Shown here: in pieces, positions 1-64,000 of the stretch
Position numbering within the stretch: the stretch's first letter is position 1
Layout of the letters: every line of letters starts with the position of its first letter
Origin: Sipunculus nudus
Taxonomy: Eukaryota > Annelida > Sipuncula > Golfingiida > Sipunculidae
DNA length: 64,000 bases
Reading direction: 5' to 3'
NCBI GenBank assembly: GCA_026874595.1
Contig: CM049316.1
Location: forward strand, 68,656,676 to 68,720,675
Made by a program: the position numbers and the translations under genes
The notes under the pieces: model-generated
What the model was told of the DNA's origin: nothing
Seen by the model: the letters and a program-made list of their open reading frames with translations, nothing else
Databases searched by the model: none

Positions 1-681
1 CATGCTTATATCTACGGACTCGGTCAACCAATCAGGAAAAGAATTTTTACACTAATGTAGCCCTGGGATAGCTTTATAACATACACAAAAATGGTGGCGC
101 CACCTGCAGCCATTTTTGCACAGCGTCCATCTGTTTGTCTGCCTTGGGTTAAAATCATGCATATCTCTGCAGTGGTTTGACCAAATTACCTGTAATTCGG
201 CATGCGTATACATCCTGGATAGCTTTCTTGATTTTATGACAGGTGGCGCCACCTACATTCATGTTCACACTGCAGTCATTAATGCTTATATCTCCGGACT
301 CAGTCAACCAATCAGGAAAAAAATTTTACACTAATGTAGCCCTTGGATAGCTTTATAACATACACAAAAATGGTGGCGCCACCTGCAGCCATATTAGCAC
401 AGCGTCCATCTGTTTGTCTGCCTTAGGTTAAAATCACTCATATTTCTGCAGTGGTTTGACTTTTCCACATGAAATTTTGCATGTGTATACATCTTGGATA
501 GTTTCTCGTTCAAACAACAGGTGGGGCCACCTACAATCATGTTTATGTGACAGAGATCCATTCTTATATGTAACACATGTAACTCCTTAACCCCTTGCCA
601 CTCAATCCTTGCCTCACTTCACCCGTCCTTCTCTGATTTTGGTGGATACATGTAGTCACTTGTCGACTACCCGTATTCTAG
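1..681 (+). mobile_element. Family A element, 3' part (left end outside window)
   Basis: Two and a half copies of a roughly 278 bp unit are seen, each carrying the GGTGGCGCCACC palindrome twice (93-104, 242-253, 372-383) and a TGCACAGCGTCCATCTGTTTG segment. The 3' end shows the family A signature: TTTTGGTGGATAC, then a hairpin with arms GTAGTC and GACTAC, then CCGTATTCTAG ending at 681. The sequence resumes with TTTCTACAGAGGAATTTGAT, a family C core motif also found uninterrupted near 29700, so A is inserted into a C element. The 5' end precedes base 1. Confidence 0.7.
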
Positions 682-1092
682 TTTCTACAGAGGAATTTGA
701 TATAATCATCCTGAAATTGGGCATATTTATACATATCAAATAGCTTTTTCATATACAAGACTGGTGGAGCCACCTACAATAATTTTTGCACAGTGTTTCT
801 CTGCTTATTTCTCAGGAGGCCGGGGTTTGATATATCAGTCTGAAATTGGGCATATGTATATATCTCTGATAGCTTTGTTGTATACAAAACTGGTTGTGCC
901 AGCTCCAATCATTTTTGTGTTGTGTGCACCCATACGAGAATTTCAGCAGTGATGTTTATGTAATTTTGTTTCTCATTTAAAATGTTTAGTACTTGCATTG
1001 TTTATATACATGAAAAGTAATGGTCCAGTATTGAAGAATTATACCTGGTGTATTTCCCAATGCACAGGTTTGCATTAGGCCTGTAGGCCTTG
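682..1092 (+). mobile_element. Family C element, 3' end
   Basis: This is C core sequence continuing past the nested A copy. It ends with CACAGGTTTGC, the inverse of the C 5' arm GCGAACCTGTG, followed by the hairpin AGGCCTGTAGGCCT and the terminal CTTG at 1092. It is nearly identical to 29712-30098 and 24110-24281. No coding content is seen. Confidence 0.75.
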
Positions 1093-1189
1093 TTTCTTCA
1101 AAAATTGACTGGAAATTGTGAATCTTAGCCCATGATGTTGCAGGTCTTGCTTGTTTCAAATTTTTATGCATTTTCTTTAATGTTGAATT

Positions 1190-1449
1190 TTGAGACTTTT
1201 AAAGATGTGGTCGTCTGTTAACAGGGTACATATCATAACCATTGCACCTAGAATCTTCTAACTTGACATCCAGGGAGGTCCATGAAAATCTCCTTTGAAT
1301 TCTGAATTTAGGTCAATGTTACCCATATCCTTTGAGCTATGCTTCAATTGAATTGGGATACCTTCTACAAAATTTAGCATTCAGATGATAAAATTCCCTT
1401 TGTGAATGTCTTCCTAGACAGCTGAGTGTCATGACCCCTTGGTTACTTG
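1190..1449 (+). mobile_element. Family E element, 3' fragment
   Basis: The fragment holds an E-type unit (AACAGGGTACA, then ACCTAGAATCTTC) and a degraded E 3' end: CAGCTGAGTGTCATGACCCC, then a terminal CTTG at 1449. No E 5' end is visible to its left. Confidence 0.6.
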
Positions 1450-2880
1450 TTTTTATGCCCCCGCCACAAAGTGGCCGGGGCATATAGTTTTACCCATGTC
1501 CGTCCTTCCGTCATTCCGTCCTTCCGTCATTCCGAAATCAAACAGTTGTACGGATTTTTTTTTGCAATGCCTGCAGATATTGGCCTGATTTTTGGTGTGT
1601 GGGCAGATAATGACCAGTTACAGATCGAGAACGCGTTATATCCCAGTTGACCTACTTTTGACCGTTTTACGGCTCCTAAACTTAGAAAATTTCATGAAAA
1701 ATAGAAATTTTCATGACAAATACACATGTACAGACCTTTTTTCACAATGCCTGCAGATATTGGCCTGATTTTTAGTGTGTGGGCTGATAATGACCAGTTA
1801 CAGTTAGAGTTCGCGTTTCCACTTGGTTGACCTACATTTGATGGTTTTACGGCTCCTTAATTTAGAAAATTTCATGAAAAATAGAAATTTTCATGACGAC
1901 TGCACATGTACAGACTTTTTTTCGCAATGCCTTCAGATATTGGTCTCATTAGCTCAGCTGACTATAAGTCATCTGAGCTATAGTCATGGTCCATTGTCCG
2001 TCGTCCGTCCGTCTGTCTGTCCGTCCGTCCGTCTGGATGTCCGTCCGTAAGACTGGCACGTTTCGACACCGTTGGACCTACGAATCTGAATTTCGGCATA
2101 CAGTTAGATGTCCCCATAATCTCCTACCATGCCAAAAATTGGGTCAATAGGACTTCGTTCCCCTGAGATAAAAAGGAAAAACCTCAATTTTTTATTAAAA
2201 ATCTATTTTCACACTTCAGGACTGCCTAAAATCAAAACCACTCATCTGGTTTTCTTCATATTTACCATAAATATTCCTCTATATAGTTCCTATGTACATG
2301 CCAGATATTAAGTCAGTATTATATAATTTAAAAAAGTTATGGGCCCAAACATAATGGACTTTGTAAAAAAATCAGGAAAATATTTGGTCACTTAAGACCA
2401 AAAGTGTTAAAGGTAGGGACATTTTTCCAGTAATACAACTTATATTAATCAAAATCTAATTGTATACCAAAAATTAGATCAAAATTTGTTAAATTTTTTT
2501 AAATATTGGCAAAAATATAAAATTGGTACCTTAAATTTTGCCCAACTTTGGCCATGGCACGTTTTTTTCCTGTAAGTACTGTGGATTTAATTTTTACACC
2601 ATGTATACATAAGGATTTAATCTGTTAAAATCTGAAATTTAAAAATAAAAGCTGCAAAATTAGGCTAGTTATTGAATTTTTTTGGAGGCTCTTGTTGTAT
2701 TCCCTTACATTGTCAAGCAGTCCACTTTGATGACTGTAGGTCATTCAGTGCACAGCTCTATGCTCCCCAGGCTGTTGACATTATTTTAGATGTCCCCAAA
2801 ATCTCCTACCATACCGAAAATTGGGTCATTAGGACTTTGTTCAGGACTTCGAGATATTAACCCTTACGAAAATGGAAAGT

Positions 2881-3180
2881 ACTCACATATATGTGCCTTA
2901 TATGCCCCTTATAAGGGCCTTATATGTCCCTTATATTTCCCATATAAGTGCTGTGTATGTGAGTTATATGTATATTGCAGCTATATGTTTAGTCAGGCAT
3001 TGTTATATGTGAGTTATAAGGGAGTTGTATGTTTGTTATATGTCAGTTATAAGGGAGTTGCACATGAGGCCATTCTGTACATTTCATTTATATGTGACTT
3101 GTATGGGAGATATAAGGGAGGTGAATGTGAAGGGGTTCTGTATATGTCAGTTATATGTCAGTTATAAGTTTATATACTGT
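2881..3180. repeat. Left subterminal TATAAGG array
   Basis: Irregular short repeats of words such as GTTATAAGGGAGTT, CTTATATG and TATATGTCAGTTATA. The same vocabulary recurs at 6680-7080 just inside the other end of the insertion. Reading frames crossing it are low-complexity and not credible proteins. Confidence 0.7.
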
Positions 3181-3856
3181 GAGCTTACTGTTCTATAAGA
3201 TAGGACTTAGACATTTTCCAAGGGAACACAAATGCTGCAGAAACTTCTAAGTCCCAGCTCCATTATGGTTTTAAGAAAATGAATTATAATTGAATAATAA
3301 ATACTGAAGAAGTATATTAAAATGGGTATCAAAATAACCAGCTTCCTCAGAACTTTATGTATATTAGAAAAATAATACTATAAATAATTTTTTTTTCATC
3401 CGACTTATTCATTAAGAAGTGTAAAATATAGTATTCATGCATGCAGTAAAACATCATTTACACAAAACACAATACAAAAAAATAATTTGACTATATTTCA
3501 CATTGGTTATAATTTGTGCCCTTGATAATTATAAGAAAAAATAATTCTTTTGGAATGTAGTGTATATACAAGTACTTCAGCATCTAATTGCAATAGATAA
3601 CTACTTCATAAATACAGAACAAAGGGTACTGATGTAGTGTGCCACTGACCAATTTTGGGAATACATAGGCATTAACCTAATATCATATTGGTTTTAGAAA
3701 CAGCTCAGCACCCACACATTTTAGCAGTAAAATATTGCCACTGAAAATCAACAGCATTGATAAAAGCAGAGGTACTTAAAAAGAATAACTATCTGCATTC
3801 TTATTGTGACAATAACCAGCATTCTAATCAGTAAATTTCACTAGTATATGTAACTA

Positions 3857-3873
3857 CCCCCCCCCCCCCCCCC
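3857..3873. repeat. Poly(C) tract of 17
   Basis: An uninterrupted run of C about 75 bp upstream of the CRE. Its length may be unstable or misassembled. Confidence 0.9.
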
Positions 3874-3948
3874 AGCAGACAAGCTTGCTGTACAAGCACT
3901 CTCTGCAATGGGCCATTGACCTTACTGTACCCTGCCCTGGAATAGTGG

Positions 3949-3956
3949 TGACGTCA
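3949..3956. promoter_or_regulatory. Consensus CRE (TGACGTCA) upstream of the small spliced gene
   Basis: A perfect palindromic cAMP-response element, the CREB/ATF site, 164 bp before a consensus donor (GTAAGT at 4120). Full-length CREs in animals cluster close to transcription starts. No clear TATA box is seen between it and 4119, so the start point is unknown. The promoter role is inferred from position. Confidence 0.45.
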
Positions 3957-3999
3957 CATGAATACTGTACAGGCTGTGCACAACTAAGGCATGCAGAGT

Positions 4000-4119
4000 C
4001 AGTTTACATCTGTGTGATAACATCCGGTAACCGTTAAGGGAGTACACACTTTGAAGAGAAGTTCTTTGTCAAGCTGCTCAAGCAGAAGGGGAATGTATAG
4101 CTGAAAAAATGTCTCATTG
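4000..4119 (+). other. Candidate first, non-coding exon of a small gene
   Basis: The left limit is arbitrary. The right limit is the donor GTAAGT at 4120. The last ATG (4109) opens a frame of only four codons that would meet TGA at the junction with the exon at 5563, so this exon would be 5' untranslated sequence with a tiny upstream ORF. Support is the CRE just upstream and the good donor; there is no homology. Confidence 0.35.
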
Positions 4120-5562
4120 GTAAGTAATCTTGCATTATTTAAGTTATTTTTGCATAGTAAACCAGTGATTGCATAAAGATGACTTCACCTATCTTGGTTT
4201 GCCCTGCAAAAACAGAATTTGTGTGTTTCAAGATAACATTTCCTATTTGGTGGCCCATTTTTACAAAATACCACATTTTCTACAAAAAGCTGATGCTGTT
4301 GCCCCTATATAGTGACAATGTGCATGTTCTATGCACCAACAGGAAGCTAAGAACATATTCTTTTCAGTGGTGCTATTTGCAATAGGGTGTGGAAAAATCA
4401 AGAGTCAGCAGCAGGCCCTAAAGTTACATATTGATTTAATTTCTGAATGTCCCCTACCTGTGAAGGGTTGATCAGTTAACCTACATAAAGCTTAATCGGC
4501 ACACAAATGCTATGAGTACCACATACTACCATTTTATTTGTTGAACCTATACATGGCTATTGACCATGTTATTATTTAACTGAACTCTGGGTCATGAAAA
4601 GAAAAGCTTCTACAAGGTAATTATGTTCCTTTCCAATTTCCAAATTGACTTGAATTTTTCTGTCTTGCTAGAGTGCCCAAAAGTTATAATATGATTAAAA
4701 ATGTATAATTATACAATATTTATAAGTTTTTTTTCAGGCAAAGTAAACATTAACACTGTTGATCATTGCTGAATTTACAGCCACTGTCTCAATTTTGATG
4801 AATGCTTTTTTTATAAAATTGAAGAGAGGTTTGCTTTACTCAACCAAAACATATCAACTAATCAAATATTTTTTTTACTATTGGAGTCTATCACACAAAA
4901 GCTCCTAAATTAAGCTTTAATTTGGTAAAATGCCTTTCTACATGTCATTTACATATACTGTAAACACCAATTAATTAACAATTTGACACATAACACACTA
5001 TGTTTCATAACAACCCATAAACCATTCATAACCATATGTATGAATTTAATCTGAATTTGACATCAGAAGATCAAGAACACTCTTTATAAAGGTCATGAGC
5101 ACTTTAAAGGGCTTGGTCCTCTGACTTTTCTTTTCCTTTGAAGTTTTTCTGACATATTCACTTTCATCACAAAAGAAAAAGCATAATAATTTGGGAATTT
5201 GTTTCACTAAGAATCAGATGATTTCATTAGGTACTGTTTTGATTCCCAAAGAGAAATCAAATCCGGTTCAATTTACAGGTTAATCAAGAGTGGGTTTTTA
5301 GTCCACCTTGAATGATTTCTTTTTACATGTACATGTATTAGTGCCATTTCACCATAAAAGATCAAGACGTCATTTTGAACATTACTGACCACCAATATAT
5401 CATTGATGTAATGTTTTAGTAATATTATTGATGTGAGGCCCTTTTTTAGTTAAATAATTTGTCTACTTAAATGTCAAAGTATGCAAGACTCCATGTTCTT
5501 AATTATTTATTTCCAACAACCTTTGTTTCTTTGATTTGTAATGATTTCTTTACTTTTCTTAG

Positions 5563-5635
5563 AACCAGTATGAAGAAATGGTGCAGAAAGTATAAGGAGA
5601 GCCCAGATATCTCCAGCCCTTGCAAGAATTGTCTG
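5563..5635 (+). CDS. Candidate small cysteine protein, exon with start codon
   Basis: A pyrimidine-rich acceptor (TACTTTTCTTAG) ends at 5562 and a donor (CTG|GTAAGC) follows 5635. ATG at 5570 opens the only frame that stays open; it gives 22 residues rich in Lys and Ser and ends in phase 0, matching the exon at 6243. Joined, the product is 46 residues with cysteines at 5, 18, 21 and 34, a symmetric C-X12-C-X2-C-X12-C pattern. There is no signal peptide or membrane segment. I do not recognise the protein. A non-coding RNA is a real alternative because the ORF is short. The gene lies entirely inside the insertion at 2861-7091. Confidence 0.35.
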
Positions 5636-6242
5636 GTAAGCATATTCAGTTTATCATATAAAGGAACATTTAAATCTTTTAGCAAATGGGAAATGTTATG
5701 AATTGTAAGGTTTTTTTTATCAAATAGCTGGAACTTACCATATTTGAAGTGCAAATTTGGTGGTTAACATTTATTGTGCATATGGGATATTAATATAACT
5801 GCTTACATGTTAAAATTGTTTCAACTGAGTAACCTACTTTCTGAACCTATTAGCATCTTTAGGCCACAGTGTCTGTCCCGTGACCAGTATATTTAATAAT
5901 CTGTACGTTTGTATATACTCTGTATAACTGGAAAACTCTTCCTCTGTTAGTAATTGAGAAGTCCAACTGTATTAAATTATAATCCTAAATGTTAAACAGG
6001 CATATTTTCAGAACATTTAAAACCCCTATATAGAGAGCAGATGTACTTTCAGTGAAATAAATTCTTTTCATTTTTTGACTTGTGTGTTGCCTCCAGATAT
6101 GGTAAACTAATGTTAATGTTAAGAAAAGCAATACTAAGCATCAATGTCAAAAGATTATCTTTAAACTTATGTAAAAAAATAATTTATTTGAGCAATAATG
6201 ACTATATGTGTATACTTAGACTGGTAACATTTGTTTTTGCAG

Positions 6243-6317
6243 GTCAAACAGGAGAGGACAGAAAAGGATTTAGAGTGTGGCAAGGCTGTATATTTCCTTC
6301 CAGCCTTCATTCCCTAA
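6243..6317 (+). CDS. Candidate small cysteine protein, terminal exon
   Basis: The acceptor TTTTTGCAG ends at 6242 and the phase 0 frame runs 24 codons to TAA at 6315-6317. The encoded tail is charged, contains the fourth cysteine (residue 34), and ends in a hydrophobic stretch with sequence YFLPAFIP. It would join the exon ending at 5635. The 3' untranslated region runs about 100 bp to the polyadenylation signal at 6400. Function is unknown. Confidence 0.35.
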   Translation, partial: VKQERTEKDLECGKAVYFLPAFIP

Positions 6318-6399
6318 AATGACAACACTCTCAAATCTGACTGAACCAGGGAGTTTTAAAAATCTTATGAAAATATTATTTTCAGTTTACAAATGTGTA

Positions 6400-6405
6400 A
6401 ATAAA
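6400..6405 (+). terminator. AATAAA polyadenylation signal
   Basis: A canonical signal 83 bp after the stop codon of the candidate small gene. A T/G-rich stretch (TTTTGGCTATTGTATTTTC) follows within 10 to 30 bp, as expected for a cleavage region. Confidence 0.45.
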
Positions 6406-6679
6406 CATTAATTTTGGCTATTGTATTTTCTTACTTTTATGTTTCATGTGTTTGCGTCCATGTGACTGTGTGAAGTTGATGACCCCCAGTGTGACTGCAG
6501 GCCAGCATTGATTTCAAGGAATTGCACAGTGCAGGAAGCTCACCACACACACACACAAAGCTTAATTTCTATCATCTAACGTAATTGCTTGTGGAATAAA
6601 GAAAAGAGTTAACACCTTTCAAAACAGAACATACAACAGATAGTAACTGAGCTATTGACAAACAGCACAGAAGGTGCAT

Positions 6680-7080
6680 ACACTGGACTTGTATGTGAGT
6701 TATATGTCATTTATAAGGGACATATATGGCACTTATAAGTCCCATATATGTCACATATATGTCACATATATGGGAGTTATAAGGCACATATATGGGAGTT
6801 ATAAGGCACATATATGGGACATACATGGGAGTTATAAGGGACATATATGGGATATATGGGAGTTATAGGGGACCTATATGTGGAAGCCTTATAAGTGACA
6901 TATAAGGCCCATATATGTGACATATAAGGCTCCTACCTAATTTGCATATAAAATCCATATACCAGACATATATGTGACATATATGGGAGTTATAAGGTTG
7001 GATATAAGGGACATATATGGCACATATATGTGCCTTATATGTGCCATATAACTTTCACATATATGGCACTTATAAAAATT
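6680..7080. repeat. Right subterminal array of GGGAGTTATAAGGCACATATAT units
   Basis: Tandem, partly palindromic repeats of ACATATATGGGAGTTATAAGG with units of about 10 to 24 bp. They mirror the left array at 2881-3180 and lie directly against the right inverted repeat. Predicted peptides here are artefacts of the repeat. Confidence 0.75.
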
Positions 7081-7091
7081 TTCGGTAAGGG

Positions 7092-9420
7092 AAGGAAAAA
7101 AAACCTCCGTTTTCCATAAAAAAAGCCATTGTTACACTTCAGGGCTGCCTAATATCAAAACCACTGATCTGTTTTTGATCGTATTTAGGATTCACATTCT
7201 TTTATACATTTTCTATGAACATACCAAAAATTAGGTTAGTATTGGGTATTATCAGGAAATATATTTACTCACATGAGAATTGCTGAACCTAGAGACTTTT
7301 TTTTTCAGGAATATAACTTTAAATCAGGAAATATATTTACTCACATGAGAATTGCTGAACCTAGAGACTTTTTTTTCAGGAATATAACTTTATTTAATCA
7401 AGATTCAATTGTTTACCCAAAATTAGATCTGAATTTTGCAAATTTTTCAAGTTATTAGCATAAATAAAAAATCAATACCTTAAATTTTGTCCAACTTTGG
7501 CACTGTTGATTTAATTTTCACAGCATATATACATAAGGATTTAATCTTTTAAAATCTGAAATTTCAAAGAAATTGATTGGAAAGAATAGCTTTTATTCAT
7601 GTTTTCATACACCATGTCAAGTGTTGTTTACATCTAGCCCACCTAGTAGTACAGCCTTCACTTGCATTATGTAACCCACCCCAGGCAGCTTGCCTTGGGT
7701 CAGCTTGGCTACTACCAGCAGGCTTCCCCTCTGCTCTGCACTCCCTCCCCCCCCCCCCCCCCCCCCAGATGGTGCATAAACTAGATGAATGTTATTATTT
7801 TCTGTATGTGATTCATTCTTATTCTAGGCTATGCTACATTTTAGATTTTGTATTGTACCACCAGGGTTACAATGATTAAAGTGTACATTTAATTGTGTCC
7901 ACAAAGTGGTGTATTGCTATGAAAGTGTGGATGTTCATGAGATAAGTAATTCCTTACTTCAGAGGAGTAAAAACTTCACCAGGTGTGAAATTGACTATTA
8001 ATTTCAGTAATTAATTAAAACTTGGATAGTAATTAGCACAATGATATTGTTTGTTTCTCATTCAACCAACAGTGTGTATACTTTATTTGAAACGATGTTT
8101 TATTTTATCAAATTTACTGAATCTTTCATTTTATTTTGGTGAATAAAATTAAGCAGGTACTGAAAACTCCAATGTGCAAAACTTTTTAATAGTGATTCAA
8201 GGAATATTCTTGTAGATGCCATGTTGTAGCATTATTTTCTTTTAAATTCAGTTTAAACATTTATGATTTAAAAATAATTAAATATATGTGTATGCATAAT
8301 ATGACCCGATATGAGCTACACTCTGGATATATGATGATTGCAGCTTTTGCAACAATTCTAATATTTTAACTTATAGTTTCAGTTTTTTACTCTGTATAAA
8401 TAATGATTGCAACTTTTGCAACAATTCTAATATTTTAACTTATATTTTCAGGTTTTTTCATTTAAAATTTATAAAACCTGTAAATAAAAAAAATGATTCA
8501 GATAAAAACTTCTTAATGGAAAAAGTGGATATGCTTAAAAAAAAAATAGGCTTATATATAAACTTAAATGCATTATTCCCTTGAAAGTGAAATAAAGGTA
8601 TTAGTCCATTCTGTCCACTTGCCTGTCCATCTGTAAATTTTTCATATGCATCACAGTATCTCAAAACTTTTACTGTTTTTCTTCATGACAGTCTTGTCAG
8701 AGTATTAGTTTGCAATCATATATTTAGAACTTTACTATAACCAAGTAGGAGGGCCCCTTTCCTCTTAGCTTTTCATATTCTTATATAAATGAAAAACATT
8801 ACAATAGAATATTTCTACATCCACCTTCGTGCTGCCCTCACTTTTCCCTTCTCCGAACCCCATCCCAAAGTCAGCCTCAGTAAGCAAGAACAAGATGAAT
8901 CAGATATATTCATACTTTAATATTTTGTATAACTATTCGTCCATAGGTACCTATGTACATGCCAGAAATTATGTCAATATTGTGTAATATGTAGACATAG
9001 TGGGCATCACAATAATGTACCTTGTCAAGACTAAAGAGATATTGTGTCATACAGTCACAAATTCACTTCATCAGCATAGTTAATCATAACATCATATCTG
9101 TCAAATTGAAAGCTTGCAGACTACCATACACTTTAGATCCTTCAACAAATAGCCTTATCATCATTCTACTACTGCTTATTACTGCTGTCATTGCATTCAT
9201 ATTTGCTCAAATATATCACAATTTTCTACACCTCTTTAATAAATAAAAAATAAACCACTATATATGACTCTATTAATCCATCAGTCAGGTTATTTCATTT
9301 ATCATTTACTCACGTATTACATTACATTCCTTTATAATAGCCCAACGTGTCCATGATATTCATAAGCTTTATCGACTCGATATAGTATCACAGTGGAGAA
9401 ACATTTATGGTCCAATCACG
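7092..9420. other. Core of nested E element, no gene seen
   Basis: The sequence resumes the E core interrupted at 2861. It includes a tandem duplication of about 70 bp (7254-7320 and 7325-7390), a second close duplication (about 8331-8380 and 8402-8450, both with GCAACAATTCTAATATTTTA), and a run of 20 C at 7747-7766. No convincing exon was found. Confidence 0.5.
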
Positions 9421-9968
9421 ATCAGCTGAGCGCCGTGACCCATGGGTCCCTTGTTTTTGGTGTGTGGGCAGATAATGACTGGTTACAGATCAAGTTCGCG
9501 TTTCATCCCAGTTGACCTATTTTTGACGGTTTTATGGCTCCTTAATTTAGAAAATTTCGTGAAAAATAGAAATTTTCATGACGACTGCACATGTACAGAT
9601 TTTTTTTTGCAGTGCCTGCAGATATTAGCCTGATTTTTGGTGTGTGGGCAGATGTTGACCAGTTACAGATCGAGTTCGCGTTTTGTCCCGGTTGACCTAC
9701 TTTTGACAGTTTTACGGCTCCTGAACATATAAAAATTCATGAAAAAGCATAAATTTTCATGACAAATACACATGTACAGACTTTTTCCCCCCAATAACTG
9801 CAGGTACTGCCCTGATTTTTTATGTGTGGCCAGATAATGACCATTACAGATTGAGTTCGCGTTTTGTCTTGGTTGACCTACTATTGATTGTTTTACAGCC
9901 CCTAAACATAGAAAATTTCTTGAAAAAATATAAATTTTCATGACAAATGTTCATGTACAGCCGTTTTT

Positions 9969-10530
9969 AGCCCTCAGCTCATAGGCTGATGGGCTATTGT
10001 CATCATCCAAGCTGTCTGTCTGTCTGTCCTTCTGTCTGTCCGTCCAGCCTCTGTCCGGCGTCAGTCCGGCGTCAGTCCGTCCCGCGTTTGTTAACTTTTA
10101 CCTTGTGAGCAGGATATCTCTAAAAAGAATCACCGTAAGAATTTTATTTCATCAGTTAAGATGTATATGGATAAAATCTCGGTCAAGTTCGTAGATGGGT
10201 GACCTTGACCCATTTTTCTACATTTTAGGCACCACCTACAATTTCTGAATTTTTAATGAATTTTTATCAGATTTTTCAATTTTGGCCTTTTGTGCAGGTA
10301 TTTTACACAGGAACTTCATTTCTTCAGTGCTATTGCATGATATTTACATAATCTTGGTCAAGTTCAAAGATGGGTGATATGACCTACTTTTCAAGGTCAC
10401 AGAGCTTAGTATAGAAAAAAAACTTCGGAGCTTATTTCTCAGTAAGCATTTGATAGATTGTTATGAAACATGGTACATACAGCTCCAATTTAAATTTATG
10501 ACTGATTATCAGCTTTTGCAAATATTCTGG
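9969..10530 (+). mobile_element. Family D element nested in B0
   Basis: The 5' end AGCCCTCAGC pairs with GGCTGATGGGCT to form a hairpin, followed by a TGTCTGTCTGTCCTTCTG tract. The core has two similar units with TTGGTCAAGTTC and GATGGGTGA. The 3' end is GATTATCAGCTTTTGC, then ATATTCTGG at 10530. Both flanks are family B unit sequence (ACAGCCGTTTTT and TTTCGCCATGCAATGC). The second copy, at 48705-57195, has the same ends. Confidence 0.65.
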
Positions 10531-10931
10531 TTTCGCCATGCAATGCTTACAGATACTGGCCAAATGTTTGGTCTGTGGGCGCATAATGACCACATACAGG
10601 TTGAGTTTGCGTTTCGTCCCAGTTGACCTATTTTTGACTATATGACAGATCCTGAACATAGAAAATTTCATGAAAGACAAAAATTTTTATGAAAAATGCA
10701 TATGTATGGACTATTTTTCACAATGCCTGCGGATACTGGCCTGATTTTTGGTGTGTTGCTTGATAATGACCCATTACAGATCGAGTTTGCATTTTGCCCT
10801 TGTTGCATTTTGTACTTTTGACCATACGACACCTCCTGAACTTAAAAAAATTTACAAAATTTAACAAATGTTTCTAATTTCACCCAGGCGGGGGCATTTG
10901 TGTCATTCCGACACATCTAGTTTGTTTATTA

Positions 10932-13900
10932 AGCGAACCTGTGAGCTTATGCGATGGTGTGGCATCGTCAGTCGTCTGTTGTCTGTCGTCCATTGTCTGT
11001 ACGTTAACCTATACTATCTTGAAAATGGCAAGAGTTAGCATCACGCAATTTTATGCAAAAAATTAGTCATCTAAAAAACTCTATCGGATTTTGCTCACTT
11101 TTTTGCTAATTGCATTTTCTTAGATTTTATAGGGAAAAAGCTAAAAAATTACAGGAAGTTGAACTTGGTCATCTGTCTAAAAAAGCATACTAAAATTACA
11201 ATCTCAGAAATGGCTTGAGCTATCATCACCAAATTTTATGCCAATGTTGGTCACATGAGTCATATCTGAAATTGAGGTATTGGTGGTGCAATTATAAAGA
11301 CAGAATTGAGTCATTTTACTATATATGTTAGCTGTGTGAAGCAAATACTTCTAGCCTGGCACCAGTTTATCAGCATCAGTTACATCATGCCTCTAGACAT
11401 TTAGATTTCAGGTTATCTATGGTTAATATTGACAAGAATGTTTTTTAAAAGCTTTTAAAAAATTTAGATTTATGATTTTAGATATTCCTCATGCCAGGCA
11501 ATGTTTACAATCACAGGTATACAGCTCTCTGTGGGTATATAGAAAGGGCTGTACATGGATTATAAATAATTGGTATCCATACTCAACTTTATTCAAGATT
11601 TTGCCATCAGTGAGATGTGTCTGTATTATAATTTTGCATTCATTATGCATCTCTAGTCATTTTTAGCAAACCTGTGAGCTAATGCGATGGTTTGGCATTG
11701 TCTGTCGTCGTTAACCCATTCTATTTTGAAAACAACTGGAGCTAGTATCATGAAATGTAATGCAAAAAATTAGCCATCTGAAAAACTCTGCATTTTCTTA
11801 GATTTTATAGAGAAAAAGCTAAAAAAAACCTTTAAAAATCTTTTCCTCTGAAACAGTCATGCAAATTTGTTCAGTATTTCACAGAAATAATCTTTTTTTA
11901 TACCATCTCTCTCAAGTTTTTTCGAATGGTTCAAGTTCGGTGAACTTTGGCTGAGTTACAGGAAGTTAAACTTAGCTAACTGTCCAAAAAAGCATACTTA
12001 AATGACAATCTCAGAAACGGCCGGAGCTATCATCACAAAAATTTTATCCCAGTGTTGGTCACATGAGTCATATATGAAATTTAAATGTTGGTGGCGCCAC
12101 CTGCATTGACCTTTTTTTTTACGTGGGTCATTGGTCATCTGTAATTAACCCATAATTTCTCAGGAATAGCAGGAGCTACCATCCCTAGATTTTATGCAAT
12201 AATCTGTCACATATCAAATGTTGTGGGATTCAGCTTAATATTTTGCTATCTGCATTTACTTAGGTTTTATAGGGAAAAGCTGAAAAACCTTTAAAAGTCT
12301 TCTTCTTGTAAACGGTCCAGCCAAATTGTTCAATATTTTACAAAAATGATCCCAGAGGCAAGCCCTCTCAAGTTTGTTCAAATGGTTTGCATTTGATGAA
12401 TTTTAGTGATGTTACACAAAATTGAACAGTCATTTGGCCAATTGAGCATACTGACACAGTAATCTCAGAAATGGCAGAAGCTAGCATTACCAGGTATTGT
12501 GCAAATGTTAGTCACATGAATCATATGTGAAGTTGCAGATTTTGTGGTGCCACCTACATTGACCTGTTTTTTATGGGCAAAAACCTCATAATTTTAGCCT
12601 CTTTCAGCTTAAAATGTTTATGATGAAACTGTCAAGTTAAATCGTTCAATTTTTATGCCCCCGCCACAAAGTGGCCGGGGCATATAGTTTTACCCATGTC
12701 CGTCATTCCGTCCTTCCGAAATCAAACAGTTGTACGGACTTTTTTTCGCAATGCCTGCAGTATTGGCCTGATTTTTGGTGTGTGGGCAGATATAGACCAG
12801 TTACAGATCGAGTTCGCATTTCGTCCCGGTTGACGTACTTTTGACCGTTTTACGGCTCCTAAACTTAGAAAATTTCATGAAAAATAGAAATTTCATGACA
12901 AATACACATGTACAGACTTTTTTTCGCAATGCCTGCAGATATTGGCCTGATTTTTGGTGTGTGGGCAGATATAGACCAGTTACAGATCGAGTTCACGTTT
13001 CGTCCCGGTTGACCTACTTTTGACTGTTTTACGGCTCCTAAACTTAGAAAATTTCATGAAAAATAGAAATTTCATGACAAATACACATGTACGGACTTTT
13101 TTCGCAATGCCTGCAGATATTGGCCTGATTTTTGGTGTGTAGGCAGATAATGACCAGTTACAGATCGAGTTCGCGTTTCTTCCCAGTTGACCTACTTTTG
13201 ACTGTTTTACGGCTCCTAAACTTAGAAAATTTCATGAAAAATAGAAATTTTCATGACAAATACACATGTATGGATTTTTTTTCGCAATGCCTGCAGATAT
13301 TGGCCTGATTTTTTGTGTGTGGACAGATATAGACCAGTTACAGATCGAGTTCGCGTTTCTTCCTAGTTGACCTAATTTTGAACGTTTTACGACTCCTTAA
13401 CTTAGAAAATTTCATGAAAAATAGAAATATTCATGACAGATACACATGTACAGACTTTTTTTCGCAATGCCTGCAGATATTGGCTTGATTTTTGGTGAGT
13501 GGGCAGATATAGACCAGTTACAGATCGAGTTCGTGTTTCGTCCCGGTTGACCTTCTTTTGACCGTTTTACGGCTCCTGAACATAGAAAATTTCATGAATA
13601 ATATGAAATTTCATGACAAATACACATGTACGGACTTTTTTTCGCAATGCCTGAAGATATTGGCCTGATTTTTTGTGTGTTGGCAGATATTGACCAGTTA
13701 CAGATCGAGTTCGCGTTTTTTTCCGGTTGACCTACTTTTGACCATTTGACCGTGCTCTAACATAGAAAATTTCATAAAAAAGTGCACATGCATAGACTTT
13801 TTTTCGCAGTGCCTGCAGATACGGGCCTGATTTTTGGTGTGTAGGCAGATATTGACCAGTTACAGATCGAGTTCTTGTTTTGTCCCAGTTGACCTACTTT

Positions 13901-15361
13901 TGACCATTTGACTGCTCCTGAACATAGAAAGTTTCATGAAAAATAGAAATTTTCATAACAAATGCATATGTACTGACTTTTTTTCTTCAATGCCTGCAGA
14001 TACCCCCCTGATTTTTTATGTGTGGCCAGATAATGACAGTTACAGATCAAGTTCGTGTTTTGTCCCGGTTGACCTACTTTTCATTGTTTTACGGCTCCTA
14101 AACTTAGAAAATTTCATGAAAGACGGAAATTTTTATGGAAAATGCACATGTATGGACTTTTTTTCACAATGCCTGCATATACTGGCATGATTTTTGGTGT
14201 GTTGCTTGATAATGACCTGTTACAGATCGAGTTTGCATTTTGCCCTTGTTGACCTACTTTTGACCATACAACACCTCCTGAACTTAAAAAAATTTTCAAA
14301 ATTTTACAAATGTTTCTAATTTGCCCCAGGCGGGGGCATTCGTGTCGTTCCGACACATCTAGTTTTAAAAGAATTATCCTAGGACATGGCTCTTTCAATC
14401 ATATCAGAAAAGCTTAAGTTGGTCTTAAGGCCATTTTAAAAACTGAGGACTGCAAAACTGTTCTTCTACAAAATATTGTTTCATTTATAACTTCTGTAAC
14501 ATTGCACAAAAATTATTCTTAGGTGGCCTTTGTTAGAGTTTACATGAATGATTTTTGGCAGAATTGTTGGACCTTTAACAATGAAAGAACTGCATCTTTT
14601 GTTACTTTAGATATTTTAATGAAAAGTTGATGAATATATCAGCTTGAAAAATAAGTATTTTAGCCAAAGTCTTTCGGTATGTGAAAAAGATTTACCAACA
14701 GGCCAAGATTGTGTTTGTATCTTTAAATAGGTTCAGAAACTGCCAACTGTTTCAGATTTGGCAACAGATCAAGAGTTCATTCAGTGCAGCCAGATATAGG
14801 TCAAGAGTTCAGTCAGTGTAGCCAGATATAGCTCAAGAGTTCAGTCAGTGCAGCCAAGCACAAGGCATGTGATCACCTCATGGGTGTCATCCCCCTAAGG
14901 GCTGCATGTGGACTACCAACTGTGTCAGATTATGCAACAGGTCACGAGTTCACTCAGTGCAGCCAGGTACATGTCAAAAGTTCAGGTGCGGGTCATGAGT
15001 TCACTTAGTGCAGTAGCCTGAGCCAGCTAGCAAATCTGTCAAAGGTCACTCAGGGCAACTGCCTTTCTCACCTAAGCCTGGTCAGCCCCATGCATCAGAC
15101 TCAAGTTAAGTTTGATGTATTGGCCTGATATTTTGACCTGCCTATGTGTCTTTAATGGCGTTCTCATTCACAAGACAGGTGTCGCCACCTACAATGACCT
15201 TTGCACAGTGTATGTGCCTGCTTATTTCTACAGAGGAATTTGATATATCAGCCTGAAATTGGGCATATGTTCATATAAATGAGAAGTAATTGTCCAGCAT
15301 TGAAGCATTATACCTGGTGTATTTCATAATCCACAGGTTCGCACTAGGCCTGTAGGCCTTG
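10932..15361 (+). mobile_element. Family C elements with nested B copy
   Basis: AGCGAACCTGTGAGCTTATG at 10932 is the C 5' end. A second C 5' end at 11665 suggests one copy inserted in, or rearranged with, another. The core contains CTCAGAAA-GGC-GAGCTATCATCAC and GTCACATGAGTCATAT units and a GGTGGCGCCACC site at 12090-12101. The right end is CACAGGTTCGC, the hairpin AGGCCTGTAGGCCT and CTTG at 15361. Element B at 12655-14362 interrupts the core. No coding potential is seen. Confidence 0.7.
12655..14362 (+). mobile_element. Family B element, complete copy with nine-unit array
   Basis: The 5' hairpin arm ATGCCCCCGCCAC, AAA loop and GTGGCCGGGGCAT start at 12655. The right end is GGCGGGGGCAT, the hairpin GTGTCG-TTC-CGACAC, and ATCTAG at 14362. 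Between them are about nine tandem units of 178-181 bp, marked by GCCTGCAGATATTGGCCTGA at about 12755, 12933, 13111, 13291, 13471, 13651, 13813, 13994 and 14173. The flanks GTTCAATTTTT and TTTTAAAAGAATTATC match uninterrupted copies near 21960, 26940 and 50950. The plan fits non-autonomous Helentron or pearl-type elements known from bivalves. Confidence 0.8.
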
Positions 15362-15362
15362 T

Positions 15363-15762
15363 TTTCTAAATAAAAATTAAAGCCATAAAACCAGGTACTT
15401 GTGATCAATATTTAAATTTGTATTCTCAACAATTTTTTTTACTGCATGAAACTGAATATATACTCTTGAAATAAAATTTATATGATAAAACTGACAAAAT
15501 TGTGTATACTTGCAGCATCAGGCTAAGTCAAACTTGTGTGACAATAGCACTCCATTTCCAAATGTAAATAATATAAATGACATCAATCCTCTTCCCTATA
15601 TCCCATAAATTTTTACAAATTTTACACAACTTCAGTTAAACACCATCACCTCATAATACAGCTTATATTATCACACAAAACCAGCATTTGTCTACCCCCA
15701 CTTCCAAATCATATTTTGTGATCATATATAACAGCTGAGTGCCGTGACCCATGGGTCCCTTG
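15363..15762 (+). mobile_element. Family E fragment with intact 3' end
   Basis: ACAGCTGAGTGCCGTGACCC, then ATGGGTCCCTTG at 15762, is an E 3' end. No E 5' end is recognisable to its left. What follows (TTTTCAAATGGTTTGGGTTC) is C core sequence, so this E lies inside a C remnant. Confidence 0.5.
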
Positions 15763-15834
15763 TTTTCAAATGGTTTGGGTTCAATGAATTTAGGCCAAAC
15801 CTCAGGAATTTGAACTTAGTCATTTTGCCAAGTA

Positions 15835-17724
15835 CCGTATTTGTTCGTGTACAGGACATCAAATTTTATCCTAAAAATATCTGGCAAAGAAGGGGGGCCG
15901 TCTTTAACACAGGTATAGGTTTTTCAGCGTCCTCAGGGCCGCCTAGGATAATTTACGGCAATCAGAATTATTACGTTGGTCGAACTGGACGGCTTGAAAA
16001 TCGGTGATCATGTCCGTATGGTGGTAATGTACACTCAATAAAGAACATTACAGTGCTTTGTTTTTGTTTAAATTTATCGTTTATACATCAGATTTACATG
16101 CGCACATACTTAAATAATTGATAAGAAAAGGTTTGCCCTTGCCGTATTGATATGAAAGCCCTTCTGACAGTAGAGTCGGTGATTTCCCACGATCGCGGAC
16201 AGAATCGTGGAACTGACAGACCGAAACGGAATTCCCAGTCCTCAAAATATATAAGTTTTAAAGTATATTTTGCTAAAAATATCGTGGCAATTCACTTTTC
16301 ACAGGTACGTAGTTATATAATTGTCGATGCCGCTATCAGCTTGCCGGGCTTACCCATGTACTCGAGATCCGAGAGTACAGCGCTCGCCCAAGGGATGCTG
16401 GGAACTTGCTAATGCCATCCAGTAGCACGTAATATGCATATTAATACAAGGATGATTTTTTCATATGGTGCCGTATTTACCGCGTAAAATGTTCACGAAT
16501 CCAGTGAAAGCAGATGCTGTCAGCTGGCTTGCACACTGACATACACGGAGACTTGCACATGGCTACTTCGACTACAAGAAAACCAGTGGCGCGTTATAAT
16601 CATAAATATGAAGCGGCCTTTCCTCAGGTGCCGCAAAATTCAATGTTTGTCAAGCTTGTATTATTGGACTACGTCAAGAAATGAATGTATTATAACGGGT
16701 CAACTAAGTTCAAGAAAGGGACCGAGTTTCCGTGGGATATAAATATGACAAATTTCCTCACATTTTATAGCAAAACCCCGGATTTGGTGCGTATATCCTC
16801 TTAGGAATTGATCTATTAATTAGTAATCGAAAAGGAAACCCTGGTTTCTACAAGGTAGCATTGAACTTGCACACAGTTAAATGTCATAAAATAACGTATT
16901 TCACGAAAGTCCTACTGGGTCATTACCTAATTATGTTTAAGTGTTATTCCTTCCTCACTGGTATAACGGAATAAATTCGAACCTGACCGACGTCATTTAC
17001 GCAAACATGATATGTTTTGTGGGAACTTTGGTGACTGTGACATGGTTGTGGACAGGCCAGGAAAATGTACTTTTCAATAGTTTAAGATCAACATGGAATA
17101 ATAAACGAGGAAGCCTAGTTAAGTAGAGCATCATGGAAGCCTTGGTTTCGTGCGCTGTCACTTGTCACTTGGTGAAGTGGATGCTGATATGCAGTGGGTG
17201 TTTGGGGTGATCTCCCTCAAATTATGCAGAAGACTGACATTTCTTTGAAATAAATTAATCTTTTTTTAAAGAGGAAGGTGTCAATGCCCTGTAATGCACA
17301 TTCTCTTAAGATATTAATTCTTAGTGGGTGCCATCTCCTTGATGATAATTTATTACCCAAATTTGGGTCCTAAAATTGACATTTTGATGTCTCTTATGAT
17401 ATTAATTTGAATTGTTGTATAATACTCATTCTTTGATATGTGAAATTAATTCCAATTTCGTCTGCTCCATACCTTTCTATATTACTTTCCTGTTTTCACT
17501 TGTAGCAGTATAAAAAAATATACCACTGACCATTTTAAGAATAAAAAATTATAATATCCCGTTTCAATCATCAGTGTTAAAGTGATCATTATGCTGACAA
17601 AGTGATCCTCAGTAGCTGACTGCTCCAACTTAAGATACTGAAAAATAATTTGAACCAAAATTTGAGGCTCAACATTGAGGGGTTGTCCTATACGCGGGGT
17701 CGTCTTATACACGCATAAATACGA
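15835..17724. mobile_element. 1.9 kb inverted-repeat DNA transposon with TA target duplication
   Basis: The left end is CCGTATTTGTTCGTGTACAG. The right end, reverse-complemented, is TCGTATTTATGCGTGTATAA. TA flanks both sides (15833-15834 and 17725-17726). The outer sequence TTTGCCAAG...TAAGTATAC matches the uninterrupted C motif TTTGGCCAAGTAAGCATAC near 21750. The TA duplication points to the Tc1/mariner superfamily. The interior is richer in CpG than its surroundings and holds only a short ORF, so it is probably non-autonomous or decayed. Confidence 0.7.
16559..16684 (+). pseudogene. Short ORF in the TA transposon, possible transposase remnant
   Basis: ATG to TGA gives 41 residues beginning MATSTTRKPVARYNHKYEAA. 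The basic N-terminus followed by an aromatic-rich stretch is loosely like the start of pogo/Tigger DNA-binding domains, but no helix-turn-helix can be followed and there is no catalytic DDE region anywhere in the element. The call rests mainly on location, and the ORF may be chance. Confidence 0.2.
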
Positions 17725-18936
17725 TAAGTATACTAACATATAACAGTCTCAAAAACAACAGGAGCTAGCATCACCAAGTTATGTGCATAAAATGTTGGTC
17801 ATATGAGTCATATTTGAAATTTAGGATTTTTGTGATGCCACCTACATAGACCTGTTTTTTTACAGGCAGAAACCTCATTATTTTAGTCTCTTTCAGCTAA
17901 AAGATGTTTTATGATGAAACTATCAAGCTGAATGGTTTAAGTTTTCAGAAGAATTATCCTAAGGTAGAGTTCTCTAAAATGTATATTAATAGATCAAGTT
18001 CATTGATTTCTGCTTGTCATAGAAAGTTGAATTTGGTCTTGGGGCTAAGTAGGCTGAACTGAGGGTTGCAATAGTCTCCTTCTGCAAAGCTGTTTTTTTT
18101 TTCAAAATTGGTTACTCAGTTTACTAAGTTTTCATGCACGTTCATGCTGGTTCCAATTCATTTCTTGAGAACTCCTCTGAGACCTTAAATGTGGACCAAT
18201 CTTTCCAAAACTCAGCATAATTACTTACATCTGAACTGGTGCAAAGTAAAGACTGGTTGTGCCACCTGCAATCCTTTTTGTGCAGTATGAATCTTGGTGT
18301 CTTAGTGATAACAGTCCATATCTCAGGAATGATTCAATGTATTTTGCTGAATTTATGCACATCCATAGATCTTGGATCTTTCCATCTTGTACTCAAGACT
18401 GTTGGTGCCACCTTCAATCATTTCACATCGCATCCATCTATGCATTTGTCATCTGTTCATCTTAGTGATTGGTTCAAAGTATTGGTCTGAAATTGTGCAT
18501 GTCCATAGATCTTGGATACCTCCATCATAAACTCAAAACTTGTGGCACTATCTATAATTGTATTTGCATGGCATCTATACATGTGTTTGCTTTGGGTGAA
18601 AATCACTCATATCTCAGGAATGGTTCAATGTATCAGTCTGAAATTTGGCATGACCATCCATCTTGGAGAGTTTCTTCATAGACCAGACAGGTTGCGCCAC
18701 CTACATTCCTGTTTCTGTAGAATATATTGATGCCCTTTTCTCAGGAGTGGTTTGCCTTTTGTGTATGTTATAATTACTAACAACCTGACAGGTTAATTAC
18801 ACAAATTTAGTATATCAGCTGAGTATTCTGACCCAGGAGTCAAGATGGATGTCATTGTTGGTGAAAAATGCTGGCTATATCATGGCTTTATAAATGTTAT
18901 ATGCTTACATATATGTTATGTTTCTTTTATTTATAG

Positions 18937-19323
18937 ATGATGACCCTCAACAAAACATTCATAGCAAGCTAATTGAAGATGAAATTGACACCATTGCAAA
19001 AAAAATGACAGATCCTGTAGGACTATGGTACAATCTTGATCAGAATGGAATTCTCACAGGAGTTGAATCGAAGAGTATTGCTCCAACAAAAGAGGGAATT
19101 CAAATGGCAAAAGCCATATTGTCATTCATGGCTACCAAAGACAGGGAAGTGTTTAATAAGTTCTTAGAAATGACAAAGAAGGATAACAAGATGTTGTATG
19201 ATTATCTTAATGAAAGATTAAATATTTGTGAAGATGGAGACAATATAAGGAACATTGTTGGAGCTGGAGCACTTCATTCCACAGTTCAGCATGGTTCACA
19301 TGAAAGAATAAAGCAGCATCAAG
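18937..19323 (+). CDS. CARD-domain exon, possibly N-terminal part of CYLD
   Basis: The acceptor TTTATTTATAG ends at 18936 and the donor CAAG|GTATAC follows 19323. The 387 bp exon is phase 1 at both ends and open throughout, about 129 residues. Residues about 8 to 90 fit a caspase-recruitment domain: a LIEDEIDTIAKKM helix, then LWYNLDQNGILTGVESKSI (the usual L-x2-G-I/V-L-T-x2-E pattern), then helices with MAKAILSFMATKD and VFNKFLEM. CARDs make homotypic contacts in innate immune and apoptotic assemblies. No other domain is present. It lies 15 kb before the first certain CYLD exon, same strand and matching phase, so it may be the CYLD N-terminus. It could instead be the last exon of another gene, since the frame reads on to TAA at 19356. 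The preceding exon was not found. Confidence 0.75.
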
Positions 19324-19819
19324 GTATACAGAAATATAATATTTTTTATGAACCATAAATGATTCACATATTGTCCACCGACATTTTGAGCATATTTGTT
19401 TTCATTTTCAGTGAGGCCACCATGTTTAAACTGATATTCACTGGCGATCTGTAGACTTGTGGGGTGACACATCATATTTTCTTGCTTTTCTTCATTTCCA
19501 AAGTATAAAAGCACCATGTTATTTCTAAGGGGTGCTACACATAAGACATAACAACCATTGACCTTATAACTTGCATGTAAGCCAATCATTCCCCTCGGCT
19601 CAAATGACTGTAAACATGAGGCTAGATAACAGCCAAAGTTACCCAGATAAGAGTTTTCTTGATACGGTCAACCAAAAAGACTAAGAGACAATTCATATCC
19701 TAACATTTCTGAAGAACTAGGCAGTTGGACGTCAGCTGTTAATTGCTGAAAAACTAACACGCTTTCAGTGTGTTAAAAGATTTGAACATTCATGTAGCCT
19801 GGAAGGTGCTGGCAAATTT
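19324..19819. other. Intergenic or intron sequence after the CARD exon
   Basis: No exon, repeat end or RNA gene is recognised. If the CARD exon were terminal, a polyadenylation signal should be here. No AATAAA is seen in the first 200 bp, which mildly favours splicing onward. Confidence 0.4.
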
Positions 19820-22800
19820 CAACCTCATTATGTGATGGTGTGGCGGCGTCCTTCGTGTGTCGTGCGGTGTGCATCGTATGACGTCTGTGCATTAACCATA
19901 CTTATCTCAAAAACCGCAGGAGCTAGGATCACCAAATTTTTTGCAAATAATCAGTCATCCAAAGAACTATATCAGATTTTATTTTTTTTCTAACTGCATT
20001 TTCTTAGATTTTATAGGGAAAAAGCTAAAAAAGCTTTAAAAATCTTCTTCATCTGAAACTGTTCAGCCAAATTGTCCAATATTTCACAGAAATGATCCCT
20101 GGAACAATCTTTCTCAAGTTTGTTCGAATGGTTTCAGGTCAGAGATTTTTGGCCGAGTTACAGGAGGTTGAACTTTGTTAAATGTGCAAAAAAGCATATT
20201 AAAATTTAACTTTCAGAAACGGCTGGAGCTGTCATCACTAAATTTTATGCCAATGTTGGTCACATGAGTCATATCTGAAATTGAGGTATCGGTGGCGCCA
20301 CCTGCATTGGCCTTTGTTGTACGGGGTCATCAGTGCCTGTATCACACTGAGGGCTACAAAAAACTTCTTCTCTGAAACCATTTGGCAAAAATGTTTAACA
20401 TCACACAGAAATAATCCTAGGGTAGTGCTTTCTGAAGTTTGTTCAAATGGTCTCAGTTCAGTGACTTTTGGCTGAGTTATGGGAAGCTGAATTTAGTCAT
20501 ATGCCATCACATCCCATTTTAGCTAAGTGGCTACAAAGATCTTCTTCTCAAAAACCACTTGGCCAAATTCTTAAATCATTTATCTTTAGATGTTGATAAT
20601 TCAAGTTATTTCAAATTGTTTTGATTCAGTGATTTTTGCTGAGTTATGTGAAGCTTAACTTAGCCATTTTGCTGTTTTCCCATATAAGTTATAAACCTGT
20701 AAAACGTTTTTTGAAAGACCCCACTGAAGCAAATTTGTTTGATATTTTACAAGAATAATCCCCTGAATAATTCTTATAATAATTGTCTTTTATGGTTCCA
20801 AAGAATGAATTTTTGCTGAATCATAAAGATTGAATTGAGTCATTTTACCATATATGTAAGCTGTGTGAAGCAAATAAATCTAGCCTGGAACCAGTTTACC
20901 AGCATCCGTTACATCATGCCTCCAAACATTTAGAAGTCAGGTTATCTTTGGTTAATATTGACAAGAATGTTTTTTAAAAAACTTTTAAAAAATGTAGATT
21001 TATGATTTTAGATATTCCTCATGCCAGGCAATGTTTACAATCACAGGTATACGTTAACCCATACTATTTCAAAAATGACTGGAGCTAGCATCATGAAATT
21101 TAATGCAAAAAATTAGCCATCTGAAAATAATCTGCATTTTCTTAGATTTTATAGAGAAAAAGCTAAAAACCTTTAAAAATCTTCTCCTCTGAAATGGTCA
21201 AGCCAATTTGTTCAATATTTCACAGAAATAATCTTTTATACCATTTCTCTCAAGTTTGTCCAAATGGTTCAAGTTATGTAAATTTTGGCCGAATTACAGG
21301 CAGTTGAACCTAGTCATCTGTCCAAAAAAAGCATACTAAAAAAACAATCTCAGAAACGGCCGGAGCTATCATCACCAAATTTTATGCCATTGTTGGTCAC
21401 ATGAGTCATATATGAAATTCAGGTATTGGTGGCGCCACCTGCATTGACCATTTTTTGTATGGGGGTCATTGGTCATCTGTATATCAACGCATAATTTCTC
21501 AGGAATTGCAGGAGCTACCATCCGCAGATTTTATGCAATTATCTGTCACATATCAAATGTTGTGGAATTCAGCTTAGATTTTATAGAGGAAAAGCTGAAA
21601 AACCTTTAAAAGTCTTCTTGTAAACGGTCCAGCCAAATTATTCAATATTTTACAGAAATGATCCCAGAGGCAAGCACTCTCAAGTTTGTTCAAATGGTTT
21701 GCATTTGATAAATTTTAGTGGAGTTAAAAGAATTTGAACGGTCATTTGGCCAAGTAAGCATACTGAAATAGTTATCTCAGAAATGACAGAAGCTAGCATT
21801 ACCAAGTATTGTGCAAATGTTGGTCACATGACTCATATTTGAAGTTGCAGATTTTGATGTGCCACCTACATTGACCTGTTTTTTATGGGCAAAAACCTCA
21901 TAATTTTAGCCTCTTTAAGCTTAAAATGTTTATGATGAAACTGTCAAGTTGAATCGTTCAATTTTTCAAAAGAATTATCGTAGGACATGGTTCTTACAAT
22001 AATATCAGAAAAACTTAAGTTGGTCTTATGGCCATTATTATGTCTAACTCAAACTGAGGACTGCAAAACTGTTCTTCTACAAAATAATTGTTTCAATTAT
22101 AACTTCTGTTACATGGCAGCAAAATTATTCTTAGGTGACCTTTGTTCAAGTTTACTACTTGAATGATTTTTGGCAGAATTATTGGACCTTTAACAATGAA
22201 AGAACTGAATCTTTTATTTTTCTAGATATTTTGATAAAAAGTTTATGAATATTTCAGCTTGAAAAAAAGCATTTTAGCCAAAGTCTTTCAGTATGTGTAA
22301 ACAGATTTGCCAACAGGCCAAGATTGTCTGTATATTTAAAAAGTGTAAGAAACTGCCAACTGTTTCAGATTTGGCAATAGATCAAGAGTTCATTCAGTGC
22401 AGCCAGATATAGGTCAAGAGTTCAGTCAGTACAGCCAAGCACAAGGCATGTGATCCCCTTATGGGTGACATGTGAACACCTCATGGGCACCATGTGATCA
22501 TCTCATGGGTGTCATGCCCCTCAGGGCTGCATATGGAGCCAATCTATTTATAGCTTTGGCAGACTGCCAACTGCATCAGATTAGCCAACAGGTCAAGAGT
22601 TCACTCAGTGCAGCCAGGTACAGGTCAAAAGTTCACCTAGTCTAACCAGGTGCAGGTCATGAGTTCACTCAGTGCAGTAGCCTGAGCTAGCAAATTTGTC
22701 ACAGTTCACTCGGGGCAACTGCTTTTCTTACCTAAGCGTGGTCAGCCCCATGCATCAGACTTAAGGTAAGTTTGATGTATTGGCCTAATATTTTGACCTG

Positions 22801-24281
22801 TCTATGTGTCTTTGATGGGTTTCTCGTTCACAAAACAGGTGTCACCACCTACAATGACATTTGCACAGTGTGTGACTTTTGTGCTTGCTTATTTCTATAG
22901 AGGAATTTGATATATCATCCTGAAATTGGGCATATTTATACCTATCATATTTTAAATTATCGTATACTTGTTGTATACAAGACTGGTGATGCCACCTACA
23001 ATAATTTTTTGCACAGTGTGTGTCCCTGCTTATTTCTCAGGAGGGGTTTGATATGTCAGTCTGAACTTGGGCATATGTATATATATCTGAAACGTTTTAG
23101 TATATAAGACTGGTGGTGCCGGCTACAATCATTTTTAGCTCAGCTGACTGTAAGTCAACTGAGGTATAGGAATGGTGCTTTGTCCGTCGTCTGTCTGGAC
23201 GTCCGCTGTCCGTTAGCAGGGAACAAATCATAACAGCTGGTTCTAGAAACTTCTAAGTGAACATCCAGGGAGGTCAATTAAAAATTTCCTTGGAAACCTG
23301 AAATTAGGTCACTGCGATGCCCTATACTAATCACCCTGTCTGTCAGTCTGTCTGTTTGTATGTCTGTCTGTCTGTCAATCCGTCCATCCACACAAAGTAG
23401 TTTCCAGATGATAACTCCAGATTAGTTTGGTATATTGGTTCCAAACTTAACTTATTAATGGCCCACCACTAAAGTAAGAACCATGTTGATTTTGGGGTCC
23501 AACGGGCAAAGGTCAAGGTCACAGGACCCATTTCTTTAAAAGGAATGCATATGCATTTGAAGCCAAACTTTTCATCGCAAATCTTCCATCTTCAAGATAT
23601 TGCTAACCTGCCACTAGGGGAAGATTCTGTTTGACTTTTGGGTAAAAGGTCAAGGTCACAGAGACCATCCATTCACTATCCTGCTTTGGATAGACAGACT
23701 GGCTTCAAACTTGATTTAATAATGACCAACCACATATGTAAATTCATTTTGATTTTCAGGGTCCAGCGATCTAAGTTGAAGGTCACGGAAGCCACATCTT
23801 TAAAAAGTTTGTGGATTCACTGTAAATCAAACTTTTCATCCTGAACTTTCCAACGTTCACACATGGCTTACTTGCCCAAAGTGAGGAACCCTGTAGAATT
23901 TGAGGTTATCTGGTCAGAGGTCAAGGTCACTTTTTAAAAGATTTTTACAATAATCCTAATGCTGCAAGTCCAAGGATATTAAGTTCTAAGATTTTTTGGT
24001 TACAAGGTCATTGGTAAAGGTCACAGGACTGTCATTCTGAAAAATTTCTTTCAAAATATCCTTCTAGACAAATTCAACTGAGCGTTGAGACCCATGGGTC
24101 CCTAGTTGTGTTGTGTGCACCCATGCCAGAATTTCAGCAGTGATGTTTGTGTAATTGTTTCTGATTCAAAATGTTTTGTACCTGCATTGTTCACATACAT
24201 GAGAAGTCATGGTCCAGCATTGAAGCATTATACCTGGTGTATTTCCCAATGCACAGGTTTGCATTAGGCCTGTAGGCCTTG
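19820..24281 (+). mobile_element. Family C element with nested E
   Basis: The degraded 5' end lies near 19820 (TGTGATGGTGTGGCGGCGTC). Core units follow with GGTGGCGCCACC at 20291-20302 and 21428-21439, then a block of AAGAGTTCA-TCAGTGCAGCCAG repeats (22380-22690). The 3' end is GCACAGGTTTGC, AGGCCTGTAGGCCT and CTTG at 24281. It is very similar to 49087-56905, including a nested E at the same site. Confidence 0.7.
23137..24105 (+). mobile_element. Family E element nested in C
   Basis: It starts AGCTCAGCTGACTG, with GTCAACTGAG closing the hairpin, and ends CAACTGAGCGTTGAGACCC, ATGGGTCCCTAG. The flanks CTACAATCATTTTT and TTGTGTTGTGTGCACCC rejoin to the uninterrupted CTACAATCATTTTTGTGTTG at about 29912. 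The core has CAAAGGTCAAGGTCAC-type motifs in five decayed units. Confidence 0.75.
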
Positions 24282-24289
24282 TTGGGTTA

Positions 24290-25957
24290 AAACTTGATAA
24301 TTTGAAAATAGTCATGCTACATTTTCTATCTTTGTCAATTTTAAAGCTACAGACGTCTGGTTTTGGTCATTATGAAGCTGATAGGCAGCTTGACATGATA
24401 AAATGAAAGTCTCACCAAATTTTGCACTAGATCTGGTCAAAGGTGAAAAAATGAGATTTCACGGAAATGCTTATAACTCAGCGACTTTTTAAGCTAGACC
24501 TGTCTGGTTTTCGGCATTTCGTAACATTTTGCCAGGCTGACATGAAAAAACTGCAAGACTGGCCAAATCTCGCATCATATCTCGTTTAATGAGAAAAAAC
24601 GAGATTTCGCGAAAATACTTATAACTCGGCGACTTTTACAGCTACACAGGTCTAGTTTTCGGTATTTCGTAACATTTTGCCAGTTTGACATGATAAAACT
24701 ACAAGTCTCATCAAATCTCGCACCATCTCGTCAAATGAGAAAAAAACAAGATATCATGGAAATGCTTATAACTAGGCGACTTTTACAGCTACTCAGGTCC
24801 AGCTTACGGCATTTGGTAACATTTGGCCAACTTGACATAGTAAAACTGCGAGACTGGCCAAATCTTGCACCATATCTGGTCAAATGTGGAAAAACAATAT
24901 TTCACAGAAATGCATATAAGTCGGCGACTTTTTAACATTTTGCCAGCTTGACATTATAAAACCGCAAGACTGGCCAAATCTTGCATTATATCTCGTTTAA
25001 CAAGAAAAAACGAGATTTCACGGAAATGCTTATAACTCAGCGACTTTTACAGCTACACAGGACTGGTTTTCGGCATTTCTAAACATATAACCAGCTTGGC
25101 ATGCCTGAAAAGAAATCAGGCCAAATCTCGCACCATATCGCGTCAAGAGAGAAAAAACGAGATATATAATGGAAATGCTTATAACTAGGCAACTTTTACA
25201 GCTACTCAAGTCTAGCTTTCGGTATTTGGTATCATTTGGCCAACTTGACATAGTAAAACTGCGAGACTGGCCAAATCTCGCACTATATCTGGTCAAATGT
25301 GGAAAAACGAGATTGAACAGAAATGCATACAAGTCGGCAACTTTTACGGCTAGACAGGTCTAGTTTTTGGCATTTCATAACATTTGGACGGCTTGACATG
25401 ACAAACCTGCAAGACTGGCCAAATCTTGCACCATATCTCGTCAAACAATAAAAAACAAGATTTCACAGAAATGCTAATAACTCAGCGACTTTTAAAGCTA
25501 GACAGGTCTAGTTTTTGGCATTTCATAACATTTGGCCAGCTTGACATGACAAATCTGAAAACTTCTCACTGCTTCTTGCAAATTGTCAAACGAGATTAAC
25601 AGAATTTCATGGAAATGTTAGAACTTGGTCCCTTTTACACTAGAAAGGTATGCAGCTATTTCAGGTCAGCTTGCATACATAAACATATTATTCGTTTCTG
25701 CTGCCCCCACAATGTTGCTCATTCATATGACTGTTTCTACATGCACTCTCTGTCTATCTGTCTGTATTATTTCCATTTCCGGCAAGTGCGTGACCTCTGA
25801 TCATCTGGTTAAATTGTTTTTTTTTGTTCTAAGTGTTTAGTACTTGCATTGTTCATATGCATGTTACACATGTTCTTGAAAAGTAATGGTCTAGCATTGA
25901 AGCATTATACCTTGTGTAATCCGATTTCACAGGTTCGAATTAGGCCTGTAGGCCTTG
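24290..25957 (+). repeat. 147 bp tandem array ending in a family C 3' end
   Basis: Eight units start with GCGACTTTTACAGCTA-like words at about 24481, 24629, 24776, 24922, 25039, 25188, 25335 and 25485. The spacing is close to 147 bp except for one shortened unit. Each unit carries GAGATTTCACGGAAATGCTT, ACATTTTGCCAGCTTGACAT and AAGACTGGCCAAATCTCGCA. After about 25800 the sequence is C 3' end (ACAGGTTCGAATTAGGCCTG, TAGGCCTTG). No 5' terminus is seen. The core differs from the other C copies. Confidence 0.75.
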
Positions 25958-27810
25958 TCTAAGATTCTTGGAAAAAAAGGCAACCAATAACAGACATACT
26001 TATGCAGAGCGGTAGCAGCACCTGGCGTCTGTTGGAGAGACTAGGACTGTTTCATCAGTTCCTGCAGACTGGGAAACACCTGGATTTTTAGCAATCCTGT
26101 GAGCTTATGCAATGGTGTGGCGTCGTCCGGCATCTGGCGTCTGGTGTCCGGCGTCTGGCGTCTGTACGTTAGCCCATACTATCTTAAAAATGGCAAGAGT
26201 TGGCATCACGAAATTTTATGCAAAGAATTAATCATCTAAAAAACTCTATCAGATTTTGCTTATTTTTTGGCTAACTGCATTTTCTTAGATTTCTCAGAAA
26301 TGGCCAGAGCTTTCATTACCAAATTTTATGCCAGTGTTGGTCACATGAGTTATATATGAAATTCAGGTATTGGTGGCGCCACCTGCATTGACCTATTTTT
26401 GTACAGGGGTCATTGGTCAACTGTACATTAACCCATAATTTCTCAGGAATAGCAGGAGTACCATCCCCAGATTTTATGCAATAATCTCTCACATATCAAA
26501 TGTTGTGGGATTCAGCTTATTTTTTTATTATCTGCATTTACTTAAATTTTATAGGGAAAAGGCTGAAAAACCTTCAAAAGTCTTCTGCTTGTAAAAGGTC
26601 AAGCCAAATTGTTCAATATTTTACAGAAATGATCGCAGAGGCAACCCTTCTCAAGTTTGTTCAAATGGTTTGCATTTGATGAATTTTAGCAGAATTACAC
26701 AAATTTGAACTTAGTTATTTGGCCAAGTAAGCATACTGACATAGTAATCTCAGAAACGACAGAACCTAGCATTACCAAGTTTTGTGCAAATGTTGGTCAC
26801 ATGACTCATATTTGAAGTTTCAGATTTTGTGTTGCCACCTACATTGACCTGGTTTTTATTTGCAAAAAACTCATAAATTTAACCTCTTTCAGCTGATAAT
26901 GTTTATGATGAAACTGTCAAGTCGAATCGTTCAATTTTTCAAAAGAATTATCCTAGGACATGGTTCTTTCAATCATATAAGAATAGATTGAGTTTGTTGA
27001 TTTTTGGTTGAGTCGTGAAAAGGTTAAGTTGGTCTTATGGCCATTATTATGTCTATTTCAAACTGAGGAATGCAATAGTGTTCTTCTACAAAATTGTTGT
27101 TTCAATTATAACTTCTGGGACATTGCACAAAAATTATTCTTAGGTGGCCTTTGTTAGTGAACCTGTGAGCTTATGCCATGGCGCAGCATTGTCCATCCGT
27201 CGTCATTAATTTAGATTTTATTGAGAAAAAGCTTAAAAATCTTCTTCTCTGAAAATGTCCAGCCAAATTGTCCAATATCTCACACAGAATTGATCCCTGG
27301 AACAATCTCTCTCAAGTTTGTTCAAATGGTTCCAGTTCGGAGTTTTTTGGCCAAGTTACAGAAGGTTGAACTTAGTCATCTGTCCAAAAAAGCACACTAA
27401 AATTAAAATCTCAGAAAAGGCTAGAGCTATAATGACCAAATTTTATACCAATGTTTGTCAAATATGTCATATCTGATTTCGAGGTATTGGTGGCGTCACC
27501 TACATTGATGTGTTTTTTTTTCAAACGAAAATGTAATTTTAAACTCTTCTAGCTTATACACTGATTCATGATGAAACTGTTAGCTGATTGGTTTAAACTT
27601 TACAAGATTTATTCTATGGTAGGGTTCTGCCAGTTTTATAAAAATAGATTGGGTAAATACAGTTTTAAAAAAGCATTGTAGCCAATTGAAAAAAGCTTTC
27701 TGTATTTGAAAACAGATTGGACTTCATACTGAGTTTGAGCAGCCAAGTCATGAGGTAACTCAGTACAAACAGGTGGGGACCAGACATCACCATGGCAACT
27801 GACCTGGCTC

Positions 27811-27830
27811 GGGGGGGGGGGGGGGGGGGG
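27811..27830. repeat. Poly(G) tract of 20
   Basis: A pure run of G after GACCTGGCTC. The related copy near 43011 has TGTCTGGTGTCTAGAC here instead, so the run arose in this copy or is an assembly artefact. Confidence 0.9.
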
Positions 27831-28029
27831 TGTCTAGACAATCTGACACAATGTTTAGATGCAGAATTCCCAGATTATTGGAACTATATCTTTCAACTGT
27901 TTGAAAAAACTTGGTTTGCATTTAAAGCGAATCGGGGTTTATCATCAGGTCACATGTGAACTACTGCAACCTAATTTTTGGTTGACCTCTGACCTTTCCT
28001 TCCTGCTAGCGTCCGTTTTTGCGTCTGTT

Positions 28030-28990
28030 TCCACACATAAACCCACATATCTCCGGAACCGTTTGACCGATCAGGCTAAAAATTTTGCACAAATATAGCC
28101 CTTTGATAGCTTTATAACATACACTAAAAATGGTGGAGCCACCTGCAACCATTTTTGCACAGTGTCCATCTGTTCATCTGCCTTCGGATAATATTACTCA
28201 TATCTCAGAAGTGGTTTGACTTATCCACCTGAAATTTTACAGGTTTATACATCCTGGACAGCTTTCTCGATTTTATGACAGGTGGCGCCACCTACATTCA
28301 CATTTACTCTGCAGACATCCAAGCTCATATCTCGGGAACCCTTTGACCGATTGGGCCAAAATTTTGCATGTGTATAGATCTTACATAGCTCTTCATCATA
28401 GGCAAAACTGGTGGCACCACCTGCAACCACTTATGCACAGCGTCCATCTGTTTCGGATAATATCACTCATATCTCAGCAGTGGTTTGACATATCCACCTG
28501 ATATTTTGAAGGTTTATACATCCTTGACAGCTTTCTCGATTTTATGACAGGTGACGCCACCTACATTCACATATACTCTGCAGACATCCAAGCTCATATC
28601 CCGGGAACCCTTTGCCGATTGAGCCAAAATTTTGCATGTGTATAGATCTCACATAGCTCTTCATCTTAGGCAAAACTGGTGGGGCCACCTGCAACCATAT
28701 ATGCACAGCGTCCATCTGTTCATCTGCCTTGGGATAAAATTACTCATATCTCAGCAGTGGTTTGAGTTATCCACCTTAAATTTTGCAGGTTTATACATCC
28801 TGGACAGCTTTCTTGATTTTATGACAGGTGGCGCCACCTTCATTCACGTTTACTCTGCAGACATCCAAGCTCATATCTTGGGAACTGTTTGACCGATTAG
28901 GCCAAAATTTTGCACGTGTATAGATCTCACAAAGCTCTTCATCTTAGGCAAAACTGGTGGCGCCAACTGCAACCATTAATGCACAGCATC
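28030..28990 (+). repeat. Family A 278 bp tandem array
   Basis: Three and a half units. Each contains CATATCTC-GGAACC-TTTGACCGAT, CAAAATTTTGCATGTGTATAG, a GGTGGCGCCACC-type palindrome before TGCAACCAT, and a second palindrome after TTTTATGACA. Exact palindromes are at 28281-28292 and 28827-28838. The antisense frames look protein-like but repeat with the units. Confidence 0.75.
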
Positions 28991-30716
28991 CATCTGTTCA
29001 TTCAGTGCAGCCAGATATAGGTCAAGAGCTCAGTCAGTGCAGCCAAGCACAAGGCATGTGATCACTGCATGGGTGTCATGTGAACACCTCATTGCCAGTA
29101 TGTGATCACCTCATGGGTAGCATGTGATCACCTCATGGGTGTCATGCCCCTCAGGGCTGCATGTGGAGCCAATCTGTGAGCTTATGTAATGATGTGGCTA
29201 CTATTTCAGATTTGGCAACAGGCCAAAGGTCAGTCTGGATCTATTTATAGCTTCGGCAGACTGCCAACTGTATCAGATTAGGTAACTGGTCAAGAGTTCA
29301 CTCAGTGCAGCTAGGTACGGGTCAAAAGTTCACTAATGTCTGGCTAGTTCACTCAGTTCAGTAGCTGCATTCTATTTATAGCGTTGGCAGACTGCCCACT
29401 GTGTCAGATTATGCAACAGGTCAAGAGTACACTCAGTGCAGCCAGGTTCAGGTCAAAAGTTCACTCAGTCTAGCCAGGTGCAGGTCGTGAGTTCACTTAG
29501 TGCAGAAGCCTGAGCTAGCAATTTGTCACAGTTCACTTGGGGCAACTGCCTTTCTCACCTAAGCCTGGTCAGCCCCATGCATCAGACTCAAGGTAAGTCT
29601 GATGTATTGGCCTGATATATTTGCCTGTCTGTGATGGCTTTCTTGTTCACAAGACAGGTGTCGCCACCTACAATGACTTGCACAATGTATGTGCCTCCTT
29701 ATTTCTACAGAGGAATTTGATATAATCAGCCTGAAATTGGGCATATTTATACATATCGAATAGCTTTGTCATATACAAGACTGGTGGTGCCACCTACAGT
29801 AATTTTTGCACAGTGTTTCCTGCTTATTTTTGAGGAGGGGTTTGATATATCAGTCTGAAATTGTGCTTATGTATATATCTCTGATAGCTTTGTTGCAGTG
29901 GTGGTGCCAGCTACAATCATTTTTGTGTTGTGTGCACCCATACGTGAATTTCACCAGTGATGTTTGTGTAATTGTTTCATATTCAAAATGTTTAGTACTT
30001 GCATAGTTCATATACATGAAAAGGAATGGTCCAGTATTGAAGAATTATACCTTGTGTATTTCCCAATGCACAGGTTTGCATTAGGCCTGTAGGCCTTGTT
30101 ATCTCTATTTGTGAGACCTTCAAAGATGCAGTGATCTATTAACAGGGTACAAATTGTAACCATTCAACCTGGAATCCTCTAATTTAACATTGAGGTAGGT
30201 TCATTTAAAATCTCCTTTGAAACAAGAAATTAGGTCTCTGTAACCCATATCCTTGGAGCTTAGTTCCTAAGGGTTTGTAAATACCCCTCAGTATAATTAA
30301 AAATTAGATACAAAACCTCCAGTTTTTGAAAAACTGATGCATTGATCACCATGAACTTTGCATGCATATTCATCATGGACTGTTTCATCAGTTCCTGCAG
30401 ACTGGTGGCGCCTGCTGGATTAAAAAAAAATTTTACGCATCTTTTTTTCTATTTTTGAGACCTTAAAGATGCAGTTGTTCATCAACAGAGTACAAAAAGT
30501 AATCATTCCACGTATAATCTTCTAATTTAACATCCAGGGAGGTCCATCAAAATCTCCTTGGAAACCAGAAATTAAGTCTCTGTAACCCATATTCTTCAAG
30601 CTATAATGCTTCAGTGAACTAGGGATGCCACCTACAAGATTTGGCATTCAGATGAAAAATTTCGTTTTGTGAACGGCTTCCAAGTCAGCTGAGTGTCATG
30701 ACCCAGGGGTCACTTG

Positions 30717-33700
30717 TCTCATTATTTTGTCTGATTTTCAAACATGCTGAGCTATTATGATGGATTCTCGTCTGTTGTTTAGCCTTTCACCAGCACACTT
30801 TTAATTTTATTGACATAAAGCAGTTCTTAGTGTAATCTTATTGGCAACCTGAATTCACTCAGTATAATGTATACTACAGGTTATTCATTGTAAGTACATT
30901 AAACCACAAATCTGAGCAGATCTGAGCAGTTTATGAAGATGCAGAACATTAGTTGTGTATTGGCTCTTGACTTTTACATTATATTCTTATTTAAGTTCAG
31001 CTGACAAGAAGTTGACTGAGCTCTAGTAATGGTCCTCTGTAAGCTTTCTCTTTTTCGATCTGTTAAAATGACACATTTTGAAAGTGTTGGACCTACAAAT
31101 CTCAAATTCAACTTATATAATAAATGAAAACAAAAAATTGAAAGTCCGGACAAATTATATCCAAATTAACCTTCCCTGAGAAAGTGATATGATTCTTCTA
31201 ATTTGGCAGACTAAAAAATACAAATCCAACATGTAAAACAATGAAAACAATAAAATGCAAGTTTGAGTGAAAAGGTTATAGTAATAATAGTAATAATAAA
31301 ACAAATTTTTATGTTACGCATACCTCCAGTCTACCAAAGAGGCAAAGGTTGGTTAAGAGCAATCAGCATATTAAGTTGGATGAAAATTTATGAAAACATT
31401 TATGAGAAAAATGACTTTCATTTTTTAACAATACACAATAAATGTTCTACATCATAAACATTTTGAAAATATGTCCTCTACAGTTTTAAAAACCAACTGA
31501 GGCAAATTTCTTCAAATTTGCAAGGTGAAAATATATGCTTTAATTAGGCACGTTCTTTAATTTAAAGCAATTTGTTTGCTAGTCAAAAAATGTGACATGA
31601 TTTCAGTAATTTCTAGATCTGAAAGTACAAGTGGAATGTTTAAAACTAAAAATATAGGCAGAAATCTTGCATTGCTGAAAGGGCTATCAAATGTCAATTA
31701 GGTTAACACAGTTGACATCAATTCACACATTCAGTAATGAGGTATATCTTGCATAAGATATGTTTTGCAAATGTTCTATTTGTAGTTTTAAAATGTAGCC
31801 ATTGTATCACATAGTTTTGAAGAAGTGGCTGACCCATTATCCTTCAAATTGACATTGGTGTCATGGATATATGTGTAAATGGTACACATTATTTCAAAGT
31901 GTAAAAGAAATGAAAATGATTTGTTGGTTGGGTGCAGCCAGTAACATGATTGGTTGCACCTTTGAGTTTGAAAAGTATGAGAATTTATTTTTAATTTGTA
32001 AAAATGAAAAAAAAGAGCATGCAGGTTTATGTAGCATTACCAGGCGTTATGACAAGGGTGTCCAAGATAAATCAGACTCCTAGATTACAGGACAATCCAT
32101 TCACCCACAACTAAATTGTGTAAAGTGTAAAAGTAATACATGTTCTATAACCTACAGCTATCTTGGCTGATATACTTCATATTTCTTACAGAAAGCTTGG
32201 AAAGATATACACACAAAATTCTGGTTTTTCTGATTGGGTACAGACATTTCTGTATAAATTCTTTCCCATCTTTTTGTATATCAGCATGCATGGCTACAAT
32301 ATCATTTGTACTAATACTGCATATGCAAACAAGTATGTTGTGGTGATGATTTTATTAAAAATCATCTGCAAATATGTTTTTCTATGAGTTTAAAAACAAC
32401 GTAGCTTCAAAAATTAGGTTATGGACCCCTAATTTTGGTTTTTCAAGGAAATATCCCAGTGACTGAGCCTAAGCTTCTACTAGGCCAAGTTAGAACTAAA
32501 TTTCTTGGTCAGGCAATCATACTTTTAGCCTGGATAACAGAAGGATGACAGGGCAAACATACTGACATTAAGACTCATAGGTATAGATCAGTGTGACTTA
32601 AATAAGTGCTCCTTGCAAAATTTATCTTTGATCTTCGCCTTTGAAGTGAACTTAGCATTAAAAATGTTATAAATTGTATAAGCTCAAAGTTGTAGTACGG
32701 TAAAGTATATATCCTCAAAGTATTATTGTTCCAATCCACATATGTATCCAGGGTTTTTCAAGAGCCTAAAACATTATTAGTATTTGCAATTCCATGTCTG
32801 TTTAGACTAAATGTAGCATTACAATCATATTAGAAAAAAATATGGAAAGGGCTTTCCTGTATAAATTAAGCATGATATATTTGTTACATGTATTTATCCT
32901 TTGAAATAACCATGCATATACTTCACGAATAGTCACACTTTGTCTGACTTAAAACTACCCCCTACCTCTAATATGCCATATTTAGACCATGATTTAAACT
33001 TGAATATGGTTTAAAGTCAATCTTTTGACTAAACCCAGACTAAAAGTTAGTCCACCTTTCTGCATTTGGAGCCCCTGCGTATCCAAAAAATTGGCCTATC
33101 AACTAAGGCATTGCTCCTTTGAATGTTTCACTGATCTCTGAAGTTAGACTTTTCTTGGCTGGTCTCCATAACGTGTTTCAATATAGTACAGATACTTGCA
33201 TTGCTTAATGCTGCAAACTTTTTACTTAAGATCAAGACAGGTCCTGGAAAAGTTTAATTTTCAAATCTAAGCAGAAAACAATTTGATCTCATGAAAGTAA
33301 GATGAGCAATATTCATATCTGTTTGGCCTAGAAACATGTAACTTTAGATCAAGACAGGTTCTTGCAAAGTTTACCTTTAAACCAAAAATTAGATCACAGT
33401 GACCTTAAATAAGTGAGCTACATGCAAAAACATTTTAGTACCCTGAAAGTCAGACAGTGCTTAAATTGTACCTGTTGGACCAAGAAACTTCATACACAAA
33501 ATCTGTTGGACTCCTGATGGAGCCCCCTTTTATATCAAGAACTAGGTCACTGTGACCTACCAGTATATACCATGACTTTCTAAAATCACAAAGTTTGTCA
33601 TATCACAAATCATAACTGTAAGACCTAGAATCTTTTACCTTAATTCTAACTTAAAATTCAGGGAGGTTCATTGTGATATCTCCTGAAATACATGAAATTA

Positions 33701-34480
33701 GGTAATTCTGATCCATATAATGTAAGTTGTTGGATAAAAACATGGTTTGAGCACCCTGGAATTCTGATATGCCCATTGGCGTCACATGGTTTGCAAAGGT
33801 TTAGGGGGACAACACCTTTACCAAGCTTGAAACATTGTGAGAACTATAAGCATATATATATAGCATGTATATGGCCTATTTATCAGGGTTTTCGCCATGA
33901 TTTTTCACAGTGTAAGGCAGATTTATAAACATACCTGTATGTGAATGGAGGTTTCAGGGGGGCTTTAGGAGGGTCAGGGGAGCTATAGAGCTAATACAGC
34001 ATGCCAAAATACTACAGAGTGCTATTTAAGACAACAGAATTTTGCAGTCAATACAGTACTCTTTATTATGAATACGTCCTGTAATCAGTAAAATAAAATG
34101 TGTAAAAAGTGTGGGGGGGACCCCTACCTGTAGATGCCCATGGATGTGCCTACCTGGTAATTTTTAACAGATGACTCTGGAAACTTGAATTTGAAATAAT
34201 ATGCCACTTTTATGCATTAATTCAGATCTGCCAGAATGTGTGAAAGTTCGAACATAATTTACCCAACCAATTCTGCAAAAATGTCACAAAGACTTGTATT
34301 TCATCTGAGTTTTCCAGTTTGTGTAAAAGTTCATATATACATTCTCATATCTCAATAATTAATGCATGGAATATCCTTATTACAGTTCAGCTGATTGTCA
34401 TTGCCTATGGTCACCTTGTTTATCATTAAAGTTGTTTTTTAAAAGGTTTAATAAAGCACATGTATACTTTAAAGCTGCAG
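30717..34480. other. Mostly unique AT-rich intron or intergenic stretch
   Basis: It is less repetitive than its surroundings. A decayed E 5' end (GTTCAGCTGACAAGAAGTTG, then ACTGAGCTCTAG) lies near 30995, and E-like units occur at 33120-33720. A phase 1/1 open segment at 31938-32024 is listed separately. No RNA gene was recognised. Confidence 0.5.
31938..32024 (+). CDS. Possible 87 bp exon between CARD and CAP-Gly exons
   Basis: The segment follows GGTGCAG and precedes GTTTAT. It is phase 1 at both ends, so it could sit between the exons ending at 19323 and starting at 34481 without breaking the frame. It encodes about 29 residues with MIGCTFEFEKYENLFLICK, charged at the C-terminus. The polypyrimidine tract is poor and the donor weak, and I see no family match. 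The segment is part of a 70-codon open frame, which may be chance in AT-rich DNA. Confidence 0.15.
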
Positions 34481-34830
34481 AACAAGAGACTGATGGGAAG
34501 ACTCATTCATTGCCACATGTATATACATTAGAGGACCAGCAGCAGAAGGGAAAATGTGGGGCAAAGAAAATAAAGTTACCTCAAGGAAGCTTGCAAGAAC
34601 AAATGGGTACTGAAGGTGCAAAGAGGGAGATACCTCGCAAAGTTGCAGTTAAGAAAGAAGCTGATAAAACTGAGAGATCTCCAATGGCACTTGATGCAAA
34701 AGCCCTAAATTTACCCTTTGATGTTGGACATATGGTAGAAGTGAATATATCAGGTGAACCAGTTTATGGCGTGATCCGTTGGATTGGCTACTATATTGAT
34801 CCTCAAAAGCCAATAGCAGGCATAGAGATG
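34481..34830 (+). CDS. CYLD: CYLD deubiquitinase, linker and first half of CAP-Gly domain
   Basis: The acceptor GCTGCAG ends at 34480 and the donor ATG|GTAAGT follows 34830. The exon starts in phase 1 and ends in phase 0 (about 117 residues). The first 75 residues are a Lys/Glu/Gln-rich linker with no recognised domain. The end, FDVGHMVEVN then VYGVIRWIGYY and AGIEM, matches the third CAP-Gly domain of vertebrate CYLD, where the same segments read VGSLAEVK, FYGVIRWIG and AGLEL. In vertebrates that domain binds NEMO, bringing the enzyme to NF-kB signalling complexes. The two more N-terminal CAP-Gly domains of the human protein are not seen upstream in this window. The frame continues at 41856. 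Confidence 0.93.
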
Positions 34831-35270
34831 GTAAGTTTTAAAGAAAAATGTAAACTATCAAATTTGCAGTGTGTTCATATCCTTGCCAAACCACCTAACA
34901 GAAACTGCTGGTGTCTTACTTCTGCTCAATCTACAATCTTCTATAACCAATGATAATTTATATTTCCTTTATCTACTGGTATTAGACCAGCCATAGAGAA
35001 GATATTAATAGAGCTAATATCATATTCTTGAGGACGCTTGGCAATTTTATTTCAAGATTCACTCATTTTTTGTCAGAATTCATTTTTCCACATGACATGA
35101 GGTTGAAATTTGTCAAAAATTTCAGACTTTACTGTATTAGCTTATCTCTGAGCTGTGGCCACTGTGTTAACTGCATGGCCATTTCCTGTCATAATATTAT
35201 AACAATAACTAGAAATATGCATTCTTATGAATGCAAGCCTCCATCATGTGGGGAGTCCATAATGTGACGG

Positions 35271-35571
35271 CTTGTATTCCCAGGTTCTTTTATGCATATG
35301 TTCCCCAAAAAATGTTTGCATTCACTTATTTGGCCCATATTTCCACATTCAGTGGAGCCTAAATTTTGCAATTGTATACAACTTGGATAACTTTCTGGAT
35401 TTTGTGGCAGGTGGCACCACCTACATACACATTTCGGCTGCAGACACCCATGCTTATATGCAACACACCTCTCTCTAATTCCCCTTCCCACTCAATCCAT
35501 GCCTCACTTTACCCGTCCTACTCTGGTTTCAGCGGATACACATAGTCGCTTGTCGACTACCCATATTCTAG
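35271..35571 (+). mobile_element. Family A fragment, 3' end
   Basis: One partial A unit (GGTGGCACCACCTACATACA, then CTGCAGACACCCATGC) leads to the A terminus: GGATACACATAGTCGCTTG, TCGACTACC, ATATTCTAG at 35571. No 5' end is recognised. Confidence 0.65.
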
Positions 35572-35669
35572 TTCATTCAAGACTATCAAGCAGATCGACT
35601 TTTGAATAAATTTGTTAAGCAGAGCTAGCTAGATATCTAACATGAATTGAAATTTTGTTTTTTTATATT

Positions 35670-36699
35670 GTATCCCCCAACAAAGTCGGGGATACTCATA
35701 ATGGTTTTAGCACTGTCCTGCTGCTGCCTCAGATAAATCTTGTCTGCGTGATAACTCAAAAAGTAATTCACTGATCTTTACCAAACTTGACATGTGTATG
35801 ATATGAGTGAGAGGACATAGGAAATTAAAATGGGGTCATGACTTTTAAGAGGAGAGTGACTTTGACTTTGAATGGGACCTCTTTTAGTAAAATCACATAA
35901 ATTCTTATATATCTCAAGAAAGCTTGCATGGATTGATCCAAAACTCAAGTTGACAATTTAAGATCTTGGATAGCGTTGTCATGGATGGTGTTGTCCTGGA
36001 AACTGGTGGCATCACCTAGTATCCTTTTCTTGTTTTTTAGCCCTTTTTACACCCCCAATCATTCCCACAAGACAATACTGTGAGCATTAGAAGTAAAAAA
36101 AAAAATAATTGACAGATTCATTCATACCATGCATATGCATTGATATGGGTTATGGGATGAGATGTATTTAAATTCAAGTCATGACCTTTACTATGAGAGG
36201 GGCCTTGACCTTGAATATTTCCATATTTGGTGACAATATCGTAAAAATCTCAAAAAGATTGCATTGACTGGTCTGATATTTCATTTAACTAAAGATCTTG
36301 GATATATAGGTTTGTCTTATACAGGTGACACCACCTGTTGTCCTTTTCTTGTTGTTGCATATTTTAATACCCCTAAAAAGTTATCTTTGCCACTTAACAG
36401 AAGTAAATGTAAGCATACTTCCCCCCCGTCAGTAACTAATGGACAGATTTCTTTCATATTATGCACATGCATAGATATGAGTTATAGAAAAAAGTCTATT
36501 TAAATTAGGGTCATGAGACATGACCTTACTATGAGAGTTGCCTTGACCTTGAATAATTCAATATTTGGTGAAAAATAAACAAAAACATTGTTTATCAAAT
36601 GGATAGATGTATCTGTCTGAAAATCAAAATCAAAGTTATATCTGCCAATATATAGGATTTTTGTGAAACCAAAGAACTCTTGAAGTACCCAATCTTTTT
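35670..36699 (+). mobile_element. Family G element, 5' hairpin and body
   Basis: GTATCCCCCAAC, AAAG, then TCGGGGATAC forms a hairpin with an A-rich loop at 35670-35695, built like the starts of families A, B and F. The body has three decayed units with GTCATGAC-TT-ACTATGAGAG and CCTTGACCTTGAATA. No 3' end was found; the E element at 36700 follows directly. Confidence 0.5.
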
Positions 36700-38333
36700 A
36701 GCTCAGCTGACTATAGTCATAACTATTAGACTTATAAACCTATCACTAAATATCCCAGAATGTCCTTGAAAAAATCTACTTAGAAACCAGAAAGTAGGTT
36801 AATGCTACCTATATTCACTGAGTTATTGGCCGTGTTTTGGTACCCCAGAATAATTAATAACTTGAGACAAAATCTCCTGTATCTCAATAATTATTGCATG
36901 CATTGCCATGAATCTTGCCATGAATATTGATTATGACCAGTTTCGTCACTTCCAAAAGAGTGGTGGCACCACCTGTATTTTTAGCAAACCTGTGAGCTAA
37001 AGTGATGGTGTGGCGGCGTCCGTCCAGCATCCACTGTATGTTTTCCTATGCTATCTCAAAAACCAATAGAGGTGGCACTGCCAAATCTTGTAGAAAAATC
37101 ATTCACATGTCAAATTTTATTGGATTTAACTTATTTTCTTGCTCTCTGCATTTACTTTATTTTATTTTTGTGGTACCACCTGCATTAACTTACATTTTAC
37201 AGGGAAAGGCTAAAAAAAACTTTGAAAATCTTCTCTGAAATCATGAAGTCAAATGTTGAATATTTCACAGAAATTATCCCAGAGATAAGCTCTCTCAAGT
37301 TTGTTTAAATGGTTTGGGTTTGATGAATTTTGGCTCAGTTACAGGAATTTTATCATAGTCATTTGGCCAATTAAGCATACTGACAAAATCTCAGAATTGA
37401 CAGGAGCTAGCTTCACCAAGAAAAGACCTTTATTAATTTGAGTAGCATATTTTTAGAGCCCTATGCCAGGCTACGATAATGAATAAATAGGCCTACAGAC
37501 TGCCCATAAATTTGTAGTAATATTCAGATATGTATGTACATACATGAGTACTCGAGTCCAAAGTTTCTACTTGAGTACTCGGTACATCTTACCCAGATTC
37601 AGGTACTCGATTACTCCTTTCAGCCCTACCTAGAAGTACCTCCCAGAATAACTAAAAATTTGATACAAAAGCTCGAGTATCTGAACAACTATTTGCATGC
37701 ATATTCATCATGGAGTGTTTCATCAGTTCTTGCGGGCTGGTGGCACCACCTAAATTAAAAAAAAAATTAACACATTTTTTTTCTCTATTTTAAGACCTTC
37801 AAAGATGCGGTCGTCCCTTAACAGGGCTCAAATTGTAACCATTGGTCCTAGAATCTTCAAACTTGACATCTAGGAAGATCTGTGAAAAGTCACCTTGGAA
37901 ACTTGAATTAAGGTCTCTGTTACCCATATTTTCTGAGCTATGGGGCTTATAAGCACCCCTCAGAATAATTGAAAATTTGATACCAAAGTATGGGCACAAA
38001 TCATAACCATGGGGCCCAGAATCTTCTAACTTGACTTCCTGAGAGTTCTTCAAAAGTTCTCCCCAGAAACCTGAAATTTGGTCACAGTGACCTATATTCT
38101 TAGAGTTTTGGGGTATGTTTGAGCACCCCAGAAATAATGCAAAATACAAACAAATTGCCAGATTCCTCATGAAAGGCTGGTTGGATTGTCATCAAATTTG
38201 TTGTGCTTATGGGTCTTGATGAACTTTAAGCTAATATGCTTGAACAATGATGTCACCTATATAATTAGCTGTCTGTGCAAGCCAAATTATTAACATGTCA
38301 GTCGGCTGAGGGTCATGACCCATGGGTCTTTTG
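36700..38333 (+). mobile_element. Family E element with a C 5' fragment inside
   Basis: It starts AGCTCAGCTGACTATAGTCA after TTTTT and ends GTCAGTCGGCTGAGGGTCAT, GACCCATGGGTC, TTTTG at 38333. C 5' sequence (AGCAAACCTGTGAGCTAAAG) begins at 36983 without a matching C 3' end, so part has been deleted. Long minus-strand frames here repeat the same peptide words per unit and are not genes. Confidence 0.65.
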
Positions 38334-38790
38334 TTCTTCATATATACCATAATTATTCCCCTATATAGTTTCTATGTACATGTGAGAAATTAAGTCAGTA
38401 TTCCTTAATTTATAAAAGTTATGGGCCCAAATATAATGCACATTGTTGAAAATCAGGAAAATTATTAACTCACTAATCTTGATAATTGTTGAAGCTAGAG
38501 ACTTTTTTTTCAAGGATATAACTTTATTTAATCAAGATTCAATTGTATACCCAAGATTAGATCTGAATTTTGTAAATCTTTTTAGTTATTAGCATAAATA
38601 TAACATCAGCATCTTAAATTTTGCCCAACTTTGACCATGGCACATTTTTCCTGCAAGTTCATTTGATTTAGTTTTCACTCTAGGGACACATAAGGATTAA
38701 ATCTGAAAATTTATGAAATTTGAAAATAAAAGCTAAAAAAATAGGCTAGTTATTTAAGTTTTTTCAGGGGCTCTATTGTATTCACAATGT
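38334..38790. repeat. Dispersed repeat shared with 2250-2680 and 7150-7570
   Basis: CCTATATAGTTTCTATGTACATG, the CAAGATTCAATTGTATACCC region and AAAATAGGCTAGTTATT occur in the same order as inside the E element at 1951-9453. This looks like another copy of that core without its ends. Confidence 0.6.
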
Positions 38791-38979
38791 CCAGCTGCGG
38801 GCAGGCCACTTCTGGTCACTGGAGGTCAACTATGCCAGGTTACCTGATTTGTCACAGGTCACTGGGGGAGATCCCCTAGTGTGACAGGTATACAGTTATT
38901 CTCATATATCAAACCAACCCCCCAACCCCCTTCCTCACCAAGTGTTATATGCAGTAATTGTTTCTACTGTATTTCCTTA

Positions 38980-39576
38980 ATTATCCCCTCGCAACAAAGT
39001 TGCGAAGGGGATAATGTAACACCTCTGTTCGTGCGTGCGTGCGTCCATCCTTCCGTCTGTCCGTCTATCTGTCCAGAATTGGCTTGTAGATCGATTTCAA
39101 GCCAAACCGTTTGCCCAAAACCTTTCATCTTGCACATATGGCGCACCCACCCATGGATAAAGACCGCTTACGATTTTGAGGTCATGGGGTCAAAGGTTAC
39201 GGCCACAGGGCTCACTTCTTGAAAAAGCTTGTGCACCCATTTAAAGCCAAACCGTTTGACCAAAACCTTTCATCTTGCACATATGGCTCACCCACCAATG
39301 GATGAAGACCCTTATTGATTTTGAGGTCACAGGGTCAAAGGCCACCACCACAGTGCCCACTTCTTGAAAAAGCTTGTGGACCAATTTTAGGCAAAACCGT
39401 TTGACCAACACCTTTCATATAGCCCACCTTCCCATGGATGAGGAACCTTGTTTAGTTTGAGGTCACAGGAGCAAAGGTCAAGGCCAGAGAGCTGCCCTCC
39501 TCATTTTCACACTGTGTAATACACCCATTCTAATTATGCCCCATGCGAGGGGATGCTCCTCTTTGCGGTGCCCTTG
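38980..39576 (+). mobile_element. Family F element, short and complete
   Basis: The 5' end is a long stem (ATTATCCCCT-CGCAAC, AAA loop, GTTGCG-AAGGGGATAAT) at 38980-39015, followed by a CGTGCGTGCGTGCGTCC and TCCGTCTGTCCGTC tract. The core has three units of about 125 bp with AAACCGTTTG-CCAAAACCTT and TTTTGAGGTCA. The 3' end is TGCGAGGGG, the inverse of the 5' arm, then GATGCTCCTCTTTGCGGTGC and CCTTG at 39576. It has the same plan as families A to E. No ORF of interest. Confidence 0.7.
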
Positions 39577-41855
39577 TTGTAATGCTGTTTTCACTCCAAT
39601 ATACAAATGTTTCTTGAAATAGTAATTCAAGGAGTAATCCAGAAGATGCAATGTTTTGGTTGTATAGCATTTTTAGAAAAATTCAATTTTCTGTAAAATA
39701 AATTCAGCAAATTAAAATATAACTAAACCCATCAGTATGCATAAATTGATAATACATGAGCCAAATTATGTATAAATAGAGGCACAATTTAAAATTGTGA
39801 ATTTGATCTAAATCAAGTATTATTTCCAGATATTTATTGTTTTGCAAATTAAAAGATATATTTTTGTGGTAAAAAGTAAATACATTTATATCCATAATGT
39901 AATGTTATCTAACAAAATTGAGATATATGATGATGCAATTAATAATAAGATATCAGCTTTTATATTCAGATATATATGTTATATAACAATGAAATATGTA
40001 AAAGACACAAGTCATAACAAACAAAAGAATTTATTTTATTGTCTAAATCTACTCTGTGGATTTCCAGGGAGGGGAGGAAGTCAGGGAATGGTTTACATTT
40101 CTGTTCTGTCCGTAGGCCAGTTGAACCTTTATGAATATAGATTAATACAGCTAAACTTCTCAATTACAAACACTGGCAGAGTTTTCATAGTTATAGAGAG
40201 CATATATTAATGTCACAGATTTACTGATATACTGTTCACAGGACAGATGCTTTGACCGAAAGATGCTAATTTGCTCAGAGGTGTGAATTCCTCAATCAAG
40301 ATACAATTTTAACAACTAAGGTGTCATATGATTATCACATATGCATAACTGTTAGCCACAACATTTGCAGGTGTATGCTCCAGCTATTTGTTTGACAAGA
40401 ACAAACAACTTATAAATCATAACATTGGTCCATTTACATGTTATTTTCATATGAATATTCTTACCAGACAATTTCTGCAAATGCTGGAGCCTGATTTATA
40501 TGCTTTCCATATACTTGCATCATCATTTCTCCACAATGGTTCTATGAAATGTAAAGAAATCATTAGAAATCATATGAACAAAGGGTTTCTGAAAAAATTT
40601 TAAGCTCACGTGAAAAACCTTCTCTTAATTATTCTATAACTGCAGATTTTCTACAGATTCATGTATGTTTACACTTTGTCCATCACAACACATCAGGCAT
40701 AATAAATGTGCACTAGAGCTCCTAGGTATCATGGTAATGTTATATTGCATTTTTGGTATTTGCTTAAACAAAATTGCAGTCACAGTAAGGGAATACACAT
40801 AAATCTTTTAATAGTGAGGATTTGAACTGCATTTCACTATTTAAATTTAAAGTAAAATCACTCTGCCCATGCACACAAACCTAAGCATAGACATAAGGAG
40901 TATATGTGTAAAGAAGATCACTGATATACAAGCTGAACATGATGCTATGTGAGGTCTTTCATTAAACACACAAATTGTGTACTTGTAGGGCAAACCAAGA
41001 TGAGTGAAAGTCATCTTTGTACAATCATTTTTTTTAAACATGCTAAAAGATCTAAAGTAATGCAAGATTACACACCAAAGAGACATTTTTAAGCGATAAA
41101 TTCCCTTTGTGGTTGACAAACACAGCTTCTGCCTTCAAAATCTGAATTCTAGGTAACTGATGACAGGATGTTGTTGTTCAGACTAAGACTGTGAGATCTG
41201 GGGTCTGTTGCAATAAGGTAGGTGACATAAGTCCTGGGTCATCTGAGTGTCACTATGGTAACTATTATGACATCACAATTGTAACAGTGTTTTGTAGTGT
41301 TGGGACCAATAACCGATTATAATCGATGATCAGTGGACTTATGCAGATGATACAATGATAGATCTTGCTTTGCCATATTCAATAACAGGTTTTTTCCACA
41401 AAGGTTAGGCTTTATAATGACAGAATGTACACTTTGATAAAATTTATGCAAACAAACAATCAGTGTTTACTAATAGATTTACACCTGAGTTTGCTACACA
41501 CACATGTAGGTTATAGAGTATTATATATCAGCCAATATTTCTCCTACATAGATATCAGTTGAGAGGATGTACAGGTCTACATCTGATCAGAATTTTCATA
41601 CTCTTAGAGGTCAACCAATTCTTACTGATGACTGATCTAATTAAATTACAGCTGATTCCCAAACTTCTCAAAAAAACTAATAATCAGTTATTGGTTGCTG
41701 ATATATGTCATATGTCACTGCAACAAGCCCTTGGTCATATTCTCATGCATGCCAATTATTATGTCTGCCCCCTTCAGTGGAGACAAGTTGTTGTCAAAAA
41801 TTAACTTAATTTGTTCTTGTGTGAAAAGGAATTTGTCTCTTTTTTAATTGTATAG
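39577..41855. other. CYLD intron, unique sequence
   Basis: Very AT-rich. I see no repeat termini, RNA gene or credible exon. The two 120-codon and 90-codon frames here lack splice support and homology. Confidence 0.6.
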
Positions 41856-42003
41856 GACACACCAACAGAGGCTGGAACTGATGGAAAGTACATGAATAAA
41901 AGATTATTCTCCTGTCCACCAAAGAGAGCCATGTTTATGTTTATGGACAAGTGCAAGAAGGACAGTCGGTTTGAAGAAGAGCCAGACATACAGAACAATT
42001 TAG
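41856..42003 (+). CDS. CYLD: CYLD deubiquitinase, second half of CAP-Gly domain
   Basis: The acceptor TTTTTAATTGTATAG ends at 41855 and the donor TTAG|GTGATT follows 42003. Starting in phase 0 and ending in phase 1, it encodes about 49 residues. TDGKYMNKRLFSCPPKRAMF followed by KCKKDSRF aligns without gaps to the human CYLD segment with TDG, RYFTC and CRPDSRF, the C-terminal strands of the third CAP-Gly domain. The family's usual GKNDG signature is GTDGK here, as expected for this CYLD domain rather than for tubulin-tail-binding CAP-Gly proteins. It follows the exon ending at 34830. Confidence 0.95.
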
Positions 42004-42243
42004 GTGATTTATAATTCATTATCTTCAAATTTCAAATGAAAGAGAAATCATCAACTTGTAGGGTTCAGCTTAATTATTTTATTATTAGGACTTCATTTGT
42101 TGTGAAGTTCATTGTCTGTCATTTATCTATCTAAGAAGAAATTGTTGTTTGTGTGAAATAAAGTGAATTTCATTTGAGTTTTCTTCTTTTCTACTTTAGA
42201 TATTTTTAACTTCAGAGATGTGCATCATGGCCTAAAACTTTTT

Positions 42244-45198
42244 AGCGAACCTGTGAGCTTATGCGATGGCGCAGCATGGCCCGTCCACTGTCAGCCGTCT
42301 GCCGTCCAGGGCTGGCTTTCCACCGTCCATGGCTGTAAGTCAGAAAGAGTGAGAGCTAGCAGCTCCAAATTACATCTAAGATTTAGTCACATGTTAAACT
42401 TGGTGCCCTGAAGCTTATTATTGGGTATCTGCATTAATTTAGATTTTATAGAAAAAAAGCTTAAAAACCTTTAAAAATCTTCTTCTCTGAAACTGTCCAG
42501 CCAACTTGTCCAACATTTCACATAAATGTTAATTGGAACAATCTCTCTCAAATTTGTTCGAATGGTTTCAGTTCAATGATTTTTGACCGAGTTACAGGAA
42601 GTTGAACTTCGTCATCTGTGCAAAAATGCATACTAAACTTAAAATCTCAGGAACAGCTGGAGCTGGCATTACCAAATTTTATGCCAATGTTTGTCACATG
42701 AGTCCTATCTGAAATTGAGGTGTTGGTGGCGCCACCTACATTGATCTGTTTTTTTTACAAGGAAAAATGTAAGATTATACTCTTAAAAAAATGTTAAGCT
42801 GATTGGTTTAAACTTTACAAGAATTATTCTATGGTAGGGTTCTGCCAGTGGGTATATGCAGCTTTAAAAAAGGAGTGTAGCCAATTGAAAAAAGGCTTTC
42901 TGTGTTTGAAAACAGATTTGACAACATGCCCAGTTGCAGCAGCCAAGTCAAGAGGTCACTCAGTACAACCACGTGGGGTCCAGACATCACCATGGCAACT
43001 GACCTGGCTCTGTCTGGTGTCTAGACAATGTGTCTAGACGTCTAGACACAGCATCTAGATGTCTAGACACAGCCTCTAGATGCAGAATGCCCAATTTAGA
43101 ATTATTGGAATTATATCTTTCAATTGTTTGAAAAAACTTGGTTTGCATTTTTAGCGAATCTGTGAGCTTATGCAATGGTGTGGCATCTTCCGTTGTCTGT
43201 TATGCGTCAGAGCTGTCTCAAAAAGGGCAGGAGCTAGCATTTTTTGCAAAAAATTTGTCATCTAAAAAATTCTATCGGATTTTGCTTATTGCTTTTGTTT
43301 GGATAGCTTTATATTATACACTTAAAATAATGTCGCAACCTGCAACCATTTTTGCACAGCGTCCATCTGTTCATCTACATTGGGATAAAAACACCCATAT
43401 CTCGGCAGTGGTTGGACTTATCCACCTGAAATTTTGCAGGTTTATACATCCTAGACAGCTTTCATGATTTTATGACAGGTGGGGCCACCTTCATTCATGT
43501 TTACGCTGCAGACATCCAAGCTCATATCTCAGGAACCATTTGACTGATTTGGCCAAAATTTTGCATGTGTATAGATCTCAAATAGCTCTTTATCATACGT
43601 ACGCAAACCTGGTGGCGCCACCTGCAATAATTTTTGCACAGCGTCCGTCTGTTTGTCTGCCATGGGATAAAATTACTCATATCTCGGCAGTGGTTTGACA
43701 TATCTGCCTAAAATTTTGCAGGTTTATACATCCTGGACAGCTTTCTTGATTTTATGAAGGTGGCCCCACCTACATTCACGCTAATGCTGCAGACATCCAA
43801 GCTCATATCTCGGAAACCATTCGACTGATTGGGTCAAAATTTTGCATGTGTATAGATCTCACTTAGCTCTTTATCATTCACAACTGGTGGCGCCACCTGC
43901 AACCATTTTTGCACAGCGTCCATCTGTTCATCTGCCTTGGGATAAAATCATTCATATCTCGGCAGTGGTTTGATTTATCCACCTGAAATTTTGCAGGTTT
44001 ATACATCATAGACAGCTTTCTTGATTTTATGACAGGTGGCGCCACATCTATTCATGTTGAAGCTGCAGACATCAAAGCTCATATCTCGGGAACCATTTGA
44101 CTGATTTGGCCAAAATTTTGCATGTGTAAAGATCTCACATAGCTCTTTATCATTCACAACTGGTGGAGCCACCTGCAACCATTTTTGCACAGCGTCCATC
44201 TGTTCATCTGCCTTGGGATAAAATCACTCATATCTCGGCAGTGGTTTGACTTATCCACCTGAAATTTTGCAGGTTTATACATCCTGGACAGCTTTCTTGA
44301 TTTTATGACATGTGGCGCCACCTTCATTCATGTTTACGCTGCAGACATCCAAGCTCATATCTTAGGAACCATTGGACCAATAGGGCCAAAATTTTGCATG
44401 TGTTTAGATCCCACATAGCTCTTTATCATACACAAAACTGGTGGAGCCACCTGCAACCATTTTTGCACAGTGTCCGTCTGTTTTTCTGCCATGGGATAAA
44501 ATCCCCATATCTTGGCAGTGGTTTGACATATCTGCCTAAAATTTTGCATTATTATACATCTTTGATAGCTTTCTCCATTATGTGGCAGGTGGCACCACCT
44601 ACTTTTATGTTTATGCTGCAGACATTCAGGCTTATATCTCAGGAATGGTTTGACATATCCCCTGAAATTTTGCATATGAATAGATCTCATATAGCTCTTA
44701 ATCATGTACAAAATTGGTGGCGCCACCTGCCACCATTTTTGCACAGCGTCTTTCTGTTTGTCTGCTGTAGGATTAAATCACTCATATACAAGTAGTGGTT
44801 TGATTTATCTGCCTAGAATTTTGCATATGCATACAACGTGGAAAGCTTTCTGGATATGTGGTAGGTGGCTCAACCTACATACACATTTCGGCTGCAGACA
44901 TCCAGGCTGATATGCAACACACCTCACTCTATTTCTCCTTGCCACTCAATCCATGCCTTACTTCACCCATCCCACTCTGATTTCGAAGGATACATGTAGT
45001 CGCTTGTTCACTACCGGTATTCTAGTTTTAAAATGTCCTAGTCCGAAACTTGCAGGTTCGAAACAACCATTTTGCTGAAATCATAATACTAAGGTAGATA
45101 TGCAGGACATAAGAGGATCAAAATTTAAATTTTAAAAAATAATTCTCCATTCATACTCCCAAACTTTGCACAGGTTCGCATTAGGCCTGTAGGCCTTA
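42244..45198 (+). mobile_element. Family C element with a second C start and nested A
   Basis: The 5' end AGCGAACCTGTGAGCTTATG is at 42244 and a second at 43153 (AGCGAATCTGTGAGC). The 3' end is GCACAGGTTCGC, AGGCCTGTAGGCCT and TTA at 45198. Family A sequence occupies about 43300-45025. A CTAGAC-rich stretch near 43020-43080 (GTGTCTAGACGTCTAGACAC) forms a local palindrome cluster. The element sits in the intron after 42003. Confidence 0.65.
43300..45025 (+). mobile_element. Family A element, 5'-truncated, nested in C
   Basis: About six 278 bp units are marked by TTTTTGCACAGCGTCC at about 43349, 43629, 43904, 44185, 44459 and 44737. The 3' end is GGATACATGTAGTCGCTTG, TTCACTACCG, GTATTCTAG at 45025. 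The 5' hairpin (GTATCCGCC) is absent. Confidence 0.7.
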
Positions 45199-46589
45199 TT
45201 ACTAATCAAGGTCTTTCATCAGATATTGTTAATGGGTCATTATGGCCCAGTTTTATGGATGACACATGTAAATAATGACAGATTATGCCTAAATATATTT
45301 AAAAGTAAATGCAGTGACACATACAATACTATATAATCTTGTGTGTTTATACCATTAATTTTAATCTGAACATTTTATGAAATACTTGCTTTTATCTTCA
45401 CACCTGAAAGAAATTTAACAAAAAATTCTTAGCTGTATAATTTCAGGAAAGAATCAGTGATCCATATCCAAAGTGCCTTGCACAACACTGGTTATAGCAA
45501 AGATAAGCAGATTACTAGCTAGGTTTGTGGACGAGGGATCAACCATTGTTTTTCATAAATATATTCATTAATTATTATTTAAAAATACTGTGGTTGGCTT
45601 CATATTAAGGTTGACTTAATGTTGTGGTTATATGACTTAGCATAGCTTAACAAGGTTTAACTTTTTGTGATCAAACCTCCAATAAGTAAGAAAATGTCAA
45701 AATAAGATTCACGTAGAGCTCTAATCCCCAACAAACTTTCCCTATACAGTGTTAACTATGCTACTAATGTAGCTAATGGCCCATGATTGTTGAGACCTCT
45801 TTGCTGACTCAGGTCAAAGATTACTGAAAAGCCCATCACGTGATTCCATCTGCAACCTAGCAATGCTGGTTCGAAGGGGTATGGTTTATGGTTTTCTCAG
45901 CTTTGCAAACTGCATATCTGATAAAAATGTCCCTCTGTTCTAACAAGTAGTCATATCTAGTTCATGTAACATTGTAACATGGATATTAAGACTCAATTAA
46001 GGCCTTGCTTGAATGTCTGCCTGGTCCCCCAGATTGCAAGTGTGAGAAAAATCTTGAGCAGATGGCAAATTGTTACATCAACCAATAGCTGAGAAAGTGC
46101 CAATGATAGTTAGGATTGCAATCTCGTTCTGTTTTTATTATTTTATTAAAAATTAATTAATCAAATTAGAGAACACATGCAATCCAGGGTGAGACCAAAG
46201 TTTTTTTGGATCATAATGAATTCATTCTAGGAACATGGGACATCATTGCTAACAAAATATTATCATATACCTATTGGATTGTTCATCACAGACTCCCACT
46301 GTTGCAACTGTTTGTCATCTACTGAGACTACTTTCTTGTGACAGTAAGGATTCATATCTGCATGATTACAATCACATGGATTTTCCTACATAACAGTGCA
46401 AATATTACAGATTGAAACCACTGTGAATATTAATTCAACCACAGTATCTGGCTATGAAAATCATGAGATTTGTGTACTTTTGTTTTTCTATGCAGAGACA
46501 TTTGGCTGAGCTAGTTTTGTTCATAATGGAATATTGCCATCATAATGTTCCTTTGTTATTCACATATTTAATTTTTACATTTTATTCAG
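45199..46589. other. CYLD intron, unique sequence
   Basis: AT-rich, with no repeat ends, RNA gene or exon recognised. Confidence 0.6.
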
Positions 46590-46845
46590 ATGGTAGCCGA
46601 CTACCAGGTATACAGGGCTTTAAAGAACCAATCAAACAATATGCCATTGAAGGACTGCTTGGTTTGAATAGAGGTATACAAGGACATCATAATTCTTGTT
46701 ACCTGGATTCAACATTGTTTTGCATGTTTTCCTTTGCTGATGTTTTTGATGAGATTCTCAACCGGCCTAAAGGAAAACATGATGTTGATGAATATACGAA
46801 CGTACAGACTGTGCTCAAGGAACGCATTGTGAACAGACTCAGAAG
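46590..46845 (+). CDS. CYLD: CYLD deubiquitinase, start of USP domain with catalytic Cys
   Basis: The acceptor TTTTATTCAG ends at 46589 and the donor AGAAG|GTTTGC follows 46845. It runs from phase 1 to phase 2, about 85 residues. After a linker (KEPIKQYAIEGLLGLNRG) comes the USP cysteine box GIQGHHNSCYLDSTLFCMF, differing from human at a few positions; the catalytic cysteine codon is 46697-46699. NRPKGKHDVDEY and the IVNRLRR end also match the human order. The enzyme cleaves Lys63- and Met1-linked ubiquitin chains, damping NF-kB and related signalling in the cytoplasm. The asparagine preceding NSC, typical of the USP oxyanion region, is kept, so activity is expected if the histidine box beyond the window is intact. 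Confidence 0.97.
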
Positions 46846-47716
46846 GTTTGCTTTATATTACTTTTAACAAAGTCCGTCATAAGTGCATGTTTTGTAGCAT
46901 TTTTAGCTTAGTTGACTTTTAGTCATTTTGAGTCAAAGCAACCACCTTTGATCTGTTTTTCCCATATCTCCCTCCCTTACAGCAATATATACACCATGTG
47001 CAATGCAATAATTCTCATTGTTTAAGCTGCAATGCATAAGGCTGTTGATATATTTCTGGATGTTGCATGAGCATATTTGTTGGGAGTGTGAGAGTGAATA
47101 TATCACAAGAGTCCCTCTAATATATGAGACAGAATATCATCCCATGAGGCAACTGAATCTTGAACTACAAGGATTATGTATATTTATATATTTGAAGGAT
47201 ATATTTATAAATTATAATGACACTAATACTTCTGAATTAAGGTCTTGGATCCTGAAATTTTCATGTTGGATTTTTATAGCTATAGATTAAACTTGTTTTG
47301 ATGTGTTGAAATAAATGCAAGTGTTTATAATTTACATGCATATTACAGTCACTCATTTGAGATCCTACTACTGTAATCATGTGAGGCTCCTGTATCAATC
47401 TTTTATGAAGTCCATAAAGGTTCACAGACAACTCCAAATATGTGTATTGTCAACATTGTTCAAATGTGGTCTACAAAAAAATGTAACTGTTGCCTAATTT
47501 TCATATTATATATATATATATATTATATATTATATTAAATATATATTTTTTTATACTTTTATTTCAGCTAATCACAATGTTCACATAGCTTGTCAAACCA
47601 TGCATGTAAAATCTTTTCTTCAATAAGTGAGAGAAATTTGGGAACATTTTCAATAATGGCAGTTTATTCTGGATAGTTATTCTGTACATCCTCCAAGAAA
47701 CTTTTTTTCTTGATAG
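46846..47716. other. CYLD intron with AT microsatellite
   Basis: Unique sequence with an (AT)n tract at about 47506-47545. No exon seen. Confidence 0.6.
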
Positions 47717-47808
47717 TGAGTTTCTGGTGCCAGCAGGCCAAGTGATGCTGTTACGTGACCAGCTTGATAAGCTGAGTCCAGTCCAGGGATTGAGAAGTGA
47801 AGAGAAAG
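47717..47808 (+). CDS. CYLD: CYLD deubiquitinase, USP domain exon
   Basis: The acceptor CTTTTTTTCTTGATAG ends at 47716 and the donor AAAG|GTTTGT follows 47808. It runs from phase 2 to phase 1, encoding about 31 residues ending in GLRSEEK. VMLLRDQLDKLSPVQGLRSE aligns with human CYLD KIMKLRKILEKVEA followed by GFTSEEK, a helix of the thumb region. It is too short for an ORF search but fits exactly between its neighbours in phase and homology. Confidence 0.92.
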
Positions 47809-48155
47809 GTTTGTAAAAATTTACTTTTCATCATATTGATTATTTTTCAATTAATTGTTTGAGAGGTGCATAATTTCAACATTAAAGTTAAACAGAATTT
47901 TCTAATTGAATATGTTTGCATTTTATTTATGTGAAATTATGCTTTAGATCCTATCTTTCAGTCTCACCAACAGAAAAGTTATATACTTGCTCATGATAGA
48001 AAAGCCTGCTTCTGCAAAAATATATGGAAGAATAACTGTTTAGCAGAATTTCTTATTAACAGATTCAATTTTGAATATGTAATGCCTTTCATGTTTTGCT
48101 GCTCACTGTAGATTGGAATTTCTGAACAGGTACTGGTAACATTGTTCTGTTTTAG

Positions 48156-48222
48156 ATCCAGAAGAATTTCTGAATTGCCTGTTGAATCATGTTATGAAAG
48201 CAGAACCATTTGTCAGATTAAG
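48156..48222 (+). CDS. CYLD: CYLD deubiquitinase, USP domain exon
   Basis: The acceptor TTCTGTTTTAG ends at 48155 and the donor TTAAG|GTAATT follows 48222. It runs from phase 1 to phase 2, about 22 residues. DPEEFLNCLLNHVMKAEP then FVRLR closely matches human DPEEFLNILFHHILRVEP. This is the conserved USP segment placing the substrate-side helix. The intron before it is only 347 bp, while the one after it is 12.1 kb and filled by nested repeats starting 24 bp past the donor. Confidence 0.95.
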
Positions 48223-51200
48223 GTAATTATTGAAACTTCCTTTTTTATGCCCCCGCCACAAAGTGGCTGGGGCATATAGTTTTACCCATGTCCGTCATTC
48301 CGTCCTTCCATCATTCCGAAATCAAACAGTTGTACGAACTTTTTTCGCAATGTCTGCAGATATTTGCCTGATTTTTGGTGTGTTGGCATATAATGACCAG
48401 TTACAGATCGAGTTCGCGTTTTGTCTCAGTTGACCTACAATGCCCTAACATAGAAAATTTCATGAAAAATATAAATTTTCATGACAAGTGCACATGTATG
48501 GACTTTTTTCGCAATGCCTGAAGATACGAGCCTGATTTTTGGTGTGTGGGCAGATAATGACCAGTTACAGATCGCGTTCATTTTTGTCCCAGTTGACCTA
48601 CATTTGACAGTTTGATGGCTCCTGAACATAGAAAGTTTCATGAAAAATAGAAATTTTAATGACAAATGTATATGTATGGCCTTTTCTGCAATGCCTGCTT
48701 TTTCAGCCCTCAGCTCATGGGCTGATGGGCTATTGTCGTCACCCAAAATGTCGGTCTGTCAGTCCGTATGTTTGTTCGGCATCCATCTATCCCATGTCCG
48801 TAAACTTTTACCTTCTGAGCGGGATATCTCTAAAAGGATTCACCGTTGTAACTTTATTTCATCAGTGAAGATGTATATAAAAAAAATCTTGGTCAAGTGC
48901 GAAGATGGGTGACCTTGACCTTTTTTTCTTTATTTCAGAGCTGATTATACAAAAAAAACTCAGAAGCTTATATCTCAGGAACCATTGTGTGAATTTTCAC
49001 AAAACTTACTATGATCATTTGGAATGATGGTCTTTATGCATGTGCTGCACAGTTTTGGTGGCACCACTTACAATTTCTGATTTTTTAGCGAACCTGTGAG
49101 CTTATGCGATGGTGTGGCATCGGCCGTCGTCCGTCGTCTGTACTTTAACCCTTACTATCTTGAAAACGGTAAGAGTTAGCATCACGAAATTTTATGCAAA
49201 AAATTAGTCATCTAAAAAACTATCGGATTTTGCTTATTTTTTGGCTAAAGGCATTTTCTTAGATTTTATAGAGAAAAAACTAAAAAAACTTTAAAAATCT
49301 TCTTCTCCGAAACTGTACAGCCAAATTGTCCAATATTTCACAGAAATGATCCCTGGAACAATCTTTTTCAAGTTTGTTTGAATGGTTTAAGTTCGGTGAT
49401 TTTTGGATGAGTTACAGCTAGTTGAACTTAGTCATCTGACCAAAAAAGCATACTAAAATTACAATCTTAGAAACGGCTGGAGCTGTCATCACCAAATTTT
49501 ATGCCAATGTTGGTCACAAGTCATGTCTGAAATTCAGGTATTGGTGGCGCCACCTGCATCAGCCTTTTTTGAACGTGGGTCATCAGTGCCCATATCATAA
49601 TGACATCTACAAAAAACTTCTCTGAAACCATTTGGCCAAATTGTTTAATATCACACAGAAATGATCCTAGGGTAATGCTTTCTGAAGTTTGTTCAAATGG
49701 TCTCAGTTCAGTGACTTTTGGCTTAGTTATGGGAAGCTGAATTTAGTCATATGCCATAACAGCCCATTTAGCTCAGTTGCTACAAAGATCTTCTTCTCAA
49801 AAACCACTGGGCAAAATTCTTAAATCTCACACATTAATTATCCTTAGATGTTGATAATTCAAGTTAGTTCAAATTGTTTTGATTCAGTGATTTTTGGCTG
49901 AGTTATTGGAAGCTTAACTTAGCCATTTTGCTTTATTTTCCCATATGAGTTATAAACCTGCAAAACATTTTTTGACTGATGCCACTGAGGCCAATTTGTT
50001 TAAAATTTACAAGAATAATCCCCTGAATAATTCTTATAATAACTGTCTTTTATGGTTCCAAAGAATGAATTTTGGTTGAATAATAAAGATTGAATTGAGT
50101 CATTTTACCATATATGTTAGCTGTGTGAAGCAGATACATCTAGCCTGGAACCAGTTTATCAGCATCCGTTACCTCATGCCTCCAGACAGTTAGATTTCAG
50201 GTTATCTTTGGTTAATATTGACAAGAATGTTTTTTAAAAACTTTTAAAAAATGTAGATTTATGATTTTAGATATTCCTCCTGCCAGGTAATGTTTACAAT
50301 CACAGGTATATGTTAACCTATACAATTTCGAAAACGACTGGAGCTAGCATTATGAAATTTTATGCATAAAATTAGCCATCCGAAAAAAATCTGCATTTTG
50401 GTGGAGCCACCTGCATTGACCCTTTTTTGTACGAGTGTCATTGGTCATCTGTATATCAACCCATAATTTCTCAGGAATTGCAGGAGCTACCATCCCCAGA
50501 TTTTATGCAATTATCTGTCACATATCAAATGTTGTGGGATTCAGCTTATGTTTTTTGCTATCTGCATTTACATAGATTTACAGGGGAAAAGCTGAAAAAC
50601 CTTTAAAAGTCTTCTTGTAAACGGTCCAGCCAAATTGTTCAATATTTAATAGAAATGATCCCAGAGTCAAGTACTCTCAAGTTTGTTCAAATGGTTTGCA
50701 TTTGATGAATTTTAGTGGAGTTAAATTTGGCCAACGGTCATTTGGCCAAGTAAGCATACTGACATAGTTATCTCAGAAATGACAGAAGCTAGCATTACCA
50801 AGTATTGTGCAAATGTTGGTCACATGACTCATATTTGAAGTTGCAGATTTTGATGTGCCACCTACATTGACCTGTTTTTATGGGCAAAAACCTCATAATT
50901 TTAGCCTCTTTCAGCTTAAAATGTTTATGATGAAACTGTCAAGTTGAATCATTGAATTTTTCAAAAGAATTATCCTAGGACATGGTTCTTTCAATCATAT
51001 AAGAAAAACTTAAGTTGGTCTTATGGCCATTATGATGTCTAACTCAAACTGAGGACTGCAAAACTGTTCATCAACAAAATTATTGTTTCAATTATAACTT
51101 CTGTTACATGGTACAAAAATTATTCTTAGGTGGCCTTTGTTCAAGTTTACTTGAATGATTTTTGGCAGAATTATTGGACCTTTAACAATGAACTGAATCT

Positions 51201-52121
51201 TTTATTTTTCTAGATATTTTGATAAAAAGTTGATGAATATGTCAGCTCGAAAAAAAAAGCATTTTAGCCAAAGTCTTTCAGTAAGTGTAAACAGATTTGC
51301 CAACAGGCCAAGATTGTGTCTGTATATTTACATAGGTTAAGAAACTGCCAACTGTTTCAGTGGCAATAGATCAAGAGTTCATTCAGTGCAGCCAGATATA
51401 GGTCAAGAGTTCAGTCAGTGCAGCCAAGCACAAGGCATGTGATCCCCTCATTGCTGACATGTGAAAACCTCATGGGCACCATGTGATCACCTCATGGGTG
51501 TCATGCCCCTCAGGGCTGCATGTGGAGCCAATCTATTTATGTCTTTGGCAGACTGCCAACTGTATCAGATTAGGGAACAGGTCAAGAGTTCACTCAGTGC
51601 AGCCAGGTACAGGTCAAAGTTCACCCAGTCTAGTCAGGTGCAGGTCATGAGTTCACCCAGTGCAGTAGCCTGAGCTAGCAAATTTGTCACAGTTCACTCG
51701 GGGCAACTGCCTTTCTCACCTAAGCGTGGTCAGCCCCATGCATCAGACTTAAGGTAAGTTTGATGTATTGGCCTAATATTTTGACCTGTCTGTGTCTTTG
51801 ATGGGTTTCTCGTTCACAAGACAGGTGTCACCACCTACAATGACATTTGCACAGTGTGTGACTTTTGTGTCTGCTTATTTCTATAGAGGAATTTGATATA
51901 TCATCCTGAAATTGGGCATATTTATACCTGTTATATTTTAATTATTGTATACTTGTCATATACAAGACTGGTGGTGCCACCTACAATAATTTTTTGCACA
52001 GTGTGTGTCCCTGCTTATTTCTCAGGAGGGGTTTGATATATCAGTCCGAACTTGGGCAAATGTATATATCTCTGAAACCTGTTTGTATACAAGACTGGTG
52101 GTGCCAGCTACAATCATTTTT

Positions 52122-55100
52122 AGCTCAGCTGACTGAAAGTCATCTGAGCTATAGCGATCACTCTTTGTCCGTCTGTCCGTCTGTCCGTCCGTTAACCATG
52201 ACAAATCGTAACCGCTGGACCTAGAACCTTGTAACTTGGGATTCTGAGAGGTCCATAAAAAATCTCCTTGGAAACCAGAAATTAGGTCTCTGCTACCCAT
52301 ATCCTTCGAGCTATGTGGCCCCAAAGTACCCCCCAGAAAAGTCAAAAATTTCATACAAAAACTTAAATATCTCATTAACTACTTGACTGATGGTCATGAT
52401 TTTTGGCATACATATTGATCATGAGATGTTACATCACTTCCTGCAGACTGGTTGCGCCACCTGTATTTTTCAATTTTTTACGAATTTTTTTCTCTATTTT
52501 TGAGACCTTTAAAAATGTGAACATCTGTTAACAAGGCACAAATCATAAAGACTGGACTTAGAATCTTAATTCTTGACACACTGAGAGGTCCATGAAAAAT
52601 CTCCTTGGAAACCAGCAATTAGGTCTCTGTTACCCATATCCTTCGAGCTATGCGGCCCCAAAGTACCCCCCAGAATAGTAAAAAATTTCATACAAAAACT
52701 TCAATATTTCAATAACTACATCACTGATGGTCTTCATTTTTGGCATACATATTGATCATGAGATGTTCGATCAGTTCCTTCAGACTGGTGGCGCCACCTG
52801 TATTGTTTGATTTTTTACGATTTTTTCCTCTATTTTTGAGACCTTTGAGGATGCTGTCATCTGTTAGCGTGGCACAAATCGTAACGACTGGACCTAGAAT
52901 CTTCATTTTCGACACACTGAGAGACCTATGAAAAGTCTCCATGGAAACCAGAAATTAGGTCTCTGTTACCCATATCCTTCGAGCTATGGGGCCCAAAATT
53001 ACCCCCCAGAATAGTCAAAAATTTCATACAAAAACTTCAATATCTCATTAACTACATCACTGATGGTCATGATTTTCGAGATACATATTGATCATAAGAT
53101 GTTTCATCAGTTTGTGCAGACTGGTGGCGCCACCTGTATTTTTTAATGTTCACGAATTGTTTTCGCCATTTTTGAGACCTTTAAGGATGTAGTTATCTGT
53201 CAACAGGGTACAAATCGTAACGACTGGACCTAGAATCTTCGTTCTTGACACACAGGGAGACCCATGATAAGTCTCCATGGAAACCTGAAATTTGGTCTCT
53301 GTTACCCATATCCTTTGAGCTATGGCACTCCAAAGTACAGCTCAGAATAATGGAAAATTTGATACATAGGCTAAAGTATCTGAACAACTAATGCAGAGAT
53401 AACCATAATTGTTTGCATGGATATTTATCATGGAGTGTTTCATAAGTTTCTGCAGACTGGTGGCACCACCTGTATTTGTTCGGTTTTTTTTACGAAATTT
53501 TTCTGTATTTTTGAGACCTTTAAAGATATGAACATCTGTTAACAGGGCACAAATCATAAAAACTGGACCAAGAATCTTCATTCTTTACACACGGGGAGAC
53601 CCATGAAAAGTCTCCATGGAAACTTGAAATTAGGTCTCTGTTACCCATATTCTTTAAGCTGTATGGGTCCAAAATACCCCCCCCCCCAGAATAATGGAAA
53701 ATTTGATACAAAAACTGCAGTATTTCAATAACTACAACACTGATGGTCATGATTTTCGGCATACATATTGATCATGAGCTGTTCCATCAGTTTCTGCAGA
53801 CTGGGTGTGCCACCTCTATTTTTTTTTCAAATTTTTACGATTTTTTTTCTTTTTTTTGAGACCTTTAAAGATGTGGTTATCTGTCAACAGGGTACAAATC
53901 GCAACAACTGGACCTAGAATCTTCATTCTTGTCATGCAAGGAGGCCCATGAAAGGTGCCTGTGGAAACTTGAAATTAGGTCTCTGTTACCCATATCCTTC
54001 AAGCTATAGGACTCCAAAGTATCCCTCAGAATAATGGACATTTTGATACAAAAACTGAAGTATCTGAACAACTAATGCAGAGATCACCATGATTTTTTGC
54101 ATGGATATTGACCATTAAGTGTTTTTATTAGTTTCTGCAGACTGGTGGAGCCACCTGTATTTTTGTATCCGCCAAAAAGAAGTTTTGCGGATACTATGTT
54201 TTTGACCGAGTTCCTCCACCGCGGCGGCGTTCGTTTCCAGAGAGCTCCTCGGAGACTAATGGACCGATTTTTCCCAAACTTACACCTATTATCGGGTCAC
54301 ATGTGAACTGGTGCCTAACCAATTTGCGTTGACCTCTGACCTTTCCTCTCTATCCAGTGTCCATTTGTGGGTCTGTTTCCACTCATAAACCCTCATATCT
54401 CGGGAACCGTTTGACCGATCAGGAAATAAAATTGATACAAATGTAGCCCTTGGATTGCTTTATAACATACACAAAAAATGGTGGCGCCACCTGTAACCAT
54501 GTTTGCACAGTGTCCATCTGTTCATCTGCCTTGGGTTAAAATCACTCATATCTCTGCAGTGAATTGACTAATTCACCTGAAATTGGTCATGCGTATACAT
54601 CCAGGATAGCTTTTTTGATTTTATGACAGGTGGCGCCACCTACGTTCACGTTCACGCTGATGACATCCAAGCTTATATCTTGGGAACCGTTTGACCGATC
54701 AGGAAATAAAATTTATACAAATGTAGCCCTTTGATAGCTCTGTAACATACACAAAAAATGGTGGCGCCACCTGTAACAATGTTTGCACAGCGTCTGTCTG
54801 TTAGTCTGCCGTGGCCAAAATCACTCATTTCTCTGTAGTGGTTCGACATAACTGCCTAAAATTTTGCAGGTTTATACATCGTGGACAGCTTTCTTGATTT
54901 TATGACAGGTGGCGCCAGCTACATTCTAGTTAACGCTGCACACATCCAAGCTCATATCTCAGGAACCATTTGACCGATTGGGCCAAAATTGTGCATGTGT
55001 TTAGGTCTCACATAGGTCTTTATCATACACAAATCTGGAGGGGTTACCTGCAAAGATTTTTGCACAGTGTTTGTCTGTTTGTCTGCCATGGGCAAAAATC

Positions 55101-55516
55101 GCTCATATACATGTAGTGGTTTGACTTTTCTGCCTAAAATTTTGCAGGTGTATACAACTTGGACAGCTTTCTGGATATGTGGTAGGTGGCACAACCTACA
55201 TACACATTAAGGCTGCAGACATCCATGCTAATATGCAACATACCTCACTCTATTTCCCCTTGCCACTCAATTCATGCCTCACTATCTGATTTTGGCAGAT
55301 ACATGTAGTCACTTGTCGGTTACCCGTATTCTAGTTTTAAAAGTTTACACATTTTTCTCTATTTTTGAGATATATAAATACAGACTAAATCTTGGCCTGT
55401 TGGTTAATCTGTTTGATGCTTCAGTTGAATGGGTATATACTACCATTCTAATGATAAAATTTCCTTTTGCGAATCTCTTCCCAGTCAGCTGAGCGTCATG
55501 ACCCATGGGTCACTTG
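52122..55516 (+). mobile_element. Family E element E1, fourth level, about 340 bp units
   Basis: The start is AGCTCAGCTGAC, with GTCATCTGAGCT closing the hairpin, then a GTCCGTCTGTCCGTCTGTCC tract. Units of 331-343 bp, marked by GAGACCTTT-AA-GATG at about 52501, 52832, 53173, 53514 and 53857, carry GGTGGCGCCACC or a one-mismatch form. The end is GTCAGCTGAGCGTCATGACC, CATGGGTCACTTG at 55516. Minus-strand frames such as 52022-52375 are repeat artefacts. Confidence 0.8.
54165..55334 (+). mobile_element. Family A element, fifth nesting level, complete
   Basis: The 5' hairpin has arms GTATCCGCCAAAA and TTTTGCGGATAC around AGAAG. Inside are three 278 bp units with exact GGTGGCGCCACC sites. The 3' end is ATTTTGGCAGATACATGTAG, TCACTTGTCGGTTACC, GTATTCTAG at 55334. 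The flanks CACCTGTATTTTT and TTTTAAAAGTTTACAC match the uninterrupted E copy at about 62170-62190. Confidence 0.8.
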
Positions 55517-55518
55517 TT

Positions 55519-56728
55519 AGCTCAGCTGACTGTAAGTCAACTGAGGTATAGGAATGGTGCTTTGTCCGTTGTACGTCTGGATATCCGGCCATCCATTAGC
55601 AGGGCACAAATAATAACAGCTGGTCCTAGAAACTTCTAAGTGAACGTTTAGGGAGGTCAATTAAACATTTCCTTGGAAACCTGAAATTAGGTCACTGCGA
55701 CCTTTTTTCTTCGAGCTATCGGGCTTGGAAGTACCCCCCAGAATAGTAAAAAAATTGATACAAAACCTCCAATATCTTGATAATTAATGCATTGTTTGTC
55801 ATGAATTTTGCCTTGAATATTGACCATGACTAGTTTTGTCAGTTCCTGAAACGTGGTGGTTTTCCTATTTTAACAAATATTTTTCTATTTATTTACTATA
55901 AAATGACAACAATCATGTCAGTTTCTCAGCTGTCATTACATCTGGTGTCCCAAAACCTGATGTGTTTATTGATCGCAGGTGGATGCCCTTTACTAATCAC
56001 CCTGTCTGTCAGTCTGTCTGTTTGTATGTCCGTCTGTCTGTCAATCCGTCCATCCACACAAATTAGTTTCCAAAGGATAACTCCAGTTAAGTTTGATATA
56101 TTGGTTTCAAACTTAACTTATAAATGGGCCACCACTAAGGAATGTGTATGCATTTGAAGCCAAACTTTTCATTGCTAACCTTCCATCTTCAAGATATTGC
56201 TAACCTGCCACTAGGAAAAGATTCTGTTTGACTTTGGGGTCATAGGTCAAAGGTCAAGGTCACAGGGCCCATCCATTCACAAATTAGTTTATGGATGATA
56301 ATTCTGCTTTGGATAGACAGACTGGCTTCAAACTTGATTTAATAATGACCAACCACATATATAAATTCATTTTGATTTTCAGGGTCCAGCGATCTAGGTT
56401 GAAGGTCACAGAAGCCACATCTTTAAAAAGATTGTGGATGCACTGTAAATCAAACTTTTCATCCTGAACTTTCCAACGTTCGCACATGGCTTACTTGCCC
56501 AAAGTGAGGAAACCTGTAGAATTTGAGGTTATCTGGTCAGAGGTCAAGGTCACTTTTTAAAAGATTGTTACAATAATCCTAATGCTGCAAGTTCAGGGAT
56601 ATTAAGTTCTAAGATTTTTTGGTTACAAGGTCATTAGTTAAGGTCACAGGACTGTCATTCTGAAAAATTTCTTTCAAAATATCCTTATAGACAAATTCAA
56701 CTGAGCGTTGAGACCCATGGGTCCCTAG
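55519..56728 (+). mobile_element. Family E element E2, abutting E1
   Basis: It starts AGCTCAGCTGACTG only two T bases after E1 ends and finishes GAGACCCATGGGTCCCTAG at 56728. It corresponds to 23137-24105 in the related C element, with an extra stretch near 55860-55980. The right flank TTGTGTTGTGTGCACCC is the C sequence that normally follows CAATCATTTTT. Confidence 0.75.
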
Positions 56729-57585
56729 TTGTGTTGTGTGCACCCATGCCAGAATTTCAGCAGTAATGATTGTGTAATTGTTTCTTATTCAAAATGTTTA
56801 GTACCTGCATTGTTCATATACATGAGAAGTCATGGTCCAGCATTGAAGCATTATACCTGGTGTATTTTCCAAATGCACAGGTTCGCATTAGGCCTGTAGG
56901 CCTTGTTAATGAATTTTTATCGGATTTTTCAATTTTGGCCTTTTGTGCAGGATATCTCCAAAGGTTTTCAACACAGGAATTTCATTTTTTCAGTGCTATT
57001 GCATGACATTTACAAAATCTTGGTCAAGTTCAAAGATGGGTGATCTTGACCTACTTTCAAGGTCACAGAACTTAGTATAGAAAAAAACTTAGGAGCTTAT
57101 TTCTCAGGCAGCATTTGGTGGATTGTTATGAAACATGGCACATACCTCTCCAATTGAAATTTATAACTGATTATCAGCTTTTGCTAATATTCTAGTTTCA
57201 ATATGCAGTGCTTACAGATACTGGCCTATTGTTTGGTCTGTGGACGCATAATGACCATGCATTTACAGATCGAGTTCATGTTTCCTCCCAGTTGACCTAT
57301 TTTTGACCATATGACAGATCCTGAACATAGAAAATTTCATGAAAGACAGAAATTTTCATGAAAAATGCACATGTATGGATTTTTTTTCACAGTGCCTGCA
57401 GATACTGGCCTGATTTTTGATGTTTTGCTTGAAAATGACCCGATACAGATCGAGTTTGCATTTTGCCCTTGTTGACCTACTTTTGACTATATGACACCTC
57501 CTGAACATAAATAATTTTACAAAATTTAACAAATATTTTTAATTTGCTCCAGGCGGGGGCATTCGTGTCTTTCCAACAAATCTAG

Positions 57586-60333
57586 TTGTGATATAACTGT
57601 CCCAATTCATCCTTCATGGAAATTCTTTGTTTTACCAGTTTATTCCTAATCCCCAACCCCATCCTTTCTTTCTTTTTTATTCTTTCTCTCCCTCTCTTTG
57701 TTAGTTTGTTGACATATACCCTGAAGGTGTGGCTTGCCATTTCCTTTAGTGGTATTGGTAGAAAACCCTCATGGGTAGTCCTCATGAATATGATGCTGTT
57801 GTTCAAGAACTCTTGAGCCAGCACTAAAACTGAGGTGCAAGGATGTCTGATGAATTTAAGAATTCAGATGGGAAGTTTAGGGGATATTCTGTAAACCTCA
57901 TACCAAGCATTTTATCATCCAAAAAGTGGAGGACCTCAGGTTAGCCTTTGATAAGGGCATGTCAGTAAGTATGGGAGAGGACAACTCCTGTGTTAAAAGA
58001 ACCATAGTGGTGCATAGTAATAATATTCTTCTTCCCAGACATTTGCATAGAAGCCTAAGTTTTATACCTGAAGGGATGACAGCTAGTACAACTCCCAAAA
58101 AACTCCAGCTACATGATGTTATAATACACAAGCTGAGCAGTGGTTTCTTTTTTATAAAGATTTATTTGACATTTACACATACAGAATATTTCTTCCTCTT
58201 GGGTCAGCTGATCACAAACTTAAGTTCAGTGACAGTGGACCACAGTTATTGTGAGTTACAAGAGTGACCATTACATATAATACAAGATGGGAAAACATGC
58301 TTATGCCCAAACCATGGTTGAAAACTTCAGACACAGCCTGTTGCATCATTGGAAGGAATTATAGTTGACATCATCCTGAAGGTAGCTCTAATTTCCAATG
58401 TGCCTACTTTATGGTCATTTGTTAGTGTGTCTAATCTGCATCAAATGGATTCCAAGTTTTCCAATAAACTCTCTCACCAGGAAAGAAATTGAAGTGGAGG
58501 GGTATAATCCAAGGAGCAATTTGTGTTCTAACATCTGAAGAAAACTCTGTCCTGTGATATTTTACAGGCACATTTCAATGTCACTTGATATTGATATTTC
58601 CTGCAGTACATATTTTGTAGCAATCGGGAGTGTGCCATTTTATTGCTGCCCCCATTGAAGAAAGCACCCAATATCTAAGTTTTCCAAATTAATAACAGAT
58701 TCTCAGTGTTGTTACAGCCACATTCACAATGAAGCACTGGCAGTGATCTTTACTTTGAAATTCATCATAGTCACAGACAGAATGCCACTAAGCGCCTTGT
58801 TTCATCCTCAAAAAAAGAACTCCAGCATTGCCAGTTTAAATCCACTACCCCTTAGTTTCTGGATGAAAACTTAGCAAAGTATTTTGCAATTTATTCATAC
58901 AAATGGATGCCCATAGGAGTACTGTGGATATAGCTTTCCTTTTATGCACTAAATCTCAAGAATCTTTTGAGCAGTTGCCATGAAAATTTTGACTGAAGAT
59001 TGACACCTGGGAAAGGATTGCACTTAAAAATTTTAGATGTCTGTGGGACTTCCTTTGCCAAGTGTTACAGTGACAGCTAAGAGAACAATGGAAATTAACA
59101 TTGAACTGCTTGCAAGGAATAACAGTAATGTGTGAACATATATATGTTAACAGTTACAAAAAATCAAGAAGATACCAACAGACACAGATCAGTTCTCAAA
59201 CTCTAAAAAATATTGCATCTATAGATCTATGCCAATTTTTATGCATATTTTCATCATTGGAATATACATACAGACCCCTTCTGTTGTAGGAGTTATATAA
59301 CTTGCATGCATTATTAAGCCTATTGTCAGGATTTAATTGTGCAGCTATAAAGGTATTTTCATAGATGCTTATCACATGCTCAACATATTCTCCTCCATTG
59401 TGGATCCTGGATTTGCTTCTCACTGTTAACCCACACATTCAAGCTCATTGAACCATACTGGTATACACTGATCATCACATTATTTTTACTGCCTGATATG
59501 AAAGGATCTGTAGTGTTAAGTCTTTTGCACCAATGTTTTGAGTGGTTATGTGTAGTTAGATTGATCATCTCAGGGAGCCAGAACATTCCAACTATACCCT
59601 ATCAGGCTTTTCCCAAATTGCATGTAAAGAATATGTGGATTTTGTGTATAATAACAGAAATTTATTTTGCAGATTGTTAATTTTCTGTGCTTCTTTAACA
59701 AATGTTTTCATTCTGTACTGGTACAGGTACTTTACTGACACAAGCCCTTGCACTTGAGATGCATTGCATAAATTTGTTTTGCATGACTGGAAAGTGCTGG
59801 TGGCCATATATTGCTTCTAGCGGTGATGACAACATACTTTGGAAATGATACAACATTAATGCCTGGTAGCACTGTTCTGATAATAATTCTAGACAAACTT
59901 TTTTTTAGCAACAAATATGAATCTTTCAACTATAAGAAATTAACTTCTTTCTTTTTTAGAATATTTATGAGAATATTCAGATGAAGATTAGGTCTTTTGA
60001 ATGTATGAAATATAGAATCTAATAAATCAAATATCCCATGTTACATTACAATTTTTTACAAAATGAACCTTGTTTTATGTTTTTTAGACATAGAAAAAAA
60101 GATTGATATTGTAATTAACATCATTATTGATAGCCTTTGCTATATTGCAGAATGCTTGGAAGAAATACATAAGTATTTGTAATATAGTAAGGTTACAAAC
60201 TGACACATTTAACTGATTAATTATGTTAATACATTTTAGATTTTATTATATATAAATACATTATATATAAATTCATTGCCCCTGTCACACAAACCAGGGA
60301 AATATGTATTGTGTTCTTGACTGTCATTTCCAG
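57586..60333. other. CYLD intron, unique sequence
   Basis: No repeat ends are seen. Open frames near 57582-57824 (minus) and 57926-58267 (plus) lack recognisable motifs and splice context. Parts of the minus strand between 58350 and 58860 read like broken coding sequence (several stop-interrupted, cysteine-bearing stretches) but cannot be assigned. Confidence 0.45.
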
Positions 60334-60454
60334 CTCTGGGGAAAATTGCCATTTTTACCAACTGTTTGTGGAAAGAGATGAGAGTTTGATCATGCCTACC
60401 ACACAAAGACTCCTGGGCCTCTCATTCATGTATTCAGATGTCAAATTTGTAGAG
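60334..60454 (+). CDS. CYLD: CYLD deubiquitinase, USP domain exon
   Basis: The acceptor CTGTCATTTCCAG ends at 60333 and the donor GTAGAG|GTATGT follows 60454. It runs from phase 2 to phase 0, about 40 residues. CHFYQLFVERDESLIMPTTQ, then LLGLSFMYSDVKFVE, matches human [20 protein letters not shown] then LLEWSFINSNLKFAE. This is the end of the palm segment before the B-box-like zinc insertion peculiar to CYLD. The next exon, with the zinc ligands, and the later catalytic histidine are not in the window, so the gene runs off the right edge. Confidence 0.96.
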
Positions 60455-60808
60455 GTATGTGAATATAGATATTACTGTTCAAAGATGTATAGATAAAATG
60501 ACAATGTTGAATCTGAATGCAAAGTAGATAATGCTGATTTGGTGGTATTGTTTAACAATTACTGTGATCATATACTAAATGTGGAATATCACTCTTGTAA
60601 CAAAATACATAATATTATAGTAGAGTATAACATCTCTCCACTTTTGACCAGAAAAAATGCAACCATTTGGGTGTAACCATTGAACGTGCTATGAAATCTG
60701 AAACAAGGTGTGTTGCAAATCAATTTATTTTCATAATGAAAAAAAAACAAAGCACATACAGCAGTTGTGTGACCACATAGCAGTCAAGTGATCTGGGTTG
60801 GAATTTTT

Positions 60809-62361
60809 AGCTCAGCTGACTGTAAGTCATCTGAGCTATAGCGATCACTCTTTGTCCGTCGTGTGTCGTGCCGTCCGTCCGTCCGTCCGTCCGTCTGTCC
60901 GTTAACCTGGCACAAATCGTAACCGCTGGACCTAGAATCTTGTAACTTTACATTCTGAGAGGTCCATGAAAAATCTTCATGGAAACCAGAAATTAGGTCT
61001 CTGTTACCCGTATCCTTCAAGCTATGGGGCCCAAAGTACCCCCCAGAATAGTCAAAAATTTCATACAAAAACTTCAATATCTCATTAACTACATCACTGA
61101 TGGTCATTATTTTTTGCATACTTATTGATCATGAGATGTTTCATCAGTGTCTGCAGACTGGTGGTGCCACCTGTATTTTTCAATTTTTTACGAATTGTTT
61201 TCTCTATTTTTGAGACCTTTAAAAAATGTGAACATCTGTCAACAGGGCACAAATTGTAAAGACTGGACCTAGAATCTTCATTCCTCACACAGTAAGAGAC
61301 CTATGAAAAGTCTCCATGGAAACCTGAAATAAGGTCTCTGTTACCCATATCCTGTGAGCTGTGGGGCTCCAAATTACCCCCCAGAATAATGGAAAATTTG
61401 ATGAAAACAAACTGCAACATCTCAATAACTACAACACTGATAGTCATGATTTTTGGCATACATATTGATCAAGAGGTGTTCCATCAATTCCTGCAGACTT
61501 GTGATGCAACCTGTATTACTTCAAATTTTTACCATTTTTTTCTCTATTTTTGGGACCTTTAAGGATGTAGTTATCTGTCAACAGGGTACAAATCGTAATG
61601 ACTGGATCTAGAATCTTCATTCTTGACACACAGGGAGATTGGAAACCTGAAATTAGCTCTCTTTTACCCATATCCTTTGAGCTATGGCACTCCAAAGTAC
61701 AGCTCAGAATAATGGAAAAAGTTATACAAAAGCTGAAGTATCTGAACCACTAATGTAAAAATCACCATAATTATTTATATGGATATTGATCATGGAGTGT
61801 TTCATCAGTTTCTGCAGACTGGTGGCACCACCTGTATTTGTTCAGTTTTTTTTACAAATTTTTTCTCTATTTTTGAGACCCTTAAAGATATGAACATCTG
61901 TTAACAGGGCACAAATTATAACAACTGGACCTAGAATCTTCATTCTTGAAACACTGGGAGACCCATGAAAAGTCTCCATGGAAACCTGAAATTAGGTCTC
62001 TGTTACCCATATTCTTTAAGCTATAGGACCCCGAATTATCCCTCAGAATAATGGACAATTTGATACAAAAGCTGAAGTGTCTGAACAACTAATGCAGAGA
62101 TCACCATGATTCTTTGCATGGATATTGACATTAAGTGTTTTTATTAGTTTCTGCAGACTGGTGGAACCACCTGTAATTTTTTTAAAGTTTATGCACTTTT
62201 GCTCTATTTTTGACCGATATAAATACAGTCACAATCTTGGCCTGTTGAATACTCTGTTTGATGCTTCAGTTGAATGGGTATATACTACCATTCAGATGAT
62301 AAAATTTCCTTTGGCGAATCTCTTCCCAGTTAGCTAAGCGTCATGACCAATGGGTCACTTG
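60809..62361 (+). mobile_element. Family E element in the last visible CYLD intron
   Basis: It starts AGCTCAGCTGACTGTAAGTC after TTTTT, followed by a CCGTCCGTCCGTCCGTCCG tract. Four units of about 335 bp are marked by GAGACC-TTAA. It ends GTTAGCTAAGCGTCATGACC, AATGGGTCACTTG at 62361. It is uninterrupted, and its region around 62170 is the empty-site match for the A insertion at 54165. Confidence 0.8.
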
Positions 62362-62526
62362 TTTGTACTTTCTGAACCCTTATATAGTATGTTAAAATTA
62401 GTGAACATATGGAACATAGCATTATTTTTTCTTCTCATAAAAGTTACTGTTGAAAATAATATGAGGGCAATTATTTATCACTATATAAAGAATTTTATTG
62501 AAAAGAATTATAAGCCCATGCACCAG

Positions 62527-62533
<7 letters not shown>

Positions 62534-62557
<24 letters not shown>

Positions 62558-62568
62558 ATGTGTGTGTA
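62534..62568. repeat. (TG)n microsatellite
   Basis: A nearly pure TG run broken by one TATG, in unique intron sequence. Confidence 0.9.
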
Positions 62569-63252
62569 TTTATATAAATATATTGATATACACAATTCAG
62601 AATGTGGCCTTAAAGGGGATAAGATTATAATAAACAGATTGAAATCGGACAAACTATATATTAAGATCCTCAGATCAACTTTCATTAAAAGACTTTTAAG
62701 TTAGCATAAAAAAAGAAGTACTCTATTAAAGCTCAGCTGAACTTCAACCACGCTTAGCCCTGGTGATTAGTCCAGTTATATATAGTGTTAGCAATTCATA
62801 AATAGTTACCTTTTACCCTTGAAAGTCCTCCCTTTATATCAAGACAGGTAATGGTGAAATGTCTTTTGAAACCAGAAATTAGGTGTTAGTAGGCTGAATT
62901 CTGTTAAGTATCTGACAACTAATAGACACTCAAGACTGTAGAACAAAAATCAAGCATTGAGTCACAAAATTGCTGGGAATAAAATGTCTTATATATAAAT
63001 TTATATATTTGTTTATATATATTTCACTGTCAGCATGCAAAATTAAACAAAATGTCATTCACAGATTCAATATTTCACTGAGGTTGTTTAAGTTTGAGTT
63101 TATTTATACAAAATTCCCAGTTAACCAGAAAACCAGATAAAAATTGACTAATGCATTGATTGCCTAACAATTTACTGTGCTTATAAATCCTTCATGGTGT
63201 TATGTGCTATGGTGAGACTTCTTGTGCCATCGCAGGTGAGAGATTCATTTTT

Positions 63253-64000
63253 AGCGAACCTGTGAGCTTATGCGATGGGGCACCGTCGTCCGTCCATCGT
63301 CAGCCGTCTGCCATCAGCCGTCCGCCATCCAGGGCTGGCTTTCCGCCGTCCATGGCTGTTAGTCAGAAACTGTCAGAGCTAGCAGCTCCAAATTACATGT
63401 AAGAATTAGTCACATGTGAAACTTGGTGCCCTGGAGCTTATTTTTGGGTATCTGCATTAATTTAGATTTTATAGAGAAAAAGATTAAAAACCTTAAAAAA
63501 TCTTCTTCTTCTCTGAAACTGTCCAGCCAAATTGTCCAATATTTCACAGAAATGATCCCTGGAACAATCCATCTCAAATTTGTTCGAATGGTTCCAGTTC
63601 GGAGATTTTAGGCCGAGTTACTTAATCATCTGTCAAAAAAAGCACACTAAAATTAAAATCTCAGACACGGTTAGAGCTATAATCACCAAATTTCATACCA
63701 ATGTTTGTCACATATGTCATTTCTGATTTTGAGGTATTGGTGGCGCCACCTACATTGATGTGTTTTTTACAAGCGTAAATGTAATTTTAAACTCTTCTAG
63801 CTTATACACTGATTAATGATGAAACTGTTAAGCTGATTGGTTTAAACTTTACAAGAATTTTTCTATGGTAGGGTTCTGCCAGTTTTATAAGAATAGATTG
63901 GGTGAATACAGTTTTTAAAAAAACATTGTAGCCAATTGAAAAAGGCTTTCAGTATTTGAAAACAGATTTGACAACGTGCTATGTTTCAGCAGCCAAGTCA
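63253..64000 (+). mobile_element. Family C element, 5' part (continues beyond window)
   Basis: The 5' end AGCGAACCTGTGAGCTTATG follows TTTTT. A tract with CCGTCGTCCGTCCATCGTC and C core units follow, with GGTGGCGCCACC at about 63740. It resembles 42244-42980 closely. The 3' end is outside the window. Confidence 0.75.

Follow-up and report, generated by a model that had tools for sequence, protein, structure and literature searches.

The question raised by this locus of Sipunculus nudus is whether a CARD exon and the exons of a CYLD gene downstream of it on the same strand belong to a single gene, i.e., whether an enzyme that removes ubiquitin marks in immune signalling carries CARDs of its own. 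CARDs are docking domains of immune proteins. In innate immunity the assembly of CARD filaments goes hand in hand with that of ubiquitin chains, and vertebrates recruit the eraser via adaptors. The stretch analyzed, hereafter the window, comprises 64,000 nucleotides; eight-digit coordinates are genomic, and the features are collected in the Table.

The earlier note had read the exon at 18937-19323 as a CARD that ends in phase 1, and both points were borne out. The exon is bordered by AG and GT, reads without a stop, and matched the Pfam CARD model (E 6.8e-6, 26.5 bits; cut-off 23.9). Its donor, GTATAC, is weak, and within the joined 473-aa reading described below the Pfam score was 23.3 bits, i.e., just below the cut-off. 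When the exon alone was searched against solved structures no CARD was found, the two matches being an engineered protein (E 0.0022) and MzrA (E 1.2). A profile built from this exon and four paralogous exons was also searched against solved structures, and it matched CARD8 (E 4.4e-6), APAF1 (0.0017), RAIDD (0.0064), NLRC4 (0.011), NOD1 (listed as CARD4; 0.014) and BCL10 (0.11); among the 45 matches to E 10 a few were non-CARD chains, from E 0.2 up. In a reversed-sequence control from the same loci, the best match of a 16-member CARD profile had an E of 0.44. A chance CARD was thus ruled out by the Pfam score, the profile matches to solved CARDs and this control. All of ten other CARD exons matched Pfam CARD at E < 0.01, four of them over the cut-off. 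Between the exon and its nearest paralog dN/dS was 0.45, and the flanks (600 bases) were not alignable past 29 bases. The fold predicted from the single sequence was poor (pLDDT 57.8), hence uninformative and unsuited to a structure search.

The exon that starts at 34481 does so in phase 1 and on the strand of the CARD, as had been proposed. Alternative AGs within the open frame of this exon would give other phases. Together with the next exon, its best PDB matches were the CYLD CAP-Gly structures 7owc, 7owd and 1ixd (E 7.6e-14 to 2.2e-13), which we take to be the third CAP-Gly of CYLD, and CAP-Gly3 scored 43.1 bits against Pfam. The joined USP part matched CYLD 2vhf (E 4.1e-61 across 195 query residues); the search gave four matches, i.e., 2vhf and three chains titled 'Uncharacterized protein', presumably zebrafish CYLD. 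The Cys, His and Asp motifs (NSCYLD, SHYVSF and VFFDSM), assumed to contain the catalytic residues, are all present, the His/Asp exon lying outside the window and being given to this gene by order. A simple cysteine motif search that covered the gene as far as 68730675 found no B-box in the USP. When the seven exons of the window, from the CARD through USP exon 4, were joined at their AG/GT borders, 473 codons without a stop were obtained. Judged by these exons, the CAP-Gly3 and USP exons downstream of the CARD form an intact CYLD series, and of the gene's parts the window probably contains the last CARD, CAP-Gly3 and the greater share of the USP.

Table. Exons of the CARD and CYLD parts in the window and along C11 (phases given as start-end)
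Feature	Position	Strand	Phase	Evidence or remark
CYLD N-terminus: CAP-Gly1 and part of CAP-Gly2	starts C11:68484106	same strand		190 kb upstream of the window's CARD exon
CARD exon, weak	C11:68578427			upstream of window
CARD exon, class alpha	C11:68581362			upstream of window
CARD exon, class beta	C11:68625617			upstream of window
CARD exon, class beta	C11:68637749			upstream of window
CARD exon, class gamma	18937..19323 = C11:68675612-68675998	+	1-1	Pfam CARD match
End of linker; CAP-Gly3, first half	34481..34830	+	1-0	
CAP-Gly3, second half	41856..42003	+	0-1	HMM 5.4e-25 (model includes this exon); in-frame join
USP exon 1, catalytic Cys (NSCYLD)	46590..46845	+	1-2	CYLD 2vhf, E 2.8e-20
USP exon 2	47717..47808	+	2-1	tblastn to paralog I; splice sites read
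USP exon 3 (DPEEFL...)	48156..48222	+	1-2	tblastn to paralog I; splice sites read
USP exon 4	60334..60454	+	2-0	tblastn to paralog I; splice sites read
Further USP exon	C11:68723545			past window
His/Asp exon	C11:68740887			past window
Stop	C11:68742659			past window

The intron between the CARD and CAP-Gly exons would span 15.2 kb, and 10640 of the 15157 bases in the gap 19323-34481 were masked as repeats, so that a first exon could be hidden there. This gap and the weak donor after the CARD favor two adjacent genes, i.e., a multi-CARD adaptor that ends past 19323 and a CYLD with its first exon in the gap. Ten long open frames in or near the gap contained no domain better than E 0.087, on which ground a nested gene was rejected; the earlier remark that no terminator is evident carries little weight as evidence. 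A possible bridge exon at 31938-32024 had also been suggested; it is unmasked and had no match in a comparison with four paralogous loci (A-D), and was dropped.

Paralogous loci of the same genome bear most directly on the two-gene reading. Fourteen CYLD-type CAP-Gly loci were sampled (A, B, C, D, J, K, M, N, P, R, S17, T, U and the window, W), the upstream sequence read being shortest at N (1.3 kb) and longest at the window (34 kb); two C13 matches (unread) and the second CAP-Glys of the same loci were excluded. A same-strand CARD exon was present no more than 16 kb upstream of the CAP-Gly in eight of them (A, B, C, K, M, N, R and W). The pairing is not universal, since reading 7.5 to 13.6 kb upstream of the CAP-Gly revealed no CARD in D, P, S17, T and U, as two separate genes would allow, and the CARD of J lies downstream. 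In locus A the order is CARD-CARD-CAP-Gly-USP on one strand within about 15 kb (68284871-68299585), with phases read as 1-1, 1-1 and 1-0 up to the CAP-Gly, and in locus R three CARDs and then the CAP-Gly fall within 4.5 kb. The would-be introns from the CARD donor to AGs in the CAP-Gly frame measure 0.35-0.51 kb in N, 0.49-0.75 kb in K, 0.80-0.87 kb in M, 1.25-1.34 kb in A and 1.32-1.47 kb in R, which leaves scant space for a gene end, a new promoter and a first exon. Judged by this spacing, loci such as A and R are too compact for two genes. Furthermore, an acceptor at 34481 puts the start of the CAP-Gly exon in phase 1, which calls for a coding exon before it. Two genes at the window locus are therefore unlikely, given both the spacing in the paralogs and this phase. 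A phase-1 acceptor option was found in 16/16 CARD exons examined and a phase-1 donor option in 15 of the 16, the window's GTATAC being read separately; this comparison is a weak test, because 8 of 15 also offer donors in other phases. Locus C has an in-frame stop within its His/Asp exon, and its second CAP-Gly half and first USP exon were not found in its 20 kb; it may therefore be a decayed copy and a weaker witness. From the exon arrangement, we conclude that the CARD exon at 18937-19323 is likely part of the CYLD gene, and the paralogous loci lend the fusion of CARD and CYLD good support.

The fusion proposed in the earlier note is supported in that these loci have the same order of parts, but the CARD is probably not N-terminal: further CARD exons and a CYLD N-terminus lie upstream (Table), and a single CARD at the CYLD N-terminus is probably wrong. 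The first exon missing from the window would then lie outside it. Two full copies of the CYLD N-terminus were found in the genome, this being one. Its CAP-Gly1, an exon pair, matched CYLD 1whl, which we assume to be the first CAP-Gly, at E 8.3e-14 (second-best match 9.9e-8). The first half of CAP-Gly2 is present, its best PDB match being weak (CYLD 1ixd, E 0.87), and neither a motif search nor a tblastn comparison of loci E and J recovered the second half. The genome search, which may miss weak matches, gave no CAP-Gly3 or USP between this N-terminus and the window's own, and no other C-terminal half for it; direct reading did not extend to 68512001-68578000 or to some of the sequence that follows before the window. 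For this reason four or five CARDs are probably located in the linker. The classes before the window's CAP-Gly run alpha, beta, beta, gamma over 94 kb, and locus R shares this order in the form alpha-beta-gamma.

Alternatively, the gene could begin at or before a CARD exon, the N-terminus at 68484106 being a separate, truncated gene. An in-frame Met lies immediately 5′ of the first CARD in locus K, and the alpha exon has one near the domain start, a possible start; against this, neither the beta exon at 68625617 nor the window's exon has a Met before the domain. Near locus A no CYLD N-terminus was found save a decayed piece downstream at 68336445, gene J shows that an N-terminus of this kind can be followed by CAP-Glys and a terminal CARD with the USP lacking, and the distance from CAP-Gly2 at 68491443 to the first, weak CARD is 87 kb. 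In the genome search no other C-terminal half turned up for the N-terminus, and we consider a gene that starts at a CARD somewhat unlikely. The N-terminal part with CAP-Gly1 and the window's CYLD are probably one gene, although its length, about 258 kb, speaks against this reading. Several CARDs were probably inserted in it as symmetric phase 1-1 exons between CAP-Gly2 and CAP-Gly3.

In such a protein the CARDs would dock onto BCL10-, MAVS- or NOD-type CARD assemblies and hold the enzyme at the Lys63/Met1 chains built on them; it is a reasonable inference that the CARD brings the eraser there. CAP-Gly3 would likely contact NEMO or ubiquitin, and the USP would remove the chains, so that NF-kB or antiviral signalling ends. 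Skipping any CARD exon would keep the frame, because these exons are symmetric, and splicing could thereby choose which assemblies are targeted. The CARDs might instead act within the protein, either through self-assembly or by keeping the USP autoinhibited; with several in each protein, they could stack on one another, and two paralogs (A and D) have lost the catalytic Cys, with Ser in its place, and kept the USP sequence. We regard this internal role as unlikely. The catalytic Cys is present in the window gene, H and I, and in J, M and N the place of the USP is taken by a terminal CARD. Taken as a whole, a CARD exon in a CYLD gene, CARDs in the linker and targeting to CARD assemblies make up a likely explanation.

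Members of the IAP family are E3 ligases, whereas CYLD is a deubiquitinase. Regulators of ubiquitin have likewise expanded in bivalves, where the IAP family of oyster and clam is reported to show new domain architectures (PMC8917759, PMC7831173). Human CYLD has three CAP-Glys, the third preceded by two proline-rich motifs and a TRAF motif; the text consulted mentions no CARD (PMC10320722). The S. nudus gene shares with it CAP-Gly3 followed by the USP, the catalytic Cys, His and Asp and, probably in the same gene, the N-terminal part with CAP-Gly1; it differs in that CARDs probably lie in the linker region that holds the proline-rich and TRAF motifs in human CYLD. In lophotrochozoan RIG-I-like receptors, death-fold domains were likewise gained through exon changes in immune genes, but those are receptors with N-terminal grafts, whereas the S. 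nudus gene encodes an eraser (PMC8998645). CARD complexes are also tied to CYLD by proteolysis, human CYLD being cut at R324 by an oyster paracaspase; in the CARD-BCL10-paracaspase complex CYLD is the substrate, and the text consulted does not mention a CARD in CYLD itself (PMC5978004). A CARD-bearing CYLD was not among the matches listed in the open-access literature, which does not prove that it is unpublished.

The chances are about even that this is a CARD-guided CYLD with four or five linker CARDs, the parts of which spread into a clustered family whose active and dead forms compete for CARD assemblies. If true, a CARD-bearing CYLD would demonstrate that CARD and eraser can be linked in cis, and the CARD assemblies served by an invertebrate CYLD could be learned from the partners of each CARD. 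The Ser-bearing and USP-less paralogs would be natural controls, and active and dead forms together would make the ending, or the shielding, of ubiquitin signals tunable.

The earlier note had proposed that a CARD exon in the window is fused to CYLD deubiquitinase exons farther downstream. The genome searched comprised 1.43 Gb, with the window placed at C11:68656676-68720675, and the CARD exon proved to be real, as judged from its borders, its phases and a Pfam CARD score of 26.5 bits; its donor, GTATAC, is weak. As a lone query against solved structures the exon matched no CARD, and a profile built from it and four paralogs matched the solved CARDs of CARD8, APAF1, RAIDD, NLRC4, NOD1 and BCL10. 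The nearest paralog, at C11:68854865, is 55% identical. Since the dN/dS between the two is 0.45 and the 600-base flanks on each side cannot be aligned, the window CARD looks like an exon under selection. No Met precedes the domain within this exon, so that an upstream exon is needed.

Features of the predicted CARD-CYLD gene (C11 coordinates unless marked)
Feature	Position	Strand	Remarks
CYLD N-terminus	68484106-68491443	same as window gene	start codon, CAP-Gly1, first half of CAP-Gly2
CARD exon, class gamma	18937-19323 (window)	+	AG/GT bounded, phase 1 at both ends, Pfam CARD
Exon with SHYVSF and VFFDSM	68740887		outside window; downstream part of window gene
Last exon	stop at 68742659		outside window

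Downstream of the CARD, six more exons on the same strand encode CAP-Gly3, as two halves, and the USP (four exons). All six have AG/GT sites and matching phases, and joined behind the CARD exon they make an uninterrupted frame of 473 codons. The top structure matches of this CAP-Gly3 were CYLD CAP-Gly structures, and the USP part (window exons plus one exon past the window) matched CYLD 2vhf (4.1e-61). Because the Cys, His and Asp motifs were all found, the enzyme appears complete in those residues. A B-box was not found in the gene's sequence searched, which ran as far as 68730675; it may lie in the 8 kb that follow. The adjoining C11:68782992-68820323 carries a close copy of the USP (first USP exon 88% and last exon 92% identical). 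In addition, 39987 of the 64000 window bases were masked as repeats within the sampled loci, which fits very long introns.

The fusion was judged by comparison with related loci of the same genome, designated by letters. On one strand of locus A (C11:68276001-68302000), from 68284871 to 68299585, two CARDs are followed by a CAP-Gly, the USP, the His/Asp exon and the last exon. Locus R, on the minus strand, packs three CARDs followed by the CAP-Gly into 4.5 kb, and locus K has an in-frame Met, two CARDs and CAP-Gly across ~3 kb. The predicted CARD-to-CAP-Gly introns, whose lengths depend on the chosen CARD donors, are 0.35-0.51 kb in N, 0.49-0.75 kb in K, 0.80-0.87 kb in M, 1.25-1.34 kb in A and 1.32-1.47 kb in R, distances with little or no space for one gene to end and another to begin. 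A same-strand CARD lies upstream within 16 kb in 8 of the 14 sampled CYLD-type CAP-Gly loci (A, B, C, K, M, N, R and the window). In locus J the CARD is downstream of CAP-Gly, and in D, P, S17, T and U none was found upstream within the 7.5 to 13.6 kb read. The family is mixed, and gain or loss of CARDs has probably occurred on more than one occasion.

Pairwise scores, rather than a tree, divided the CARDs (numbered within each locus) into three classes: alpha (68581362, R1, K1, J, N2, M2), beta (68625617, 68637749, K2, N1, M1, R2) and gamma (window, C, B, A1, A2, R3, with R3 and the A pair as weak members). The CARDs ahead of the window's CAP-Gly come in the order alpha, beta, beta, gamma, and those of compact locus R in the order alpha, beta, gamma, followed by CAP-Gly. 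A weaker CARD (E 0.027) lies at 68578427, ahead of the alpha exon; the best E of the CARD profile on reversed sequence was 0.44. In classic exon shuffling, symmetric exons are inserted in phase-1 introns. A phase-1 acceptor option exists in 16/16 CARD exons examined and a phase-1 donor option in 16/16 (the window's donor read by eye), with donors in other phases also possible in 8 of the other 15; these options are consistent with symmetric exons and fall short of proof.

CAP-Gly1 of the N-terminus at 68484106 matched CYLD 1whl at 8.3e-14 (next chain, 9.9e-8). The genome search found one more full CYLD N-terminus, that of locus J, and at 68336445 a decayed piece. Between the 68484106-68491443 N-terminus and the window's CAP-Gly3 and USP no CAP-Gly3 or USP match was found, so that the simplest reading joins them in one gene; the second half of CAP-Gly2 was searched for and not found. 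By exclusion, with 68512001-68578000 and later stretches unread, we lean towards a single gene of ~258 kb with CAP-Gly1, CAP-Gly2, four or five CARDs, CAP-Gly3 and USP.

Elsewhere, the matches listed by the genome CARD search include ~50 scattered copies each of two CARD frames with near-equal scores, mostly of 275 and 230 aa and usually on opposite strands, some 3.4 kb from each other. Of the two frames in the copy examined (C11:144801-149600), one holds a CARD only and the other a CARD and the start of a RING finger; the pair is perhaps a mobile or viral element with IAP-like CARD genes. CYLD-like CAP-Gly matches also occur at C13:35732205 and 35737236, one inside a 309-aa open frame.

In human CYLD, CAP-Gly3 binds NEMO and is preceded by two proline-rich motifs and one TRAF motif (PMC10320722). 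In the Sipunculus gene the CARDs probably sit in this linker region, between CAP-Gly2 and CAP-Gly3. Most likely they act as an address for the enzyme: the CARDs of CYLD would join CARD assemblies, and the USP would then remove the Lys63/Met1 chains built there. The catalytic Cys is kept in the window gene and in paralogs H and I, and is replaced by Ser in A (C11:68290889) and D (68967199). In J, M and N the open frame stops shortly past the CARD that follows the CAP-Glys; CAP-Gly genes that end in this way lie at C11:29879233, 69312786 and 69355738 (minus strand), and USP searches gave no match near these positions. Both the Ser forms and the CARD-ending forms would join the same assemblies but leave the chains uncut. 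Residue R324 of human CYLD falls in the linker. An oyster paracaspase cleaves human CYLD at this residue (PMC5978004), so that CARD complexes may be tied to the linker in a second way.

No report of CARD and CYLD in a single protein was among the papers listed by searches of open-access literature, the nearest precedent found being the death-fold domains grafted on lophotrochozoan RIG-I-like receptors (PMC8998645). CYLD is old and CARD is old, and the predicted gene would be a novel form of CYLD rather than a system of a new kind.
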